NCBI GenBank assembly: GCA_902760645.1
Contig: CACWHC010000002.1
Span: forward strand, 1 to 64,000
Direction: 5' to 3'
DNA length: 64,000 bases
Source: an uncultured bacterium
Lineage (GTDB): Bacteria; Cyanobacteriota; Vampirovibrionia; Gastranaerophilales; Gastranaerophilaceae
Of this stretch, positions 1 to 64,000 are shown piece after piece; within the stretch, counting starts at the first letter, position 1; each line of letters opens with the position of its first letter. The position numbers and the translations under genes were made by a program. The notes below the pieces were generated by a model. That model was not told the DNA's origin and ran no database searches. It was given only the letters and a program-made list of their open reading frames with translations.

Positions 1-1
1 C

Positions 2-148
2 CGTGAAATTGAAAATAAAGACAAACAATATGACAGTATGCTGAAACTTTTGGATACCGAGCATTCCGCACTTCAGCAGGAATACGAATCCGCAAAAGCT
101 GTTATAACAAAAAATACCGAAAGAACCTTGAAAATGTATTCTGCTTAG
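2..148 (+). CDS. C-terminal end of an unknown protein (partial)
   Basis: An open frame runs in from the left edge and ends at TAG 146-148. The visible 48 residues are hydrophilic and helix-prone, with phrases such as KLLDTEHSALQQEYESAKAV, and end in KMYSA. This looks like the C-terminal coiled coil of a larger protein. Codon use matches the neighbours. It converges on the sigma factor gene with a single base between the stop codons. No family can be named from the visible part. Confidence 0.6.
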   Translation, partial: REIENKDKQYDSMLKLLDTEHSALQQEYESAKAVITKNTERTLKMYSA

Positions 149-149
149 T

Positions 150-1154
150 TTATTCACCAAAATAATTTTTTAATCCGACGGTCAGCTGTTTTGTTTTGCA
201 TAATTTTTTCAGTTTTGAAATCGCACGATTTTCAATCTGTCTGATTCTTTCTCTTGAAACACCGTATTGAGTACCGATTTCATCTAAAGTTTTTCTTGCT
301 CCGCTGCTGTCAAGCCCGTATCTTAAAATAAGTACGTCACGCTCTTTTTGGCTTAGTTGATTTAACATTTTTCGTATATCTTCCAGCAAATTTTCCTGTG
401 ATACTCTGCCATCAGGTGTGATGGTGCTGTTATCAACAATGAAGTCCGCAATTTTTGCAGTTTCATCCGATGAATTTGTGGGAGTATCCATTGAAATTGT
501 TGACTGAACTGATTTTATTATACTGTTCAATTTAGACAACGAAATATTTAATCTGTTTGAAATTTCTTGTTTAGTTGGGGTTCTGCCAAATTCTGCAGTT
601 AAATCAAGTGTGGCTTTTCTTATTTTACCCAATGATTCTATCATATGAATAGGTAGTCTTATAATTCTTGCTTTATCTGCGATTGCTCTTGTTATGGATT
701 GTTGTATCCACCATGTGGCATATGTCGAAAATTTATAACCTTTTGTGTAATCAAACCTTTCGGCAGCTTTCATAAGCCCCAGATTTCCCTCCTGTATTAA
801 ATCCAAGAAAGAAAGTCCTCTGCCGATATATTTTTTTGCAATGCTGACAACGAGTCTTAAATTAGCATTAACAAGTACGTTTTTATAAAAATCACTACTG
901 GTTTCTTTAATTTTTTTTGCAACGTCAAGTTCTTGTTCCCCTGATAATAGTGGGATTTTCCCGATTTGCTGCAGATATATCTTTACACTGTCATCTGAGC
1001 TGACCGAAGATAGACTCTCTTGAACTTTTGGATCTTCTACGGTTTGAAGAACATCTTCATCATCATCCTCTTGCTCCAGCTGAAGGCTTGCGAAATCAAC
1101 ACCTTCGTCTGATATTTCTTCTGATAATCCAAGTTGTTCAATTTCTCTAACCAT
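150..1154 (-). CDS. rpoD: RpoD-family sigma-70 factor
   Basis: This is a 334-residue primary-type sigma factor that directs RNA polymerase to -35/-10 promoters. Region 1.2 begins near residue 54 (DSVKIYLQQIGKIPLLS). Region 2 follows at about 96-165 with the core-binding and -10 motifs (ANLRLVVSIAKKY, DLIQEGNLGLMKA, FSTYATWWIQQSITRAI). Region 3 is at about 170-250, and region 4 with its helix-turn-helix is at about 265-322 (TLDEIGTQYGVSRERIRQIE). The acidic N-terminus is short and has no full region 1.1, so a group 2 sigma factor is possible. The ATG has a GGAGAG ribosome site. It lies downstream of nadA and rlmB on the same strand and also has its own promoter. Confidence 0.93.
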   Translation of the reverse strand: MVREIEQLGLSEEISDEGVDFASLQLEQEDDDEDVLQTVEDPKVQESLSSVSSDDSVKIYLQQIGKIPLLSGEQELDVAKKIKETSSDFYKNVLVNANLRLVVSIAKKYIGRGLSFLDLIQEGNLGLMKAAERFDYTKGYKFSTYATWWIQQSITRAIADKARIIRLPIHMIESLGKIRKATLDLTAEFGRTPTKQEISNRLNISLSKLNSIIKSVQSTISMDTPTNSSDETAKIADFIVDNSTITPDGRVSQENLLEDIRKMLNQLSQKERDVLILRYGLDSSGARKTLDEIGTQYGVSRERIRQIENRAISKLKKLCKTKQLTVGLKNYFGE

Positions 1155-1179
1155 TTATAAAACTCTCCATTCTACGGCT

Positions 1180-1208
1180 ATTATATAATACGTTTTTTAT
1201 ATTATCAA
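1180..1208 (-). promoter_or_regulatory. Sigma-70 promoter of the rpoD-like gene
   Basis: On the minus strand TTGATA (1203-1208) and TATAAT (1180-1185) are separated by exactly 17 bp. A start site near 1173 would give a leader of about 20 nt carrying GGAGAG. The sigma gene can therefore be expressed apart from nadA-rlmB. Confidence 0.7.
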
Positions 1209-1218
1209 TTTGTTAAGT

Positions 1219-1956
1219 TTATCTTTTTGTTAATTTCTGTCTTAAAGCTTCAAATATAATTATTGCGGTTGCATTTGAAACATTTAGAGAATTAAAATCC
1301 TTCATCATTGGAATTTTTACTATAAAATCAGATAATTTTAATAATGATTTTGATACACCTGCGTGTTCAGCTCCCATGATTACCGCAAAATTCATATCAT
1401 TATAATTTATGTCATAATGATTATCTTTCGCACTTGCATCTGTTGCAATTATCCACCAGTCTGAATTTTTTAATTTTTCAATTGCATTATTTAAACTGTT
1501 TACTTTTATTATAGGGATGTGATTTATTGCTCCTGCACTGGTTTTTTCAACAATAGAATTGATTTGCACATTTCTTCTTGACGGAATAATTATTCCGCTT
1601 ACACCTGCACAAACTGCAGTTCGTATAATCGCTCCGAGGTTGTGTGAATCTTCTATTCCGTCAAGGATTATTAATGATTCGTTTACATGCCTTTTTTCTA
1701 AAAATTCATCTAAATCCATGTATTTTATTGGTGAAATGTGGGCAATAATTCCCTGGTGATTAAATTCTGCATATTGTGAAAACTTTTCTTTTGCAACGAA
1801 TTGAAATATAATACCTTTTTCTCTGGCTAAATCTTTTATCTTGTTTAATTTAATATCAGGGCGGCTGTTTTTGGATATTAATATCTTATTGATTTCTCTG
1901 TTGCCTGCAATAAGAGCTTCCAACACGGAATTTTTGCCGAATATTATGTCATCCAT
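1219..1956 (-). CDS. rlmB: RlmB/TrmH-family (SpoU) rRNA 2'-O-methyltransferase
   Basis: A 245-residue SPOUT methyltransferase. An N-terminal substrate-binding domain (FGKNSVLEAL, about 6-15) is followed by the knotted SpoU catalytic domain from about residue 95. Its signatures are LDGIEDSHNLGAIIRTA, VMGAEHAGVS and IPMMKDFNSLNVSNATAI, which form the SAM site and trefoil knot. The family methylates ribose in 23S rRNA (G2251 for RlmB) or tRNA, so RlmB is the best guess from the N-terminal motif. The start codon overlaps the nadA stop (TAATG), showing translational coupling. Confidence 0.88.
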   Translation of the reverse strand: MDDIIFGKNSVLEALIAGNREINKILISKNSRPDIKLNKIKDLAREKGIIFQFVAKEKFSQYAEFNHQGIIAHISPIKYMDLDEFLEKRHVNESLIILDGIEDSHNLGAIIRTAVCAGVSGIIIPSRRNVQINSIVEKTSAGAINHIPIIKVNSLNNAIEKLKNSDWWIIATDASAKDNHYDINYNDMNFAVIMGAEHAGVSKSLLKLSDFIVKIPMMKDFNSLNVSNATAIIIFEALRQKLTKR

Positions 1957-2864
1957 TATTTTGAAACCTCAAGCATTCTGTCGATGCAAATCAGTGCTTT
2001 TTTTGCGATTTTTTCATCAACATTAATTTCATACTGTTCTTTCTCTAAAGCATTATATATGTCATCAAGCGTATGCCATTTCATGTTAGGACATATAATA
2101 TTATCTTTAATTAATATAAATTTTTTATCTTTATAATCTCTTGAAAGTCTGTCAACAACACCTTTTTCTGTTGCTATTATAAATTGTTTCTTATTACTCT
2201 TTATCGCGTAATTCATTATTCCCGTCGTACTGCCAACGTAATCTGCAAGTTCTGTTACATTTTTATGGCATTCCGGATGTGCAAGTACTTCAGCATCCGG
2301 ATACTTATTTTTAGCCTCTATTATGTCTTCAGGTTTTATTCTCAGATGTGTAGGGCAATAACCCGGATAAGTAGTAACTTTTACATTTCTTAACTGTTTT
2401 TCTACCCATTTGCCAAGATATGTATCAGGAAGGAATAAAACTTCATCAGCGTTCAAACTATCGACAATTTTTATTGCATTTGAGCTTGTACAGCAAATAT
2501 CACATTCCGATTTTACTTCTGCCGTAGAATTAATATAACATACTGTCGGAATGCCGGGATGCTGTGATTTAAACTCCATGAGTTGGTGATAATTTATCAT
2601 ATCTGCCATAAGACAGCCGGATTCTGTTCTTGGCAGCAGTACTTTTTTATTCGGATTTAATATTTTTGCTGTTTGTGCCATAAAAAATACTCCGGCAAAA
2701 ACTATAATATCAGCATCTGTTTTGGCTGCCTGCTGACTTAAATATAAAGAATCTCCCACGAAATCGGCTACTTCATCAATTTCTGCATTTTGGTAGCAAT
2801 GTGCCAATATGACCGCATTTTTTTCGGTTTTTAGCTTTTTTATCAATTCAATTTTTTCTTGCAT
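1956..2864 (-). CDS. nadA: Quinolinate synthase NadA
   Basis: NadA is a [4Fe-4S] enzyme that condenses iminoaspartate with dihydroxyacetone phosphate to quinolinate in de novo NAD synthesis. Visible family motifs include VILAHCYQNAEIDEVADFVGDS at the N-terminus, the cysteine regions SGCLMADM, CDICCTSSNA and HPECHKN, and IICPNMKWHTLDDI near the C-terminus. The ATG at 2864 was preferred because GGAGG lies upstream and family members begin near MxxKIxxLKKEK. An in-frame ATG at 2882 would add six residues. No nadB or nadC lies in this window. Confidence 0.92.
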   Translation of the reverse strand: MQEKIELIKKLKTEKNAVILAHCYQNAEIDEVADFVGDSLYLSQQAAKTDADIIVFAGVFFMAQTAKILNPNKKVLLPRTESGCLMADMINYHQLMEFKSQHPGIPTVCYINSTAEVKSECDICCTSSNAIKIVDSLNADEVLFLPDTYLGKWVEKQLRNVKVTTYPGYCPTHLRIKPEDIIEAKNKYPDAEVLAHPECHKNVTELADYVGSTTGIMNYAIKSNKKQFIIATEKGVVDRLSRDYKDKKFILIKDNIICPNMKWHTLDDIYNALEKEQYEINVDEKIAKKALICIDRMLEVSK

Positions 2865-2973
2865 TTTGGGGTTATCCTCCATATAGTGTAAATTTTTGTT
2901 AAATTTGTATCTTCCATAAAATATATTGTATAATAAAAATAGGAATTAGTTACAAAGATAAGAAGAAAAGAGT

Positions 2974-4671
2974 ATGAGTTTATTAGGAAATTTTTCATCA
3001 AGTTCAAAATCTCGAGTGTATCTTTCAATGACACCCGGTGTTGGGTTAGAAATGATACAGTTAGATTTAGGAAGCAGTTCTGTTTCTAACTATGCACTAA
3101 GAGAATTAGCGTACAATGAAATGCAGAAGGATATTGTTGATTATGATAATTTCAAAAATGCCGTATCTGATATGTATGCTGAATTGGGTATAGATCCCAG
3201 AACTGAAGTTGTTATTAATATGCCGTTAGTTTTATTCGGGCAAATGCAGCTTGGTTTGTTGCTCCCGAATGATGCTGTTACCGGTGCAATTCAGTCTGAA
3301 ATTGAGCAAACTTATATATTCAGAAGAGTTGAACCAATTGTTTCTTGGTTTGATGCACCTTCTTCGGGTTCTTCTGTTGGTAAAGAAACCAGAACAGTTA
3401 TGTATGCTGCAATTCAGGAAAGTGTTGTTGATAAGTTAAGAACGGCACTTTCTGAGTTAGGTTCTGTGTTGGTTGGTGTTGAAAATTCATTGTCATCTAC
3501 TTTCAGAGCTTTGGATTATATGGGGCTTACTCAAGATCAGATGCAGCCTAATATGACGTGGAATTTGTTAACTGTAAATGCTACAGGTTACACAATTGCT
3601 TCCATGTCAGGTAAAAATATTATTGAATATTATGAAGAACCGTTGCCTATCAAATCTTATGAAGGTGATGAAATATATGATGCAATCGCTGAATCTGTCA
3701 AAATTACTTTGACAAGCTATCCTGCAAATTATCTATATGTTGTATCTGATACAGATCAGGTTAGTGCTGAGCTTTTGGTATCAAAATTAAATACAACATG
3801 TACTGTTGATTTCTTGGAAAATAATTCATTTAAAAAACAGGATTCTTTGATTCCAACAAGTTTAAATATTATTCCAAGTTATGCATCTAAAATATCTTTG
3901 CAGGCAATAGGTTGTGCATTGGCTTCTGTTTCTGACTTCCCGTTGAGTTTCAATTTTATAACCAGCAAGGAAGTGGTTGTAGATTCATGTAAAATTCCTA
4001 TTGGCGAACATGAAATTGTGGTTACAAAGGCAAGTGCAATAAAATTTGCCTCAATAGTAGCTGGTATTTTAGTATTACTGGTTGCGATTATAACTTTTCT
4101 GATGTTGCCTAATGCTGTAAAAACACAGCAGGCTAAGAGAGATGAAATTACTAAAAAAGTTGAGGCACTTGCTGATGAATTAAAGAATTATGATGATGTT
4201 TCCACATCTTCTGTTTTTGATTTAAAACGTGAAGTTGAAAATGGAGTTAAGGCTAATCGTTCCAAATTAATGAATTATATTGCAGCAGGTGATTCAATTC
4301 CTCAAAATGTCTGGTTAACATATTTTATGACACAAGGTAACGGTTTAGTTGACATTAAAGGTGAAGCTACAGATGTTAATTCTATATATGTTTTCTTTAA
4401 AAACATGAGAGATTCGTTAATTGGCACAAAATTGAAATTGCAAAAACTTGAGATGGACTCGACATCAGTTGAAGCTGCTGTTGCAGGTGCAGGTTCTGAT
4501 TATAGATTTGAAATTACAAATATGACGGATGAGCAGTTAACTGAACTTAATAACCCTAAGCCTGAAGGCGAAGAAGGTGAAGAAGGCAGCGGTGAGAACG
4601 GCAGTCAGGGAGTTCCTACGCAAGCTCCTCCAACTTCGGGTTTGATGGGTTCTGAACCTGTACAACCGTAG
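2974..4671 (+). CDS. PilM-PilN-like type IV pilus assembly protein (fusion)
   Basis: A 565-residue protein. Residues 1-350 look like a PilM-type actin-fold domain, with strand-rich segments and the phrases NMPLVLFGQMQLG and ETRTVMYAAIQESVVDKLR. One transmembrane helix lies at about 353-377. It is followed by a coiled coil (KRDEITKKVEALADELKNY) and a PilN-like periplasmic domain, then an acidic Pro/Gly-rich tail. In most type IV pilus systems PilM is cytosolic and PilN is a separate inner-membrane protein, so this reads as a fusion. The next gene is PilO-like. A promoter-like TTGTAT-18-TATAAT lies upstream. The ribosome site (AAGAAAAGAG) is weak. Confidence 0.68.
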   Translation: MSLLGNFSSSSKSRVYLSMTPGVGLEMIQLDLGSSSVSNYALRELAYNEMQKDIVDYDNFKNAVSDMYAELGIDPRTEVVINMPLVLFGQMQLGLLLPNDAVTGAIQSEIEQTYIFRRVEPIVSWFDAPSSGSSVGKETRTVMYAAIQESVVDKLRTALSELGSVLVGVENSLSSTFRALDYMGLTQDQMQPNMTWNLLTVNATGYTIASMSGKNIIEYYEEPLPIKSYEGDEIYDAIAESVKITLTSYPANYLYVVSDTDQVSAELLVSKLNTTCTVDFLENNSFKKQDSLIPTSLNIIPSYASKISLQAIGCALASVSDFPLSFNFITSKEVVVDSCKIPIGEHEIVVTKASAIKFASIVAGILVLLVAIITFLMLPNAVKTQQAKRDEITKKVEALADELKNYDDVSTSSVFDLKREVENGVKANRSKLMNYIAAGDSIPQNVWLTYFMTQGNGLVDIKGEATDVNSIYVFFKNMRDSLIGTKLKLQKLEMDSTSVEAAVAGAGSDYRFEITNMTDEQLTELNNPKPEGEEGEEGSGENGSQGVPTQAPPTSGLMGSEPVQP

Positions 4672-4722
4672 TTTACGATGTATGTTATTTAGAATTAATT
4701 TAAAAATAAAGGAAATAAATTA

Positions 4723-5337
4723 ATGGCACAAGAAAATAATTCAAATAGTAATGATCCGAAGAAGATATTAACAGTTCCTGTTTTGATATTGGTATTTGGG
4801 GTATTCTTATCCGCTACTCTGATTGTAAATTGTATGATACCTGCCATAAAGGACTTATCAGAAGCTAAATCAGGTTATAGTGATGCATTGAAAGATTATT
4901 CCGAGAAAGAACAGCAGCTCAAAACTTTGAAAGAAGCTGATGCTGCGATGACTACAGCGGCTACATCAACCGAGGGTATTGACAAAGAATTATTTAAACC
5001 TTTAGAATCAGGTGTTGATTCTGAGTCTATTATTGCTGCTGAATTTAATGAAATACTTGCACTGATGACTTCAAATCAGATTAAAACCAGATCTGTTAAG
5101 TACGATTATGCTCCGAAAGATGACAATTTTTACAAGAGCGGATCTGATAAATTCAGTGTTTGTAAGTTAGATATGGAAATGATTGCAAATTATACAAACT
5201 TTAAAAATTTCATGAAAGAATTGTATAAGCATGATCACTATCTTGATATTGCAAAGGTTGAGATTATTCCTTACAAGAAAAATAAAAATATTTTGTTAAT
5301 CAATTTCCAATTAAAATTATATGCTCAACGTACTTAG
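4723..5337 (+). CDS. PilO-like pilus assembly protein
   Basis: A 204-residue bitopic membrane protein. It has a short cytoplasmic N-terminus, one transmembrane helix at about 17-40 (LILVFGVFLSATLIVN), a coiled coil rich in K/E/Q at about 45-75, and a periplasmic alpha/beta domain ending in LLINFQLKLYAQRT. This layout and the position after the PilM/N-like gene fit PilO of the inner-membrane alignment complex. The ribosome site is AAGGAAAT. No secretin or ATPase genes are adjacent, so the rest of the pilus machine must lie elsewhere. The stop overlaps that of the convergent radical SAM gene. Confidence 0.62.
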   Translation: MAQENNSNSNDPKKILTVPVLILVFGVFLSATLIVNCMIPAIKDLSEAKSGYSDALKDYSEKEQQLKTLKEADAAMTTAATSTEGIDKELFKPLESGVDSESIIAAEFNEILALMTSNQIKTRSVKYDYAPKDDNFYKSGSDKFSVCKLDMEMIANYTNFKNFMKELYKHDHYLDIAKVEIIPYKKNKNILLINFQLKLYAQRT

Positions 5338-6194
5338 TGAGTAAAATCGGATAAGTTTATTGCAAACACCTGTCTTTTATTTTTAAGGCAGGTGTTGCAG
5401 TAAGGACTTTCCAGAATTGCTCTTCTGGAGTAATCAGTAAAATCTGAACCGCATCTGCCTCTGTAATCATTTGCAAGAAACATGCATGTGTATATTCCGT
5501 TGGATGTTACTGTTCGTCCGTATTTGCAATCGCAGTTTATATCATCATATAAAGTCGGTTCTTCTGAGATTTTATTCTTGTCAAAATATTCGTTTATTTG
5601 TATGCTGTGTTCATTTATATCATAACCTGTGCTTTTAATAATATCTGTAATATTTTTGTGTAATACTGCATGTGATTCTTTGTAGTAATTCATTACTGTT
5701 ATAATAGGGTTAAAGTCATATTTTATAAGATGTTTTATTGCGTGCAATACCTGTCTGTAACTCCCTCTGCTTCTGACTTCATCGTTTTTATTTTCATCAT
5801 AGTGTGCAAGACTTAATTCAAAGATTATTTCATTATCGCTTTCATCCTGGACTTTTTTTAAAAATCTGGATTTTTTTTCATTTATAAAGGTTCCGTTTGT
5901 TACAATGCATACATTTGTTTTTTTAAGACACATGCGTAATATTTTATTAAAATCAGGATGCGTCATGGGCTCGGCACCTGTGAGATATATGCATCTGATA
6001 TTTTCGTTTCCAGTGTCAGATAGTGTTTTTTGAACGGTTTCAATTTGTATAAAATCTTTTACGTTTTTTGTAATCGGAAAATCTATATAGCAATGCTTGC
6101 AGCGTTGATTACAGTTTTTAGCTGTCATTTCTATAAAAAGATTTTCCAAATTCACCATTGTGCATGTCGGTGCTTTTAAGATTGTTGTTGTCAT
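5334..6194 (-). CDS. Radical SAM protein with SPASM-like C-terminus
   Basis: A 286-residue radical SAM enzyme. The cluster motif CNQRCKHC near residues 33-40 binds the 4Fe-4S/SAM centre. YLTGAEPMTHPDF follows as the SAM-contacting GE-type motif. Cysteines at about 220-265 (CDCKYGR, YTCMF, CGSDF, CNTCLK) resemble the auxiliary-cluster region of SPASM/twitch enzymes, which often modify peptides. No precursor peptide or transporter is adjacent, so the substrate is unknown. The ATG has a strong GGAGAG site. Confidence 0.8.
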   Translation of the reverse strand: MTTTILKAPTCTMVNLENLFIEMTAKNCNQRCKHCYIDFPITKNVKDFIQIETVQKTLSDTGNENIRCIYLTGAEPMTHPDFNKILRMCLKKTNVCIVTNGTFINEKKSRFLKKVQDESDNEIIFELSLAHYDENKNDEVRSRGSYRQVLHAIKHLIKYDFNPIITVMNYYKESHAVLHKNITDIIKSTGYDINEHSIQINEYFDKNKISEEPTLYDDINCDCKYGRTVTSNGIYTCMFLANDYRGRCGSDFTDYSRRAILESPYCNTCLKNKRQVFAINLSDFTH

Positions 6195-6275
6195 AATATA
6201 TCTCTCCTCATTCTGATATTGATATATTATGGTATCAATTAAAAATTAAAATTAACCGGTAGGGTAAATTATGTG

Positions 6276-6596
6276 TTAATTATTCTTATTGAAGTCTTGA
6301 GGTTTTTTGTTTGCAAGCCATCGGCTCATCAAAAAATTTTCATAACTTAAAGCATAATTTGACAGTGCATTAACTAAAGTTCGTCCGCTTTCCGATTTCC
6401 CTAAAATAATAAAATCCCCTTGATTATTTTGTGCGAGCATGATTTCTTTGTGAACAATTTTATCAACATGATTTTTGGGGTTTTTGTTTATGACGTGTTT
6501 AATCCATTCGCAAAGAATTTTGGTTGCAGTGGTTTTATTTGACGTAATATCATTATCATATTGTTGCAGGTATTTGGCAAATTCACTCAATATCAT
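6276..6596 (-). CDS. Small protein of unknown function downstream of comF
   Basis: About 106 residues from the ATG at 6596, two bases after the comF stop, which implies coupled translation. Starting 12 codons further upstream would overlap comF. The protein is hydrophilic and mostly helical, with phrases FAKYLQQYDND, KILCEWIKHVI and LVNALSNYALSYENFLMSRW. No signal peptide or membrane helix is visible and no family is recognised. Its position suggests co-expression with ComF and the DapL-like enzyme. Confidence 0.6.
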   Translation of the reverse strand: MILSEFAKYLQQYDNDITSNKTTATKILCEWIKHVINKNPKNHVDKIVHKEIMLAQNNQGDFIILGKSESGRTLVNALSNYALSYENFLMSRWLANKKPQDFNKNN

Positions 6597-6598
6597 GT

Positions 6599-7246
6599 TT
6601 AATCTCCAAACGGCGTTGTTGCCGCTAAACATACAATATCATCAATGCCGCATTTTTTTAGTTCGGATATTATTTCTTCAAAGGTAGAGCCGGTTGTACA
6701 TATATCATCGATTATTAATATGCGTCCGGGTTGAATTTTAGAAGTGTTTACCTCAAAAGCATCTTTAAGATTTTCCATACGTTGTAATTTTTTTAAATTA
6801 TATTGGGGCTTTGTGTCTTTTACTCTTTTTATTAATTCATTGTTGCACGGATACCCGGTAAATTTTGAAAATTCTTCTGCAACAAGTGTCATGTGATTAT
6901 ATTTTCTTTGTTTTTCTCTTTTCTTAAAAACAGGAACAGGTATAATTTGGAAATTCTTTTCATCAGTAACATTTTGCCAGTATTCATACATAAATTTAGC
7001 AAGATAATAAGCTAAATCCGGTTGGTTATGATATTTTAATCCTCTTATAAGTTTTTGGATATTTTTTTCGTATACGCCTGCACAGTAAACATTTTTACCG
7101 TCTATAATTCTGTTAACTTTTACTGGTAAATGTTCCATTTCATCGTAACATTCGGAACACATTTTAACGCATTCCGTTGATTTTCCGCAGAAATAACACT
7201 TCTTTTTATATATCCAGTCAAGAAGTTCAAGAAAAAATTTTTTCAT
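6599..7246 (-). CDS. comF: ComF-family phosphoribosyltransferase-like protein
   Basis: A 215-residue ComF family protein. An N-terminal zinc finger (CYFCGKS then CVKMCSEC) leads into a type I phosphoribosyltransferase fold with the PRPP loop ILIIDDICTTGSTFEE near residue 175. In competent bacteria ComF supports DNA uptake after transport, and ComFC binds DNA and helicase partners. The type IV pilus genes a few kb away make a DNA-uptake role plausible. It starts just after the aminotransferase stop, on the same strand. Confidence 0.85.
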   Translation of the reverse strand: MKKFFLELLDWIYKKKCYFCGKSTECVKMCSECYDEMEHLPVKVNRIIDGKNVYCAGVYEKNIQKLIRGLKYHNQPDLAYYLAKFMYEYWQNVTDEKNFQIIPVPVFKKREKQRKYNHMTLVAEEFSKFTGYPCNNELIKRVKDTKPQYNLKKLQRMENLKDAFEVNTSKIQPGRILIIDDICTTGSTFEEIISELKKCGIDDIVCLAATTPFGD

Positions 7247-7249
7247 AAT

Positions 7250-8506
7250 TTAAATCCAGCTGAATCCGTCGGCTTTTAAGCGGTCGATAACTTCATGCAA
7301 TTCTTTTTCGGAAGATACATAAGAAAGTCTGAAATAACCCTCTCCGTAATCGCCAAAAGCATTCCCCGGTACAAGTACAATACCGGATTTTTCCAAAACT
7401 TCCTCACAAAATTCGTATGAAGATTTATATCTCGGAGGTATCGGCAGCCACATATAGAATGTTGTGTGCGGAATTTTATTTTCCGGCAGACTCCATCCTA
7501 ATTCTCTAAAACCGTTTACAACAATGCTTTGCTTATGTTTGTAGTCTATATTTCCTTTTTTAATATATTCGTCACCTTCCGGAGAATTTAAAAATTCTGC
7601 ACATGCAATTTGTAAAACTTTAAAAATTCCGTTATCAATTGTCGATTTACCTTTGCCAAATCTCTGTACAATTGCTTCATTACCGCAAATCCAGCCTAAA
7701 CGCCATCCTGTAATAGAATACGGTTTTGAAAAACTGTAAAATTCTACGGCAATATCTTTAGCTCCTTCAATTTCGAATACAGAAAACGGTTTTTCTTTTT
7801 CCGTAAAATACATATCACAATATGCTGCATCCGAAATCAAGAGTACCTGATGTTTTTTGCAAAAATCTACTACGGATTTTACATATTCTTTTGTTGTACC
7901 CACTCCAAGCGGATTGTTGGGATAATTTATTATAACTGCTTTAAGTTTATCAGGGTTAAACCCTTCTGAAATCATTTTATTGTAATATTCTTCGATATTC
8001 GGTTTGAAATCGTTTTCAGGTGTTAGCGGCAGGTGATAGCCGTAACCGCCTGAGCATTTTATAAATTGCCAGTATGAAGCATAACACGGGTCAGGCACCA
8101 TAAATATATCTTTTTCAAATTTATCCTCTTTTTGTGTAGTCATAAATCTGATTAAATTTGCAATGCCTTCTTTTGAACCGATAAGTGAAAAAACTTCCGT
8201 TTCAGGGTTAATATCAACTCCGAAACGTTCTTTCATTCTTTGTGAAATTGCTTTTCTGAATAAAACTTCTCCTCTTGGAGTAGCGTAAAGATGAATTTTG
8301 GGTTCATCCATAAGTTCCTTTACTCTTTTTATAAGTTTTTTAGGAGGATTTGTAGTCGGGGCACCCATTGAAAGAAATATAGGTTTTCTGTTTCTTTTGG
8401 TAAGTTCTTCTCTTAAAGATTCTGTTTTTTCTTTAAGTCTGAACATAATATAAGTTTCTAATGACATAACGTCTTTATTAAATATTTTTTCTTCCAATGT
8501 GGTCAT
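7250..8506 (-). CDS. Class I/II aminotransferase, DapL-like
   Basis: A 418-residue PLP-dependent fold-type I aminotransferase. Visible are the cofactor region (LIGSKEGIANL, NYPNNPLG, ISDAAYCDMYF) and the Schiff-base lysine in SFSKPYSITGWRLGW. The C-terminal arginine region is GYFRLSYVSS. Sequence style is closest to LL-diaminopimelate or aspartate/alanine-type aminotransferases. Cyanobacteria use DapL for lysine and peptidoglycan precursor synthesis, so DapL is attractive but not proven. The ribosome site is AAGGAT. Confidence 0.75.
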   Translation of the reverse strand: MTTLEEKIFNKDVMSLETYIMFRLKEKTESLREELTKRNRKPIFLSMGAPTTNPPKKLIKRVKELMDEPKIHLYATPRGEVLFRKAISQRMKERFGVDINPETEVFSLIGSKEGIANLIRFMTTQKEDKFEKDIFMVPDPCYASYWQFIKCSGGYGYHLPLTPENDFKPNIEEYYNKMISEGFNPDKLKAVIINYPNNPLGVGTTKEYVKSVVDFCKKHQVLLISDAAYCDMYFTEKEKPFSVFEIEGAKDIAVEFYSFSKPYSITGWRLGWICGNEAIVQRFGKGKSTIDNGIFKVLQIACAEFLNSPEGDEYIKKGNIDYKHKQSIVVNGFRELGWSLPENKIPHTTFYMWLPIPPRYKSSYEFCEEVLEKSGIVLVPGNAFGDYGEGYFRLSYVSSEKELHEVIDRLKADGFSWI

Positions 8507-8546
8507 TATTTTATCCTTAATTTTCTATAACACATACCGCTACAAA

Positions 8547-8575
8547 ATTGTATCACACACTTAACTGCAAAGCAA
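8547..8575 (-). promoter_or_regulatory. Promoter of the DapL-like/comF operon
   Basis: On the minus strand TTGCTT (8570-8575) and TACAAT (8547-8552) are 17 bp apart. The predicted start is near 8540, about 33 nt before the ATG. Confidence 0.55.
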
Positions 8576-8636
8576 CAGGTGTTATTTGTGCGGGGTTTTA
8601 AAAGTTTATTATATCCTTATTTTGAATTAGCTGATT

Positions 8637-9356
8637 TTACGAAATCATTTGCATAGGACCTTCAAGTGAAGCAGTTACAAACTGTTTAGTATACGGGTTC
8701 TCTGCTCTTAACAGTTCCTCAGGTGTTCCTTCAAATACAATTTTACCGTTGTACAGCATAATAAGTTTGTTTGCGGTTCTGGTAATTGTTGACATCTGGT
8801 GGGTAACAACAATTGATGCCGCATTAGTTTCCTGCTGCAGTCTTACGATATAATCTTCAATAAGAGTAGAAGATATTGGGTCTAAGCCTGCTGTCGGTTC
8901 ATCATAAAGTATCGTTTTGGGTTCGGTTACGATAGCACGGGCAAAACTTACACGTTTTTGCATACCGCCTGAAAGCTCAGACGGAAATTTTCTTTCAATT
9001 CCGCTTAGTCCGACAAGTCCTAATTTTTGTGTAACAATTTCTTTTAATTCCTGTTCCGTATATTTATTTCTCAAATCTCTTCTTTCCCTGAGAGCAAAAG
9101 ATATATTATCCGCTACATCAAGTGAATCAAACAAAGCAGAATACTGGAAAACCATTGCAATATCGCCTTCTGAAGTTATGATTTCACCCTCATCTTTTTC
9201 CAACAGTCCGCATATCAGTTTTAAAACGGTACTTTTTCCTGAGCCTGAAAACCCGACTACTGCAAGAGTTTCTCCATCTGCCACTTCAAATGAGATATCA
9301 TCCAGAACTTTTTTTTCATCAAATATTTTTGTTAAATTTTTAACTTTTATACTCAT
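8637..9356 (-). CDS. mlaF: MlaF-like ABC transporter ATPase
   Basis: A 239-residue ABC ATPase with Walker A GFSGSGKST (about 36-44), Q-loop VFQYSALFDSL, signature LSGGMQKR, Walker B TILYDEPTAGLD and switch histidine VVTHQMS. The FQYSALFDS and GMQKR variants are typical of the Mla/Ttg2A family. That family moves phospholipids between the inner and outer membranes in Gram-negatives and lipids in chloroplasts (TGD3). The gene follows mlaE by 15 bp. No MCE-domain MlaD gene is adjacent. Confidence 0.87.
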   Translation of the reverse strand: MSIKVKNLTKIFDEKKVLDDISFEVADGETLAVVGFSGSGKSTVLKLICGLLEKDEGEIITSEGDIAMVFQYSALFDSLDVADNISFALRERRDLRNKYTEQELKEIVTQKLGLVGLSGIERKFPSELSGGMQKRVSFARAIVTEPKTILYDEPTAGLDPISSTLIEDYIVRLQQETNAASIVVTHQMSTITRTANKLIMLYNGKIVFEGTPEELLRAENPYTKQFVTASLEGPMQMIS

Positions 9357-9371
9357 AAATTTATCCTTATT

Positions 9372-10181
9372 TTAGAAGAAGAATGTAATTGAGAAAATCA
9401 AATCCCAAATAACGATTGCAACTAAAGACCAAACCACAGCCTTATTTGTCGCTAAACCTACGCCTTTTGCCCCACCGGATGCTTCATAACCGCATGAACA
9501 GCTGATTAAAGCAATTGTTCCGCCAAAAACAACGGATTTAAGCAGGCATACACTTAAATCTTTCATGTATATACCGAGCCATGCCGAATCAAAATAAGCT
9601 TTGAAACTCAGTTCTGTTGTCATAGCGGTTGTCAAAGCTCCTGTTAATACTCCAAAAGCTGATGCTATAACAACAAGTATCGGCATCATGATTATTCCGG
9701 ACAGTACCCTAGGAACAAACAGGTATCTTATAGGGCTGACTTTTAAAACCGTAATGGCATCAATTTGTTCAGTAACTCGCATTGTTGCAAGTTCTGAGGC
9801 AAGAGAAGAACCTATCATAGAGATTATTGCAAATCCTGACATAACTGCTCCGACTTCTCTTACAATTAATATACTGACAAGTAATCCGACAAAATGTCCG
9901 CCGCCTTGTTTTACCATTTCTGCGGCAACTTGTGAAGTTACAATTATAGAAGTCATCCCGACAATTGATAATGTAATTGGTAATGAACTTATTCCAAATC
10001 TTACGCACTGGTCCATAAGTTCTTTCAGGTTAATTTGACCGAGGCAAATATACTTTAATGTTGCAAAACCGTTGTATACAATTGTACCCAGTGTAGCTAC
10101 AAAATCCACAAATTGCTTGTAAAAAGCATTGAATATCTTGCATGTTGTCGATTGTCGTATATATTGCCTGAACGTAATCAT
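9372..10181 (-). CDS. mlaE: MlaE-family ABC permease
   Basis: A 269-residue MlaE (TGD1-type) permease with about five hydrophobic helices. Family motifs include ITLSIVGMTSIIVTSQVAAE, GAVMSGFAIISMIGSSLASE and AMRVTEQIDAITVLKVSP-like text. The start was set at the ATG at 10181 because a consensus promoter with TATAAT sits 6 nt before it. A further upstream ATG (10208) lies inside that promoter spacer and has no ribosome site. With MlaF it forms the core of a lipid transporter, which implies an outer membrane. Confidence 0.87.
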   Translation of the reverse strand: MITFRQYIRQSTTCKIFNAFYKQFVDFVATLGTIVYNGFATLKYICLGQINLKELMDQCVRFGISSLPITLSIVGMTSIIVTSQVAAEMVKQGGGHFVGLLVSILIVREVGAVMSGFAIISMIGSSLASELATMRVTEQIDAITVLKVSPIRYLFVPRVLSGIIMMPILVVIASAFGVLTGALTTAMTTELSFKAYFDSAWLGIYMKDLSVCLLKSVVFGGTIALISCSCGYEASGGAKGVGLATNKAVVWSLVAIVIWDLIFSITFFF

Positions 10182-10187
10182 ATATTG

Positions 10188-10216
10188 ATTATAGAAGAAA
10201 TTTTGCATTTACGCAA
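10188..10216 (-). promoter_or_regulatory. Leaderless promoter of mlaE
   Basis: On the minus strand TTGCGT (10211-10216), 17 bp and TATAAT (10188-10193) are followed by six bases and then the mlaE ATG. The expected +1 falls on or next to the A of the ATG. The promoter sits just downstream of the response regulator stop codon. Confidence 0.7.
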
Positions 10217-10227
10217 GAAATTTTTTT

Positions 10228-10896
10228 TTACACAAGACCTTCTTTTAAAGCTTTTACTGCTGCCTGAGTTCTGTCATCTACAACAAGTTTTTGTATTATG
10301 TTACAAACATGTGCTTTCGCGGTATGTTCTGATATTGTTAATTCCTGTGCAATTTCGTTATTGGATTTTCCGTCAACAACAAGTTTTAAAACTTCATATT
10401 CTCTTTGTGTGAGATTGGCATGCTGTTCTTTGAACATTGCACGGGATACTTGTCTTGGCGGTATTATTCCGCAATTTTTATCTCTTAATATCGGAACAGC
10501 TTTCGGGTCAATCCACATAGCACCGTCTTTGACGGTTTTAATTATCATTTTTAAAATTTCAATATTAATATCTTTCATGGCATATGCTTTTGCTCCTGCG
10601 AGCAGTGAGTCCTGAACTTCCTGCTCGCTTAAATGTGATGTAAGCATTATAATGTTTGCATTCCTGTTATGCTCTATAATTCGCCTTGTCGCTTCTATTC
10701 CGCTGATATCGGGAAGTCCTATATCCATCAGAACTACATCGGGATGTGAAATTTTGTAGTTTTCAATTGCTTCTTTCCCGCTTTGGGCTTCAGATATTAT
10801 ATTTATTTCTTTATGTTCTTCAAAAAGTGATTTCAGACCTACTCTCATAAGTTTATGGTCTTCTACAAGCAAAACTCTTACAGGTGATAAGTCCAT
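10228..10896 (-). CDS. NarL/FixJ-type response regulator
   Basis: A 222-residue two-domain regulator. The receiver domain (1-120) has the acidic pair EDH, phosphoacceptor Asp in VVLMDIGLPD, Thr in MLTS and Lys in YAMKD. The C-terminal LuxR-type helix-turn-helix (about 155-215) reads LTQREYEVLKLVVDGKSNNEIAQ. Such proteins bind DNA when phosphorylated by a partner kinase. No kinase is adjacent; the nearest intact one is at 19864-21522. The ribosome site is GAGGAG. Confidence 0.9.
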   Translation of the reverse strand: MDLSPVRVLLVEDHKLMRVGLKSLFEEHKEINIISEAQSGKEAIENYKISHPDVVLMDIGLPDISGIEATRRIIEHNRNANIIMLTSHLSEQEVQDSLLAGAKAYAMKDINIEILKMIIKTVKDGAMWIDPKAVPILRDKNCGIIPPRQVSRAMFKEQHANLTQREYEVLKLVVDGKSNNEIAQELTISEHTAKAHVCNIIQKLVVDDRTQAAVKALKEGLV

Positions 10897-11000
10897 TTAC
10901 TCCTCCTCTTAACTGATTTATAAATGATTTGAATATATTTTTAATTGTCTTGAGATTTATCGGAGGTGGATAGTATTTTATTATTTAAAAATTTATATAT

Positions 11001-11030
11001 AAAAAAACGGTAAATTTTAATTTACCGTTT
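11001..11030 (-). terminator. Intrinsic terminator after the phosphoesterase gene
   Basis: A 10-bp stem (AAACGGTAAA with TTTACCGTTT) and a 6-nt loop are followed on the minus strand by a run of T. It lies just beyond the phosphoesterase stop. Confidence 0.75.
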
Positions 11031-11055
11031 CACTGCAATTTATTATTAAAACTTA

Positions 11056-11793
11056 TTATAAATGTCTTACAAGAGGCATAATCAATTGACTTGCAATATC
11101 ATCAGCACCTTCAAAAGCTCTTTCTTTCATTAATTGTGCCGCAAGATTATAATCATATTCAACTTCTCTGTGCTCAACAGTGAATGAACCGTTATTGAAA
11201 TCAATAATTGCATAATTTGCTTTCGGAACGCCGGTCATTGGACGTCCGACACTTCCCACATTAACAATTGTTTGTTTTGACAAGGTTTGATATCCGCATG
11301 GGACATGGGTATGTCCGCATAAAATTAAATCAGAGTTTTCACCGCAAATCATTTCCTGAATTTCTGAAATTTTCATATTAGGCAGAATATCCTCGTTAAT
11401 TTTTCTTGGTGAACCGTGAACCATTAATACTCCGACTCCTTCTATCATGAGTTCTTTTCTTTCCGGCAGTTCTGCCAAAAATTCTTTTTGTTCTTTTGAA
11501 ATAATGTTTGTATCATCCAATAAAGCATTTGCCATAACAGGAAATTCTTTGCTCAATTTGTCGTACATTTTCAGATTAAATTCAGCAATCATTTTGTCAG
11601 TATTACCCTGAATAATTGTCCAATTGGAAATTTTATTTATTATATAGTCAAGTACAATTGTAGGCTGAGGTCCTGCCATAGCCAAATCTCCAAGACACAA
11701 AACTCTGTCACAACCCTGTAGCTGATAATCTGCCATAACACTTTCCAATGCCTGCCAATTACCATGTATATCAGATATTACTGCAACTTTCAT
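11056..11793 (-). CDS. Metallophosphoesterase (YfcE/MJ0936-like)
   Basis: A 245-residue calcineurin-like phosphoesterase. Metal-binding motifs appear in order: VISDIHGN (residues 5-12), CLGDLAMAGP, IQGNTD, MVHGSP and LCGHTHVPCG. NVGSVGRP follows near the C-terminus. This arrangement fits single-domain phosphodiesterases of the YfcE/MJ0936 group. The physiological substrate cannot be read from sequence. The ribosome site is AAGGAGAG. It diverges from ispG across about 40 bp. Confidence 0.85.
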   Translation of the reverse strand: MKVAVISDIHGNWQALESVMADYQLQGCDRVLCLGDLAMAGPQPTIVLDYIINKISNWTIIQGNTDKMIAEFNLKMYDKLSKEFPVMANALLDDTNIISKEQKEFLAELPERKELMIEGVGVLMVHGSPRKINEDILPNMKISEIQEMICGENSDLILCGHTHVPCGYQTLSKQTIVNVGSVGRPMTGVPKANYAIIDFNNGSFTVEHREVEYDYNLAAQLMKERAFEGADDIASQLIMPLVRHL

Positions 11794-11833
11794 AACAAAC
11801 TCTCCTTTTCTATGTTTATGCTAACATAAAATT

Positions 11834-12889
11834 ATGATTAAAAGAAGAGTTTCAAAACAAATTTCAATCGGTAATATTAAAATAGGGGGAGATGCTCCGA
11901 TTAGTGTGCAGTCTATGTGCAATACCGATACGAGAGATATAATATCTACCTGCAGGCAAATAGATGAACTTGCAGAAAAAGGCTGCGATATTGTAAGACT
12001 TGCTGTACTAAACAAAGATGCGGCAGCTGCAATAAAAGATATCGTAAAAAAAACTAAGGTTCCGCTTGTTGCTGATATACATTTTGATTACAGGCTGGCC
12101 ATTGAATGTATTAATAACGGTATCGCCGCTCTTCGAATTAATCCCGGAAATATCGGGAAAAGAGAAAATGTTGAAAAGGTTGTAAATCTTGCAAAACAGC
12201 AAAATATTCCTATAAGAATAGGTGTTAATGCAGGTTCCTTAGAAAAAAATCTAATTGAAAAAAATATACCTTTATATGAAAAAATGGTGGAAAGTGCGTT
12301 AGGTCATATCAGAATTTTGGAAGATTTGGATTTTGATATGATAAAAGTTTCATTAAAATCTTCAGATGTGCTTACGACTATAGAAGCATATCGTTCAATT
12401 GCTCAGAAAGTACCATATCCGCTTCACTTAGGAGTTACTGAGGCAGGTACAATGCACGGAGGACTGATAAAATCTTCAGTCGGACTCGGTACATTACTTG
12501 CAGAAGGTATTGGGGATACTATCAGAGTGTCTTTGACTGAAAATCCGACAGAAGAAGTTATTGCAGGCATAGATATTTTAAAAAGCCTGGGATTAAAAGA
12601 AAAAGGTGTAAATTTTGTATCCTGTCCGACTTGCGGCAGAACGCAAATTAATCTGATAGATTTGGCAAAGAAGGTTGAAGAGCGTTTCAAAGATTTAGAT
12701 TTACCGATTACTATTGCAACCATGGGTTGTGCAGTTAACGGTCCGGGTGAAGCACGTCATGCCGATTTTGGTATAGCAGGCGGCATCGGGGAAGGTTATG
12801 TTTTTAAAAAGGGAGAAATTGTAGCTAAAGTTCCTGAAAATATGCTCTTGGAAAAATTAGATGAAGTTATCAAAAAATCATACGAATAG
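11834..12889 (+). CDS. ispG: 4-hydroxy-3-methylbut-2-enyl diphosphate synthase IspG
   Basis: A 351-residue IspG/GcpE. It is a [4Fe-4S] enzyme of the methylerythritol phosphate pathway that converts MEcPP to HMBPP. The N-terminal TIM-barrel part carries APISVQSMCNTDTRD and GVNAGSLEKN. The C-terminal cluster domain has SCPTCGRT and MGCAVNGPGEARHADFGIAG. No Shine-Dalgarno precedes the ATG, and an in-frame stop nine bases earlier fixes the start. A TAACAT hexamer lies 6 nt upstream, so a leaderless mRNA is possible but the -35 is poor. Confidence 0.93.
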   Translation: MIKRRVSKQISIGNIKIGGDAPISVQSMCNTDTRDIISTCRQIDELAEKGCDIVRLAVLNKDAAAAIKDIVKKTKVPLVADIHFDYRLAIECINNGIAALRINPGNIGKRENVEKVVNLAKQQNIPIRIGVNAGSLEKNLIEKNIPLYEKMVESALGHIRILEDLDFDMIKVSLKSSDVLTTIEAYRSIAQKVPYPLHLGVTEAGTMHGGLIKSSVGLGTLLAEGIGDTIRVSLTENPTEEVIAGIDILKSLGLKEKGVNFVSCPTCGRTQINLIDLAKKVEERFKDLDLPITIATMGCAVNGPGEARHADFGIAGGIGEGYVFKKGEIVAKVPENMLLEKLDEVIKKSYE

Positions 12890-12979
12890 TACATTTTTTT
12901 TTCATGTAAACAATTTATAATATTGTTGCAAGTATTAAAAAAAAATGTTAGTATACTATTGAATAGAGGAATATACGAT

Positions 12980-13321
12980 ATGAAAAAAATTTTATTAGTT
13001 GTTGCAGTATTAGCTATGTCACTTCCTGTTGTTGCTTTAGATGTTAAAGAATCAACTTCAATACAGTTCATGGATAATTACGGTTATTCAGATGCTTTGA
13101 ATAATTATGTTCAACAACATAAGGCAAATGCTAACGGGTTGGCATATTATCCAAACAGCAAATTCAGACCTGAATTAAAATATTATGGTCATAATCGTGT
13201 TTGGAATGGTATTGTTAGCGGTACAAGATCTTTCTTTGATTATATCGATCCGGCTGAAGAAGGCGGAGTATTTAACAACAAAGACATAAAATTCTATACT
13301 AATACAAAAGATGCACGTTAA
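12980..13321 (+). CDS. Small secreted protein of unknown function
   Basis: A 113-residue protein with a clear signal peptide (MKKILLVVAVLAMSLPVVA, cleavage near residue 19). The mature part is polar and aromatic, with FMDNYGYSDALNNYVQQHK and RVWNGIVSGTRSFFDYIDP. The ATG at 12980 is supported by AGAGGA; the frame is open further upstream without a good site. Its stop overlaps the start of the TPR gene by 11 bases. It is the first gene of a three-gene secreted cluster. No family is recognised. Confidence 0.7.
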   Translation: MKKILLVVAVLAMSLPVVALDVKESTSIQFMDNYGYSDALNNYVQQHKANANGLAYYPNSKFRPELKYYGHNRVWNGIVSGTRSFFDYIDPAEEGGVFNNKDIKFYTNTKDAR

Positions 13322-13964
13322 GAATTTTATAGTTTGTTGCTTAATTCTCGGTATTTGCGGTTTTGCATTTTGCCGCAATGTTTCTGTTGCGGAAAATTCA
13401 CAGAATGTTGAACAATCTTTGCCTGAGAAATATGTGAAGCCAACAATTGATAAAGCTGCAGTAGAAAAAAAAGCAGATTTCTATTTTTATAAGGGAATTG
13501 AAAATTCCAATAAGAAAATTAAAGAAGTATATCTTTCAAAAGCTCTTGAAAAGTATATGCTTCTTTTAAAATATAATCAAAATAATGTTATATATTGTAC
13601 GCAAATTGCCGTAATTCATGATAATTTTGGGCACCCTTTTTTGGCAAAACAGTATTTCATCCGAGCAGTAAACTTAGAAAATCTTAATCCTTTTGCAAAT
13701 TTTTATTTTGGAGAGTATTATTTTAATAAGAAGGATTATAATAATGCTCTAAAATACTACAAAACAGCTTATAATAATGGTTACCAGAAATTTTATCAGG
13801 TAAATATAAAGTTGGCAACCATATATGAAAAGCTTGGGGATATTGAAAAAGCAAAATATTACTATAGTGCTTCAAATAAACAAAATCCTTCCATAGAAGG
13901 TGTAGACAGTAAAATAAAATCTTTAAACAAAGTTTATTACAGTAAATCTGACTATAAGATGTAG
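13311..13964 (+). CDS. Secreted TPR-repeat protein
   Basis: A 217-residue protein with an N-terminal signal sequence (NFIVCCLILGICGFAFC); the Cys near residue 21 could also be a lipobox. From about residue 50 there are three to four tetratricopeptide-like helix pairs (AKQYFIRAVNLENLNPFANF, ALKYYKTAYNNGY, KAKYYYSASNKQNPS). These are scaffold domains for protein binding. It overlaps the preceding gene and precedes the GHL10 hydrolase by 21 bp, so the three probably act together at the cell envelope. Confidence 0.72.
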   Translation: MHVKNFIVCCLILGICGFAFCRNVSVAENSQNVEQSLPEKYVKPTIDKAAVEKKADFYFYKGIENSNKKIKEVYLSKALEKYMLLLKYNQNNVIYCTQIAVIHDNFGHPFLAKQYFIRAVNLENLNPFANFYFGEYYFNKKDYNNALKYYKTAYNNGYQKFYQVNIKLATIYEKLGDIEKAKYYYSASNKQNPSIEGVDSKIKSLNKVYYSKSDYKM

Positions 13965-13985
13965 TAAACTTATTGGAGCAGATAA

Positions 13986-15941
13986 ATGAAATTAAAAAAC
14001 ATTATAGCTGTTGCTATTATGATAGTTATGGGGATAAACATGGCTGTATCAGCTGAGGAAGACGTTTCTATGTCTGAAATACCACAGCTTGAAAGGGGAG
14101 AAATATTGTTTTCTCAATCAAGGAGATTAGTTAATGCAGTTAATCCGACCCCTTATTCAAATCCTGCAGGGAGAGCATTCCCGGGTGCAAGAGGTGCTAA
14201 TCAGCTTATTTTATATACTTCTGAATATGGTGAGCATACAGGTACAAATGAGTTTGGAACAGAAGCAATAATTGAAGGTAATACTGTTGTTGAATTAAGC
14301 GGTGCAGATTCGGTTATTCCGCAAAATGGTGCCGTATTAAGTGGCCATGGAGATGCGAAAAACTGGATAAGTTCCAATTTGTCAGTCGGGACAAAAATAT
14401 ATTATGATGACATTAATGGTGTAATTACTACCTATACAACTTCCAAAAGTTTTATGTTTGAGGCTAATCAAAAAATTGATGAAGCAAATGAAATGATTGA
14501 TTATTACAGAACCTCAAATCCCGGTTATGACTGGAAAATCCCGATGGACTTTATAAAAGATGCACAAAATTATATGCGTAAGGGCGAGAAAAATCCTAAC
14601 CAAATGCAGAAATATTCAAAGCTGGCAATAGAATCTGCAAATTATGCTATAAAGAGTGTACTTCCTTTTAGAACGAATGAATTTAAAGGCGTATGGCTTC
14701 GACCTGCCGAGCTTAGTCCGGAGGAGATTTCAGAATCAGTTAAAAAAATTAAAGCCGCAGGTATTGATAATATATTTATTGAAACATACTTTCATGGAAG
14801 AACTATTTTCCCGAGTAAAACCATGGACGATTACGGTTTTATTTCACAGAATGAGAAATTCGTTGGTTTTGACCCTCTGAAGGTTTGGATAAGTGAAGCA
14901 CATAAAAACGGTATGAAGGTTCATATATGGTTTGAATCCTTTTATGTAGGTAATATGGCTCCTTCTTCTAATTCAAAAAATATTCTTGCGGTTAAACCCG
15001 CATGGGGTAATAAAACATTAGCTGCATATGCTTTGTCAGGTGCTACTCCTTCGGTTTCCGAACATAACGGATATTTTCTTGATCCGGCAAACCCTGAAGT
15101 TCAGAAGTTTCTTGAAAAACTTTTGGAGGAAATAATTACAACATACAAACCGGATGGTATAAATTTAGATTATATAAGGTATCCTCAGGCAATTTCATCA
15201 TCTCCTTCAGGTAACTGGGGGTATACGGAATATGCAAGGAACGCATTTAATGAAATGTACGGGGTTGATCCTGTTTCATTAAAACAAAGTGATGAATTGT
15301 GGTATACATGGGGTAAGTTCAGACGGCAGAATATAACAGATTTTGTTGCAAGAATTAGTAAATTAACCCGTAAAAACGAAATTTATCTTAGTGCGGTTAT
15401 TTTCCCGGATAAAAGTGTTGCTTATTCAAGGAAAATGCAGGATTGGTCTAATTGGTCGCAGAATCATTACATAAACGGTTTTACACCTTTATTTTTAACA
15501 TGTGATTCTAAGACATTAAGTTCTCAGGTAACTACGGTTCAAAGTTATAAAGAGCCTGAAACGGATTTGTTTGCAGGGTTATTTGTTACCTTTATGGGAG
15601 GCAGTGAAGAAGATTTAATCCGTCAGATTCATGAAACAAGAAAACTTAATGTAAACGGAGTTATTTTATTTGATTATGCTCATTTGGATGACAAATATGT
15701 AAAAGCTTTATCTGCAAGGGTATTTGCTTCTAACGGAAAATCAAGTCTAAAAAAAAACTCTATTGGAGAAAATACGTTTCAAATCAACAACGAAAGTCCG
15801 ATAGAACTTTCAAAAAATCAAAATCTTCAAAAAGTTCAAAATAGCAGACTGATTATTCACAGATATGATCCCGACAATGTGAGAATCCTTAAAAACCAAG
15901 CACCGTCCCCACTTTTGCAGACTCAAAAAAGAAAATATTAA
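13986..15941 (+). CDS. GHL10-family (DUF187-like) secreted glycoside hydrolase
   Basis: A 651-residue exported protein with a signal peptide at 1-23. An N-terminal domain of unknown type (about 40-150, FPGARGANQLILYTSEYGEH) is followed by a glycosyl-hydrolase-like 10 TIM barrel from about residue 230. Barrel motifs are FKGVWLRPAELSPEEI, NIFIETYFHGRTIFPS, HIWFESFYVG, DGINLDYIRYP and IYLSAVIFPD. Acidic residues in LDYIRYP and WFESF are candidate catalytic groups. The family acts on polysaccharides, sometimes cell-wall glycans, so the substrate is open. A basic tail of about 80 residues follows. The ribosome site is GGAGC. Confidence 0.82.
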   Translation: MKLKNIIAVAIMIVMGINMAVSAEEDVSMSEIPQLERGEILFSQSRRLVNAVNPTPYSNPAGRAFPGARGANQLILYTSEYGEHTGTNEFGTEAIIEGNTVVELSGADSVIPQNGAVLSGHGDAKNWISSNLSVGTKIYYDDINGVITTYTTSKSFMFEANQKIDEANEMIDYYRTSNPGYDWKIPMDFIKDAQNYMRKGEKNPNQMQKYSKLAIESANYAIKSVLPFRTNEFKGVWLRPAELSPEEISESVKKIKAAGIDNIFIETYFHGRTIFPSKTMDDYGFISQNEKFVGFDPLKVWISEAHKNGMKVHIWFESFYVGNMAPSSNSKNILAVKPAWGNKTLAAYALSGATPSVSEHNGYFLDPANPEVQKFLEKLLEEIITTYKPDGINLDYIRYPQAISSSPSGNWGYTEYARNAFNEMYGVDPVSLKQSDELWYTWGKFRRQNITDFVARISKLTRKNEIYLSAVIFPDKSVAYSRKMQDWSNWSQNHYINGFTPLFLTCDSKTLSSQVTTVQSYKEPETDLFAGLFVTFMGGSEEDLIRQIHETRKLNVNGVILFDYAHLDDKYVKALSARVFASNGKSSLKKNSIGENTFQINNESPIELSKNQNLQKVQNSRLIIHRYDPDNVRILKNQAPSPLLQTQKRKY

Positions 15942-16031
15942 TTGTATTATAAACTTTTGTAAAATTTTTATGTAAAAAGTAAAGTTTTTGATATTCATAT
16001 TCGTTATTTACCATGTAAAAAGGAATTTAAT

Positions 16032-16220
16032 ATGGGCGGATTTAACGAAATACAAAGCGGAATGCCTGATTTAGGCAAAACATATTGGCAAGATTTAAAA
16101 CAGCAGGAAAGTGCCGATAATTCCGTTTCCGATATTGTAAATGCAAATTGCCGTTCTATATTTAAACCTGAAGATTTACATAAAAATATTAAACAAAATA
16201 CTTCAATATTTGAAAATTAG
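16032..16220 (+). CDS. Small hydrophilic protein of unknown function
   Basis: A 62-residue protein without hydrophobic segments, beginning MGGFNEIQSGMPDLGKTYWQ. AAGGA at good spacing and an intrinsic terminator just after it support a real gene. No family is recognised. It stands alone between the GHL10 gene and a large membrane protein gene. Confidence 0.55.
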   Translation: MGGFNEIQSGMPDLGKTYWQDLKQQESADNSVSDIVNANCRSIFKPEDLHKNIKQNTSIFEN

Positions 16221-16250
16221 ACAATTCTTCTTTTTTTAACTATATAAATT

Positions 16251-16280
16251 AAGGTTGACTTTTATGTCAATCTTTTTTTT
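16251..16280 (+). terminator. Intrinsic terminator
   Basis: A seven-pair stem (GGTTGAC with GTCAATC, one wobble pair) closes a short loop and is followed by eight T. It ends the transcript of the 62-residue gene. Confidence 0.65.
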
Positions 16281-16318
16281 ATTATAAATGCGAAATTAAT
16301 ATTACTTAAAAAAATATA

Positions 16319-16347
16319 TTGTAAACAGGCAAATTATAGGATATATT
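16319..16347 (+). promoter_or_regulatory. Promoter of the 570-residue membrane protein gene
   Basis: TTGTAA (16319-16324) and TATATT (16342-16347) are separated by 17 bp, 28 nt before the ATG. Confidence 0.5.
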
Positions 16348-16374
16348 TGTTTTTATAAATTTGTAGGGAAAATT

Positions 16375-18087
16375 ATGGTTGACCAAGTATATACAAATAC
16401 CTCAAATACAAATCTTTTGAGAAAGTATGTCCAAAACTCAGGTGGCGGGCAAATTTCCTATGTGAAAACTTCTCAGCAGGATTTGCAGGATAAATTTGAG
16501 GTATCTTCTCCGCAAAATGATAATGACGTTATTCAGGAGGATGTACAAAATAAAAAAGGACATAAAAAGAGAAATCTTGCTGTAGCAGTCGGAAGTTCTG
16601 CTCTTTTAGTCGGCGGCGGCATGCTCGTTTTAATGAGAGGTCTTCCAAAGAATACAGAGAAATATTTGCAGAGTTTGAAAAAGTTTTTGGAAAAGAAGTT
16701 AGAAAAATCTTCGACCAAAGGTTCTGACGGATGGAGTACATTTTGGGAAAAGTCTATCAGACAAGTTGATTCGACTATAGAAAAAACTCAGAGTATTAAT
16801 AATTTTACTTCTTTAAAAGATGTTTTGTTTAAAAATATGATGGACAGAAATAAATATACCGCAAAAATTCATAAGGGCATAAGTGATTATTATGAACTTG
16901 TTGCAAGGCGTTCCGTGCTGAAATCCTACAAAAAAACAACCCAAAAATTTGACAAAATGTATGAAGCATTTGACAGTTTTGATGAACGTCTTTTAAAACA
17001 TAATCCTGATGAAATAATAAATTATGAGGGTAAAAATTATACAAAGCGTGAATTAATTGAGCTTGCCAAACAGCACAGACAAAAAGTCAAAGATGCGGTC
17101 AGTGATTTCACATCCCAAAGTGAACTGGATAAAAGGTATCAATATATTAAGGATGCAACAAAAGATTTATATAACAAATTTTGGGATGAAAGCTTTAAGG
17201 GATTTTGGACGAAAAAAGACGGGTTTAAAAATAACAAATTCCGCCGCAAAGAAATGTGGCAGACATGTATTTATGACGAAAAAATAAAAGGAAATAAAAA
17301 ATCACTTTCCGAAGACGTTTCAAAAGTAAGAAATATAATATCATATACGGATAAAGACAGAACTAAACTCATTTCAAACCAAATAAAAGTTTTGAAAAAT
17401 ATGGTTTCCCCTTCCGATAAAGAGGGTCTGAACATAATTAAGAAACTGGAATGGTTTATGGATAATCCTGAGGGGTTAAGTGCAAACAGAGAAGCATTAA
17501 TAAGGGAACTCAATGCACTTAAAGAAAGACCGTTTGAGGAAGGTTTGTCTGAAGCTGTTGCGGAAAGTCAGATGAAACTTCGTGAAACAAGTATTAAATC
17601 TATTACGGACTTGTTAAATAGTCAGGATGTTGGCAAATTACAGGAAATGCTTGCGATTTACAGAAAAATTGCACCGTATGAACTCGAAAAATCAAAAGCT
17701 GAATTAAGTGTCAGAAAAGCAGTAAGCTCATTTGATAAATCTCTCGGAACGGAAACCGTAGAATTTTTTGATAAAGTCCGTGATTTGCAGATGGGTGCAG
17801 CTCCTACAGATGTTTTGACAATTCTTTCTTCCGCCGGCATGATAGCTTATGGTCTTGGTGATGCGGAAGATAAAGACGAAAAAATATCTGTTTTGTTGAC
17901 CGCCGGTATTCCTATTTTCGGAACAATCGGGACAACGGTTGTTTGTACTACAAAACTTATTTCAGGCGGATTATCAATGCTTTTCAGTTTGGGTGTAGGC
18001 GGTATATTTAAACTTGTTTGTGACGGTATGGACGCACACAGACTTGCAGCGAAAGCAAAAAATCATACAAACGGTGAAGTGGCATAA
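16375..18087 (+). CDS. Large membrane-associated protein of unknown function
   Basis: A 570-residue protein. A polar N-terminus is followed by a hydrophobic helix at about 67-88 (VAVGSSALLVGGGMLVLM). A long Lys/Glu-rich helical region with aromatic residues covers about 95-475, and a hydrophobic glycine-rich C-terminal stretch (about 490-550, ILSSAGMIAYG and SGGLSMLFSLGVGGIFKLV) follows. The plan resembles a membrane-anchored coiled-coil or pore-forming protein, but no family is recognised. The ribosome site is AGGGA. It stands alone with its own promoter. Confidence 0.62.
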   Translation: MVDQVYTNTSNTNLLRKYVQNSGGGQISYVKTSQQDLQDKFEVSSPQNDNDVIQEDVQNKKGHKKRNLAVAVGSSALLVGGGMLVLMRGLPKNTEKYLQSLKKFLEKKLEKSSTKGSDGWSTFWEKSIRQVDSTIEKTQSINNFTSLKDVLFKNMMDRNKYTAKIHKGISDYYELVARRSVLKSYKKTTQKFDKMYEAFDSFDERLLKHNPDEIINYEGKNYTKRELIELAKQHRQKVKDAVSDFTSQSELDKRYQYIKDATKDLYNKFWDESFKGFWTKKDGFKNNKFRRKEMWQTCIYDEKIKGNKKSLSEDVSKVRNIISYTDKDRTKLISNQIKVLKNMVSPSDKEGLNIIKKLEWFMDNPEGLSANREALIRELNALKERPFEEGLSEAVAESQMKLRETSIKSITDLLNSQDVGKLQEMLAIYRKIAPYELEKSKAELSVRKAVSSFDKSLGTETVEFFDKVRDLQMGAAPTDVLTILSSAGMIAYGLGDAEDKDEKISVLLTAGIPIFGTIGTTVVCTTKLISGGLSMLFSLGVGGIFKLVCDGMDAHRLAAKAKNHTNGEVA

Positions 18088-18148
18088 TAAAATTGTGTGG
18101 TAGAATTCTTCTGTATAGTGATAAATTTATCGGAAGGATTTATATATC

Positions 18149-19183
18149 ATGCCTCAATTTACGGATGTAAGTAATATCAGAACGAGTCTTGAAGACCGTG
18201 AGTTTGAAATGCTAAGTGATATTGCCACAAAATCAAGAAATTCTCAGGGAAGAAAAATTAAAGAAGAAGAAAGTTCTATGCGTACATGCTTTCAGCGTGA
18301 CAGGGACAGAATTTTGCATTCAAAAGCATTTCGCCGTTTGAAACATAAGACTCAGGTATTTTTATCCCCGTTTGACGATCATTTCAGAACAAGATTAACC
18401 CATACTCTTGAGGTTTCTCAGATAGCAAGAACTATTGCACGCTGCCTTTGTCTTAATGAAGATTTAACCGAGGCAATAGCACTCGGACACGATCTTGGAC
18501 ATACCCCTTTCGGACATTGCGGCGAAGGCGTATTAAATGAGCTTGTAAAAGGCGGTTTTCATCATAATATTCAAAGTGTAAGGGTTGTTGAAGTACTTGA
18601 AAATCTTAATTTGTGCAGAGAAACTATTGACGGAATTCTAACACATACCTGGGGTTATAAGCCCAAAACACCGGAGGCTCAGGCAGTTCAGCTTGCCGAT
18701 AAAATTGCTTATATAAATCATGATATAGAGGATTCTATTCGTGCAGGAATTATTTCGGAATCTGATTTGCCAAAAGACTGCAGAGAATATTTTTCATCTG
18801 TCCAAAGTCACCGGTTAAATAAAATGATAACTGAAATTGTATCAAATTCTTTAGGCAAAGATACTATTTCCATGAGTGAGGAGGGTTGGCACTATACAAC
18901 AAAACTTCGGGAATGGATGTTTGAGAATGTTTATATAGATTCTCCGGCAAAACTTGAGGAAAGAAAAGCAAGCAGAGTTATAAGAGAATTATTTTTCCAC
19001 TACTGTGAAATGTTAAAACCTGTTTGTGAAGAAAGCAAAATAGAACGTGTTGTTACGGATTATATTTCAGGCATGACAGACAGATATGCCGTTGAGAAAT
19101 ACAAAGAAAACTTTATTCCTATAGGAATTCATTGCGGAACTAAAGAAGATTACCTGTTCAAACTTGCAAATGTAATTGAGTAA
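18149..19183 (+). CDS. dGTPase-family HD-domain triphosphohydrolase
   Basis: A 344-residue HD hydrolase of the deoxyguanosinetriphosphate triphosphohydrolase (type 2) family. Metal ligands are seen in TLEVSQIAR (preceding His), ALGHDLGHTPFGHCGE and INHDIEDS. RDRDRILHSKAFRRLKHKTQV at the N-terminus is a family hallmark. These enzymes hydrolyse dNTPs to nucleosides and triphosphate, controlling dNTP pools and sometimes limiting phage. The ribosome site is GAAGGA. It converges on the next small gene. Confidence 0.9.
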   Translation: MPQFTDVSNIRTSLEDREFEMLSDIATKSRNSQGRKIKEEESSMRTCFQRDRDRILHSKAFRRLKHKTQVFLSPFDDHFRTRLTHTLEVSQIARTIARCLCLNEDLTEAIALGHDLGHTPFGHCGEGVLNELVKGGFHHNIQSVRVVEVLENLNLCRETIDGILTHTWGYKPKTPEAQAVQLADKIAYINHDIEDSIRAGIISESDLPKDCREYFSSVQSHRLNKMITEIVSNSLGKDTISMSEEGWHYTTKLREWMFENVYIDSPAKLEERKASRVIRELFFHYCEMLKPVCEESKIERVVTDYISGMTDRYAVEKYKENFIPIGIHCGTKEDYLFKLANVIE

Positions 19184-19201
19184 TTTGGCTAAATTTTGAC
19201 G

Positions 19202-19468
19202 TTATTTTTTTAATGCAATTTTAATTCCTTGCCACAATAGCAAAATTAATCCGCCGCCAAATAAGAATTTCACAAGGGTTGGGGTTTGTTTTTTATCTTC
19301 AAAGCTATAATGCTTTTGATGAGAGTAAACATCTTTGTCCAGTGTTTTAAACTTATTTTCCAGTTCGGCATCGGTTAATTTCCACCTGCCTAATTTGTCA
19401 GGAGGATTTATAACACCTACATCCGCTGCTGTATAATTTATTGGAGCATTGTTCGACACACCATTCAT
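19202..19468 (-). CDS. Small tail-anchored membrane protein
   Basis: An 88-residue protein. About 65 polar residues are followed by one C-terminal hydrophobic helix (LVKFLFGGGLILLLWQGI) and a short basic end, so it would be anchored with its N-terminus in the cytosol. LGRWKLTDAELENKFKTLDKD is the most distinctive stretch. No Shine-Dalgarno is seen. No family is recognised. Confidence 0.5.
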   Translation of the reverse strand: MNGVSNNAPINYTAADVGVINPPDKLGRWKLTDAELENKFKTLDKDVYSHQKHYSFEDKKQTPTLVKFLFGGGLILLLWQGIKIALKK

Positions 19469-19539
19469 ATTTATATTAAAACATTGTTTTATAAAAATTT
19501 GCCTATCATTTTATAATTCTTAATAAATAATTGTTGCAA

Positions 19540-19770
19540 ATGACCCCTCTACCAACGGGAGCGGGAGAGTAAAATGAGATATTGCATATAGATGTTAAAT
19601 TTTTATTTAAAAAAGACTTGTAAAAGCAGGCAAGCCTGCCCTTATAGATGCTTCGCTCGTTGAATGCAATATTTGCTGTGAAAAATTACAGTGCGGAAAA
19701 ACTGAACAATTTTGCGGAAAATGTGGTGGCTAAGTAAAAAAAACGGAATTTCTGGCGGCTAAATGAAAAA
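19540..19770. other. Degraded non-coding block with zinc-ribbon relic
   Basis: This gap of nearly 400 bp holds no intact gene. It has a 9-bp inverted repeat (ATATTGCAT at 19579-19587 and ATGCAATAT at 19664-19672) and a small GCAGGC/GCCTGC palindrome at about 19626-19639. A frame ending at 19733 reads ECNICCEKLQCG then FCGKCGG with no start codon. Two similar GGTGGCTAAGTAAAA and GGCGGCTAAATGAAAA stretches follow. This looks like the remains of a small cysteine-rich gene or a decayed mobile element. Confidence 0.35.
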
Positions 19771-19828
19771 CTTTTGTGTGCTTAAAGAAAGATGTTTCAT
19801 TTAATCTGTGTTGAATCGGTGCAACATC

Positions 19829-19857
19829 TTGCCGTAATATCCGATTTTTTCTATAAT
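19829..19857 (+). promoter_or_regulatory. Leaderless promoter of the histidine kinase gene
   Basis: TTGCCG (19829-19834), a 17-bp spacer and TATAAT (19852-19857) are followed by six bases and the ATG at 19864. No ribosome site is present. The mRNA should begin at or beside the A of the start codon. Confidence 0.72.
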
Positions 19858-19863
19858 ATTGTT

Positions 19864-21522
19864 ATGAAAAAATTTGATATTTTTAATCAATTTAGGGATG
19901 CGGTTATAATTGTGAACAAAACTGAGGATGTGGTTTATCAAAATTCGACATTCAAACGTTGGTTTAATGATTTTGTTGATTTGAAAAAGTTTTCGCATAA
20001 TACAAATTTCGATATATGCCCCTTAAATAGTGAAAATATTGAAAACTATTCTCCCATAAGGCATGCACTCTCATCCCCGGAAAATTTTTTCGCTACGGTT
20101 TCATATCAGGATAATCATAATAAACTTTATTATTATGATTTGACTGTCCAAAAAAGAGGAAGATATACTATTTTTTTCTTTTCTGATGTTAGTGCAAATA
20201 CTAAACTTGCAAGCGAAAAAAGAAAATACGAAAAACTTTCGGATGATTATGAGAAACTTAAAGAAGAAATTGAAGATTTGGAAAATATAAAACAAAAAGC
20301 TCAGTCTCAGGCAATCCGAATTGCACTTATAAACAAAGTTTCCAATACAATCAGAGAATCCATGGATATATCAAAAATTCTTCAGTCAGCATTATCAGAG
20401 CTTGCTGTAATGTTTGGTGCATTTAAGGCTTACTATGCAAAAAATGAAAACGGCAAGTTTAGAGTTGAAGAAATTTATGGAGGTAAAAGACTTAATACAG
20501 GTGAGCTGATATCCTTTGATAATCAAACTTTCAGTACAATCAGTTCAAAAAAAATATCGGTTGTTCATTGTATGAAAGAATATGTTGATGCAGAACCGTT
20601 TAAACAGTCAATTATGAGAATAGTTGTTCCTGTATATCACCTCCAGGATTTAATAGGGATAATAGTTTTGCTGAGTTATCAAAAACGGGAATTAAATGAA
20701 GAACTGGAAATTTTGGAAGCTATTTCGTTTCAGCTTGGTAACGCAATAATAAGAGCCGAACTTTACCAAAAAAATATTGAAACTGTTGAGGAATTGAAAA
20801 ATGCACTGAAAGAATTAAAAGAAACCCAATTGCAGTTAATTAATTCCGAAAAAATGGCATCATTGGGTCAGTTAGTTGCAGGTGTTGCTCATGAAATTAA
20901 TACTCCCGTTGCCTCAATCAAATCCAATAACGGTCTTATATCAAAGTTAATATCCAAAATTGATGATGCTGAAATATCAGGTCTGATGCAGGAAATAAAC
21001 AATATTGACCATGAGGCAATTGAAAGGATTTCAAATATTGTGTCCTCTCTCAAAAAATTTGTCCGCCTGGATGAAGCCGAAGTGCAGGATGCCGATATTA
21101 ATAAAGAGCTTGATTTGACGCTTGATTTGATACGTCACGAAACCAAAAACAGAATTAATATAATAAAAAATTACGGAAATATTCCTATGATTAAATGTTA
21201 TCCGAATATGCTTAATCAGGTATTTACCAATATTCTTGTGAATGCTTGTCAGGCTATTGAGGGTGACGGTCAAATAATAATTACTACCGGTTATGAGGCT
21301 GAAACTTTGACTGTGTCTATAAAAGATAGCGGTAAAGGAATCCCCGAAGAAGAAATCCCAAAAATTTTTACGGCAGGTTATACGACAAAAGGAGTAGGTG
21401 TTGGTACAGGACTGGGATTAGCAATTTGTGCAAAGATAATTGAAAAGCATAACGGCAAAATTATTGTAAACAGTGAAGTTGGCAAAGGCAGCGAATTTAT
21501 TATTACTATCCATGGTAAGTAG
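19864..21522 (+). CDS. Soluble sensor histidine kinase (PAS-GAF-HisKA-HATPase)
   Basis: A 552-residue kinase counted from the ATG at 19864; the open frame runs upstream but the promoter excludes it. An N-terminal PAS-like domain (about 5-95) is followed by a coiled coil (about 110-155), a GAF-type domain (about 160-300), and a HisKA helix with phosphoacceptor His in GVAHEINTPVASIKSN. The HATPase domain has FTNILVNACQAI (N box), DSGKGIPEEEI (G1) and GTGLGLAIC (G2). No membrane helices are visible, so it senses a cytoplasmic signal. No response regulator is adjacent. Confidence 0.9.
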   Translation: MKKFDIFNQFRDAVIIVNKTEDVVYQNSTFKRWFNDFVDLKKFSHNTNFDICPLNSENIENYSPIRHALSSPENFFATVSYQDNHNKLYYYDLTVQKRGRYTIFFFSDVSANTKLASEKRKYEKLSDDYEKLKEEIEDLENIKQKAQSQAIRIALINKVSNTIRESMDISKILQSALSELAVMFGAFKAYYAKNENGKFRVEEIYGGKRLNTGELISFDNQTFSTISSKKISVVHCMKEYVDAEPFKQSIMRIVVPVYHLQDLIGIIVLLSYQKRELNEELEILEAISFQLGNAIIRAELYQKNIETVEELKNALKELKETQLQLINSEKMASLGQLVAGVAHEINTPVASIKSNNGLISKLISKIDDAEISGLMQEINNIDHEAIERISNIVSSLKKFVRLDEAEVQDADINKELDLTLDLIRHETKNRINIIKNYGNIPMIKCYPNMLNQVFTNILVNACQAIEGDGQIIITTGYEAETLTVSIKDSGKGIPEEEIPKIFTAGYTTKGVGVGTGLGLAICAKIIEKHNGKIIVNSEVGKGSEFIITIHGK

Positions 21523-21649
21523 TATATGTTAAGAAATATTACAAAATTGATATGGTTATAATTGAATTAAACAATATATTAAAAAAACAATCACAAAAAA
21601 TTTTCAAATAATACATATTACCCATGTAATAATTTAAAACATGTGTTAG

Positions 21650-21655
21650 TATAAT
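21650..21655 (+). promoter_or_regulatory. -10 box upstream of the HEAT-repeat gene
   Basis: TATAAT with start predicted near 21662, right at the 5' edge of the structured leader. The -35 region is weak (TAATAA at 17 bp). An ACATGTG word lies 4 nt upstream of the box. Confidence 0.45.
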
Positions 21656-21663
21656 AATATAAA

Positions 21664-21738
21664 GTGTTCGTTGTACCCTTAATAAGGAAATTGCTTCACC
21701 CCAAAAAACAGGCAAAAACAACGTCACGCAAAGCAATT
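21664..21738 (+). ncRNA. Candidate pseudoknot-forming leader RNA
   Basis: Two stems interleave. Stem A pairs GTG (21664-21666) and CGTTGT (21669-21674) with ACAACG (21718-21723) and CAC (21725-21727). Stem B pairs AATTGCTT (21689-21696) with AAGCAATT (21731-21738). The order A-B-A'-B' is that of an H-type pseudoknot. A small CCTT/AAGG hairpin lies in the first loop. The structure starts at the predicted +1 and lies about 130 nt before the HEAT gene. It matches no riboswitch class I can recognise. Confidence 0.4.
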
Positions 21739-21865
21739 AGTGTAAAAGGTTAAAAAAGTTTGTAACAAATATTTAATAATTAGAAAGTAAAAAGGCAATA
21801 ATTTTCACAAAAAAATCTTTATAGAGATGTAGGTGTGGAAATTATAGTGTGTCGGAGGAAAACGA

Positions 21866-22723
21866 ATGACAATTAGTGTGAACAGTAAGAAAAAACAAGT
21901 TAAGAAATCTTTTGATGAATTACTTATGGATTTAAAAACAAGCAATTCTGAAAAGGTCCGTTATAACGCAGCAAGAGTTCTTGGTGAAATGGGCGATTCA
22001 AAAGCTGTTGAACCTTTGATTGAAGTTTTAAAACATGACAAAAACGGTTCTGTTCGTCTTTATGCAGCCCGTGCATTAGGTGAACTCGGCGATTCAAAAG
22101 CAACTTTGCATTTAATTGAATCATTAAGAGAAGACAGAAATGTCGATGTAAGAGTTCGTGCAGCTCGTGCATTAGGTCGTTTAGGCGGTGCAGTTGTTGT
22201 AGAACCTCTTGTTGAAGCATTAAATGATGAAAATCCTCAGGTTTGTATTACAGCAACTGATGCATTGATTGAAATTGGTGACGTTGCTACAGATGCATTA
22301 ATTGAATCTTTAGACCACGAAAAAGTTAATGTAAGATGTGATGCAACCCGTGCGTTAGGTGAAATCGGTAATAAAAAAGCTGTTGATAAAGTTATCAGTA
22401 TGTTATACGATGAATGGGTTAACGTAAGAATCTATGCAGTTACTTCATTAGGTAAATTGAATGATACAAAAGCTGTTCCGGCTTTAATTGATGTAATGAA
22501 AAACCGTGAAGAAAATGAACTGGTTAGAGCAGGTGCTGCTGCTGCATTAGGTGTGTTGCGTGATCAAAGAGCGTTGCTTCCTTTAAGAGAATTAATTATG
22601 GAAGCTGAAGAACTCGGTGAATTAGAAGATACAGCATTGAAATCATTTAAAAAGATTATGGCTGCAAATTGGCAATCTATTCCGGGTGCTACCGCTCAGA
22701 GAAAACCTGTTGCAACATTCTAA
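21866..22723 (+). CDS. HEAT-repeat protein (PBS-lyase-like)
   Basis: A 285-residue protein made almost wholly of about eight HEAT-like repeats of roughly 31 residues. The repeating core is like VRYNAARVLGEMGDSKAVEP and VRLYAARALGELGDSKA. This family includes cyanobacterial phycobilisome lyases and many protein-binding scaffolds. With no photosynthetic genes here, a scaffold or assembly role is more likely. It has a strong GGAGG site, a long leader with possible structure and its own terminator, which suggests a well-expressed, regulated single gene. Confidence 0.85.
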   Translation: MTISVNSKKKQVKKSFDELLMDLKTSNSEKVRYNAARVLGEMGDSKAVEPLIEVLKHDKNGSVRLYAARALGELGDSKATLHLIESLREDRNVDVRVRAARALGRLGGAVVVEPLVEALNDENPQVCITATDALIEIGDVATDALIESLDHEKVNVRCDATRALGEIGNKKAVDKVISMLYDEWVNVRIYAVTSLGKLNDTKAVPALIDVMKNREENELVRAGAAAALGVLRDQRALLPLRELIMEAEELGELEDTALKSFKKIMAANWQSIPGATAQRKPVATF

Positions 22724-22744
22724 TAAAATCAACTAAAGTGCAAA

Positions 22745-22776
22745 AAAGAACCGCAATTATTGCGGTTCTTTTTTTA
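22745..22776 (+). terminator. Intrinsic terminator after the HEAT-repeat gene
   Basis: An 11-bp stem (AAGAACCGCAA with TTGCGGTTCTT) and a short loop are followed by a T run. Confidence 0.85.
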
Positions 22777-22879
22777 TGTACGGCAAACAAATTTATTAAC
22801 ATTTGTAAACAATAAATAAAAAGTGTCAATTTCTATAAATATATATCATTTATATATATATTATATAGTGAGGTTTGAT

Positions 22880-24424
22880 ATGGTTAAAATTTCGGATATA
22901 AGTCATGTAAGAGGTTCTTTGGCTTCAAAAGCAGAAAATCAAAAAATAAACAGGCGGTTGATAAGCTTGTTTAGCGGTGGTAGACGTCCGAATATACCGG
23001 ATAAAAACCGAAAATATAATTTTGTACTCGGAGAAAGGCGAGGGGATGTGCGTATTGTAGATGAAGCTGCAATATCAACCCCCGTTAAAAATCCGGGAAA
23101 TCCATCCCGAGTTTCAGGAAATTCGTATTCTAACGGACAATTAAATAATCCTGACAACTATTTCGCTTCATCCGCTCAAGGTTGGCGTGGTGACTGCTAT
23201 TTGTTAGCTGAAATAAATGCTATAAGAAATACAAAACACGGACAAGAGATATTAAAAAAGAATGTTAAGACAAATTCTGATGGTTCGGTTACTGTTACAT
23301 TGCCGGGGGCATTAGTATTAAAAAATAAATATAAAGGACCGGGATGTGAAATAACAGGAACTTATACTATAACGAAGCAGGCATTAGAAAAAGCAAAGGC
23401 ATACGCAGGTACATCTTATTCAAAAGGTGATTTGGATGTTATTGCTATAGAAATTGCTATGGAGAATTTTCATGCCGAATTATATAAGACAATGCAAAAT
23501 TTAAATATAAAGCCGGCAGAAAGAACTGCAGAGAATGCATATATTGATTCTTCTGATTTTTTAAGCGGAGGGCAAGAATACGATGCCGGATTTATTTTGA
23601 CCGGACAAAAATCAGAGGTTTATCATAAAAAACAGCTTGATTCATACTCTGTAAAACCGTATCAAGATGGTGAATACGGTTATATAACAAGAGAGCAAAT
23701 GGAACAGCAAACCGGTTTTTCTACAAAAGCCGAATTAAGTAAAGGACAGACTCCTGAAATTTCTTATTATACTGAGGATGATGCACAGTTGAATAGTATG
23801 TTGGACAAATATGCAGGTCATGAGAATGAATTAGCTTTAACTTGTTCGGTACGTTGTGCTAAAAAAGGTCATGGAGGTAAGATAGTTCCCGGTGGCGGGC
23901 ATGCAATTACTATTGTAAAGATAACGTCTGATATTATTTATATTTCAAATCCGCACCATCCGGACAAAATTGAGCCAATTCCGAGAAATGAGTTTTTAAA
24001 AATGTGTAAGGGTTTAAATGCTCAAAAAATGGATTTACGCGAAATTTCACAAAATTATTCTAATAACGGCAGAGTTCGTGATAATGCATCTAACAGAACA
24101 AGAATTACTCAGGACCAAATAAATGCTATATTCGGGAAAATTTCTTCACGTACGGGCAGACCTCAGAGAAATGTTACGGTAAATAATATAAGAAAAATTG
24201 TCGCTCAGTATAATAAATCTAATTCAAACGAGCCAAAGCGTACGGAGTTGTCCGTTCAAGATATGGTAAGATTATTTAATGTAATGTCTACAAAAGAAAA
24301 ACTTCTTAAAAATCCTGAAATTATGCAAAGGATGCAGGCTGTATTTGATAATTCAGGTGCGGTGGAAATGAATCCTGAAGATGCAAAATTAATTAATGAT
24401 TTGATAAAAGAATGTCAAATTTAA
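22880..24424 (+). CDS. Calpain-like cysteine protease domain protein
   Basis: A 514-residue protein from the ATG at 22880, which has GTGAGG upstream. The frame extends further 5' without a good site. The centre carries the calpain (C2) signature AQGWRGDCYLLAEINAI with oxyanion Gln100 and nucleophile Cys106. The catalytic His is near 341 in GGGHAITIVKI and Asn near 357 in ISNPHHPD. A basic, low-complexity N-terminus (1-95) and a helical C-terminus (about 390-514) flank it. No signal peptide is seen. Bacterial calpain-like proteins are of mostly unknown function; an effector or regulatory protease is possible. Confidence 0.75.
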   Translation: MVKISDISHVRGSLASKAENQKINRRLISLFSGGRRPNIPDKNRKYNFVLGERRGDVRIVDEAAISTPVKNPGNPSRVSGNSYSNGQLNNPDNYFASSAQGWRGDCYLLAEINAIRNTKHGQEILKKNVKTNSDGSVTVTLPGALVLKNKYKGPGCEITGTYTITKQALEKAKAYAGTSYSKGDLDVIAIEIAMENFHAELYKTMQNLNIKPAERTAENAYIDSSDFLSGGQEYDAGFILTGQKSEVYHKKQLDSYSVKPYQDGEYGYITREQMEQQTGFSTKAELSKGQTPEISYYTEDDAQLNSMLDKYAGHENELALTCSVRCAKKGHGGKIVPGGGHAITIVKITSDIIYISNPHHPDKIEPIPRNEFLKMCKGLNAQKMDLREISQNYSNNGRVRDNASNRTRITQDQINAIFGKISSRTGRPQRNVTVNNIRKIVAQYNKSNSNEPKRTELSVQDMVRLFNVMSTKEKLLKNPEIMQRMQAVFDNSGAVEMNPEDAKLINDLIKECQI

Positions 24425-24438
24425 GTCGTACAAATTTG

Positions 24439-24466
24439 AAACCGGATTATTTAATCCGGTTTTTAA
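24439..24466 (+). terminator. Intrinsic terminator after the calpain-like gene
   Basis: A 10-bp stem (AAACCGGATT with AATCCGGTTT) and a 4-nt loop are followed by T-rich sequence. Confidence 0.8.
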
Positions 24467-24578
24467 TTTGTTCAAAATCAATCTTTACATATTTTAACTT
24501 ATTTACACCAACAGAGTATGGTTGTATTATGATAGAAAGGTAAAGATTAGTAGGATATAATATTTTCCGGAGGGGAAA

Positions 24579-25904
24579 TTGACTGATAAATATTATGTAA
24601 AAGGCGGAACCCCGTTAAAAGGTGAAGTAGAAATAGGCGGTGCAAAGAATTCGGTGCTGAAATTAATGGCTGCAGCAATTCTTGCAAAGGGTGCCACTAA
24701 AATATATAACGTTCCTGATTTGACTGACGTAGAAATTATGTTAAGCGTTATTTCCGGATTAGGGGCAAAAACTGAATATGATAAGAACGAAAAATCTATT
24801 GTTATTGATGCAACCGATTTAACAAGTATTACTGCGAGGTATGAACAGGTTAGTAAAATGAGAGCTTCATTTATTATTCTGGGTGCGTTAATGTCCAGAT
24901 GCAAGGAAGCTATTGTTGCTCTGCCGGGCGGTTGTGCTATCGGTGAAAGAAGGGTAGATTTCCATATTAAAGGACTTGAAGCTCTTGGTGCAAAAATAAA
25001 GATTGAAAACGGATATGTTCATGCCAAAGCTTCTAAACTTGTCGGTGCTGATGTATATTTGGATATTCCGTCAGTTGGTGCAACTGAAAATATCATGTTG
25101 GCAGCAATTCTTGCAAACGGCTCTACAAGGATTCAAAATGCAGCTCAGGAACCGGAAATTGTCGATTTAGCCAATTTCTTAAATACTCTCGGTGCTGATG
25201 TTATTGGTGCAGGTACTTCTGAAATCATTATTAACGGTGTAAAACCCGAGGATTTACATCCGATTGAATATACGACTATTCCTGACAGAATTGAGGCAGG
25301 TACATTTATGTCTGCTATTATTGCTACCCGTGGTAAAGGAATTATTAAAAATGTTTTTCCTGCGCATTTGACTTTCTTTACCGATAAGTTATTGAAAATG
25401 GGTGCTAATATCAAGTTGGTTGAGCCTACAGTTCTTGAAGTAAGCTGTAAAAACAGACTTAATTCAATAAATTTTGTAACTCAGCCTTATCCGGGATTTC
25501 CTACGGATTTGCAATCTATGGCAATGGTATTGTTATCAACCGCAAATGGTGTAGGTATAATTACGGAAAGTTTGTATGAAAACAGATTTATGCAGGTTCC
25601 CGAACTCAGAAGAATGGGTGCCGACATTCATCAGGACAGAAATCATGCAATTATTAAAGGTGTTAAGAAATTAACCGGTGCGGGAGTTTCTGCATCTGAT
25701 TTGAGAGCAGGCGCTGCTCTTGTTGTTGCCGGATTGATGGCTGACGGAACTTCTGTTATTGATAACTTACATCATATAGATAGAGGATACGAAAATTTCG
25801 AAACTAAGTTAAGATTGTTAGGAGGAAAGATTGAGAGAAAAAATGACGAAGATTTTTCTCCCGACAAATTGACGGAAGGAATACGTAATGAATCCTACAT
25901 ATAA
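24579..25904 (+). CDS. murA: UDP-GlcNAc enolpyruvyltransferase MurA (TTG start)
   Basis: A 441-residue MurA, which transfers enolpyruvate from PEP to UDP-GlcNAc in the first committed step of peptidoglycan synthesis. The fold is two inside-out barrels. Recognisable are GGAKNSVLKLMAAAIL near the N-terminus, the loop LPGGCAIGERRVDFHI with PEP-reactive Cys119, and PYPGFPTDLQSMAM. The start is TTG at 24579, set by the strong CCGGAGGGG ribosome site. Its 3' end overlaps the following small gene by 17 bases. Confidence 0.95.
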   Translation: MTDKYYVKGGTPLKGEVEIGGAKNSVLKLMAAAILAKGATKIYNVPDLTDVEIMLSVISGLGAKTEYDKNEKSIVIDATDLTSITARYEQVSKMRASFIILGALMSRCKEAIVALPGGCAIGERRVDFHIKGLEALGAKIKIENGYVHAKASKLVGADVYLDIPSVGATENIMLAAILANGSTRIQNAAQEPEIVDLANFLNTLGADVIGAGTSEIIINGVKPEDLHPIEYTTIPDRIEAGTFMSAIIATRGKGIIKNVFPAHLTFFTDKLLKMGANIKLVEPTVLEVSCKNRLNSINFVTQPYPGFPTDLQSMAMVLLSTANGVGIITESLYENRFMQVPELRRMGADIHQDRNHAIIKGVKKLTGAGVSASDLRAGAALVVAGLMADGTSVIDNLHHIDRGYENFETKLRLLGGKIERKNDEDFSPDKLTEGIRNESYI

Positions 25905-26229
25905 GCGTTGGTATGATCATGACCCATTATTGCTGGAAGTGATAGAACTTTTAAGAAACTATCAGACAGAGTTGCATGCTCAGGCTGAAATTTTCTTGCA
26001 TAAAATTGAAGAAAAAGTTTCTAAAGAAACTGTAGACAAGTTTTATGCTATGGTTAAACCTGTTAACGCTAATAATCGTTGGTACGATAAGGATCCGATT
26101 ATTTCAAGAACAGTTGAAATATTGAGAATTGTTCCGCCTGAAGCTCAGAAAATTTGTGCCCAGAATTTTATAAGAACTTTAAAAGAAATGGGTATTGAAT
26201 ACGAAAGTCCTAACGGTAACGATAAATAA
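25888..26229 (+). CDS. Small protein with a duplicated RWYD-DP motif
   Basis: A 113-residue helical protein with two similar halves. RWYDHDPLLLEVIELLR near residue 7 and RWYDKDPIISRTVEILR near residue 63 share the pattern RWYDxDP followed by an amphipathic helix. No hydrophobic segment or signal is present. It overlaps the end of murA, so expression is coupled to peptidoglycan precursor synthesis. No family is recognised. Confidence 0.7.
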   Translation: MNPTYKRWYDHDPLLLEVIELLRNYQTELHAQAEIFLHKIEEKVSKETVDKFYAMVKPVNANNRWYDKDPIISRTVEILRIVPPEAQKICAQNFIRTLKEMGIEYESPNGNDK

Positions 26230-26251
26230 TAAAATTTAAAATTTGTGATGT

Positions 26252-26287
26252 AAAAAAGTGTATATGAATTTTCATATACACTTTTTT
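26252..26287. terminator. Bidirectional intrinsic terminator
   Basis: A long stem (AAAAAAGTGTATATGAA with its complement) and a tiny loop have A and T runs on either side. It serves the murA operon on the plus strand and the gene at 26316-26657 on the minus strand. Confidence 0.85.
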
Positions 26288-26315
26288 GATGTTTAGTTTT
26301 CCCTTTTAATGATAT

Positions 26316-26657
26316 TTATTTGTTAGTTTTTGGTGCCGGAGGAATAGCTTTTTTATCAAGTTTTCTAAAATCACCCTTGTAAAAATGTTTGTTCTTAAAG
26401 TCACCATGACGTTTGTGCATACCGTGTCCGCCTCTGTATTCATGCATCATTTTGCATTTGCATGGCGGCTGCATAAATGGACCGTGGTATCTTGGTTCAG
26501 GCGGTTTGTGTGTGCTGGCAAATAACAAGAGTGCTATAGATGCACCAATAAATGAGGTTGCAATACTTGTTAATACCTGACAAGTTTTTTCTTTGTCAAT
26601 GTAAAAATACTTATCTCTGGATTTTTCCTGTTCCGCAATTTTTTCTTCTTCTGTCAT
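26316..26657 (-). CDS. Small membrane protein with His/Lys-rich tail
   Basis: A 113-residue protein. A charged N-terminus is followed by one hydrophobic helix at about 29-47 (VLTSIATSFIGASIALLLF), then a Pro/His/Cys-rich tail (PPCKCKMMHEYRGGHGMHKRHG). The tail could bind metal ions or act as a proline-rich periplasmic domain; this is inference. It has an AGGAG site. No family is recognised. Confidence 0.6.
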   Translation of the reverse strand: MTEEEKIAEQEKSRDKYFYIDKEKTCQVLTSIATSFIGASIALLLFASTHKPPEPRYHGPFMQPPCKCKMMHEYRGGHGMHKRHGDFKNKHFYKGDFRKLDKKAIPPAPKTNK

Positions 26658-26821
26658 AATAATCTCCTTTTAATAAAATAGTAAATTGGATTTATATTCA
26701 GTAAACGATATTAAAATTAAATTGTTCATTTTTTTAAAATAAAAAATTTTATTGAATAATTTTTTAACCTTATATTTAGTGTCTTTTTAAGTCAAATTGT
26801 AAAGATTTATTAAATTTTAAA

Positions 26822-26932
26822 TTACATGTGTAACATGATTTTCATGTTCGGCTTATCATGCATGTACAACTATCCCCAAATCTCCTCCCAAGATTATTGT
26901 GAAGCTATACAGAATGTGTAGCTTTTTTTTTG
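26822..26932 (+). ncRNA. Candidate small regulatory RNA with C-rich single-stranded region
   Basis: No coding frame fits this stretch, yet it ends in an intrinsic terminator: AAGCTATAC (26902-26910) pairs with GTGTAGCTT (26916-26924), followed by T8. A second hairpin (AACATGA/TCATGTT, 26832-26848) lies near the start. Between them is an unpaired region with TATCCCC and CTCCTCCC (26871-26889), complementary to Shine-Dalgarno sequences. The upstream genes already have a terminator at 26252-26287. No convincing promoter was found. Confidence 0.42.
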
Positions 26933-27007
26933 CGGTTTTTCGTTGTTAAAATGCGGATTTTATAGTAAAATACTCAGTATTACAAATTGTTATTTCGGAG
27001 AATATAA

Positions 27008-27457
27008 ATGAAAATACTTGTAATAAACGGCGTTAATATGAATATGCTTGGCGTTAGAGAACCTGAAAAATACGGTTCAATGACCCTGAAAGAATTGGAA
27101 AAAGAATTATATTCGTATTCTTTTGAACTCGGGGTTGATATTGAAACATATCAGAGTAATTATGAGGGTGATATTGTTGAAAAAATTCATTCCGCATACA
27201 ATAATTTTGATGGAATAGTTATTAATCCTGCTGCTTTTACTCATACAAGTGTTGCTATAAGAGATGCTGTTTCCGCAGTAAATATTCCGACTGTTGAAGT
27301 GCATATGACTAATATTCAGCAAAGAGAAGATTTCAGGCATAATTCTTTTATTGCACCCGTTTGTATTGCTCAAATTTGCGGTTTTGGTAAAGATTGTTAT
27401 AAACTTGGTTTGCAGGGAATTGTAAATTATCTGAAAATAAACAGCAACCAACAATAA
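27008..27457 (+). CDS. aroQ: Type II 3-dehydroquinate dehydratase
   Basis: A 149-residue AroQ that dehydrates 3-dehydroquinate in the shikimate pathway. Family motifs are INGVNMNMLGVREPEKYG (flexible loop with Arg/Tyr), YQSNYEGDIVEKIH, VINPAAFTHTSVAIRDA and VEVHMTNIQQREDFRHNSFI. Length is as expected. The ribosome site is CGGAG. aroF lies about 27 kb away, so the aro genes are dispersed. Confidence 0.95.
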   Translation: MKILVINGVNMNMLGVREPEKYGSMTLKELEKELYSYSFELGVDIETYQSNYEGDIVEKIHSAYNNFDGIVINPAAFTHTSVAIRDAVSAVNIPTVEVHMTNIQQREDFRHNSFIAPVCIAQICGFGKDCYKLGLQGIVNYLKINSNQQ

Positions 27458-27507
27458 ATATAAAAATCTGTCAGTTGCTGTTGTATTTTAATAATCAAAA
27501 TATTATA

Positions 27508-27870
27508 TTAATTTAAAAAATCTTCCTTGAAAGCATTAGTCAATACTGCAGCTTTTTCATAGGCATCATCTGCCCCTTTTGCCTGTAAGTGGTTATATGC
27601 TATATCAAAAAATTCTACTGCTTTTTGCACTGATTGCGGATTGTCTAACATTGTTTTCATATCTGCCTCCAAACTGTCGGTTTTATTGATTCCTGACATT
27701 TGAACTTGAGATCTGCCTATTACGGCTTCCGGAGAAAGAGATAAATCTTCTGTTGTTATTGCCTGCGCATTCATTTCTTCAGCTTTTGGAGCTTCAACAG
27801 GTTGTTGAACATCCTTTTTAATTTCAACTTTTGGGAAATTCAGATTGTTTTGATTGTTAATTTCTCTCAT
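27508..27870 (-). CDS. Small hydrophilic protein of unknown function
   Basis: A 120-residue soluble protein. The N-terminal half is disordered-looking (Pro/Glu/Lys/Gln). The C-terminal half (about 65-120) is helical, with NPQSVQKAVEFFDIAYNHLQ and AYEKAAVLTNAFKEDFL. The ribosome site is AGAGGTG. No family is recognised. Confidence 0.6.
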   Translation of the reverse strand: MREINNQNNLNFPKVEIKKDVQQPVEAPKAEEMNAQAITTEDLSLSPEAVIGRSQVQMSGINKTDSLEADMKTMLDNPQSVQKAVEFFDIAYNHLQAKGADDAYEKAAVLTNAFKEDFLN

Positions 27871-28058
27871 AGTTGCACCTCTTTCTGTCGTAGTCTTTTA
27901 CTCCCAAAGACTCTGTCATTACCTCTGTTTTGTACATTATTTTAAAACACCAAGATTATGTTTTTTGCTATTTTGTAAAAAAAAAATTACAAAAGTTAAT
28001 AAAAATTTTTTCCTACAAATTTTATGTTATCATTTATTATATAATATAATAGGATGTA

Positions 28059-29207
28059 ATGCAAGCTATGAAATTTTTGGATAATTTATTTAACGGAATT
28101 AATATGAAGGATGCACTGTTGTTTCTTCCCGATGCAGTGTTTATTGTTGAAGAAGAGTCGGGTAAAATAGTATGGGCAAACAACAGAGCAGCTATAATAT
28201 TTGAAGCTACCGACAGAGAAGAATTTGTAGGGATGAATTTTAACGATATCGTTGCACAAGGTATGAGCCTTGCTTATCAGTCATCTTGCAGAGATGTATC
28301 GGTTATTGGCGGTGCTGCCGTTAACGATAAAGAGTTTTTCGTTGAGTTAAGTGCGAATATGCTTGAAAATCAGTATTTTATTACAATTCGTGATGTTACT
28401 GAAATGACAAATATTTTAGCTCAGGCTGAAAAAACCGGAAGATTAAACAAAGATAAAAATTTAATGCTTTCAAAATTATCCAGTGAGTTTAAATCTCCCG
28501 TACAGTCAATTTTGGGTTTTTCACAAGCATTAAATGATGGTTTGGGCGGTGAAATTAACGATAAACAAAGAAAATATGTCCGTATTATAAATAAAAATGC
28601 TACTGAGTTGTTATATTTTATGGATAAGTTTTTTGAATTTGCTCAGGTGGAATCTCAATTGTATCAAAAACATATGGGAATGTTTGATATAACTGAACTT
28701 GTGCAGAATGTTATTCGTGAAAACGAAGTTACTATTGCTACTAAAAAACTTAATGTTACGACAAATTTTGAGAATATAGCAAGTAAATCAGTCTATAGTG
28801 ACGAAAATGCTTTAAAAATAGTTCTTCAAAATATATTGGAAATATCAATTAAGCTTACTGAGATTGGTAATATTTCTATAGAATTATTTAACCCATCCTT
28901 GGAAGATGTCGTTGAAATGGGCATTGCACCTATAAAAAGTGCTAATGAAACTTCATATTTGCTTATCAGAATTAGTGATAACGGCATAGGTTTACAGGAA
29001 AATGATGTTGAAGGTATCTTTGAGCCGTATACACAGCTTGATAAATCTAACAAGAAAAATCTTGTTCGTTCTATTTCTTTAGGTAGTGCTAAAGAGCTGG
29101 TGAGAGCATTAAATGGTGCTATATGGCTGCAGACTGAAGTTATGAAGGGTACAATATTTAGTATTGTCATACCTGTTGAAAATGGAGCAATTCCTCAAGA
29201 TGAGTAA
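28059..29207 (+). CDS. Degenerate PAS-histidine-kinase-like protein
   Basis: A 382-residue protein with a PAS domain (about 14-120), a HisKA-like helical pair (about 130-200) and an HATPase-like domain (about 210-375). The phosphoacceptor His is replaced: the H-box reads SSEFKSPVQSILGFS, with Ser at about 142. The N box (IVLQNILEISIKLT) lacks the usual Asn-Ala pair. A DNGIG G1 motif remains, while the G2 GLGL motif is altered to SLGSAKELV. It probably acts as a pseudokinase sensor. An alternative ATG at 28068 is close. It overlaps the following ABC ATPase gene by 8 bases. Confidence 0.75.
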   Translation: MQAMKFLDNLFNGINMKDALLFLPDAVFIVEEESGKIVWANNRAAIIFEATDREEFVGMNFNDIVAQGMSLAYQSSCRDVSVIGGAAVNDKEFFVELSANMLENQYFITIRDVTEMTNILAQAEKTGRLNKDKNLMLSKLSSEFKSPVQSILGFSQALNDGLGGEINDKQRKYVRIINKNATELLYFMDKFFEFAQVESQLYQKHMGMFDITELVQNVIRENEVTIATKKLNVTTNFENIASKSVYSDENALKIVLQNILEISIKLTEIGNISIELFNPSLEDVVEMGIAPIKSANETSYLLIRISDNGIGLQENDVEGIFEPYTQLDKSNKKNLVRSISLGSAKELVRALNGAIWLQTEVMKGTIFSIVIPVENGAIPQDE

Positions 29208-30195
29208 CGTTGTTTTAAAGAACGTAAAAAAAATATACGATAAAAAAACGGTTATTGACGGAGTAGATTTGGAAATAAAAGACAAGGAGTTTATGGTTCT
29301 TGTCGGTGCTTCCGGTTGCGGGAAATCTACTATTTTGAGAATGATTGCCGGATTGGAAGAAATTTCCGGCGGCGAAATATTTATAGGCGATAAAAAGGTC
29401 AATGACGTACATCCAAAAGACAGAGATATTGCGTTTGTTTTTCAGAGTTATGCTCTTTATCCGCACATGACGGTCAGAGAAAATATTGCTTTTGGTCTGA
29501 AAATGCGTAAAGTGGATAAATCGACCATAGAACAAAAAGTTCAGGAAGCTGCCAAAATTCTTAATTTGACTGAATATTTGGATGCCCGTCCAAGAGAATT
29601 GTCAGGCGGACAAAGACAGCGTGTAGCGTTAGGCAGAGCAATTGTAAGAAATCCAAAAGTATTTTTGATGGATGAGCCTTTGTCAAACCTTGATGCAAAG
29701 CTTCGTGTTCAAATGCGTTCTGAAATTAAAAAATTGCATGAAAAATTGCAGACAACATTTATATACGTTACTCATGACCAGACTGAAGCCTTGACAATGG
29801 GCGACAGAATTGTTGTTTTGGATAAAGGTCATATCCAGCAGGTTGATACACCTGAAGAAATATATAATAATCCTAAAAATCTTTTTGTTGCAGGATTTGT
29901 CGGGTCACCTCAAATGAATTTTATTGACGGTGAGCTTATTTCTGAAGAATATAAGGGTATGACTATCGGCATAAGACCGGAAAAAATGATTACCGATGGC
30001 GATATAAAGTTAACTGCTGATGTTGATATTTCTGAAATGTTAGGTTCGGAAAAAATTGTATATTTTAACATTGGGGATAGTAAATGTTCCGCAAAATTAC
30101 CTGTTGAACAAATTGTCGGAGAGAAAATAGAGCTTTCAATCAGTCGTAATGATATATATAAGTTTGACAAAATTTCGGGTAACAGGATAATTTAG
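29200..30195 (+). CDS. UgpC/MsmK-type sugar ABC transporter ATPase
   Basis: A 331-residue ATPase of the MalK/UgpC/MsmX class, which energises carbohydrate importers. Walker A is GASGCGKST, signature LSGGQRQR, Walker B VFLMDEPLSNLD, and the switch is YVTHDQTEALT. After residue 235 a short TOBE-like regulatory domain carries IGIRPEKM. No permease or binding protein is nearby, so it may be a shared ATPase for several importers. The start at 29200 overlaps the pseudokinase stop, so the two are coupled. Confidence 0.88.
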   Translation: MSNVVLKNVKKIYDKKTVIDGVDLEIKDKEFMVLVGASGCGKSTILRMIAGLEEISGGEIFIGDKKVNDVHPKDRDIAFVFQSYALYPHMTVRENIAFGLKMRKVDKSTIEQKVQEAAKILNLTEYLDARPRELSGGQRQRVALGRAIVRNPKVFLMDEPLSNLDAKLRVQMRSEIKKLHEKLQTTFIYVTHDQTEALTMGDRIVVLDKGHIQQVDTPEEIYNNPKNLFVAGFVGSPQMNFIDGELISEEYKGMTIGIRPEKMITDGDIKLTADVDISEMLGSEKIVYFNIGDSKCSAKLPVEQIVGEKIELSISRNDIYKFDKISGNRII

Positions 30196-30244
30196 TTTTT
30201 GTTAATTTTCATAACTATATTTATTCAAAACAGAATTTTTATAA

Positions 30245-30250
30245 TATAAT
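30245..30250 (+). promoter_or_regulatory. -10 box placed for leaderless nanE mRNA
   Basis: The second of two overlapping TATAAT hexamers ends six bases before the nanE ATG, and no ribosome site is present. The -35 at 17 bp (TATTCA) is weak. Confidence 0.45.
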
Positions 30251-30256
30251 TTCATT

Positions 30257-30946
30257 ATGGAAATAATTAATCGTTTAGAGCATAAGGTTGTGGTATCTGT
30301 TCAGGCGATGCCTTCCGAACCGTTATATCAGGAAGAGTGCATGGCTGCTATGATGAAATCTGTAGTCAAAGGCGGCGCAGGCGGACTTCGGGTTGCAGGT
30401 GCCAGAGATGTCAAAAACGCAAAGTTATTATTTGATATTCCGGTAATAGGTTTAACAAAACCTGATGTTATACCTAAGAATTGGCAGGAAATCGTGTACA
30501 TAACCCCGACTTTGAAAGAAGTTATTTCACTTGTTGATGCAGGTGCAGATATTGTCGCATTTGACGGTACAATGCGTCAAAGAGAGGGCGGATGTACATT
30601 AAAAGAGATTATTAAGTATATAAAAATTAATAAAAGAATTTCTATGGCAGATGTTTCCACTGTCGAGGAAGGACTTAATGCTGCTAAGCTGGGTGCCAAT
30701 ATACTTTCTACAACTTTGTCGGGCTATACAAAAGAATCTGCCGGAGTAAGCCAATCCGAGCCGGATTTTAAATTATTGGAAACACTTGTCAGGGAAACCG
30801 ATAAACCGGTTGTATTGGAGGGTAGAATTTGGGAACCTTGGCAGGTTGAAAAGGCTTTTGAATTGGGTGCACATTGTGTTGTGATAGGTTCTGCCATAAC
30901 CCGTCCTCAATTAATCACCAAAAGATTTGTGAATAGAGAAAGGTAA
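30257..30946 (+). CDS. nanE: N-acetylmannosamine-6-phosphate 2-epimerase
   Basis: A 229-residue TIM-barrel NanE, which converts ManNAc-6-P to GlcNAc-6-P in sialic acid catabolism. Typical text is VVVSVQAMPSEPL, GGAGGLRVAGARDV, GLTKPDV, VAFDGTMRQREGG, MADVSTVEEGLNAAKLGANI and LEGRIWEPWQVEKAFELGAHCVVIGSAITRP. It starts a four-gene operon with nanK. Host mucin sialic acid is a likely source in a gut bacterium. No nanA lyase is present in the window. Confidence 0.93.
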   Translation: MEIINRLEHKVVVSVQAMPSEPLYQEECMAAMMKSVVKGGAGGLRVAGARDVKNAKLLFDIPVIGLTKPDVIPKNWQEIVYITPTLKEVISLVDAGADIVAFDGTMRQREGGCTLKEIIKYIKINKRISMADVSTVEEGLNAAKLGANILSTTLSGYTKESAGVSQSEPDFKLLETLVRETDKPVVLEGRIWEPWQVEKAFELGAHCVVIGSAITRPQLITKRFVNRER

Positions 30947-30950
30947 TTTT

Positions 30951-31181
30951 ATGAAAATATCGTTTCCGCTTATACCGCTTTCAAATTACGACAGATTTAA
31001 TAATTTAATGCAAATTGCGTGCAGTTATCCTAAATCACAGACAATAAGCGGTAAAAATTCGGGTTTGATTAATATAGAACGTCCCGTAAATCATCATTTA
31101 TCGCTGAGAGATATTGCAAGTAAATATATGCCTAAACTTATGGCAAAAATAGATAGTGTTATGCCAAAAGGGAATAAATAA
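30951..31181 (+). CDS. Small protein between nanE and nanK
   Basis: A 76-residue soluble protein that starts 5 bp after nanE and shares one base with the nanK start (TAATG), so it is translated as part of the operon. The sequence is basic, with SNYDRFNNLMQIACSYPKSQ and HHLSLRDIASKYMPKLMAKI. No family is recognised. Confidence 0.62.
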   Translation: MKISFPLIPLSNYDRFNNLMQIACSYPKSQTISGKNSGLINIERPVNHHLSLRDIASKYMPKLMAKIDSVMPKGNK

Positions 31182-32062
31182 TGAGAAGAGCTTTAGCAAT
31201 AGATGTTGGCGGCACAAAGATATATAACACTATAGTCAATGAAGCCGGAGAAATAGTCGGAGATGTTGAAAAACATTATACTCCAAAAACTTATAATGAA
31301 ATTTTGACCGTGTTTAATGAAATTATTTCAAAATACGAGAAGGATGTTGATGTTATTGCTTTTGCAACGTGCGGGGCTGTAAATAATACAAATGACAGAA
31401 TTTTGGGTTCTACCGGAAATATAGCAAAAGAATATCCTAAAACAAATTTTAAATCTTTAAGTAATAAACCTGTATATGTCGAAAATGATGCTAATTGTGC
31501 TGCTTGGGCGGAGCATATTGTAGGAGCGTCAAAAGGTGAAGCATATTCAATTATGTTGACTCTTGGTACAGGTGTAGGCGGCGGTATTATTCTTGATAAC
31601 AAGCTATATAAAGGGAAAAGTGGTGCTGCAGGTGAAATGCATTTCAAGATGTCACGAAACGAAAAAAGAAAATGTACCTGCGGAAGTACCGACTGTTTTG
31701 AAGCGTATACTTCCGGAACAGGTTTGAGGCTGACTGCTGTGGAAATTTCTAAAAATCCTGATATTACTACTTATGATGTTATTGATGGGGTAAAATCAGG
31801 TGATTCTCAAATGATAGAGATTTTTAATATATGGCAGGAGGATATTATTAACGGTATTATTGGTCTTGCAGATATTTTTGACCCTGACGTTTTTGTTCTT
31901 TCGGGTTCTATGGCAGAGTTTGTTGATACCGAATACGTTACCGGCAGGGTTAATTCTGAAATTGTTACCCAGCCTACAAGGGTAGTTAAGGCACAGGCAG
32001 GCAATTATTCAGGCATGATTGGTGCCGGATTGCTTGCTCTTGGAGTTGGAATTAATGGGTAA
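31181..32062 (+). CDS. nanK: ROK-family sugar kinase, probable ManNAc kinase
   Basis: A 293-residue ROK kinase. It has the N-terminal ATP motif IDVGGTKIYNTIVN, catalytic Asp in VENDANCAAWAEH, phosphate motif TLGTGVGGGIILD, and the ROK zinc site from HF after GEM plus CTCGSTDCFE. Adjacent nanE makes N-acetylmannosamine the likely substrate; glucose or GlcNAc remain possible. It overlaps genes on both sides. Confidence 0.85.
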   Translation: MRRALAIDVGGTKIYNTIVNEAGEIVGDVEKHYTPKTYNEILTVFNEIISKYEKDVDVIAFATCGAVNNTNDRILGSTGNIAKEYPKTNFKSLSNKPVYVENDANCAAWAEHIVGASKGEAYSIMLTLGTGVGGGIILDNKLYKGKSGAAGEMHFKMSRNEKRKCTCGSTDCFEAYTSGTGLRLTAVEISKNPDITTYDVIDGVKSGDSQMIEIFNIWQEDIINGIIGLADIFDPDVFVLSGSMAEFVDTEYVTGRVNSEIVTQPTRVVKAQAGNYSGMIGAGLLALGVGING

Positions 32063-32282
32063 AGCAAAGAGAAGAAGTTTTCACCTGGGAATAAATAAAC
32101 AGTTTTCTAATATGTCAAGGAAATCTGCTATTAAAGAGGTTGTTCGTCAATTAAAAAATGAAGACGATAAGAATGAAGCATACAGCCTTATTACAATGTT
32201 TGGGATGTATGCGGAGGAACTGCTTGAAGCCGGTGTGAGTTACGAAACGGTTATGAGCCTCAGAGGAATTGTAAAAGAATAA
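32055..32282 (+). CDS. Small basic-to-acidic protein at the end of the nan operon
   Basis: About 75 residues from the ATG at 32055, which overlaps the nanK stop by 8 bases. An upstream ATG in the same frame lies deep in nanK. The N-terminus is basic (GKAKRRSFHLGINKQF) and the rest helical and acidic (YAEELLEAGVSYETVMSLRG). No family is recognised. A terminator follows at once, marking the operon end. Confidence 0.6.
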   Translation: MGKAKRRSFHLGINKQFSNMSRKSAIKEVVRQLKNEDDKNEAYSLITMFGMYAEELLEAGVSYETVMSLRGIVKE

Positions 32283-32283
32283 A

Positions 32284-32318
32284 AAAATACCGAAAGTTTT
32301 AACTTTCGGTATTTTTCT
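32284..32318 (+). terminator. Intrinsic terminator of the nan operon
   Basis: A 13-bp stem built on ATACCGAAAGTT and its complement is followed by T5. Confidence 0.85.
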
Positions 32319-32337
32319 GTTTATTACATATGATTAA

Positions 32338-33288
32338 TTAGTAACCAATTGCTCTTAGTGTATTAGCAGGGATATTTACTCTGCTGCTTTTTGTTTGTAC
32401 GCTGTTTGATTGTCTTACACTTTGGTTTTGTTGTTGAGGTGTTTGCTTATAATAACCCCAGGTTGTATTTATAGGGTTATCATCTCCCGGATATCTTTTT
32501 GGAGTTAAACCTGATACATTATATGTGCCGTTAGCAGCGGCAATTTGGTTAGAACGATTATTATAATTTGAAGAAGATGTTGCAGGTAATGTAACTCCAA
32601 CGCTCTTCAAAGTTTTGTCAGGAACTTCGTAAGAACTGTCAACATAAGTTTGTTCCTCAGACGCAACTGCTTTTTTAGCACGGTATGTTCTTTTTTTTGT
32701 TACAACTTTTTTAGTGGAATTTGTTGTTGCGGCTTTTTGGGCTTTTGATGCAACTTCATCTTCATCACTTTCGCTTAACCACTTGTCAACTTTACTGATA
32801 TTATTATTATCTGCGACTTTTTGATTTTCTGAGTTTTGAACATTGTCGGAAGTCTTTGCAGCTGTTTCTTCAGTATTAACGGCATCTTGGCTGACTACCT
32901 CAGAATTAGGTGTTTCTGATTGGTTTTGTTCCTGCATTTGTAATTGTTCTTTAGGAACATTCGCTACAGCAGATGAATGCGGCAAACAACAAAGTGCCAT
33001 AATTAACTGAAAAATTACAACAAAAGCAATTTGTGGTCCGAAATTCCATACAGCCATTTTAGGATCAGGTGCAGCACCTTCAGCTGCAACAGCCTGCGGT
33101 TGACCTAAAATCTTGTGTAACAGTTTACCTGCAAAGATACCTAATCTTGTTGCAACATATATAAGTCCGCAAGCAACTGCAAAAGGAATCTGCAGTTCAC
33201 CTTTTTGGTTTAGTACAAAAGCGTAACCTATTACCATAAGTGTAAATATGTCATACAAATTAGGTAATAATAAAAATGCTAATTTCAT
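32338..33288 (-). CDS. Membrane protein with long disordered tail
   Basis: A 316-residue protein. Three hydrophobic segments occupy the N-terminal 115 residues (LYDIFTLMVIGYAFVL, IPFAVACGLIYVATRLGIFAG, IAFVVIFQLIMALCCL). The remaining 200 residues are low-complexity Gln/Asn/Ser/Thr/Lys with KKVVTKKRTYRAKK. A conserved-looking tail motif TLKSVGVTLPA and NTLRAIGY ends it. No family is recognised. The ribosome site is AGGAG. Confidence 0.65.
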   Translation of the reverse strand: MKLAFLLLPNLYDIFTLMVIGYAFVLNQKGELQIPFAVACGLIYVATRLGIFAGKLLHKILGQPQAVAAEGAAPDPKMAVWNFGPQIAFVVIFQLIMALCCLPHSSAVANVPKEQLQMQEQNQSETPNSEVVSQDAVNTEETAAKTSDNVQNSENQKVADNNNISKVDKWLSESDEDEVASKAQKAATTNSTKKVVTKKRTYRAKKAVASEEQTYVDSSYEVPDKTLKSVGVTLPATSSSNYNNRSNQIAAANGTYNVSGLTPKRYPGDDNPINTTWGYYKQTPQQQNQSVRQSNSVQTKSSRVNIPANTLRAIGY

Positions 33289-33395
33289 ATATTTCTCCTT
33301 TAATAACTATCATATTATCATATCTTATTTAAATTTTGTACAATTGTAAATAAAATATGAAGATATAAAAAGTAAGAAAAAAATTTTTTTGCTAT

Positions 33396-34712
33396 TTATT
33401 CTGATATTTTTCCGAACAGGTCATATTCATCTGCTCTGTCAATCAAGACGAGTTCTATATCCCCGGGTACTACAGATTTTTCTGAGGTTGCATAAACAAG
33501 CCCGTCTATTTCAGGAGCATCGTGTTCTGATCTCATTATTATTACCCCATCGTCTGTGAAGCTTTCTACAATACAAGGAATAGTTTTTCCTATATATGTT
33601 TGGTTAATTTCAAAAGAAATCTGCTGTTGTAATTCCATTAAAGCTTTGTATCTTTTGTGGGCAATCTTTTTAGGTACCTGATTTTCCATTGAATATGAAG
33701 AAGTATGTTTTTCTCTTGAATATTCAAACACGCCCATTCTGTCAAATCTTGTTCGTTTTACAAAATCGTATAATTCTTTAAAATCTTCTTCAGTTTCTCC
33801 GGGATAGCCTACGATAAAAGCTGTTCTTACGGATACATTCGGTATTTTTTCCCTGATATTTTTTACAAGTTCATCGTAATCAGAAACAGGACGCCTCATA
33901 TTTTCCAATACTGATTTGCTGTAGTGCTGTAAAGGTATATCTACATATTTTGCTACTTTATCAAGTCTTGCTATTGCGTCAATAAGTTCATTATTCATCT
34001 GGGTCGGGTATGCGTACATAATTCTTATCCAGCCAAGGTTTTCAATTTTATTAAGTTCTTCCAGTAGTTTCACCAGTGCCGGTTTGCCGTATAAATCTAT
34101 TCCGTAACTTGTAGTGTCTTGTGCTATTAAATCTATTTCCGTTACACCTTTTTTTACAAGCTCTTTTGCTTCTTCAACGATATTTTCTATAGTTCTTGAA
34201 TGATAAGCCCCCCTTAATTGCGGAATAATACAATATCCGCAATGATAGTTACAGCCGTCAGCAACTTTTATGTATGAACTTGCTCCCATTGTGATTTGTT
34301 GGCGATGTATCGTTTCAGGATAAATATATTCGGGTTTCTCAGAAATTTTTGAGATATATTTTTCATTTTGATTATCCAAAACCTGCTCTACCACAGATAC
34401 AATATCTTTGAAATCCGTTGTTCCAACCATTGCACAAACTTCAGGGATTGCCTTTTTTAATTCTTCTTTGTGCTTTTGAGGTAAACATCCGGTTACAATA
34501 ACTTTTTTACCGCTGTTTACCGTTGCAAGAATACTCTGAACGGACTCTTTTTCAGCATCATGAATAAATGAACATGTATTTATTATAACAACATCAGCAT
34601 CATTTTCATCAAGAGTAATTTCATACCCTTTAGATGCAAGCAGTCCGAGCATGAGTTCGGAATCAACAAGATTTTTTGCACATCCGTGATTTATAAGAGC
34701 AATTTTTTTCAT
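33396..34712 (-). CDS. rimO: Ribosomal protein S12 methylthiotransferase RimO
   Basis: A 438-residue methylthiotransferase that adds a methylthio group to an Asp of ribosomal protein S12. The N-terminal UPF0004 domain holds cluster cysteines in NHGCAKNLVDSE, NTCSFIHDA and GCLPQ. The radical SAM domain has CNYHCGYCIIPQLRG, and a TRAM domain closes the protein from about residue 375. INHGCAKNLVDSEL and PQLRG favour RimO over MiaB. The ribosome site is GAGGT. Confidence 0.93.
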   Translation of the reverse strand: MKKIALINHGCAKNLVDSELMLGLLASKGYEITLDENDADVVIINTCSFIHDAEKESVQSILATVNSGKKVIVTGCLPQKHKEELKKAIPEVCAMVGTTDFKDIVSVVEQVLDNQNEKYISKISEKPEYIYPETIHRQQITMGASSYIKVADGCNYHCGYCIIPQLRGAYHSRTIENIVEEAKELVKKGVTEIDLIAQDTTSYGIDLYGKPALVKLLEELNKIENLGWIRIMYAYPTQMNNELIDAIARLDKVAKYVDIPLQHYSKSVLENMRRPVSDYDELVKNIREKIPNVSVRTAFIVGYPGETEEDFKELYDFVKRTRFDRMGVFEYSREKHTSSYSMENQVPKKIAHKRYKALMELQQQISFEINQTYIGKTIPCIVESFTDDGVIIMRSEHDAPEIDGLVYATSEKSVVPGDIELVLIDRADEYDLFGKISE

Positions 34713-34822
34713 TTCTACCTCACTGTACCGATTTTGAGTCTACCATGAAAAATTTATAATTTACAGTGGACAAAAGGATTAAATAATATTAAAACATGTG
34801 AATGCAAATTTGTTACAATATG

Positions 34823-34851
34823 TTGACATTAATCTAAAAATATGTTAAAAT
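34823..34851 (+). promoter_or_regulatory. Consensus promoter of the prepilin gene
   Basis: A perfect TTGACA (34823-34828), 17 bp and TAAAAT (34846-34851) lie 38 nt before the ATG. This is the best -35 box seen in the window. Confidence 0.72.
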
Positions 34852-34889
34852 GATATCGGAACCATTTAATTAACGGAGGATATTCTAAC

Positions 34890-35519
34890 ATGATTATGAA
34901 CGGTAAAAAAGCGTTTACTTTGGCTGAAGTATTGATTACTTTGGGTATTATCGGTGTTGTAGCAGCTATGACAATGCCTACATTGATGAATGCAACTCAA
35001 GGTGCACAGTACAGAACAGCTTACAAAAAAGCATTATCAGTTTTATCACAGGCTGTAGTTTTGAACATAGCTCTTGATGACTATGATTTGAGCCAAGCTA
35101 CAGGTTCTCAAACTGATGGTACATCAAATTCACTTTACAACTTGTTTAAGAACAGAATGAACGTTGTAAGTACAGACAACGGTCAATCTTGGGGTACTGA
35201 TGCAAATGGCAAATTCGGTACTTCAGCTACCAACAACTTTACATTCTACTTTAACGATGGTATGGCATTTACATTCCCTAAAGCAGCAGGAAATTGTGCT
35301 GACATCACTACCGGTAACGGTACTCCATCTGCAAATTGTAAAGGTGCAATTGACGTAAATGGTGCTAAGAATCCTAACACTGTTGTTTCTTGCTCATCTG
35401 GTTCAGGTAATACTTGTGAAGTTAAGAGCCCAACCGATATTTATCCGGTTAAATTGGGTGGTCAATCTATACTTCCTAACTCACCTGCAGCAAGAGCAGT
35501 TATGTACAAAGGAAAATAG
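34890..35519 (+). CDS. Type IV prepilin / pseudopilin-like protein
   Basis: A 209-residue prepilin. A short leader ending KKA precedes FTLAEVLITLGIIGVVAAMT, with the conserved Glu5 and a hydrophobic assembly helix. Cleavage would follow Ala where Gly is usual. The mature part has aromatic and Cys residues (CADITTG, NCKGAID, CSSGSGNTCE) typical of a disulfide-bonded minor or major pilin. It has a GGAGG site, its own strong promoter and a terminator, so it is probably highly expressed. Confidence 0.85.
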   Translation: MIMNGKKAFTLAEVLITLGIIGVVAAMTMPTLMNATQGAQYRTAYKKALSVLSQAVVLNIALDDYDLSQATGSQTDGTSNSLYNLFKNRMNVVSTDNGQSWGTDANGKFGTSATNNFTFYFNDGMAFTFPKAAGNCADITTGNGTPSANCKGAIDVNGAKNPNTVVSCSSGSGNTCEVKSPTDIYPVKLGGQSILPNSPAARAVMYKGK

Positions 35520-35545
35520 TAAGTACCATAGCTTAAATACTTATG

Positions 35546-35580
35546 AAACGACTTCCGATTTTTCGGGAGTCGTTTTTTAT
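35546..35580 (+). terminator. Intrinsic terminator of the prepilin gene
   Basis: ACGACTTCCGA pairs with TCGGGAGTCGT around a short T loop, followed by T6. Confidence 0.85.
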
Positions 35581-35613
35581 GTGATTGTTTTCAATATGTC
35601 ATAGCACATGCAT

Positions 35614-36390
35614 CTATCTGATTTGCAGTTTAAAATTGCTGATATCGCTTTGATTTGATATTGGTTCCCAAATTGTTGTGATATCGCATATATCGCTATC
35701 ATTATTCTTTATTTTATGAATAAATTTGTAATTTTCCTCTGTGGTGTACGTTGTACAAGTAAGAACTTCATCTATAAAACTTTCTTTAATAAATTTTACA
35801 CTCATTGATTTCAGATTGTGTGTAAGTTTAAATTCCCTGTCGAGAGTAGCGTTTGCTATGTTAATATAGCTTTTATTATTTACATGATTGTTAAAATCAA
35901 TATCACTCAAATTTGTCTTGTGTGTAATAGTTTTTACGATATTGTTCATTTCATCAAGTTTGAATTTTTTGTGTTCGCCAAGTGTAAATTTATTTAGAGT
36001 TTCAAATTTGTCCGTAACAACGTTAACAGAGGTTGGTCTGTGTGTTTCAGTGCTTAAAATAAACCAACAGCTGTTTCCTTTTGCGAATGTTTTGCCGTTA
36101 TGTATAAGTTCAAAATCCGCATATATTTTTATTTTTGATGCTTCGGATATCCATACTTCGACATCAATTTTTTCAGACCAAAACGGCATATCATCAGTAA
36201 ATTCAATGTTAAATTCAGCGACTACCCAGAATATGTTTTCTTTTATTATGTCGAATGCTGCGACATGTTTTGTTGTCATGTACTGAGCAAAACAATCCTG
36301 AAAAAACATGACCGCTCCAATCGGGGTTAGTCGGTAATTTATGTCCATATTGTCATTTGTAATAAAATAGGTTTGTGTATATTTATTCAT
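35614..36390 (-). CDS. Acyl-ACP thioesterase family protein
   Basis: A 258-residue double hot-dog protein of the FatA/bacterial acyl-ACP thioesterase family. The first hot dog has RLTPIGAVMFFQDCFAQYM and WVVAEFNIEF; the second has LSDIDFNNHVNNKSYINIA, whose Asn/His pair matches the catalytic segment. It would release free fatty acids from acyl carrier protein. The ribosome site is AGAGAG. Confidence 0.8.
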   Translation of the reverse strand: MNKYTQTYFITNDNMDINYRLTPIGAVMFFQDCFAQYMTTKHVAAFDIIKENIFWVVAEFNIEFTDDMPFWSEKIDVEVWISEASKIKIYADFELIHNGKTFAKGNSCWFILSTETHRPTSVNVVTDKFETLNKFTLGEHKKFKLDEMNNIVKTITHKTNLSDIDFNNHVNNKSYINIANATLDREFKLTHNLKSMSVKFIKESFIDEVLTCTTYTTEENYKFIHKIKNNDSDICDITTIWEPISNQSDISNFKLQIR

Positions 36391-36433
36391 AATAATTTCT
36401 CTCTTTGTTAATTTACATAAATATTATAACAAA

Positions 36434-36470
36434 AAAACAAGTCCGATATTAATTTTATCGGGCTTGTTTT
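36434..36470 (-). terminator. Intrinsic terminator of gap
   Basis: A 12-bp stem (ACAAGCCCGATA on the minus strand with its complement) is flanked by a T run on the minus strand. Confidence 0.85.
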
Positions 36471-36491
36471 TTTTATGTGTTAATTCACAAA

Positions 36492-37502
<1,011 letters not shown>

Positions 37503-37540
37503 TTACTCCTTCTTATTTTGTAAATCTTATATACATGTTT

Positions 37541-37569
37541 TTTATAGCATTAACATAAATCTTAATCAA
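37541..37569 (-). promoter_or_regulatory. Promoter of gap
   Basis: On the minus strand TTGATT (37564-37569), 17 bp and TATAAA (37541-37546), giving a leader of about 38 nt. Confidence 0.6.
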
Positions 37570-37609
37570 GTGGCTAATGCCATATAAACATTAAGAAAAA
37601 ATTAAAATT

Positions 37610-39034
37610 TTATTTAATAACTTCTATAAAATCGTAGTCGGTTAAATATGGCAAATGAGCTTTGGTAATCAGTTCTCCCGGCAATAAAACTGCAATTCCC
37701 GGAGGGCATTCCGCAATAACTTCTGCTGAAATTCTGCCTACCGCTAAATCTTTAGGTATAGTTTCTTTTTCCGAATAAAAAGCCTCTCTCAGGCTCATTT
37801 TTATTATAGGGGTGAGCATAGGCATATGTTTTCTGTTTTCGAGGTAACATATATCCGAATAATTTGATTTATCAATTTTTTTAAGGCTCTCAACAAGATA
37901 TTCCATATCTTTTCTCGTGTTGCCCAAATTTGAAAGTAAAAGCAGACCTGCATCTGATGCACTTTCAACTTCTATACCGAATTCAATTTCCAAAATTGAT
38001 TCTAATCTTTTACCCGACAAACCGTCTGCTCTTATAAATACTTTTGTAACATCCGTCATATAGCCAAAATCAGGTTTTAAATCGTGGATATGCTCCATCT
38101 GTTCAATTTCGCGGCGTAAATATTTTGCATTAGCTATAGCACGTTCAAGCTGTTTTTTACCTCTCGGGCTTTCAAGATTTGCACGGGCTGCATCAAGGCT
38201 TGCCAGTAAAATTAGTGACGGACTTGTTGTATGAAGGAGTTTTAATGCTTTTTCAACCGCATCAACATCAATTGAAGAATTTTCCGCAATATGGAGCATT
38301 GAACTCTGGCTCATACTGCCGCCTGTTTTGTGAAGGGAATGAACAACCGCATCTGCACCAAGCTGAAGTGCAGGTGTCGGAAGATGTTTATTAAAATTCC
38401 AAAGACAAGCGTGTGCCTCATCAACAATAAGCGGTACTTTATATCTCTTGCAAATCGCAGAAATTGATTTTATGTCTGATACAACACCCTCATAAGTAGG
38501 GTTTGTAATCCAAACCATTGAAATATCATCGTGAGTTGACAGGGCTTCTTCAACACTTTCAGGTGTAACGTTACCCCAAATTCCCCAGTCGTCAAATCTT
38601 TTTGGTACCAGCCATACAGGTTCCGCTCCGGAAATAATCAGACCTGTTAAAATTGAACGATGGCAATTTCTGTTAGTTAAAATTCTTTGACCTTTTTTCG
38701 TTAAACCCATTGCTATAGCAAGGTTTCCGGCGGTTGAACCGTTAAGCAGGAAGAAAGTCTTTTTTGCACCAAATGCTTTTGCTGCCAGTTCCTGTGCTTC
38801 TTTAATAGGTCCTGTTGCAGGGTGTAATGTGCCAAGATTATCAAATTCATCGGTTGTATCGACTGTCAAAGCCTTTGTCCCGATTAATTTTTTAAAATCG
38901 GGCAGTGTACCGTTGCCTCTTGTATGACCCGGAATATGAAACTGATATGTTGGGTTCTCATAGGCTTGTTTTAAGGCTTCCACAATTGGGGCTTTTATTT
39001 TTAGGGCTTTTTGGTTTCTTGTTACATTCGTCAT
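37610..39034 (-). CDS. Orn/Lys/Arg decarboxylase (PLP fold type I)
   Basis: A 474-residue decarboxylase of the short SpeA/YaaO-like type. It has the cofactor region FFLLNGSTAGNLAIAMGL, WITNPTYEGVVSDI, VDEAHACLWNF and the PLP lysine in DAVVHSLHKTGGSMSQSSML. The C-terminal domain ends with CPPGIAVLLPGELI. Arginine or lysine decarboxylation, leading to polyamines, is the expected activity; the exact amino acid is uncertain. No ribosome site is present and the promoter predicts a leaderless mRNA. Confidence 0.88.
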   Translation of the reverse strand: MTNVTRNQKALKIKAPIVEALKQAYENPTYQFHIPGHTRGNGTLPDFKKLIGTKALTVDTTDEFDNLGTLHPATGPIKEAQELAAKAFGAKKTFFLLNGSTAGNLAIAMGLTKKGQRILTNRNCHRSILTGLIISGAEPVWLVPKRFDDWGIWGNVTPESVEEALSTHDDISMVWITNPTYEGVVSDIKSISAICKRYKVPLIVDEAHACLWNFNKHLPTPALQLGADAVVHSLHKTGGSMSQSSMLHIAENSSIDVDAVEKALKLLHTTSPSLILLASLDAARANLESPRGKKQLERAIANAKYLRREIEQMEHIHDLKPDFGYMTDVTKVFIRADGLSGKRLESILEIEFGIEVESASDAGLLLLSNLGNTRKDMEYLVESLKKIDKSNYSDICYLENRKHMPMLTPIIKMSLREAFYSEKETIPKDLAVGRISAEVIAECPPGIAVLLPGELITKAHLPYLTDYDFIEVIK

Positions 39035-39040
39035 AATAAA

Positions 39041-39070
39041 AATATACTATAAATAAATTATGAAAATCAA
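39041..39070 (-). promoter_or_regulatory. Leaderless promoter of the decarboxylase gene
   Basis: On the minus strand TTGATT (39065-39070), an 18-bp spacer and TATATT (39041-39046) are followed by six bases and the ATG at 39034. Confidence 0.6.
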
Positions 39071-39096
39071 GTAGTTTCATGATATTATAAGAACCT

Positions 39097-40404
39097 ATGA
39101 AAAAGATTATTTACATAATACTTTTTGCATTTATAATAACAGTTACCTCAAAAGCCCCATCCTATTCGATTACGGATAATGTTGAGGGTTATCATTCTGA
39201 CCAGATTTTTCTTCATCAGTATGAAGAAAAATTACCTGATAAGGTTAATGATAATAATAATGGTATAGTATCCGATGATGAAGGGGAAGATGCTGATGTA
39301 AGAGAAGTTTTTGACTCATTACCGGAAGGTTCTACGGAAGATTTTGAAAAAGAAGATATCCCAAAAGCAAAAAAGGCGAAGATTTCTGCGGAAGAAAGAC
39401 CTTTGCTGAAAAGAATGATGGAGAGAAACCTTATTCGTACGGATATTGCCTCATATTTACTGGAAGATGAATTGACTTTTCAGCCTAAAAGGGGTCCTGT
39501 AGAAAAGATACAATTTTTTGGGGCATATAACGGACGTTTATCAAGTTTTTGGCAAAACGGTGATTATGATACCGATTACAGGAATAATTTTGTACAGATT
39601 GGTGTTATGGGAAGATTTCGCAATACAAAAACTGATTTTAAATTTATTGTTAATCCGCAGGGTGCTCATGGCAGAAATTATATGCAGAATTTCGTAGCAG
39701 ATGCTTTTATAACTAATAATTCTATTCCGCATCATCAGATTATTATAGGTTATTCAAGAAATCAGGTCGGCAAGGAGGGCGGTTCAAGCTCTTATATATT
39801 GCCGTTTATTATGCGTTCGCAAATAGCAAGAAACTTTGGCTCGACAAGAGCGTTAGGTGTGAGATTAGTCGGAAGTTATGACCTGATAGATTATAATTTA
39901 GCATTTAACAGTTCTGACAGATATTTCAGAAAATGGTTCGCAGGTCCTGAGTTTACCGGTTGGGTTGATTTTAAACCTCTTGGAAAAACCAACGGCAAGT
40001 ACGGTAATCTTGTAATAGGCGGAGGTCTGAATGCAGGTAAAAATGAAACGCATTATACGGTCGGCAGTGTTTATGTGGGATATAAATACAAAAAACTCTG
40101 GACAAGATTTGAATATGGTATTGCAGACGGTTATAACGGAAGTTATGTCGTAGATAAAAAAGCACAAGGTTTCTACGGCATTGTGGGTTACAAAATTACA
40201 CCAAAAGTGCAGCTTATTGCAAGATATGACCAGTTTGACCCTGACAGAGATGTAGCTCATAACACAAAAAGGGAATATACTGCCGGAATAAACTGGTTTA
40301 TTAAAGGTCAGGCTTTGAGATTAATTTTAAATTATGTGTTTTGCCAAAATCAAAATGCCCCAAACAGTCACAGAATAATGGTCGGGACTCAGATAATGTT
40401 ATAA
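39097..40404 (+). CDS. Outer-membrane beta-barrel, porin O/P-like
   Basis: A 435-residue exported protein with a signal peptide at 1-25 and an acidic linker at about 35-110. From about residue 125 many alternating strands follow (FFGAYNGRLSSFW, FVQIGVMGRF, LVIGGGLNAG, VGSVYVGYKYKKLWTRFEYG, PKVQLIARYDQFDPD). The ending RIMVGTQIML is strand-like. The pattern fits a 16-strand porin of the phosphate-selective O/P type; substrate is unknown. No ribosome site is visible and TATTAT lies 8 nt before the ATG, so the mRNA may have almost no leader. Confidence 0.72.
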   Translation: MKKIIYIILFAFIITVTSKAPSYSITDNVEGYHSDQIFLHQYEEKLPDKVNDNNNGIVSDDEGEDADVREVFDSLPEGSTEDFEKEDIPKAKKAKISAEERPLLKRMMERNLIRTDIASYLLEDELTFQPKRGPVEKIQFFGAYNGRLSSFWQNGDYDTDYRNNFVQIGVMGRFRNTKTDFKFIVNPQGAHGRNYMQNFVADAFITNNSIPHHQIIIGYSRNQVGKEGGSSSYILPFIMRSQIARNFGSTRALGVRLVGSYDLIDYNLAFNSSDRYFRKWFAGPEFTGWVDFKPLGKTNGKYGNLVIGGGLNAGKNETHYTVGSVYVGYKYKKLWTRFEYGIADGYNGSYVVDKKAQGFYGIVGYKITPKVQLIARYDQFDPDRDVAHNTKREYTAGINWFIKGQALRLILNYVFCQNQNAPNSHRIMVGTQIML

Positions 40405-40485
40405 ATAATCAGCGGATAAGTTTTATTACGCAAAAAATTTTTTTTATGATTTTATATATTATGTGTTAATACGGATATTTTTTGT

Positions 40486-41193
40486 ATGCATATAAGTTTA
40501 AACAATAACGAATCAAATTTTTATTTTGGGATTAGAAGAATTAGTCCCAAAAATGTGTTGTCTAAAAACGAACGAAAAATTCTTGATGAATATAAAACGC
40601 TGTATAATTATTCGGATACAAAATCCGTACAATGGAAAACCAAAAGAGCTTTGGACGTTTTATTTTCAATTGCAGGCGGTATTTTAACTGCTCCATTGAT
40701 GGCTGCATCTGCATTAGCTGTTAAAATTACCTCAAAAGGACCGATTATATTCAAACAGGAAAGAATTGGCAGGGATGGGAAGACTTTTATAATTTATAAA
40801 TTCAGAACTATGAAAGTAAATTCTGATAATGAAAAAAGTGTTCAAACCCCGAATGACAGCCGAATTACAAAAGTGGGGAAAATATTGCGAAAATACAGTA
40901 TAGATGAATTACCCCAGTTGTTTAATATTTTGAAAGGTGATATGTCAATAGCCGGTCCAAGACCTCTTACGATATACGAGCATAAAATAAGAAAACAGAA
41001 TAATAATTTTCTGATAAGATATGTTTTCAAGCCGGGAGCATCCATAAATTATAAAACTCCGCATTGTATTGGGAATAATCCCAAAAACACAAATTTTACA
41101 GAAAAAGAGTACATAGAAAATTGGAATTTAAAAAAAGATTTTATATCTTATTTTAAAATTTTATCAAGAATTATTCGAGGGGATAATTATTAG
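40486..41193 (+). CDS. Polyprenyl-phosphate sugar-phosphate transferase
   Basis: A 235-residue bacterial sugar transferase (WbaP/PglC-type monotopic phosphoglycosyl transferase). One re-entrant hydrophobic helix (LDVLFSIAGGILTAPLMA, about 60-80) is followed by FKQERIGRDGKTFIIYKFRTM, DELPQLFNILKGDMSIAGPRPL and FKPGASINY. It loads the first sugar phosphate onto undecaprenyl phosphate for surface polysaccharide or glycan synthesis. No other glycan genes are adjacent. The N-terminal 50 residues are atypical, and no ribosome site is clear. Confidence 0.85.
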   Translation: MHISLNNNESNFYFGIRRISPKNVLSKNERKILDEYKTLYNYSDTKSVQWKTKRALDVLFSIAGGILTAPLMAASALAVKITSKGPIIFKQERIGRDGKTFIIYKFRTMKVNSDNEKSVQTPNDSRITKVGKILRKYSIDELPQLFNILKGDMSIAGPRPLTIYEHKIRKQNNNFLIRYVFKPGASINYKTPHCIGNNPKNTNFTEKEYIENWNLKKDFISYFKILSRIIRGDNY

Positions 41194-41204
41194 TTCCGTA
41201 AAAA

Positions 41205-42410
41205 CTATCTGTAACCGAAAACATTTACTTCAAATGTCATAAGGACTTCAATTTTATCTTCATCATAATCTGCCGGAAGCGGTTTATAGTGATGAACTTT
41301 TTTTACGGTGTTGACGGCTGTTTCGTCAAATGCAGGATTACCGCTTGAATTATACACTTTTATATCATCGAAAGTCCCGTCTTTTTTAACGTTAAATTTT
41401 ATCTGTGCAGCTTTTGAAGTGTTTGCAATAATATTTCTTGATGGCGGCCAATAAAGTTTTATGTGCGAATTAAGACTATTCATATATGTGTATAGATATT
41501 TTTCTGAGTTTGATTTGTATGCTTCAGATAGTTTTGACGTATCATAATTAAGAAAATTTAATTCAATGTTGTGTGCGTTATTGTAAATTTTTTTTATGGC
41601 TTTACTATTTCCGATATTTTGTGCAATATTAAGAGCTTTTTTGTCAAAATCATTTGAATCTGACGATATTTTTATTTTCGGGTTTGACCAATTACCGTTA
41701 TTATCAATATCAACGGACACTACTGCAAATCCGAAATCTTTAATATTAGATCTGTCCCATTCTCTGTGAATAAAAGATGCTATTGTATCGTCATAGTTAT
41801 ATTTGTCAAAAGTTATATCCTTAAGTGGTTCGGTTCTAAATCCGGTTGCTTTGTTAAATGCGGACATAAAACTGCCTGTGTTGCTGTCTAATTTACCGTT
41901 GGTATAATCGATTACCATTCGTATTTTGTACGATTTACCGGTTTTTATCACAGTATTGTCTGTATCAATAGATTTGAATATTGGTTTTGATTTTTTAAAA
42001 GCATTGATAATAGATTTATCAAAGTCAGCAGAACCCGAAGAATGTAAGATTTCTATATCAGAAACATCTTTTTTGGAGGATAATTTATAAACAATAGCTA
42101 TTTGTTTATGTCCTGATATATTATCAGGTTTTATCCAGTTCCGTTCAATTTCTTGTAATATCAATATATTTTTATTTCTGCCACTGATATAGTTCTGATA
42201 TTCTTTATTTTTTTCAGTTGTTACAGAATTTTGATTTTTATAATTATCTTGTATATTTTGAGAGGAATTTAGTTGATGAAAATTTTGCAGATAATTGTCG
42301 CCTTCTATTCGGGGTAACTTTAATGTTTCGGCTAAAGACTGGTTACAGAGCAGTAAAGAAAGGCAAATTGCCCCCCCTGCGATTAAAATTTTAATATTGT
42401 TATAATTCAT
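41205..42410 (-). CDS. Secreted protein with TonB-C-like repeats
   Basis: A 401-residue exported protein with a signal peptide at about 8-27 (LIAGGAICLSLLLCNQSLA). It has three TonB C-terminal-like units, each with a xxIxxSSGxxxFDxxxxxAxxK pattern: EILHSSGSADFDKSI, IKISSDSNDFDKKAL and VYNSSGNPAFDETAV. The last unit ends as in genuine TonB (HHYKPLP, FEVNVFGYR). There is no N-terminal membrane anchor beyond the signal, so it is not an ordinary TonB. The ribosome site is AGGAG. Confidence 0.72.
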   Translation of the reverse strand: MNYNNIKILIAGGAICLSLLLCNQSLAETLKLPRIEGDNYLQNFHQLNSSQNIQDNYKNQNSVTTEKNKEYQNYISGRNKNILILQEIERNWIKPDNISGHKQIAIVYKLSSKKDVSDIEILHSSGSADFDKSIINAFKKSKPIFKSIDTDNTVIKTGKSYKIRMVIDYTNGKLDSNTGSFMSAFNKATGFRTEPLKDITFDKYNYDDTIASFIHREWDRSNIKDFGFAVVSVDIDNNGNWSNPKIKISSDSNDFDKKALNIAQNIGNSKAIKKIYNNAHNIELNFLNYDTSKLSEAYKSNSEKYLYTYMNSLNSHIKLYWPPSRNIIANTSKAAQIKFNVKKDGTFDDIKVYNSSGNPAFDETAVNTVKKVHHYKPLPADYDEDKIEVLMTFEVNVFGYR

Positions 42411-42414
42411 TAAT

Positions 42415-42762
42415 TTATTCTCCTAATTCTTTTATAAGTTTAATTATATCAGAGTAAAATTCCGGTAGTTTATCTGTTATTGTTTTCCAAATAATTTCAT
42501 AGTCAATACCAAAATAATCATGAATTAACTTATCTCTCATGCCGGCAACTTGTTTAAAAGGTATATTAGGATGAGTTTGTCTTATTCCCAGAGGGATATT
42601 TTTAACTGCTTCACCTATGATTTCAAAGTTCCGTTCAACTGCGTCACGGGTTTTTTCATCAGCTAAAAATTCATCAAAATTTATATTTTTTGTGTAATTA
42701 AAAATTTTTTCCAATGAATTTTTTATATCTTGCAAGAAAAATTTACAATTTTTTTCGCTCAT
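42415..42762 (-). CDS. hepT: HepT-like HEPN toxin (DUF86)
   Basis: A 115-residue all-helical HEPN protein. The RNase motif RX4HXY is intact in MRDKLIHDYFGID (about residues 77-88). NFEIIGEAVKNIP is typical of the family. HepT toxins cleave RNA and are silenced when their MntA partner adds AMP groups to the Tyr of this motif. Its start overlaps the mntA stop by 4 bases (ATGA). Confidence 0.88.
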   Translation of the reverse strand: MSEKNCKFFLQDIKNSLEKIFNYTKNINFDEFLADEKTRDAVERNFEIIGEAVKNIPLGIRQTHPNIPFKQVAGMRDKLIHDYFGIDYEIIWKTITDKLPEFYSDIIKLIKELGE

Positions 42763-43064
42763 AATTTAATTGCCTCATTTAATATCAAGTTTTTGATAAA
42801 ACTTTTTAAACTGTTTGGTGTTCCCAAATCGATTTTTTTATTAAAAATCCCGGATAAATAATCTTGCAAATCAATAAAATCAAACATATCTATAGGTGAA
42901 GAAAAAGTTACCAATAAATCAATATCGCTGTCCGCTGTTTGGGTATTTTTTGCGTAAGAGCCAAAAAGCATAAATCCATCAACAGAATAGCGTTCAGTAA
43001 TATAACTTTTGTGTTCTTCTAATATATTTCTTATTTCTTCTACAGAATATATTTTATTTTTCAT
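42759..43064 (-). CDS. mntA: MntA-like nucleotidyltransferase antitoxin
   Basis: A 101-residue minimal nucleotidyltransferase. The GSX10DXD signature is present as LFGSYAKNTQTADSDIDLLV (about residues 32-51). The family inactivates HepT by AMPylation. It comes first in the operon, so antitoxin is translated before toxin. It has no ribosome site, and its promoter predicts a leaderless mRNA. Confidence 0.87.
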   Translation of the reverse strand: MKNKIYSVEEIRNILEEHKSYITERYSVDGFMLFGSYAKNTQTADSDIDLLVTFSSPIDMFDFIDLQDYLSGIFNKKIDLGTPNSLKSFIKNLILNEAIKL

Positions 43065-43070
43065 AGGCTT

Positions 43071-43099
43071 ATAATATCATATATTTTATCCAAAAACAA
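43071..43099 (-). promoter_or_regulatory. Leaderless promoter of mntA-hepT
   Basis: On the minus strand TTGTTT (43094-43099), 17 bp and TATTAT (43071-43076) are followed by six bases and the mntA ATG. Confidence 0.62.
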
Positions 43100-43119
43100 C
43101 ACTTCTCAATTCCTACTAC

Positions 43120-43148
43120 TTGAAAACATATTATGCCCGTGATAGGAT
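43120..43148 (+). promoter_or_regulatory. Promoter of gltX
   Basis: TTGAAA (43120-43125), 17 bp and TAGGAT (43143-43148). The predicted start near 43155 falls at the first base pairs of the hairpin that follows. Confidence 0.5.
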
Positions 43149-43156
43149 AGTTACTG

Positions 43157-43188
43157 CAAGCGAATTACACATTGTACCCTCTCGCTTG
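43157..43188 (+). promoter_or_regulatory. 5'-terminal stem-loop in the gltX leader
   Basis: CAAGCGA (43157-43163) pairs perfectly with TCGCTTG (43182-43188) around an 18-nt loop that contains TTGTACCCT. No T run follows, so it is not a terminator. It could stabilise the mRNA or bind a regulator. Confidence 0.42.
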
Positions 43189-43221
43189 ATTTATTAAATT
43201 TAATAAAAGAAAGAAGGAAAT

Positions 43222-44697
43222 ATGTCAGAAGTAAGAGTCAGAATAGCTCCGTCCCCAAGCGGTAATTTGCACGTTGGGACAGCAAGAACAGCTTTATTCA
43301 ACTATTTATTTGCCAAGAAAAATAACGGAAAATTCGTTTTAAGAATTGAAGATACTGACGCAGAAAGAACAAGTCAGGAATATATTGATAATATTTTCGA
43401 CAGTTTAAAGGCATTAGGTTTAAATTGGGATGAAGGTCCTGATGTAGGCGGTGAATACGGTCCTTACACTCAATCTCAGAGATTTGATATTTATCCTAAA
43501 TACGTTCAGGAATTGTTAGACAAAGGTTTCGCTTACGAATGCTATTGTACACCTGAAGAATTGGAAGCAGAAAAACAAGAAGCTCATGATAATAAAAAAC
43601 CTTATGTTTATACAAAAAAATGTGAAAATTTAACGGAAGAACAAAAAGCAAAATTCAGAGCAGAAGGAAGAAAACCTGCCGTAAGATTTAATATTTCAAA
43701 GGCACAAAAAGCTTTCCATGACAGTTCAATTTTAAGCTTTAACGATATGGTAAAAGGCGAATTGCATGTTGATACAGACTTGTTGGGCGATTTCGTTATT
43801 ATGAAGTCTAACGGAGCTCCTACATACAATTTCGCAGTTGTAATTGACGATATGTTGATGAAGATTTCTCATATCATCCGTGGAGAAGACCATATTTCTA
43901 ATACTTATAAACAAATATTGATTTATGAAGCGTTAGGTGCTGAAGTTCCTCAGTTTGGTCACTTGGGGATGATTTTGGCTCCTGACAGAAGTAAATTATC
44001 AAAACGCCACGGTGCAACCGCCGTATCAGAATTTGTTGAAAAAGGATATTTAACAGATGCTTTGATTAACTTTGTTGCATTGTTAGGCTGGTCACCGTCA
44101 GACGGTGTTGAAATTAAAACAGTTGACGAAATTGCAAAAGATTTCAGAATAAACGAAATTTCATCTTCAAACTCTATTTTTGAATATGATAAATTGAATT
44201 GGATGAATAGCCACTATATCAAGATGCTTGATATAGAAGATTTGAAAGAAAGACTTAAACCGTATTTGACAAAATACGATTTAACGGAATTAAGTGATGC
44301 TCAATACACAAGAATGGTTGAAGTTACCCGTGAACCCCTTACCCTGTTATCTGACATAACCGATGCGGTTCCTTATTTCTTCGGCGAGGATGTTGAGATT
44401 GAGCCGAAAGCACAGGAAGAGATATTGGATACGGAGGTAGCACAAGATGTTTTGGAAGAGTTTGTTAAGCAAGCTCAGGGATGGCAGTTTGACGAAGAAA
44501 ACTTACACCACGAATTGGAAGTATTTAGAGGACAATATAAAGAAAAAGGAATCAAACCAAAAGTTACAATGTGGGCAATTCGTGCAGCAGTAACAGGCAG
44601 AACCTGCGGTGCTGATATGGCTGCAATACTCGCAATTCTCGGCAAGGAAAGATCTTTGAACAGAGCAAAAAAATGTATTAAGTCCGTTAAGGCTTAG
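43222..44697 (+). CDS. gltX: Glutamyl-tRNA synthetase
   Basis: A 491-residue class I synthetase that charges tRNA-Glu (and tRNA-Gln in organisms using GatCAB). The HIGH-type motif lies in RIAPSPSGNLHVGTARTA, FVLRIEDTDAERT follows, and the KMSKS-type motif is DRSKLSKRHGATAV. The C-terminal anticodon-binding domain is complete. The ribosome site is GAAGGA. It has its own promoter, leader hairpin and terminator. Confidence 0.97.
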   Translation: MSEVRVRIAPSPSGNLHVGTARTALFNYLFAKKNNGKFVLRIEDTDAERTSQEYIDNIFDSLKALGLNWDEGPDVGGEYGPYTQSQRFDIYPKYVQELLDKGFAYECYCTPEELEAEKQEAHDNKKPYVYTKKCENLTEEQKAKFRAEGRKPAVRFNISKAQKAFHDSSILSFNDMVKGELHVDTDLLGDFVIMKSNGAPTYNFAVVIDDMLMKISHIIRGEDHISNTYKQILIYEALGAEVPQFGHLGMILAPDRSKLSKRHGATAVSEFVEKGYLTDALINFVALLGWSPSDGVEIKTVDEIAKDFRINEISSSNSIFEYDKLNWMNSHYIKMLDIEDLKERLKPYLTKYDLTELSDAQYTRMVEVTREPLTLLSDITDAVPYFFGEDVEIEPKAQEEILDTEVAQDVLEEFVKQAQGWQFDEENLHHELEVFRGQYKEKGIKPKVTMWAIRAAVTGRTCGADMAAILAILGKERSLNRAKKCIKSVKA

Positions 44698-44709
44698 TAA
44701 ATAAAATAC

Positions 44710-44745
44710 AAAAAACGGGATGTTAATATGACATCCCGTTTTTTA
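44710..44745. terminator. Bidirectional intrinsic terminator after gltX
   Basis: AAAACGGGATGT pairs with ACATCCCGTTTT around a 7-nt loop with A and T runs on either side, serving gltX and the convergent lapA-like operon. Confidence 0.85.
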
Positions 44746-44758
44746 TTGCATAAAAATA

Positions 44759-45130
44759 TTATTTTAAAGCATCTTTGAGTGCTTTTTCCAAAACTTCAAT
44801 TTTCGCCTGTAAAACCTTTACCTGAGAATTGCTGCTGTCGGTTATAATGCTTGTTTTTTCAAGCTCTCTTTTATAAGCGTACAATTGTTCCATTTGAGTA
44901 AGATAAAAAGGAACAAACAGGCATATCCCGGATAACAAACCTGCACCAAGTACCGATAAAAGAACAAATGCAACGTTAAATGTTTTTGTAGCATGCATTG
45001 TTGTTTGTGCTACCGCATCATAAGATGGTGCCCATACCTGTAAGGTTATTGTATCCGAACCGTTCAGTATAGTTAAAAAAACTACTCCGAAAATTGCTAA
45101 AAATGCTATAATTTGTAATACTAATTTCAT
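44759..45130 (-). CDS. LapA-domain (DUF1049) membrane protein
   Basis: A 123-residue protein with two transmembrane helices (about 2-22 and 50-75, VAFVLLSVLGAGLLSGICLF) and a C-terminal coiled coil (VKVLQAKIEVLEKALKDAL). This plan matches LapA/DUF1049 proteins, which in Proteobacteria act in lipopolysaccharide assembly control. It is the last gene of a four-gene operon and overlaps the pseudouridine synthase gene by four bases. Confidence 0.7.
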   Translation of the reverse strand: MKLVLQIIAFLAIFGVVFLTILNGSDTITLQVWAPSYDAVAQTTMHATKTFNVAFVLLSVLGAGLLSGICLFVPFYLTQMEQLYAYKRELEKTSIITDSSNSQVKVLQAKIEVLEKALKDALK

Positions 45131-46038
45131 TTTTCTCTGCCCTCAAAATAATTAAATACTTTCATATATTTTTCATCTGCCGGAATTTCTAATGATATTA
45201 TCTCATCAGAAAACGGTTTTGTAAACTTTAATCTGAATGATTGTAAAACCTGTTCTTCCGTACTAACTTTTCCTTTGCCTGCACCGTAGAGAGTATCATT
45301 ATATACAGGATGCCCTTTAAAACTTGTATGTACTCTTATCTGATGGGTTCTTCCCGTAATAAGTTTAATCTCTATTGCGGTTGCTTCTTTGAATCGTTTT
45401 ACTACTTTTATAATTGAGATACTTTCTTTTCCGTCAGGTTTGACCATCATTTTATGAGGTTGTCTGGGATTTCTGCCTATTGGTTCATCAATTATTTCTT
45501 CATCTTTTTCCCAATTACCCTTTACAATTGCACGGTACGTTTTTTCAATTTTGTGTTCTTTGATTTCGTCAGCTAAAAATTCGTGAGTTTTATTGTTTTT
45601 TGCAATCATTAATAAACCTGACGTATTTCTGTCCAAGCGATGAACTATTCCCCTTCTGAATTCCCCGTTTATATCGGATAAATTATCGCCATACTGGTAT
45701 AAAAGGGCATTAACAAGCGTGTTTTCAGTTTCATTTACCGTAGGGTGAGTAAGCATTCCTGACGGTTTGTTAACTACAAGCATGTTGTCATCTTCATACA
45801 CAATATCAAGCGGAATATTTTGAGGTTCTGTTTTTAAAACAACTTCAGGGACTTCAATTATTTCTATTTCATCATCTTCTTTTAATGTATATGAGGGTTT
45901 TTGAATTTTAGAATTGACTTTGACGTTTCCGGATTTTATACTTGTCTGAACTTTTGAACGAGAGATGTTTCCCAGTACCTCTGTTATCATGAGGTCAAGT
46001 CTTTTACCGTCATCATTTTCGTCTGCAATATAAATCAT
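45127..46038 (-). CDS. RluD-family pseudouridine synthase
   Basis: A 303-residue RluA/RluC/RluD-type enzyme. An N-terminal S4 domain (RLDLMITEVLGNISRSKVQ) precedes the catalytic domain with Asp in VHRLDRNTSGLLMIAKN, LITGRTHQIRVH and HPVYNDTLYGAG. It isomerises uridine in 23S rRNA; RluD (helix 69) is the best guess because the S4 domain is present. It starts directly after lspA. Confidence 0.9.
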   Translation of the reverse strand: MIYIADENDDGKRLDLMITEVLGNISRSKVQTSIKSGNVKVNSKIQKPSYTLKEDDEIEIIEVPEVVLKTEPQNIPLDIVYEDDNMLVVNKPSGMLTHPTVNETENTLVNALLYQYGDNLSDINGEFRRGIVHRLDRNTSGLLMIAKNNKTHEFLADEIKEHKIEKTYRAIVKGNWEKDEEIIDEPIGRNPRQPHKMMVKPDGKESISIIKVVKRFKEATAIEIKLITGRTHQIRVHTSFKGHPVYNDTLYGAGKGKVSTEEQVLQSFRLKFTKPFSDEIISLEIPADEKYMKVFNYFEGREK

Positions 46039-46503
46039 CTATTTTGTTTTCTTTAATAAAATTATTATAACTAAGGCTATTACACCAATGTTAATAAGTA
46101 TATCCGAAATATTGAATACCGGAAAATTTACGAAGTTTAGTCTGAAGAAATCTCTTACATAACCAAGCATTATTCTCTCATGTAAATTGCCTGAAATCCC
46201 TGCACACAATATGGATATAAAGAAAATTTCCTTAAACCATATCGATTTTAGGTTCTTCAAAACATATAGAAATAACAAAGTTATCACAACGACTGAAAGA
46301 ATTATTAAAAATTCTCTTGCATTTGGGAATATGTTGAATGCGGCACCTGTATTTTTGACAAAAGTTACAGTCAAAAGCTTACCCGAGTAGGTCATGCCCT
46401 CTGTTACACTGTTATACAGTAATCGGGTCAAAAACATATCAGAAATTAAAAAGAAAACAAAACATACAATAAAATACATTAATTTAGCGAATTTACTGTT
46501 CAT
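46039..46503 (-). CDS. lspA: Lipoprotein signal peptidase LspA
   Basis: A 154-residue aspartic protease with four transmembrane helices that removes signal peptides from prolipoproteins. The two catalytic aspartates are expected in the C-terminal region FNISDILINIGVIAL and the preceding conserved VNFPV segment, and VKNTGAAFNIFPN is the family hallmark. It overlaps the upstream gene by 11 bases. RluD-type genes often follow lspA in bacteria. Confidence 0.9.
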   Translation of the reverse strand: MNSKFAKLMYFIVCFVFFLISDMFLTRLLYNSVTEGMTYSGKLLTVTFVKNTGAAFNIFPNAREFLIILSVVVITLLFLYVLKNLKSIWFKEIFFISILCAGISGNLHERIMLGYVRDFFRLNFVNFPVFNISDILINIGVIALVIIILLKKTK

Positions 46504-47413
46504 CTGCTTTGTCCTTTTTGTCTTTCTTATCGTCTACTCTGGCAAAATTATTTGTCGGAACAACATTTACTCTTGACATAACAAAAGCAAGTCCGTTCAT
46601 TAAAACCTTAATATTACCGTCGGCTGTTGTATTCAGACCCGTAACACCAATGGATGCAACAATATATTCATTAATATTGTCTGTATTTGAAGTAAAAATC
46701 CTTGCAAGAGTATTATCTTCTCTGAGTTTCATAAAATGCTCCTCAGGTTTTGTTGCAGGATTTACTATTTTTTCCTGATTCAGGGAAGCAACAACAATAC
46801 TGTTTTCCGGAGCTTCAACTTTTAATGTCGCAGCATAATTTTTGTTTGCACCAATCATTCTTGGTGTTTCTAATGTCATTTTTAAATATCTTGCATCTCC
46901 GTATTTAAGCGTAGAAAATTCATCAGTAACATTTTCGCCGATAATTTCCCATTGTCCGCCAAGTTTTTGTAAATGGTATATGCAATTGGAATATGAGTTT
47001 AGTTCGCCAATGATATGTTTGTCTAATTCGTCAGATGTTGCAACAGCGGATTCTTCTGTTTCTACAGTCGCATAATCTCCGTTTAGTTTGATATTTTTTA
47101 TTTTAGTCGTGTATGTAATGTCCGGATAGGTTTCCCAAGTGTCACCGACAAGGCTGAAATAAACATCTTTGTTGTATCCGTCATTATCTACAAAATCAGG
47201 AGCATAAAGGCTTTTTAAACCTTCAATATCATATTTTTTTACATATTCACCCTGTTTTGCAAAAACTTCCAGAATATCTTTTTTACAATTTTTTTCGTAC
47301 TGTGCTTGTTCTTTTAAAGCTTTTTTATCGGAAAAGAACCCCGCATTTGCCGGTACACCGAAATTCAGTGCAAATGCCAAACCTAATATTGCTAATAAAA
47401 TTACTCTCTTCAT
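46493..47413 (-). CDS. Secreted NTF2-like domain protein
   Basis: A 306-residue exported protein from the ATG at 47413. The signal peptide is RVILLAILGLAFALNFG up to about residue 24. Residues 35-180 resemble an NTF2/SnoaL-type cone (FAKQGEYVKKYDIEGLKSLYAPDF then YATVETEESAV), and a strand-rich second domain follows. The tail is Lys/Asp-rich. Longer starts at 47419 and 47479 were rejected because TATAAT lies seven bases before 47413. It leads the lspA operon. Confidence 0.7.
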   Translation of the reverse strand: MKRVILLAILGLAFALNFGVPANAGFFSDKKALKEQAQYEKNCKKDILEVFAKQGEYVKKYDIEGLKSLYAPDFVDNDGYNKDVYFSLVGDTWETYPDITYTTKIKNIKLNGDYATVETEESAVATSDELDKHIIGELNSYSNCIYHLQKLGGQWEIIGENVTDEFSTLKYGDARYLKMTLETPRMIGANKNYAATLKVEAPENSIVVASLNQEKIVNPATKPEEHFMKLREDNTLARIFTSNTDNINEYIVASIGVTGLNTTADGNIKVLMNGLAFVMSRVNVVPTNNFARVDDKKDKKDKADEQ

Positions 47414-47420
47414 GTTCATA

Positions 47421-47449
47421 ATTATATAAAAAAATTTATTTAAAAACAA
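47421..47449 (-). promoter_or_regulatory. Leaderless promoter of the NTF2-like/lspA operon
   Basis: On the minus strand TTGTTT (47444-47449), 17 bp and TATAAT (47421-47426) are followed by seven bases and the ATG at 47413. Confidence 0.7.
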
Positions 47450-47453
47450 GTTT

Positions 47454-48032
47454 TTAATACTCAATTCCTTTTCTTGCAACTACACCTGTATCCCAGTAGT
47501 GTTTTACAGGTTTTATTTCAGAAACAAGATGGGCAATGTTAATAATCTCTTTTTTTGCATTTCGACCTGTTAAAACTATTTCCATTTCCTGAGGTTTACT
47601 TTTTAAAACATCAACAACTTCATTAATATCTATAAAACCTAAGTCTATTGCAATATTTGCCTCATCTAAAATAATTAAATTATATTCATCATTTTTGATT
47701 GCTTTTTTGGCGATTTCCCATCCTCTTGAAATTTCGGCAGCATCTTCAATGGATTTGTTTCCCTCATAGACAATTCTGTCCATGCCTGCCTGAATTATTG
47801 TTAAATTATCGGAAATTTCTTTGGACAGGTTTCTGAAGGAATTTAATTCTCCGTAATCATTACCGCCCTTGGTAAACATTATTATAAGAACTTTCCAGCT
47901 CCTGCCTAAAGCTCGCATAGCCAATCCTAGTGAAGCCGTGGTTTTGCCCTTACCGTTACCTGTGTATACCTGAATGTATCCGTGTTTTGCCCAATTCGGG
48001 TTTATTAGGTTGTTGTTCAATTCCTTTTTCAT
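47454..48032 (-). CDS. cobO: Corrinoid adenosyltransferase CobO/BtuR
   Basis: A 192-residue P-loop enzyme that transfers adenosyl from ATP to cob(I)alamin-type corrinoids. The P-loop is YTGNGKGKTTASLGLAMRA, followed by the Walker-B-like LIILDEANIAIDLGF and LTGRNAKKEIINIAHLVSEI near the C-terminus. It indicates use or salvage of vitamin B12. It has no ribosome site, and its ATG is 7 nt from a shared palindromic -10 box. Confidence 0.92.
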   Translation of the reverse strand: MKKELNNNLINPNWAKHGYIQVYTGNGKGKTTASLGLAMRALGRSWKVLIIMFTKGGNDYGELNSFRNLSKEISDNLTIIQAGMDRIVYEGNKSIEDAAEISRGWEIAKKAIKNDEYNLIILDEANIAIDLGFIDINEVVDVLKSKPQEMEIVLTGRNAKKEIINIAHLVSEIKPVKHYWDTGVVARKGIEY

Positions 48033-48039
48033 TGAGGTT

Positions 48040-48049
48040 ATTATATAAT
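48040..48049. promoter_or_regulatory. Palindromic divergent -10 element
   Basis: ATTATATAAT is a perfect palindrome that gives TATAAT on both strands (minus 48040-48045, plus 48044-48049). The cobO ATG lies 7 nt away on one side and the 5-FTHF cyclo-ligase ATG 6 nt away on the other. The -35 boxes are weak. Both mRNAs would be leaderless. Confidence 0.5.
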
Positions 48050-48055
48050 AAATTT

Positions 48056-48562
48056 ATGGAAAATAAAACTGATTTAAGAATAAGAATTAAAAGCCAAAGA
48101 AAAACTTTAGATACAGAAAATCCAGGTAAAATAATCATAAAAAATATCAGAAATACTCATGAATATAATTCTGCCAAAAATGTAATGATTTTTTATCCGA
48201 TGAAATATGAAATAAATTTACTGGATTTATTAAACGACAATAAAAATTTTTATTTTCCAAAGGTATTCGGGGATGAACTTTTGGTATGCCCCGATTGCGG
48301 AAAGTTTGTAAAATCATCCTTTAATGTTATGGAGCCGATTTCAGAGCCGGTAAATCCTGAAATATTAGATTTGATTATTGTTCCTGCACTTGCTGTTGAT
48401 AAAAATAAGTACAGACTCGGATACGGCGGTGGCTTTTATGACAGATTTTTAAATAAATATCCCAATATAAAAACTCTTACTCCGGTATGCAAAAAATTTT
48501 TATTGGAAGAAATTCCTCGTGATACATTCGATAAAGCTGTGGATGTAGTTATTACCGATTAA
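48056..48562 (+). CDS. 5-formyltetrahydrofolate cyclo-ligase
   Basis: A 168-residue enzyme that converts 5-formyl-THF to 5,10-methenyl-THF with ATP. It has LRIRIKSQRKTL near the N-terminus, MIFYPMKYEINLL, and the ATP/Mg motif RLGYGGGFYDRFL near residue 120. The ATG at 48056 gives a start typical of the family, whereas an upstream extension would run through the cobO start. No ribosome site is present. Confidence 0.9.
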   Translation: MENKTDLRIRIKSQRKTLDTENPGKIIIKNIRNTHEYNSAKNVMIFYPMKYEINLLDLLNDNKNFYFPKVFGDELLVCPDCGKFVKSSFNVMEPISEPVNPEILDLIIVPALAVDKNKYRLGYGGGFYDRFLNKYPNIKTLTPVCKKFLLEEIPRDTFDKAVDVVITD

Positions 48563-48626
48563 ATATAGTGTATTAATTTTTATGTTAAAATCTTAATAGT
48601 TAAAAATTTACACTAAGGAGAGAATT

Positions 48627-49592
48627 ATGAAAGCTGTTGTATTTGATGATGGATTAAAACTTGATAATAATTACCCAAAGCCAATTCCTCAAAAAGGCGA
48701 AGCTCTGGTAAGAGTTACTCTTGCAGGTATTTGTAATACGGATTACGAAATTACCAAAGGATATATGGGTTATAAAGGAATTTTAGGACATGAGGCTGTC
48801 GGTGTTGTTGAAGAAGTGAATGATGATGATAAATCACTTCTGGGTAAAAGAGTTGTCGCTGAAATCAGTTACGGCTGCAAGGAGCCTGATTGTCCTTATT
48901 GTGCCGAAAAATTATATCGTCATTGCCCGAATCGTCATACTTTGGGTATATGGAGAAAAGACGGTGTTTTTGCAGAATATTTTACAATGCCGTTGGAAAC
49001 TCTTTTTGAAGTTCCCGATAATGTTACTGATGAACAGGCAGTATTTGTTGAACCGCTTGCTGCGGCTTGCGAAATCACCGAGCAGTTGCACATTAAGCCG
49101 TTTGAAAAGGTAATAGTACTTGGTGACGGGAAGTTGGGTCTGATTACCGCTTTGACTTTGAATGCACAAAATATTGATGTTACTCTTATCGGTAAACATC
49201 AAAATAAACTTGATATAGCAAAAGCTCAGGGTGTAGAAACTAAACTTTTGCAGGATTTGAAGGTAGAAAAAATCTATGATGTTGTAGTTGAGGCTACCGG
49301 TTCTATTTCAGGTTTTGAAACGGCACTTGCTCTTACAAAACCACGCGGAACTTTGGTTCTTAAAAGTACCGTTGCTGCATCAAAAGAATTTAATCTTGCT
49401 CCTATCGTAATTGATGAAATTACGGTTTTGGGCTCTCGTTGCGGACAATTCGGAGCTGCATTGAGATTATTAAAATCTAAAAAAGTTGATTTTTCGCCTT
49501 TGATTTCTGCTACATATACTGTTGATGATGCAATAAAAGGTTTTGAAAAAAATAAAGAAAAAGAAACATTAAAGGTTTTACTAAAATTTTAA
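48627..49592 (+). CDS. Zinc-dependent alcohol dehydrogenase (MDR family)
   Basis: A 321-residue medium-chain dehydrogenase. Catalytic zinc ligands are in AGICNTDYE and LGHEAVGVVEE, and structural zinc in CKEPDCPYCAEKLYRHC. The Rossmann motif is VIVLGDGKLGLITA. It is shorter than the typical 340-350 residues. Sorbitol, threonine or related polyols are possible substrates. The ribosome site is AAGGAGAG and a terminator follows. Confidence 0.88.
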   Translation: MKAVVFDDGLKLDNNYPKPIPQKGEALVRVTLAGICNTDYEITKGYMGYKGILGHEAVGVVEEVNDDDKSLLGKRVVAEISYGCKEPDCPYCAEKLYRHCPNRHTLGIWRKDGVFAEYFTMPLETLFEVPDNVTDEQAVFVEPLAAACEITEQLHIKPFEKVIVLGDGKLGLITALTLNAQNIDVTLIGKHQNKLDIAKAQGVETKLLQDLKVEKIYDVVVEATGSISGFETALALTKPRGTLVLKSTVAASKEFNLAPIVIDEITVLGSRCGQFGAALRLLKSKKVDFSPLISATYTVDDAIKGFEKNKEKETLKVLLKF

Positions 49593-49598
49593 ACAGCA

Positions 49599-49626
49599 AA
49601 AAAGGCGGTATTTATACCGCCTTTAA
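49599..49626 (+). terminator. Intrinsic terminator
   Basis: AAAGGCGGTA pairs with TACCGCCTTT around a TTTA loop. The hairpin may serve both flanking convergent genes. Confidence 0.75.
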
Positions 49627-49646
49627 CTTTATACTCTCTTATTTTA

Positions 49647-50558
49647 TTATACGCCTTTACCTAAACCGTCTTTTCCTACTTGTTCATTTTGTTCAAATTG
49701 GAATTTAGGGTTGCCGTTGCTGTCTAATTGACAAGCATATTCATTTCCTGATGTTATGTTTCTTGTTTTGCCGTTTACCGTTTCTGATACGCATTTGTAT
49801 ATAGGCTGATTATTAGCATCTGTTCTGCCTGTATTTTCATATTTATATGTATAACCGGAAGCGGTTGTTGTTTGGAATTCTTCAGGAAATTTGCTGTTTG
49901 CTTTAGCTTCTTTTGTAACCTTTAGTTTTCCTTCTATTTTTTTTGTTCTGCCGCTTGTATCATATATTAGTGCTTTTTGGTCATTCCATGTCGGTGCTTT
50001 GCCGGGATCTTCTTCTTGTCCTTCTTCATCTGCCACTGGAGTTTGAGCTTTGTTGTCATTAGCTGTTTTTGCCGACTCTTCTTTGCCTTGAGCTTTGTTG
50101 TCACTAGCTGTTTTTGTGGATTCTCCTTTGCCTTGAGCTTTGTCTTCATTACCCGTTTTTGTGGACTCTCCTTTGCCCTGAGCTTTGTCTTCATTACCCG
50201 TTTTTGTCGGTTCCTCTTTTGCTTTTTCTTTCGCAGATTTGCCGGGATCACCCTCAACACTGCCTTTTTTGCCAATGCCAAATAAGTCTAATATTCCGCC
50301 AACGGCTGACATTCCTACGCCAACCCAGCCTAATACTTCACCAAATTTGCTGCCGCTGTCTTCGCAACAATGATCCATATTTGCCCAAGCGTTGTGTGCC
50401 CAACCCCGCGGATGTTGTGGTCCGTAGTAGTTATTCTGAATATATACATTTCCTTTTTTACCCATACCATAAGGTCTGTACTCGCCCGTGTGCATTTGGG
50501 CAGATGGGCCTTTGTATAGTCTTGATGGTGTGGGGTTATTTGAAATGAATGGTGCCAT
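49647..50558 (-). CDS. Protein with 15-residue Lys/Glu/Gly repeats
   Basis: A 303-residue protein. Residues 1-70 are Tyr/Asn/Pro/Gly-rich (VYIQNNYYGPQHPRGW) with a CC pair. A glycine-rich hydrophobic stretch lies at 75-96 (VLGWVGVGMSAVGGILDLFG). Four charged repeats of 15 residues follow (core STKTGNEDKAQGKGE), then a C-terminal domain of about 125 residues (YDTSGRTKKIEGKLKVTKE, GYTYKYENTGRTD). No standard signal peptide is seen. The ribosome site is AGAGGT. No family is recognised. Confidence 0.68.
   Translation of the reverse strand: MAPFISNNPTPSRLYKGPSAQMHTGEYRPYGMGKKGNVYIQNNYYGPQHPRGWAHNAWANMDHCCEDSGSKFGEVLGWVGVGMSAVGGILDLFGIGKKGSVEGDPGKSAKEKAKEEPTKTGNEDKAQGKGESTKTGNEDKAQGKGESTKTASDNKAQGKEESAKTANDNKAQTPVADEEGQEEDPGKAPTWNDQKALIYDTSGRTKKIEGKLKVTKEAKANSKFPEEFQTTTASGYTYKYENTGRTDANNQPIYKCVSETVNGKTRNITSGNEYACQLDSNGNPKFQFEQNEQVGKDGLGKGV
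50043..50210 (-). repeat. Coding tandem repeat, 45-bp unit, about 3.7 copies
   Basis: Residues 117-172 of the gene above consist of units PTKTGNEDKAQGKGE, STKTGNEDKAQGKGE, STKTASDNKAQGKEE and SAKTANDNKAQ. The first two are almost identical, pointing to recent duplication and likely copy-number variation between strains. Confidence 0.85.
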
Positions 50559-50716
50559 AATGACCTCTTGTTTCTTCTCGTATATATATAAAGTATATAC
50601 TTTTTAAATAATTGCTATTTTGTTTTACCTGTTGTTACATTTCTTAACATGTAAAACATGCATGGCACATGGGTTTGGGGGTATATAGGCAAGTATCAGC
50701 ATCTTAAAAAGCTATA

Positions 50717-52318
50717 TTAGTTATCTCTTTCACCGACAATTTTCAGATGTCTTTGAGAGCCTTCGCCTACGCTTTTACTTACAAGATTATGCTGTTCAAC
50801 AAGTTCGTGCTGAAGTTTTCTGATTTGTTGATTTTGCGGTTGTAATTCTATGTGTTCGGCACCTGCAAGAATTTTATTGATTGCGGATTTAGCTTCATCC
50901 AAAGCACGTTCCGCTTCATCATAATAGCCGTGCATTGCCTCAGTATCGCCAACGTCAAGAGCATCTTTAAGTACTTTTTGAATTTGTGCCATAGAATTGG
51001 TTTTTATGTAGAATACTTGCAGTCTGTATTCGTTTGCTGTACTCAAAATTTTTGCTCCTCCTTTTGCAAAGTTTTTGTGGGCAATAACAATATCAGCTTC
51101 ATCAAGATTTCTTGTAATTTCAGCGTTTAAATCAAGTCTTTCTATAACTTTTTCCACAATTGTTCGTGAAACCGCATACAGGTATATTTTTTTGTATGCT
51201 TTTGCTTCTTCGACATATTTTTGTCGTGAAAAACTGAATTTCAGACTGTCTGAAGGATTAATTTTTTCTTCAAGTGCCTGAATTTGTTGTGTTAGTGTCG
51301 GTTGAGCTTTAGGGGTTTCCTCAGGAGTTTCTTCCTGAACGGTATTATCTACTTTTCTGATTTCCGGTCTTATAGGCCAGCCTCTCAAGATATAATCCAC
51401 GGCTTCCGAAGTATCTTTATATACAGCAAGAGTATTTCTGTCTAATATTTCTATAACAATATCAAATGTCGGTTGTTTTTCCCTTTCAAGAACTGTTTTT
51501 TGTGATGAACGGCGTCTTGCTTCGTCATCACCTAAAGTTACTGATTGAATCCCTCCGACCAAATCCGATAAAGTAGGATTTTTAATAAGGCTTTCCAATG
51601 AATTACCGTGAGCGGTAGCAATAAGCATTACTCCGCGTTCTGCAATTGTTCTTGCTGCCTGTGCTTCTTCCTCGGTTCCTATTTCGTCAACAACAATGAC
51701 TTCAGGCGTATGGTTTTCAACGGCTTCAATCATTATATCTTTCTGAAACTGCGGTTGCGAAACCTGCATTCTTCTTGCATGACCGATAGCAGGGTGTGGT
51801 GTATCGCCATCGCCTGCAATTTCATTTGACGTATCAACAACCACAACTCTTTTCCCAAGTTCATCGGCAACGAGTCTGGAAATTTCTCTCAGTTTTGTAG
51901 TTTTTCCGACACCCGGACGTCCCAAAAACAGAATACTTTTTCCCATCATACAGAAGTCTTTTATGCAAGCAATTGTTCCTGTAACGACACGACCAATTCT
52001 GCAGGTAAGACCCACAATTTTTCCCTGTCTGTTTCTGATTGCACTTATACGGTGCAGAGTTCCTGGGATACCGGAACGATTATCCGATGTAAAGTTTTGT
52101 ATTCTGTCCGTAACAAATTTTATATCATCATAGTTAACAATATCAGTTCCGAGGTACTCAATTTTACCTCCGGCATGCCTGATTTCAGGCGCACGCCCGA
52201 TATCCAAAACAATTTCAATAACATCATCCATCTGTTCATAGGAAACATGTCGTTTCACCTTGTCGGGTACGACCTCCATTAATCTGTCAAGATCGTTTTG
52301 AAATTGTAAGTTGCTCAT
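50717..52318 (-). CDS. Ycf45-like AAA ATPase with R3H domain
   Basis: A 533-residue protein from the ATG at 52318. The N-terminus (ELV-type VIEIVLDIGRAPEIR) and ATPase core match the plastid/cyanobacterial Ycf45 and sporulation SpoIIIAA-like family. Walker A is GRPGVGKTTKLREI, Walker B VIVVDEIGTEEEAQAA, and the sensor region is LIATAHGNSLESL. The C-terminus after about 480 resembles an R3H nucleic-acid-binding domain (QIRKLQHELVEQHNL, SQRHLKIVG). A role in binding single-stranded nucleic acid is expected; the precise function is not known. Confidence 0.85.
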   Translation of the reverse strand: MSNLQFQNDLDRLMEVVPDKVKRHVSYEQMDDVIEIVLDIGRAPEIRHAGGKIEYLGTDIVNYDDIKFVTDRIQNFTSDNRSGIPGTLHRISAIRNRQGKIVGLTCRIGRVVTGTIACIKDFCMMGKSILFLGRPGVGKTTKLREISRLVADELGKRVVVVDTSNEIAGDGDTPHPAIGHARRMQVSQPQFQKDIMIEAVENHTPEVIVVDEIGTEEEAQAARTIAERGVMLIATAHGNSLESLIKNPTLSDLVGGIQSVTLGDDEARRRSSQKTVLEREKQPTFDIVIEILDRNTLAVYKDTSEAVDYILRGWPIRPEIRKVDNTVQEETPEETPKAQPTLTQQIQALEEKINPSDSLKFSFSRQKYVEEAKAYKKIYLYAVSRTIVEKVIERLDLNAEITRNLDEADIVIAHKNFAKGGAKILSTANEYRLQVFYIKTNSMAQIQKVLKDALDVGDTEAMHGYYDEAERALDEAKSAINKILAGAEHIELQPQNQQIRKLQHELVEQHNLVSKSVGEGSQRHLKIVGERDN

Positions 52319-52733
52319 TCCCTTTGGCCTTTCTCTATTTTGTATGCCGAATTCGACCTTACAAAACAATAACCGGCAGTCTGATTTGAAATTTAACTAT
52401 CTCCATGAATATTATACCACTTTTTAAAAAAGTTTGCCTGCAATTTTTTGTTACAAATGTAGTAATTTTACAAATCTTAACAAATATTATTGGCTTAAAA
52501 GTGTTGATATAACACGTTATCATGGATTTTATATTTTGCGGAATGTGTATAATATACCAATTATTATCAATAAATGTAAATTTTTTTTGTTAGAAATATC
52601 TTAACATTTTTTATAAATTGGCTAAAATTACTAAAATTTCATATATTTAAACTAGATTTTTTTACAAAAAATGTTATATAATATAGAGTAACGTATTCGA
52701 TTATAAATAAAATAAGAATAGAAGGGTGTTAAA
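52319..52733. other. AT-rich intergenic region between divergent genes
   Basis: This stretch of about 415 bp separates the Ycf45-like gene from the Gln-rich TPR gene. It is very AT-rich and has several TATAAT-like hexamers (for example near 52550 and 52675) but no well-spaced -35 box. I see no gene, repeat or hairpin terminator in it. It probably holds the promoters of both neighbours. Confidence 0.5.
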
Positions 52734-53921
52734 ATGAGTAGAAAAAAAGCTATTATACTTTCAGTGTTGGCGATGTTAGCAACCTATGGCGCTGCAAACG
52801 CATTCCCTAAATACGACTTGTATGATGATATACACAGAACTGAAATTAAGCAGAGAAAAGAGCAGGAACAACAACAGCAGCAGCAACAGCAACAGCAGCA
52901 GGCACCGCAACAGACGGAAGAAACAAAGGCTCCTGAAGTAATTATTCCTAAGACAGCCAAGGATTTTTACTCATTTGTTCCTTTGAAAGATTTATATGTA
53001 AAGACTATTGATAATAAAGTTTATTATTCTAACCCTACCATTAAGAGTGCAATTGCACGCTACAAACAGGGAAATTATACCGGTTCATTGCAGGAATTAT
53101 ACGCATATATAAAAATTCAGCCTAATAATCCGTATGCATATTATTGCATGGCACTTGCATACACAAGATTGGGTCAAACCGAGGCAGCAAGAAATTGCTA
53201 TCAAAAAGTTATTAACTGCAATGCACAGGGTAAATTATTTGAATTGGCACTTAAAGGCAGAGATTGTATATCAGGCGGCATGTATTGTATGACTCCTGTA
53301 AATCCGCTTCCGGAACCGCCAAAAGCGGATGAAATATTGAAAGCGGTTGATCCGTTGGATCAGTTTATTAATGCTCCGTATACCGGACATGGTTTCTCTC
53401 CTGAGTTGGAAAGAGAATATCAGCAAAAACAACTTGATACTATTCAAAAAACTATTAACAGAAAAGAAAATCTTAACAAAGATGATATAGAAGACCTTAA
53501 ACAAATTCAAAGGGAACATAAATCAGAAGTTCCTATGTTTGAAAAAATTGCAATGGCTGCAAGTATTTCTTCTGAGCCAACAAATGAAGAGGTTTTAGAT
53601 GCAATTGATGTTTTAAAAAGAGCAGGTTTAAATATTTCTGCCGATGCTAAGTCGGTTTCATCCAATTCTGAAAATGCTGCTGATACTGTAAAATCATCAA
53701 ATGTTAATCCGGCATCTTTTGTTAATCCTGAGTATGAAGCAATAAATATGATGATGGGAAACAATAATAATAACAATAATGACCCTATGATGTCTATGCT
53801 TCCGTATATGTTAAGTAATAATGAAAACGGTAAAAATGTTGATCCTCAAGTTATTCAGGCAGTTATGATGAATTCAATGATGAGCAGCTTGAATAGTTTG
53901 AATTCTACAGATAATAAATAA
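52734..53921 (+). CDS. Secreted TPR protein with poly-Gln and poly-Asn tracts
   Basis: A 395-residue exported protein with a signal peptide at 1-23 (AIILSVLAMLATYGAANA). A Gln-rich tract (about residues 42-56) precedes a domain with TPR-like pairs at about 100-170 (AIARYKQGNYTGSLQELYAY, PYAYYCMALAYTRLGQTEAA). An acidic helical part follows, then an Asn run (GNNNNNNNDPMM) and a Met/Asn/Ser tail. The role is probably as an envelope scaffold. The ribosome site is AGGGTG. The next TPR gene follows by 3 bp. Confidence 0.72.
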   Translation: MSRKKAIILSVLAMLATYGAANAFPKYDLYDDIHRTEIKQRKEQEQQQQQQQQQQQAPQQTEETKAPEVIIPKTAKDFYSFVPLKDLYVKTIDNKVYYSNPTIKSAIARYKQGNYTGSLQELYAYIKIQPNNPYAYYCMALAYTRLGQTEAARNCYQKVINCNAQGKLFELALKGRDCISGGMYCMTPVNPLPEPPKADEILKAVDPLDQFINAPYTGHGFSPELEREYQQKQLDTIQKTINRKENLNKDDIEDLKQIQREHKSEVPMFEKIAMAASISSEPTNEEVLDAIDVLKRAGLNISADAKSVSSNSENAADTVKSSNVNPASFVNPEYEAINMMMGNNNNNNNDPMMSMLPYMLSNNENGKNVDPQVIQAVMMNSMMSSLNSLNSTDNK

Positions 53922-53924
53922 TTT

Positions 53925-54527
53925 ATGGATTTATCCGAGTATTTAAAAGCACGAGAAGAATTGTTGACAGCAGGAAATCCTGCCTGTCAACAATTTTTTG
54001 CCGATAATGGTTACGTGCTTGAGTATGCTTATGCGGAACTTATTTTCGGTAATCCGGAGCAGGCAAAAAAAATATTTTTAAGTATTGCGGGGCATGATAT
54101 TCGTGCTCATTGGGGTGCATTTTTATCTTCCATGTGCATGGGTAAATTGGAGGGTTATCCGAGTTACATGGAGTTAAGAAACTTTTTTGAGATAGATTTA
54201 CAGCTGTTATTTACATACTATATCGGTAATTACGTTGAAAATATTTGTAATTATTCCGATTGGTTGTTTACAATTAATCCGGAAATTTACAAGTATATAG
54301 GGCGGGTGTTTTTGAAGAATGATTATATTGATATTGGTTTAAATTTTTTGAAAAGAGGTAAAGATAAATTTTTTAATGACCCGGAACTACATTATTTATT
54401 AGCTGAGTATTATTTCAGAACAAATAAGCATGAGTCAGCCGAAGAATACATTAATAATTGCCTTATGATTTTGCCGGAATATTATCCTGCAATTAGTTTA
54501 CGTCAAAAATTAAATAACAATTGTTAA
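53925..54527 (+). CDS. Cytosolic TPR-like protein
   Basis: A 200-residue protein with helix pairs typical of TPR/Sel1-like scaffolds (AYAELIFGNPEQAKKIFLSI, DIGLNFLKRGKDKFFNDPEL, YLLAEYYFRTNKHESAEEYI). No signal peptide. It starts three bases after the Gln-rich TPR gene and has no ribosome site, so it is probably made by coupled translation. Confidence 0.7.
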   Translation: MDLSEYLKAREELLTAGNPACQQFFADNGYVLEYAYAELIFGNPEQAKKIFLSIAGHDIRAHWGAFLSSMCMGKLEGYPSYMELRNFFEIDLQLLFTYYIGNYVENICNYSDWLFTINPEIYKYIGRVFLKNDYIDIGLNFLKRGKDKFFNDPELHYLLAEYYFRTNKHESAEEYINNCLMILPEYYPAISLRQKLNNNC

Positions 54528-54582
54528 TGTAAAATTTTTATGTTAATGTAAATTATGATTAACCCCTAAGGAGAAGTATAAA

Positions 54583-55605
54583 ATGATTATAATTATGGAA
54601 ACAGGTGCCAGAAGCGAGCAAACCCAAAGAGTCATTGACTTTTTGGAAAACAACGGCTTCAAGGTAAGGTATAATATTGGTGAAGTACATACCGTAATTG
54701 ATGCACTCGGTGATAAAACAACTATTACCCCCGGCAGAATTGCTGCATTTGACGGTGTAAAAGAAGTAAAACTTATAAGAGAACCATTCAGGCTGGCATC
54801 AAGAGATAGAAAAAACGAAGATACTGTTATAGAATTTGAAAACGGGGTAAAAATCGGGGGAAATAATAAACCTGTTGTGATTGCAGGTCCTTGTTCAGTT
54901 GAAGACAGCTATGATGCACTTTTGGAAGTCGCTAATGCCGTAAAAGAATCAGGCGGACAATTCTTAAGAGGCGGTGCTTTTAAACCAAGGACTTCTCCGT
55001 ATGATTTTCAGGGATATGAAGAAAAGGCATTAAAATATTTAAAAAATGCAAGTGAGGCTACAGGACTTTTGACCGTAAGTGAAATTATGGATGCTACCGA
55101 GTTGCCTTTAATGATGGATTATATTGATGTTTTGCAAATCGGGGCAAGAAATATGCAGAACTTTAAATTGTTAAAAGCTGTTGGTCAGTGTAATAAGCCT
55201 GTAATTCTTAAACGCGGACTTGCAAGTACTATAAGAGAATTTTTGCTTGCCGCAGAGCATATAATGTACAACGGCAATAATAAAGTTATTCTTTGTGAAA
55301 GAGGTATCAGAAGTTTTGACAGCGATTTTACCCGTAATGTTATGGATATAGCGTCAATTCCCGTAATAAGAAAATATTCTCATTTGCCTATAATAGTTGA
55401 TCCAAGCCATGGTACGGGACAAAGATATTTAATTGAACCTATGGCAAAAGCAGGATTGGTTGTGGGTGCTTCAGGTGTAATGATAGAGGTTCATAATGAT
55501 CCTGAAAATGCTTTATCAGACGGGAAACAGAGTTTACCTATTCCGATGTTTAAAGATGTTATGGGCAGGCTCAATAAATTTATGGAAAATATAGAAAATA
55601 TGTAA
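54583..55605 (+). CDS. aroF: 3-deoxy-7-phosphoheptulonate synthase (type I-beta)
   Basis: A 340-residue DAHP synthase, the first enzyme of the shikimate pathway (PEP plus erythrose-4-phosphate). An N-terminal ferredoxin-like regulatory domain (1-70) is followed by the barrel with IAGPCSVED, FLRGGAFKPRTSPYDFQG, LQIGARNMQNF, PVILKRGLAST, CERGIRSF and VDPSHGTGQR. The N-terminal domain usually mediates feedback control. The ribosome site is AAGGAG. Confidence 0.95.
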   Translation: MIIIMETGARSEQTQRVIDFLENNGFKVRYNIGEVHTVIDALGDKTTITPGRIAAFDGVKEVKLIREPFRLASRDRKNEDTVIEFENGVKIGGNNKPVVIAGPCSVEDSYDALLEVANAVKESGGQFLRGGAFKPRTSPYDFQGYEEKALKYLKNASEATGLLTVSEIMDATELPLMMDYIDVLQIGARNMQNFKLLKAVGQCNKPVILKRGLASTIREFLLAAEHIMYNGNNKVILCERGIRSFDSDFTRNVMDIASIPVIRKYSHLPIIVDPSHGTGQRYLIEPMAKAGLVVGASGVMIEVHNDPENALSDGKQSLPIPMFKDVMGRLNKFMENIENM

Positions 55606-55609
55606 CAAA

Positions 55610-55643
55610 AAACTCTCAGATAATTTATCTGAGAGTTTTTTTA
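55610..55643 (+). terminator. Intrinsic terminator of aroF
   Basis: AACTCTCAGATA pairs with TATCTGAGAGTT, followed by T7. Confidence 0.88.
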
Positions 55644-55657
55644 TACCTTATTAATTG

Positions 55658-56131
55658 TTATGCATCTAAATGTATACAAGCACCAGCTTTGTCATAATCT
55701 GCAAAACTTCTGTCATTTGTTGTTTTTATTTTGTTGCCGACAACACTGTCTTTAATATAAAGCATTGTAGCATCTATATTAGCTCGGATATTGTCCATAA
55801 AAGCATCACCACTGTTATGTTTTTGTCTTGCTTTAACAGCTTTTAATGTTGTTTTCAAAAATTCTGCAATATCTTTAACTCCGGTTTCCATAAGAAGATA
55901 ACCGAGTACGTCTTTGCCGACATATTGCGTTGTAGAAGAAAGTCCGGTTTTCTTTTCCAGGTCAAATTTATATACACCGTTATCTTCCCACATATGCAGA
56001 GTTTCGCTGCTGTCTTTTGTTAGTATTTCAAAAGATTTGCACGCTTCATCAAAAGTCTTGTTGCCTAAACCTTTTGCTAATTGCATTTTTGCCGTAAAAT
56101 TAAGTTGGCAGCCGTTGTTGATTGTATTCAT
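55658..56131 (-). CDS. Small soluble protein with NFTAKM-type start
   Basis: A 157-residue protein from the ATG at 56131 (ribosome site AGGAG). The N-terminus CQLNFTAKMQL resembles a recurring start of lineage-specific proteins as I recall them from Gastranaerophilales. The body is mixed alpha/beta, with GKDVLGYLLMETGVKDIAEF and AFMDNIRANIDATMLYIKD. No signal peptide. Function is unknown. Confidence 0.62.
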   Translation of the reverse strand: MNTINNGCQLNFTAKMQLAKGLGNKTFDEACKSFEILTKDSSETLHMWEDNGVYKFDLEKKTGLSSTTQYVGKDVLGYLLMETGVKDIAEFLKTTLKAVKARQKHNSGDAFMDNIRANIDATMLYIKDSVVGNKIKTTNDRSFADYDKAGACIHLDA

Positions 56132-56246
56132 AATTTCTCCTTTTACATAATGTTTTATAAACACATAAAAAATTAATTTTGCGTAATAAAAAATAAATGT
56201 TAACATTAATTAAAAAAATAGATAAAAATATCATACGAATTATATA

Positions 56247-56275
56247 TTGACGGAATTTATTTCCCATGCTAAACT
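56247..56275 (+). promoter_or_regulatory. Promoter of the secreted protein gene at 56315
   Basis: TTGACG (56247-56252), 17 bp and TAAACT (56270-56275) lie 39 nt before the ATG. Confidence 0.48.
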
Positions 56276-56314
56276 TGCGGTATAAGTATATAATTTCCTA
56301 GGAGTGCACTTAGT

Positions 56315-56941
56315 ATGAAAAAATTTTTAATAGGTATTACAGCAATTATGGCGTTAACAGCAGGTCAATCTGTGTTTGCTAAAAATGTTCCGGTTACGGC
56401 AATTACACCTTTTAGCAGTACAAATCCTCCGGCTGAAATTGCTTTAAGAATTAACAGTAATATTCAGGTTACTGATGATGTAGTTTTATTTGAAGGTTAT
56501 ACCGTAAAAGGTAAAATGGTATTGCAGAACGGGCAATTAGCATTTGTTCCGTACAGTTTTATCAACGTACACGATGAAGAAGGTCAGTTTGACCCTCAGA
56601 CATACGGTGTTTTGAGCGGTTACGTTAACAATAACGGTCAGGTAATGGCTATTCCGCAGGGTGCTTCTGTTACTATCAACAGCGGTCAGATGTTCGTATT
56701 GAATTTTAAAGATATTATTCCTAAGCAGGTTGATATGCCTCAAAACGTTACTGAAACTGCTACAGCACTTTCAATTGATACTACTTTCCCTGAAACAATC
56801 GAATCTCAGAGACCTTTTGCAAGAAGATTGCCGGGGTTACCGATTACTGATTTAAGTACAATGGATGCTACAAATAAATGGAATCCGGCTATGCCGCTTC
56901 CTAATATTTTAAGAAATCGCAACGGCGAATTTTTAAGATAA
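56315..56941 (+). CDS. Secreted beta-rich protein, paralogue A
   Basis: A 208-residue exported protein with signal peptide 1-22 (FLIGITAIMALTAGQSVFA). The mature part begins VPVTAITPFSSTNPPAEIAL and is strand-rich: VVLFEGYTVKGKMVLQNGQL, FVPYSFINVHDEEGQ. It shares its layout and several motifs with the next gene, pointing to duplication. No family is recognised. The ribosome site is AGGAG. Confidence 0.68.
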   Translation: MKKFLIGITAIMALTAGQSVFAKNVPVTAITPFSSTNPPAEIALRINSNIQVTDDVVLFEGYTVKGKMVLQNGQLAFVPYSFINVHDEEGQFDPQTYGVLSGYVNNNGQVMAIPQGASVTINSGQMFVLNFKDIIPKQVDMPQNVTETATALSIDTTFPETIESQRPFARRLPGLPITDLSTMDATNKWNPAMPLPNILRNRNGEFLR

Positions 56942-56967
56942 TTGATTTTTCTATATAAGTTTTATGT

Positions 56968-57000
56968 TACGGCAGGTGTTTTAATTTGACACCTGCCGTA
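56968..57000. repeat. Perfect 12-bp inverted repeat between the paralogues
   Basis: TACGGCAGGTGT pairs with ACACCTGCCGTA around a 9-nt loop. No T run follows on either strand, so it is not a standard intrinsic terminator. It may be an mRNA-end stem or an operator. Confidence 0.55.
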
Positions 57001-57049
57001 AATTGTGGGAAAGTATAATTGGTGATATTATATATAGGATTTGCTTTAT

Positions 57050-57661
57050 ATGAAAAAAATAATGATTGTTATAGGAATGTTGATTTTGGTTCCTGCAGCT
57101 GCATTTGCGGATGTTTTAAAGGTTGAAGCGATTACTCCTCTTAATACTGTTCGTCCTGCCAAAACTATGGATGTGAAAATTACCGAGGATGTTATATATG
57201 AGGGTAAAGTGCTGAAAGTCGGTGACAAAGTTCATGGTAACATTGTTGATGTAAAGGCTCCGACCCGCCTGAAACGTGATGCAAGATTTTCTTTTGTGCC
57301 TGTATATTATATTGATTCAAAGGGGCAGAAACACGATTTTGCCGAACAAAAACAGGGTAAATATGCATTACCTCTCGATAAGGGTCAGATGGCTACAAAA
57401 GCTGCACTTACTGTCGGAAACCATTTCGTAAAGGGTATTTCAATGGGGTATAATGCTGTTAAAGGTGCTATACAGGACGAAGAAGATAACAGATTAAAAT
57501 CTGCGGGTGTCAGTGTCTATGAAAATTCTCCTCTGTCCTATATTGAAGAGGGAAATGAATTAAACTTAGTGCCGGGTGATAAATTTTATATCAAATTCGG
57601 TTGGAATTTAGATGACGATGACGAAGATGAGTTGCAGGAAGATAAAAAAGCGGATATTTAA
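57050..57661 (+). CDS. Secreted beta-rich protein, paralogue B
   Basis: A 203-residue exported protein with signal peptide MIVIGMLILVPAAAFA. The start at 57050 was chosen over a TTG three codons earlier. The mature start KVEAITPLNTVRPAKTMDVK and the segments VIYEGKVLKVGDKVHGNIVD and FVPVYYIDSKGQ parallel paralogue A. An extra helical insert (about 110-150) and an acidic tail (DDDDEDELQEDKK) are its own. Function is unknown. Confidence 0.68.
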   Translation: MKKIMIVIGMLILVPAAAFADVLKVEAITPLNTVRPAKTMDVKITEDVIYEGKVLKVGDKVHGNIVDVKAPTRLKRDARFSFVPVYYIDSKGQKHDFAEQKQGKYALPLDKGQMATKAALTVGNHFVKGISMGYNAVKGAIQDEEDNRLKSAGVSVYENSPLSYIEEGNELNLVPGDKFYIKFGWNLDDDDEDELQEDKKADI

Positions 57662-57674
57662 AATCCGCTTTTTT
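57645..57674 (+). terminator. Intrinsic terminator overlapping the 3' end of paralogue B
   Basis: AAAGCGGAT pairs with ATCCGCTTT around ATTTAAA, followed by T6. The 5' arm is within the last codons. Confidence 0.75.
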
Positions 57675-57766
57675 CTTGATAAAACTTTATAATTTCTCAT
57701 GATTTGGCAATTATTATACCCAAAAATTTTTTATATATGCACGGGGTATAACACAAAGGGGTATTT

Positions 57767-58183
57767 ATGGGAAACGAAATTAGAATCGGAACGAGATTTG
57801 GTTCATTTAATGCATCAGTACAAAATTTTTCAAAAAAATATGATACGGATTATGTTGAAAACACAGCATCAATAAAAGACGGAAAAGAAGTCGCATATAT
57901 TTTTTCCGATAAAAAATCAAAAAAAGAAAAAATAGCCGCATATCAGGGATATGGTATTGATGGGAACGGCAACAGAAAAGCATTTTCAATAATTCAAATG
58001 GGTACCTATACATTTAGCAGGGAAAGAAATAATTTGAGTAAGGATGAAATTTTAAAATCCGTAAATAAATTTAACAGAATAGATACGCCGACACACTATG
58101 CAATAGACATAAACAAAAACGGCAAAGTTGATGAGGGAGAAGTGTTTACAAAAACCGAAAATTCATTAACAATGAATTTTTAA
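57767..58183 (+). CDS. Small protein with an EF-hand-like loop
   Basis: A 138-residue soluble protein. Near residue 113 DINKNGKVDEGE has the spacing of a calcium-binding EF-hand/dockerin loop. A second DGNGNRKAF stretch near residue 65 is looser. The N-terminal half is basic and polar. No signal peptide is evident. Function is unknown. The ribosome site is AAAGGGG. Confidence 0.6.
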   Translation: MGNEIRIGTRFGSFNASVQNFSKKYDTDYVENTASIKDGKEVAYIFSDKKSKKEKIAAYQGYGIDGNGNRKAFSIIQMGTYTFSRERNNLSKDEILKSVNKFNRIDTPTHYAIDINKNGKVDEGEVFTKTENSLTMNF

Positions 58184-58227
58184 CCTTACAAAATTACAAA
58201 TACTGAACTGTTGGCAAATAAGTAAAA

Positions 58228-58371
58228 CTAAGCTCCAACGGCAATTTTTATTTTGCCTGAGCCTTCAAAAATAATTTCCGTTTCTTTATCGGAGTCGGCG
58301 AATATGACTTTGGTTTTGTCTTTGCCGTCTTCATTGAAGCCTGTAATTTCTTTGATTTTCAGTTCAGTCAT
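58228..58371 (-). CDS. 47-residue small protein
   Basis: An ATG with a strong AAGGAGT site opens a 47-residue frame beginning MTELKIKEITGFNEDGKDK and ending KIKIAVGA. The alternating pattern (KVIFADSDKETEIIFEGSGK) suggests a small beta-sheet domain. Nothing else occupies this stretch. It converges with the EF-hand-like gene. No family is recognised. Confidence 0.6.
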   Translation of the reverse strand: MTELKIKEITGFNEDGKDKTKVIFADSDKETEIIFEGSGKIKIAVGA

Positions 58372-58528
58372 ACACTACTCCTTTTTAAATACATTATAAC
58401 ACTATATTTAATTTATTTCAATTATATAAAACTCTTAAAGTACAATTATTGCCTTATTGTAACAAAATTTAAACCTAAAATTTGCATGTAACGTATGTTT
58501 GTGTTAATTTACTGTTGGCTAATTGTGT

Positions 58529-58557
58529 TTGATAGGCACAGCCCTAGTCTTTATAAT
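58529..58557 (+). promoter_or_regulatory. Strong promoter of rpsB-tsf
   Basis: TTGATA (58529-58534), exactly 17 bp and TATAAT (58552-58557). The predicted start is near 58564. This is among the best consensus promoters in the window, as expected for ribosomal protein genes. Confidence 0.75.
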
Positions 58558-58563
58558 GTTAAT

Positions 58564-58644
58564 AAATAGCGATTTATTTAATATACATTGTGGGATGAAA
58601 CCCTTTAGCCCGTAGTACAACACATTAATATAAGGAGAAAACCG
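58564..58644 (+). promoter_or_regulatory. rpsB leader, possible autoregulatory RNA
   Basis: The leader of about 80 nt contains a GGGATGAAACCC hairpin, a second CCC that could compete for the same GGG, and TTGT/ACAA arms around them (58583-58616). rpsB leaders are S2-controlled in some bacteria. The ribosome site AAGGAG lies at its end. Confidence 0.35.
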
Positions 58645-59424
58645 ATGCCAACAGCATCAATGATTGAACTTTTGGAAGCAGGTGTACATTTCGGTCACCA
58701 AACACAAAGATGGAACCCTAAAATGAAACCGTATATTTACGGTGCAAGAAACGGTATTTATGTAATTGATTTGCGTAAAACTACTGATTTATTGGATGAA
58801 GCTTATGCAATTGTAAGAGAATTTGCAGCAAGAAATAAAAACATCCTTTTTGTAGGTACTAAAAAACAAGCAGCTGAAGTTGTTGCCGAAGAAGCAAAAA
58901 GAGCAGGTGCATACTATATTAACAGAAGATGGTTAGGCGGTATGCTTACTAACTTTGAAACTATCAGAGGCAGAGTTAATAAATTAAAAGAATTGGAAGA
59001 ATTTATGAGCTCCGGTCATGCTGAAAAATTACCTAAAAAAGAAATTGCACAATTAAACAGACAATTAGGTAAATTAAGCAAAACTTTAGGCGGCATCAAG
59101 GATATGAGAGGTCTTCCTGATTTGATTTTCATTATTGATCAGGGTAAAGAACTTATTGCTATTCAGGAAGCTAATAAACTTGGTATTCCTGTTGTATGTT
59201 TAGCTGATACAAATGCCGATCCGGATGGAATTAATTACATCATTCCGGGTAATGATGATGCTATTCGTTCTATTAAATTGATTACTTCAAAATTGGCAGA
59301 TGCAGTTTTGGAAGGTAAACAATTAAGAGAAAACAATGCTAATCAAAAAGCAAAGATTGAAGAAATCAAAGCTGAAGATGCAGGAGTAGAAGCTCCGGCT
59401 GAAGAAGCTAAAGTTGAAGAATAA
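58645..59424 (+). CDS. rpsB: 30S ribosomal protein S2
   Basis: A 259-residue S2 of the small ribosomal subunit. It has the N-terminal [61 protein letters not shown] and [13 protein letters not shown] Glu/Ala-rich tail follows. tsf lies 31 bp downstream, the usual bacterial order. Confidence 0.98.
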
Positions 59425-59455
59425 TTATTCTTAAATAAATAAGGAGAAAATTTAA

Positions 59456-60319
59456 ATGAATATTACAGCACAAATGGTAAAAGAACTTCGTGATAAAACC
59501 GGTGCAGGCATGATGGATGCTAAAAAAGCACTTGTTGAAACCGATGGTGATATGGAAAAAGCAATGGAAGTTCTTCGTCAAAAAGGTATAGCTTCTGCTG
59601 ATAAGAAAATGGGCAGAATTGCTGCAGAAGGTCTTGTTGCATCAGCTATTCTTGATGATTGCGGAGCTTTGGTTGAAGTTAACTGTGAAACAGACTTCGT
59701 TGCTAAAAATGAAGAATTTAAAGAATTGGCAAACTGCTTAGCTGAAGGTGTTGCAAAAGGTAATCCTGCTGACGTTGATGCTTTCTTAAATTCTACTTGC
59801 CCTAAATGCGGTAAAGTTGTTGCTGATATTATTAAAGAAAAAATTGCTTCAATCGGCGAAAAAATTACTTTCAGAAGATTTGTTCGTTATGAAGGCAATA
59901 CTGCAACATACATTCACAACGGTAAAATCGGTGTTCTTCTTCAGACAGATAAGAAAGATGCTGAATTAATGAACGATATATGTTTACATATCGCTTCAAG
60001 TGCTCCTGAATTCATTTCAAGAAATGAAATTCCTCAGTCAGTTATCGACCACGAAACTGAGATTGAAATGGGTAAAGAAGACTTGTTGAAGAAACCTGAA
60101 GCTATCAGAGCTAAGATTGTTGAAGGTCGTGTAAACAAATTAATGGCAGGCAGATGCTTACTTGAACAACCGTTCATCAAGAATCCTGATGTAACTGTCG
60201 GTCAGTTAATCGAAGGTAAATTGTCTATCACAGCTTTCACAAGATATATGCTTGGTGAAGGTTTGGAAAAAAGACAAGATAACTTTGCAGAAGAAGTTAT
60301 GAGCCAAATAGGCGGTTAA
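59456..60319 (+). CDS. tsf: Translation elongation factor Ts
   Basis: A 287-residue EF-Ts, the nucleotide exchange factor of EF-Tu. The N-terminal UBA-like domain and signature VKELRDKTGAGMMDAKKAL are intact, as are ALVEVNCETDFVAKNEEF and a second copy of the core domain. A CPKCGK pair near residue 116 hints at a small metal-binding loop. It is co-transcribed with rpsB and followed by a terminator. Confidence 0.97.
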   Translation: MNITAQMVKELRDKTGAGMMDAKKALVETDGDMEKAMEVLRQKGIASADKKMGRIAAEGLVASAILDDCGALVEVNCETDFVAKNEEFKELANCLAEGVAKGNPADVDAFLNSTCPKCGKVVADIIKEKIASIGEKITFRRFVRYEGNTATYIHNGKIGVLLQTDKKDAELMNDICLHIASSAPEFISRNEIPQSVIDHETEIEMGKEDLLKKPEAIRAKIVEGRVNKLMAGRCLLEQPFIKNPDVTVGQLIEGKLSITAFTRYMLGEGLEKRQDNFAEEVMSQIGG

Positions 60320-60338
60320 TTACCCTAAAGATATAATA

Positions 60339-60375
60339 AAATCACTCGTTTAGATTTCTAAACGGGTGATTTTTT
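60339..60375 (+). terminator. Intrinsic terminator of rpsB-tsf
   Basis: A stem of about 13 bp (AATCACTCGTTTAG with its near complement) is followed by T6. Confidence 0.85.
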
Positions 60376-60421
60376 ATTTATTATAAAACTAAAATTTAAC
60401 AGTTTCCTGTACTATGTTAAT

Positions 60422-60609
60422 ATGTCATTTCGAACTTGTTTCGGAATCTGACTGCCGTGGAGTTATGTAATTTCTTTCGTTTCCGGTTCTAAACTGACAT
60501 CGATACTTAAATCCTTAAAATCAGGATTCATTTCTCTTATTATTGTTTAGTGTAGACCACAATCAGATTTTACCATGGGTCAGATGCTGAAACAAGTTCA
60601 GCATGACAA
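60422..60609. mobile_element. MITE-like palindromic element with about 30-bp inverted ends
   Basis: The left end (ATGTCATTTCGAACTTGTTT, 60422 on) and the right end (60580-60609, reverse complement TTGTCATGCTGAACTTGTTT) match at most positions over 30 bp, and weakly for about ten more. The ~120 bp between carry no gene. Such GTCATgCTGAACTTGTTTCagcATCTGA palindromes are widespread non-autonomous repeats in bacterial genomes. No transposase is nearby. Confidence 0.68.
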
Positions 60610-60673
60610 AAAGACTTTTGTTTTGTACCGGAATAGCTTTATTTCTATAACATATATTATGTAATGTTAATGA

Positions 60674-61441
60674 TTACCAAGGATAATCAGGTTTTATTTC
60701 CCATCCGTCGAGAACGATTAAAGCAGCGCAATATCCTCCTAATGGATAAGTTGAAGACTCTTTTTTACATTTATAGCGTACGTCATTGGATTCCATATTA
60801 CTACCGGTTATAATATCTTCTCTTGTATAATATACTGTTTCTGTGGAGTTAGAAATTCCCATAGGTTTAATCTTAGCACCCGGCATTCCCCATGAAGCTC
60901 CGAAAGCAAAAATATCTTTACCAATTTGGTTAGGTCTGTTTTTAGGACCATTAACATCCACAACGTACCACATTCCATATCCAGTGCCATGCAACCAATA
61001 ATAGACTGAATAACCAGATGCAGTAATAAAGGAAATTGCAGACTCAGAAGCATTTGTGAAAACTAGACCATTAATTCTTTGATTGTTAAGATTTTTGATA
61101 TCATCTGGCCAACATTCATTGGATGAAGGAATACAGATTTTTAATGTTTTTATATTTGGAAACAGATATTTTTCACCAAAATATTTAGCTTTTTCAAGAT
61201 TATTATTGTTAAATTGTTCTTTCGCAAGGGGAGGCCAAGTATCAAGTGTTCCGTTTTCAACCTGAGCCATTTGCATAGCCTGAGCATATTCGGAAAATGC
61301 TTTTTTAAGTTGTGATATTACCTGTTTCTTTTGATAATTCCCGATTAACGTTGGCAATGTCATGGCGGCAACGACACCAATAATACCTAAAGTAATCAAT
61401 ACCTCTGCCAGAGTAAATGCTTTAACATCCTTTTTGCCCAT
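60674..61441 (-). CDS. Type IV prepilin-like protein
   Basis: A 255-residue prepilin. A short basic leader ending KA precedes FTLAEVLITLGIIGVVAAMT, with the conserved Glu5 and assembly helix, then NYQKKQVISQLKKAFSEYAQ. The globular part has cysteines in CIPSSNECW and near the C-terminus (CKKESS, GYCAAL). It is larger than the prepilin at 34890 and has an unrelated head. GAGGT precedes the ATG. It diverges from a small DNA-binding protein gene across a palindromic promoter. Confidence 0.85.
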   Translation of the reverse strand: MGKKDVKAFTLAEVLITLGIIGVVAAMTLPTLIGNYQKKQVISQLKKAFSEYAQAMQMAQVENGTLDTWPPLAKEQFNNNNLEKAKYFGEKYLFPNIKTLKICIPSSNECWPDDIKNLNNQRINGLVFTNASESAISFITASGYSVYYWLHGTGYGMWYVVDVNGPKNRPNQIGKDIFAFGASWGMPGAKIKPMGISNSTETVYYTREDIITGSNMESNDVRYKCKKESSTYPLGGYCAALIVLDGWEIKPDYPW

Positions 61442-61487
61442 GTAATCGGTTACCTCAATAATGTAAATTCTCGTAACGTTTATTATT

Positions 61488-61517
61488 ATTATAAAGGAAT
61501 AGTTATTCCTATATAAT
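61488..61517. promoter_or_regulatory. 30-bp palindromic divergent promoter/operator
   Basis: The 16-bp inverted repeat AGGAATAGTTATTCCT (61495-61510) is flanked one base away on each side by outward-facing TATAAT boxes (minus 61488-61493, plus 61512-61517). The whole 30 bp is symmetrical except for the centre and one outer pair. It would control the prepilin gene and the small HTH gene together. Confidence 0.6.
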
Positions 61518-61575
61518 AATACATTTTACCATATTGCAATAAGTATGTCAATATGATTATAAAAGAGGACTGATT

Positions 61576-61794
61576 ATGAGTGTGAGAACAGACATCAAAA
61601 CATTACTTGCAGAAAATGATGTTTCAATAACAAAACTTGCGGAAATGGTTTCGGAAAAGACCGGTAAGCACTATTCGCAGTCAAATATTTCGCAAAAGCT
61701 TATGCGAAACACACTCAAATATGAAGAAGCAAAACTAATCGGTGAATTACTCGGTTATGAGTTAAAATTTATAAGAGTTAAATCTTATTTGTAG
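61576..61794 (+). CDS. Small helix-turn-helix-like protein
   Basis: A 72-residue all-helical protein with an N-terminal HTH pattern: TDIKTLLAENDVSITKLAEM, SNISQKLMRNTLKYEEAKLI, GELLGYELKF. This resembles the compact XRE-type domains of phage-like regulators. The ribosome site is AGAGGA. It starts about 60 bp from a palindrome suited to a dimeric DNA-binding protein, which may be its own operator. Confidence 0.65.
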   Translation: MSVRTDIKTLLAENDVSITKLAEMVSEKTGKHYSQSNISQKLMRNTLKYEEAKLIGELLGYELKFIRVKSYL

Positions 61795-61800
61795 GATTTT

Positions 61801-62133
61801 TTACAGTCTAAACATTTTAACTGTCTGTTTAATATAATCCCGAACCGTAATTTTTGTTATATCTTTTTCTTGTCCAAACATCTTTGTCAGAGATTTTTTG
61901 AACAATTCCAACCCCTCTTTGGTCCTTTCACCTGTTTGCTTATCAAAAATGTCAATCCCGCCGTATGCCTCTTTCGTTAAGAAGTAAGCGTCTTTTGGTG
62001 AAACATTGCCCCAAACATCAGTGTATAATTCCAAAGCGTATGGTTCGCTTCTCTTGGCTGTTTCGTTCATAACCCTTGCATACTCTTTCATATTGGTTTC
62101 AATGACAGGAGTGTCCCATAGTCTTACTTCCAT
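61801..62133 (-). CDS. Small protein downstream of the GH13 gene
   Basis: A 110-residue soluble protein, probably co-transcribed with the GH13 gene (21 bp gap, AAGGAT site). Distinct stretches are NETAKRSEPYALELYTDVWG, AYFLTKEAYGGIDIFD and EGLELFKKSLTKMFGQ. No family is recognised. Confidence 0.6.
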   Translation of the reverse strand: MEVRLWDTPVIETNMKEYARVMNETAKRSEPYALELYTDVWGNVSPKDAYFLTKEAYGGIDIFDKQTGERTKEGLELFKKSLTKMFGQEKDITKITVRDYIKQTVKMFRL

Positions 62134-62154
62134 TTTAATATCCTTCCGAATGTT

Positions 62155-64000
62155 CTATTTACTGATAAGTTCTAATTTTGAACCGGTTTTTACATCTTCT
62201 TTTATTTGGTAATTTACCGGTGCAACATTGTAAACCTGATTTACATATGTTTTTCCGCAGAATGATGTATTAGATTTTTTTGCATTTTCTACCCGTTTTA
62301 AAAATTCAGTATCAAGATTTTGTAATTCCTGAGGTGCATGGTAAAGAGTCAGGGTATTGTCGGTTAAAACAATTTCCTGTGAGCAATTTTGGTCTTTTGC
62401 AAGATAGTAGTTATCTCCGCCGCCCCAGAAAACTTTGTAACGGTCGTTAGGGTCATAGGCATTTACAAATTCCATACCCTGTTCAAGTCCGCCGTGAAGT
62501 CCGATAAATCCGTCTCTGCCGTCATAGCTTAAATCAATACGGTTTCCGTTCAATACTACGCTATTGTTGTAAGGATCTGTCTTTCTTCTGTAATCGTGGC
62601 TTATGCCTGATGTATTAAGTAAGGATATAACAGCACTTCCGTCAGTAGAGTATCTTAACAATCCGGTAACTTTTACTCCTCTGTTGCTGTTTTGTTGTTT
62701 TAATAAATAAGTTGCACCATCGTTCAATGCGTGAAGAGCAGGTCTTGAACGCAGCATCATAACTGCTTCTTTTTGTTCTTTACGTTTTTTTATGAAATCA
62801 TATTTATCAACATAGTCATGACGTACCGCAGAACGGTTTTTGGTAAATGAATTGTTTTTCATTCTTTCAAAACCTGTAGAACCGGTTTCATCCCCTGCGT
62901 ATATGGTAGGAATACCGGGTGAATTTACAAGGAATTTATCCATACCAAGAGAATTGTTTAATGCAGTATCAAGTATATCCTCAAAAGTTAAATCGAACAG
63001 AACATTGCGAGCTTCAGGTGATAGCTTGTCGCTGTTTCTGTCGGCATATTCGTCTACAACAAGTCCGATAAGTTTATCAACTTCTTCAACGCCAAAGGTA
63101 TCAGGTTCAAAATTTACGCCTTTGTATTTACCTGATGCAAGTTCTGCAACAATTTTCTTTAATCCGAATAAAATTTCATCTTTTTGAGCAGGATTGATAT
63201 AATCGTGTCCTTTTGAATCTTTTAATCCGGCAAGTTTGTTTACGGTTTCATTAAATGCTGCATTTAATGATTCTCCTCTGGCTACTGCCATTGAACTTAC
63301 ATATGAAAAATCATAATTGTTTACCGCATCATAATTGTTTGCATCCTTATCAGGATTCAATACGGCATATGCTCTGCGTCTGTAACTTTTTTCTCTTTCC
63401 GTAAAATTTTTATTTAAGTTTGCAAAGAATAATTCCATATCCAAAGAAAGCACATGGTTAATTCTTGGTTTATCATGGTTTGCAACGAAGGTATAAGATT
63501 TGCTTATTGAATCATATGGTACGGAGAACAGGAATGCTTCGGCGGCATCATTTGCACCATCTCTGCTTCTGTCATAGCGGTCTTCAGATTTTGCCTGTCT
63601 GAATACATTATACATCCTTTCATCCTGATTTTCGCCCCAATCCTGTCCGTCATCACCTTTTTTACCATATATTGCACCAATATTTGTAAAGTATTTCTGG
63701 TAATTTGCAACGGCATCAGTTTGAGTTTCTCTGATTAATTTCATAATCAAATCATCAGTGTATTCAAATTTTCCGTCATATACACCTTTTTTCCAGTTAA
63801 AGCGATTTGACATATCACCTTCACCGAGTTTATACAAATCTACTTCGTTTGTAATTTCGGATACTATATATATATTCGGGTTAACTTTTCTTGTATTTGA
63901 ACCTATTGTGTTTAATATTCTGATAACTTCATTCCAATTGTCGTCAAATCTGTCGGCTCCGTTTCTTAAACCGTCCATATTTGAAAAGTCTTTTGCGGCA
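62155..64000 (-). CDS. GH13 alpha-amylase-family protein, C-terminal part (partial)
   Basis: At least 614 residues; the frame is open to the window edge, so the N-terminus is missing. It shows late conserved blocks of the GH13 barrel: MDGLRNGADRF (region II position), IYIVSEITNE (acid/base Glu region) and YTFVANHDKPR (region IV). Then follow PTIYAGDETGS and a C-terminal beta domain. A long helical insert (about residues 200-330) separates barrel strands. Region II lacks the usual Asp two residues after Arg, so activity is uncertain. Starch or glycogen is the usual substrate class. Confidence 0.78.
   Translation of the reverse strand, partial: AAKDFSNMDGLRNGADRFDDNWNEVIRILNTIGSNTRKVNPNIYIVSEITNEVDLYKLGEGDMSNRFNWKKGVYDGKFEYTDDLIMKLIRETQTDAVANYQKYFTNIGAIYGKKGDDGQDWGENQDERMYNVFRQAKSEDRYDRSRDGANDAAEAFLFSVPYDSISKSYTFVANHDKPRINHVLSLDMELFFANLNKNFTEREKSYRRRAYAVLNPDKDANNYDAVNNYDFSYVSSMAVARGESLNAAFNETVNKLAGLKDSKGHDYINPAQKDEILFGLKKIVAELASGKYKGVNFEPDTFGVEEVDKLIGLVVDEYADRNSDKLSPEARNVLFDLTFEDILDTALNNSLGMDKFLVNSPGIPTIYAGDETGSTGFERMKNNSFTKNRSAVRHDYVDKYDFIKKRKEQKEAVMMLRSRPALHALNDGATYLLKQQNSNRGVKVTGLLRYSTDGSAVISLLNTSGISHDYRRKTDPYNNSVVLNGNRIDLSYDGRDGFIGLHGGLEQGMEFVNAYDPNDRYKVFWGGGDNYYLAKDQNCSQEIVLTDNTLTLYHAPQELQNLDTEFLKRVENAKKSNTSFCGKTYVNQVYNVAPVNYQIKEDVKTGSKLELISK

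Follow-up and report, generated by a model that had tools for sequence, protein, structure and literature searches.

In a 64,000-nucleotide stretch of an uncultured Gastranaerophilaceae genome (the window), a small helix-turn-helix (HTH) gene and a prepilin gene diverge from a near-perfect palindrome, which raises the question of what binds this element and which of the two genes it controls. The first-pass annotation described an element that fills the space between two outward TATAAT boxes and forms with them a near-perfect 30-bp palindrome, at which a dimer of the HTH protein would block both promoters at once. The palindrome and its flanking boxes were recovered: the core AGGAATAGTTATTCCT occupies 61495-61510 and is separated by a single base from the TATAAT on its right (61512-61517, plus strand) and by a single base from that on its left (61493-61488, minus strand). 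The symmetry is longer than described and reaches 38 bp, in which two arms of 18 nt, complementary at 17 of 18 positions, are separated by a gap of 2 nt (Table 1). Absence of the palindrome from close relatives that keep both genes had been named as grounds for refutation, and the opposite was observed; in G006, a genome of the same genus that keeps both genes and whose HTH protein is 97% identical, two base differences result in a perfect 38-bp palindrome. A second small palindrome, AAGAATAATTATTCTT, was noted at 59417-59432 of the window, between rpsB and tsf.

The best promoter of the region points to the prepilin gene (TTGACA-N17-TAAAAT with an extended -10, 61551-61523, 11/12 matches). 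In 30 orthologs both boxes of this promoter and the right half of the palindrome are conserved, with the consensus TTCCTnTATAaTaA...AtTTTAc...ATGTCAATAT. From the spacing, transcription of the prepilin gene is predicted to start near 61516; relative to this start, the palindrome would run from about -5 to +33. The TATAAT on the left (61493-61488), which had been taken for the prepilin -10, was set aside, since it sits in the less conserved arm and the TTGACA-N17-TAAAAT promoter is far better and conserved. With the promoter at 61551-61523, the palindrome overlies the predicted prepilin start and does not lie between back-to-back -10 boxes, as originally proposed.

For the HTH gene two candidate -10 boxes were found, and autoregulation by direct overlap depends on which of them (61512-61517 or 61552-61557) serves. 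The conservation of TATAnT at the former may equally be conservation of the operator. Many HTH paralogs have a TATAAT a few bases ahead of the HTH start codon; in L002, L077, L177 and other paralogs it is located approximately 6-9 nt before this codon, which suggests leaderless HTH mRNAs.

Table 1. Positions of the genes, predicted promoter elements and candidate operator sites within the window
Feature	Positions	Strand	Basis and remarks
Prepilin, 255 aa, proposed controlled cargo	60674-61441	-	PF07963 and TIGR02532
Candidate 38-bp operator palindrome, TATTATTATAAAGGAATA-GT-TATTCCTATATAATAATA	61484-61521	.	Inverted repeat, shuffles, occurrences beside HTH ortholog
O2, distal 18-bp half operator (candidate)	61484-61501	.	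About +16 to +33 of the predicted prepilin transcript; less conserved in distant orthologs
O1, promoter-proximal 18-bp half operator (candidate)	61504-61521	.	Pseudo-palindrome 7/9; about -5 to +13 of the predicted prepilin transcript; TTCCTnTATAaTaA conserved in 30 orthologs
TATAAT, candidate -10 of HTH gene, within O1	61512-61517	+	Sequence; TATAnT in most orthologs
TAAAAT, predicted -10 of prepilin promoter	61523-61528	-	TG one base upstream (extended -10); ATTTTAC on plus strand conserved
TTGACA, predicted -35 of prepilin promoter	61546-61551	-	Conserved in orthologs as ATGTCAATAT on plus strand
TATGAT, alternative candidate -10 of HTH gene	61552-61557	+	TATAnT there in most orthologs
72-aa HTH protein, Cro/C1-type fold, predicted DNA-binding autorepressor	61576-61794	+	AF2 model; DUF6471 / HTH_26 among family members

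The assignment of the plus-strand product as a 72-residue HTH-like protein was confirmed by its AF2 model (pLDDT 93.8), which consists of four helices (residues 3-13, 18-29, 35-43 and 49-58), the third being the predicted recognition helix, and which leaves no room for a sensor domain. Many Cro/C1-type proteins were among the Foldseek matches of the model, with E-values of 0.001 or weaker. By sequence, the protein itself stays below the cut-offs of curated models (14.9 bits against 26.8 for DUF6471; 13 bits against 31.5 for a transposase HTH), and 39 of 74 family members match DUF6471 and 17 of 74 HTH_26, with E-values up to 0.1 (best 1.5e-7 and 4.5e-7); some relatives match HTH_26 or HTH_3. 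No paper mentioning DUF6471 by name was found in the literature searched. The repressor had been called phage-like, which holds for its Cro/C1-type fold and not for its surroundings: a scan of viral contigs for close relatives returned none of the 72-aa protein, and the neighbours are not phage genes. A prophage remnant was rejected for the same two reasons.

The minus-strand gene encodes a prepilin, as annotated, with an N-terminal cleavage/methylation motif that scores 24.7 bits against Pfam N_methyl (PF07963, cut-off 21.2) and 19.5 bits against TIGR02532 (cut-off 16.3). Its structural model is of fair confidence (pLDDT 86.6), and comparison of the fold with solved structures gave no significant match apart from the pilin helix at the N-terminus, which the sequence already shows. 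The genome encodes 54 prepilins in 1.96 Mb and a prepilin peptidase (PF06750, E 1e-35, G000:C11). The neighbours of the HTH gene are tsf, the prepilin gene, a gene for a 110-aa protein and an amylase-like gene. A toxin-antitoxin or defence function was rejected, as neither the window HTH protein nor the prepilin had a PADLOC match. Ten copies of a 29-bp repeat, GCTACGCACGTAGCTCAGTCTGCAAAGCC, were observed in the same genome, each within a prepilin leader (e.g., C1:71533-71561 and C4:96164-96192), and the repeat yields a doubled leader, GFTLAEGATHVAQSAKP...AAFTLAEV; prepilins may be exchanged by recombination at this repeat. Many own-genome prepilins (L137, L140, L150, L154, L155 and others) are preceded by open frames that read GGGVRTSRSKGLQ... 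or ...CHPELVSGS..., apparently repeats before or inside the leader.

Occurrences of the palindrome were then compared with the places of the HTH genes. The exact 16-bp core is present as a single copy in the 1.96-Mb genome. A 36-bp palindrome pattern, searched with up to three mismatches in 383 family genomes, gave 11 matches, all of them just upstream of an ortholog of the 72-aa HTH gene, whereas the reversed control pattern gave none.

Variation among 34 orthologs showed which bases the protein may read. Residue 35, at the start of the predicted recognition helix, is Gln in 19 of them and Arg in 15. Next to a Gln35 protein the operator carries A at 61505 and T at 61520 in all 19 cases, and next to an Arg35 protein it carries G and C in all 15. 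The two positions are symmetric about the centre of the right half operator. Gln-adenine and Arg-guanine are classical contacts. This was the top-ranked residue-base association, and the only perfect ones among appreciably variable column pairs; three other residue-operator pairs score 1.0 merely because one sequence differs. A poorly resolved tree built without residue 35 requires some three changes (2-3 across bootstraps), so the joint changes, approximately two or three, amount to few independent events. The 34/34 match is what would be expected of a dyad-symmetric operator read by the recognition helix.

The symmetry is placed at a fixed distance from the prepilin promoter. In 18 of 23 strong prepilin-linked palindromes the dyad lies 41 or 43 nt from the prepilin TTGACA, and when the symmetry is averaged across every locus, maxima appear at 33, 41 and 43 nt. 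The arms have a symmetry of their own. In 22 strong palindromes from groups other than that of the window, its centre is offset from the main dyad by exactly 10 bp (5.7 of 9 pairs versus 3.6 expected; none of 2000 nulls reached this value), and so it is in the window's own group. Sub-dyads 10 bp on either side of the main dyad point to two dimer sites 20 bp apart, that is, two helix turns, and two dimers would be expected on the 38-bp palindrome. The single dimer first envisaged thus gives way to two probable dimer sites, and the other part of that proposal is supported, as the position fits repression of the prepilin gene and probably of the HTH gene too. The left half site of distant orthologs is degenerate; an arrangement with two dimers may therefore not apply to every locus.

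The locus belongs to a multicopy family. In this genome the 72-aa HTH gene is represented by six paralogs, each of them diverging from a prepilin. Of 97 sampled Gastranaerophilales genomes, 85 have members of the family, with copy numbers from 0 to 21 over the sample, and in other genera the cassette sits at other chromosomal places. A prepilin recognised by pattern is divergently upstream at 69 of 153 different HTH loci, a few more having been missed by the pattern, and wherever a prepilin adjoins an HTH gene it is divergent, with one locus having an additional downstream prepilin. At the same place, the palindromes of other HTH groups are unrelated and reach 36/36, and paralogous pairs within one genome likewise have different palindromes there. 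Among the 69 prepilin-linked intergenic regions, 28 beat all 30 shuffles; the remainder have an operator that is short or degenerate, or that follows another arrangement. None of 27 HTH-less prepilins checked in this genome had a comparable palindrome after TTGACA. At L085 and L092, two HTH paralogs were observed in tandem at one locus.

The similarity of the HTH proteins was then compared with that of their operators and cargos. Over 53 HTH-prepilin pairs, HTH identity correlated with operator identity (r 0.62; Mantel, 0/1000 permutations as high) but with the identity of the prepilin C-terminal part at an r of only 0.18. By rank correlation over all HTH pairs the values were 0.18 for the operator and 0.24 for the control region, and the signal sits in pairs above approximately 55% HTH identity. 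Between this genome and G006, with their nearly identical HTH proteins, the flanking tsf region is 98% identical at the DNA level, whereas the prepilin C-terminal parts are only about 24% identical. The window prepilin is most like an HTH-less paralog of its own genome (74%) and also resembles prepilins beside quite different HTH proteins (L063 and L069; 42-44%). In some orthologs a HAD-like protein, not a prepilin, stands behind the same operator type. The HTH gene and its operator are, as judged from these comparisons, a unit inherited together, behind which the cargo, usually a prepilin, changes. Together with the occurrence of the palindrome solely beside orthologs and the co-variation at residue 35, the tracking of HTH by operator supports the 72-aa protein as the binder, as first suggested.

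Cargos of other kinds were also observed. At L114, L118, L119, L124, L161 and L163 a HAD-like protein of 111-115 aa (MRYKPTILIDLDGVLNEYKG...) takes the prepilin's place with the same operator type, and at L027 and L028 (same genus; G005 and G002) HTH paralogs with their own 38-bp palindrome, ATGATAAATTATTCTCGTATACGAGAATAATTTATCAT, diverge from a glycosyltransferase-like gene, so the cargo is not limited to prepilins.

In summary, the 72-aa protein is quite probably a local Cro/C1-type repressor acting on the prepilin start, and probably on its own promoter too, within one cassette of the multicopy Gastranaerophilales family. We infer from the computed patterns that two dimers of the 72-aa protein would occupy the 38-bp palindrome next to each other, one on each 18-bp pseudo-palindrome, and that the promoter-proximal dimer, seated over the prepilin start (about -5 to +13), would block prepilin transcription. 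Since the operator overlaps a candidate -10 of the HTH gene, the protein probably also limits its own synthesis. It is too small to contain a sensor, and relief of repression could thus come from its own concentration, a partner protein or chance fluctuation. Across the family, the operator would differ in sequence from one HTH protein to the next while keeping its place in the cargo promoter.

Repression was weighed against an activating role, in which the HTH protein binds the palindrome and either activates the prepilin gene or activates it at low dose and represses it at high dose, as restriction-modification (R-M) controllers do. C.Esp1396I, a fold relative, combines the two actions at a double site of 35 bp (PMC4041747). 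This is an unlikely account of the present locus, because the prepilin -35 and -10 are near consensus, which makes an activator dispensable, and the operator is downstream of the prepilin -10, a repressor's place; a position over the start point speaks for repression rather than activation.

It is highly improbable that the palindrome works as RNA, namely as a 5' hairpin that stabilises or attenuates the prepilin mRNA, even though the predicted transcript begins with the hairpin UUAUAUAGGAAUAACUAUUCCUUUAUAA and its leader has a folding energy of -11.6 kcal/mol (z -1.9), which 10 of 200 shuffles matched. In distant orthologs the promoter-proximal sequence is kept without its complementarity to the opposite arm, several of them pairing at 3-5 of 19 positions, and no Rfam match was found, for which reasons this reading was rejected. 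Moreover, the symmetry extends upstream of the predicted prepilin start, two operator bases match HTH residue 35, and the operator is constant while cargos change.

We give still less credence to a different, global regulator binding the palindrome, with the HTH gene as a mere neighbour. Relatives of the 16-bp core with up to two mismatches are indeed 2.3 times commoner in the genome than those of the reversed pattern (40 versus 17). However, the exact core is confined to this locus in the genome and the full palindrome occurs in the 383 genomes only beside orthologs of this HTH gene, on which grounds a global regulon was rejected; in addition, paralogous pairs of one genome differ in palindrome at the same place, and the operator follows the HTH protein both in overall identity (r 0.62) and at residue 35 (34/34). 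Chance symmetry can practically be dismissed, although AT-rich intergenic DNA yields many short palindromes, because the observed score of 15 exceeds the best palindrome score of every one of 4000 shuffles that preserved the dinucleotides of the 134-bp intergenic stretch (shuffle mean 6.4, maximum 14) and the element is conserved in orthologs; this reading had already been refuted.

Local repression by HTH proteins offers a concrete hypothesis for how this gut lineage, which is uncultured and has 54 prepilin genes in 2 Mb, controls the choice of pilins that it makes. As a tentative extension, which we consider possible, the independent repressor-operator pairs may be exchangeable sockets, several per cell, each silencing one hypervariable surface prepilin while recombination swaps prepilins behind the fixed unit. 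If so, a cell in the gut could display or conceal each pilin independently of the others. The pairs also form a natural series for reading a specificity code, with Gln35 beside A:T and Arg35 beside G:C. No description of a family of private HTH/operator switches for pilins was found in the open papers searched, and the family appears to be previously undescribed.

Several known systems resemble this locus in part. The HigA and HipB antitoxins are small HTH proteins of similar fold (HigA2 and HipB were among the fold matches) that bind palindromes and repress the adjoining gene. An antitoxin and its toxin are usually in one operon, whereas the partner here is a divergent prepilin (6/6 own-genome pairs) or a HAD-like protein, with no sign of a toxin. 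Cro/C1-type (XRE) repressors of phages and islands, such as Stl and TP901-1 CI, share the fold, the divergent promoters with a common operator and the expected autoregulation; unlike them, the 72-aa protein has no surrounding phage genes, no close viral relative and no second signal-sensing domain, and its proposed target is a pilin gene.

The R-M controller proteins, exemplified by C.Esp1396I, are also Cro/C1-type HTH proteins of approximately 70-80 aa with two adjacent dimer sites, comparable to the predicted sub-dyads 10 bp from the main dyad. In C.Esp1396I, the double operator spans 35 bp and holds two adjoining dimers, the centre of each being a TATA, and an additional site named OM, which covers a start point, serves to repress a second gene (PMC3758141, PMC4041747). 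C.Esp1396I was among the fold matches of the 72-aa model, at a TM of about 0.65 with a weak E-value. The window protein differs in having no adjacent R-M genes, no GACT boxes and no significant sequence similarity, and in being encoded divergently from its target, not in an operon with it, with a prepilin as cargo; as R-M genes are not adjacent, it is not a member of that class, and the likeness is one of mechanism only. Local HTH repressors are common. In Gastranaerophilales, one ancestor would have given rise to many of them within a single order; each has an operator of its own whose position is fixed, and a variable pilin gene is the most frequent cargo.
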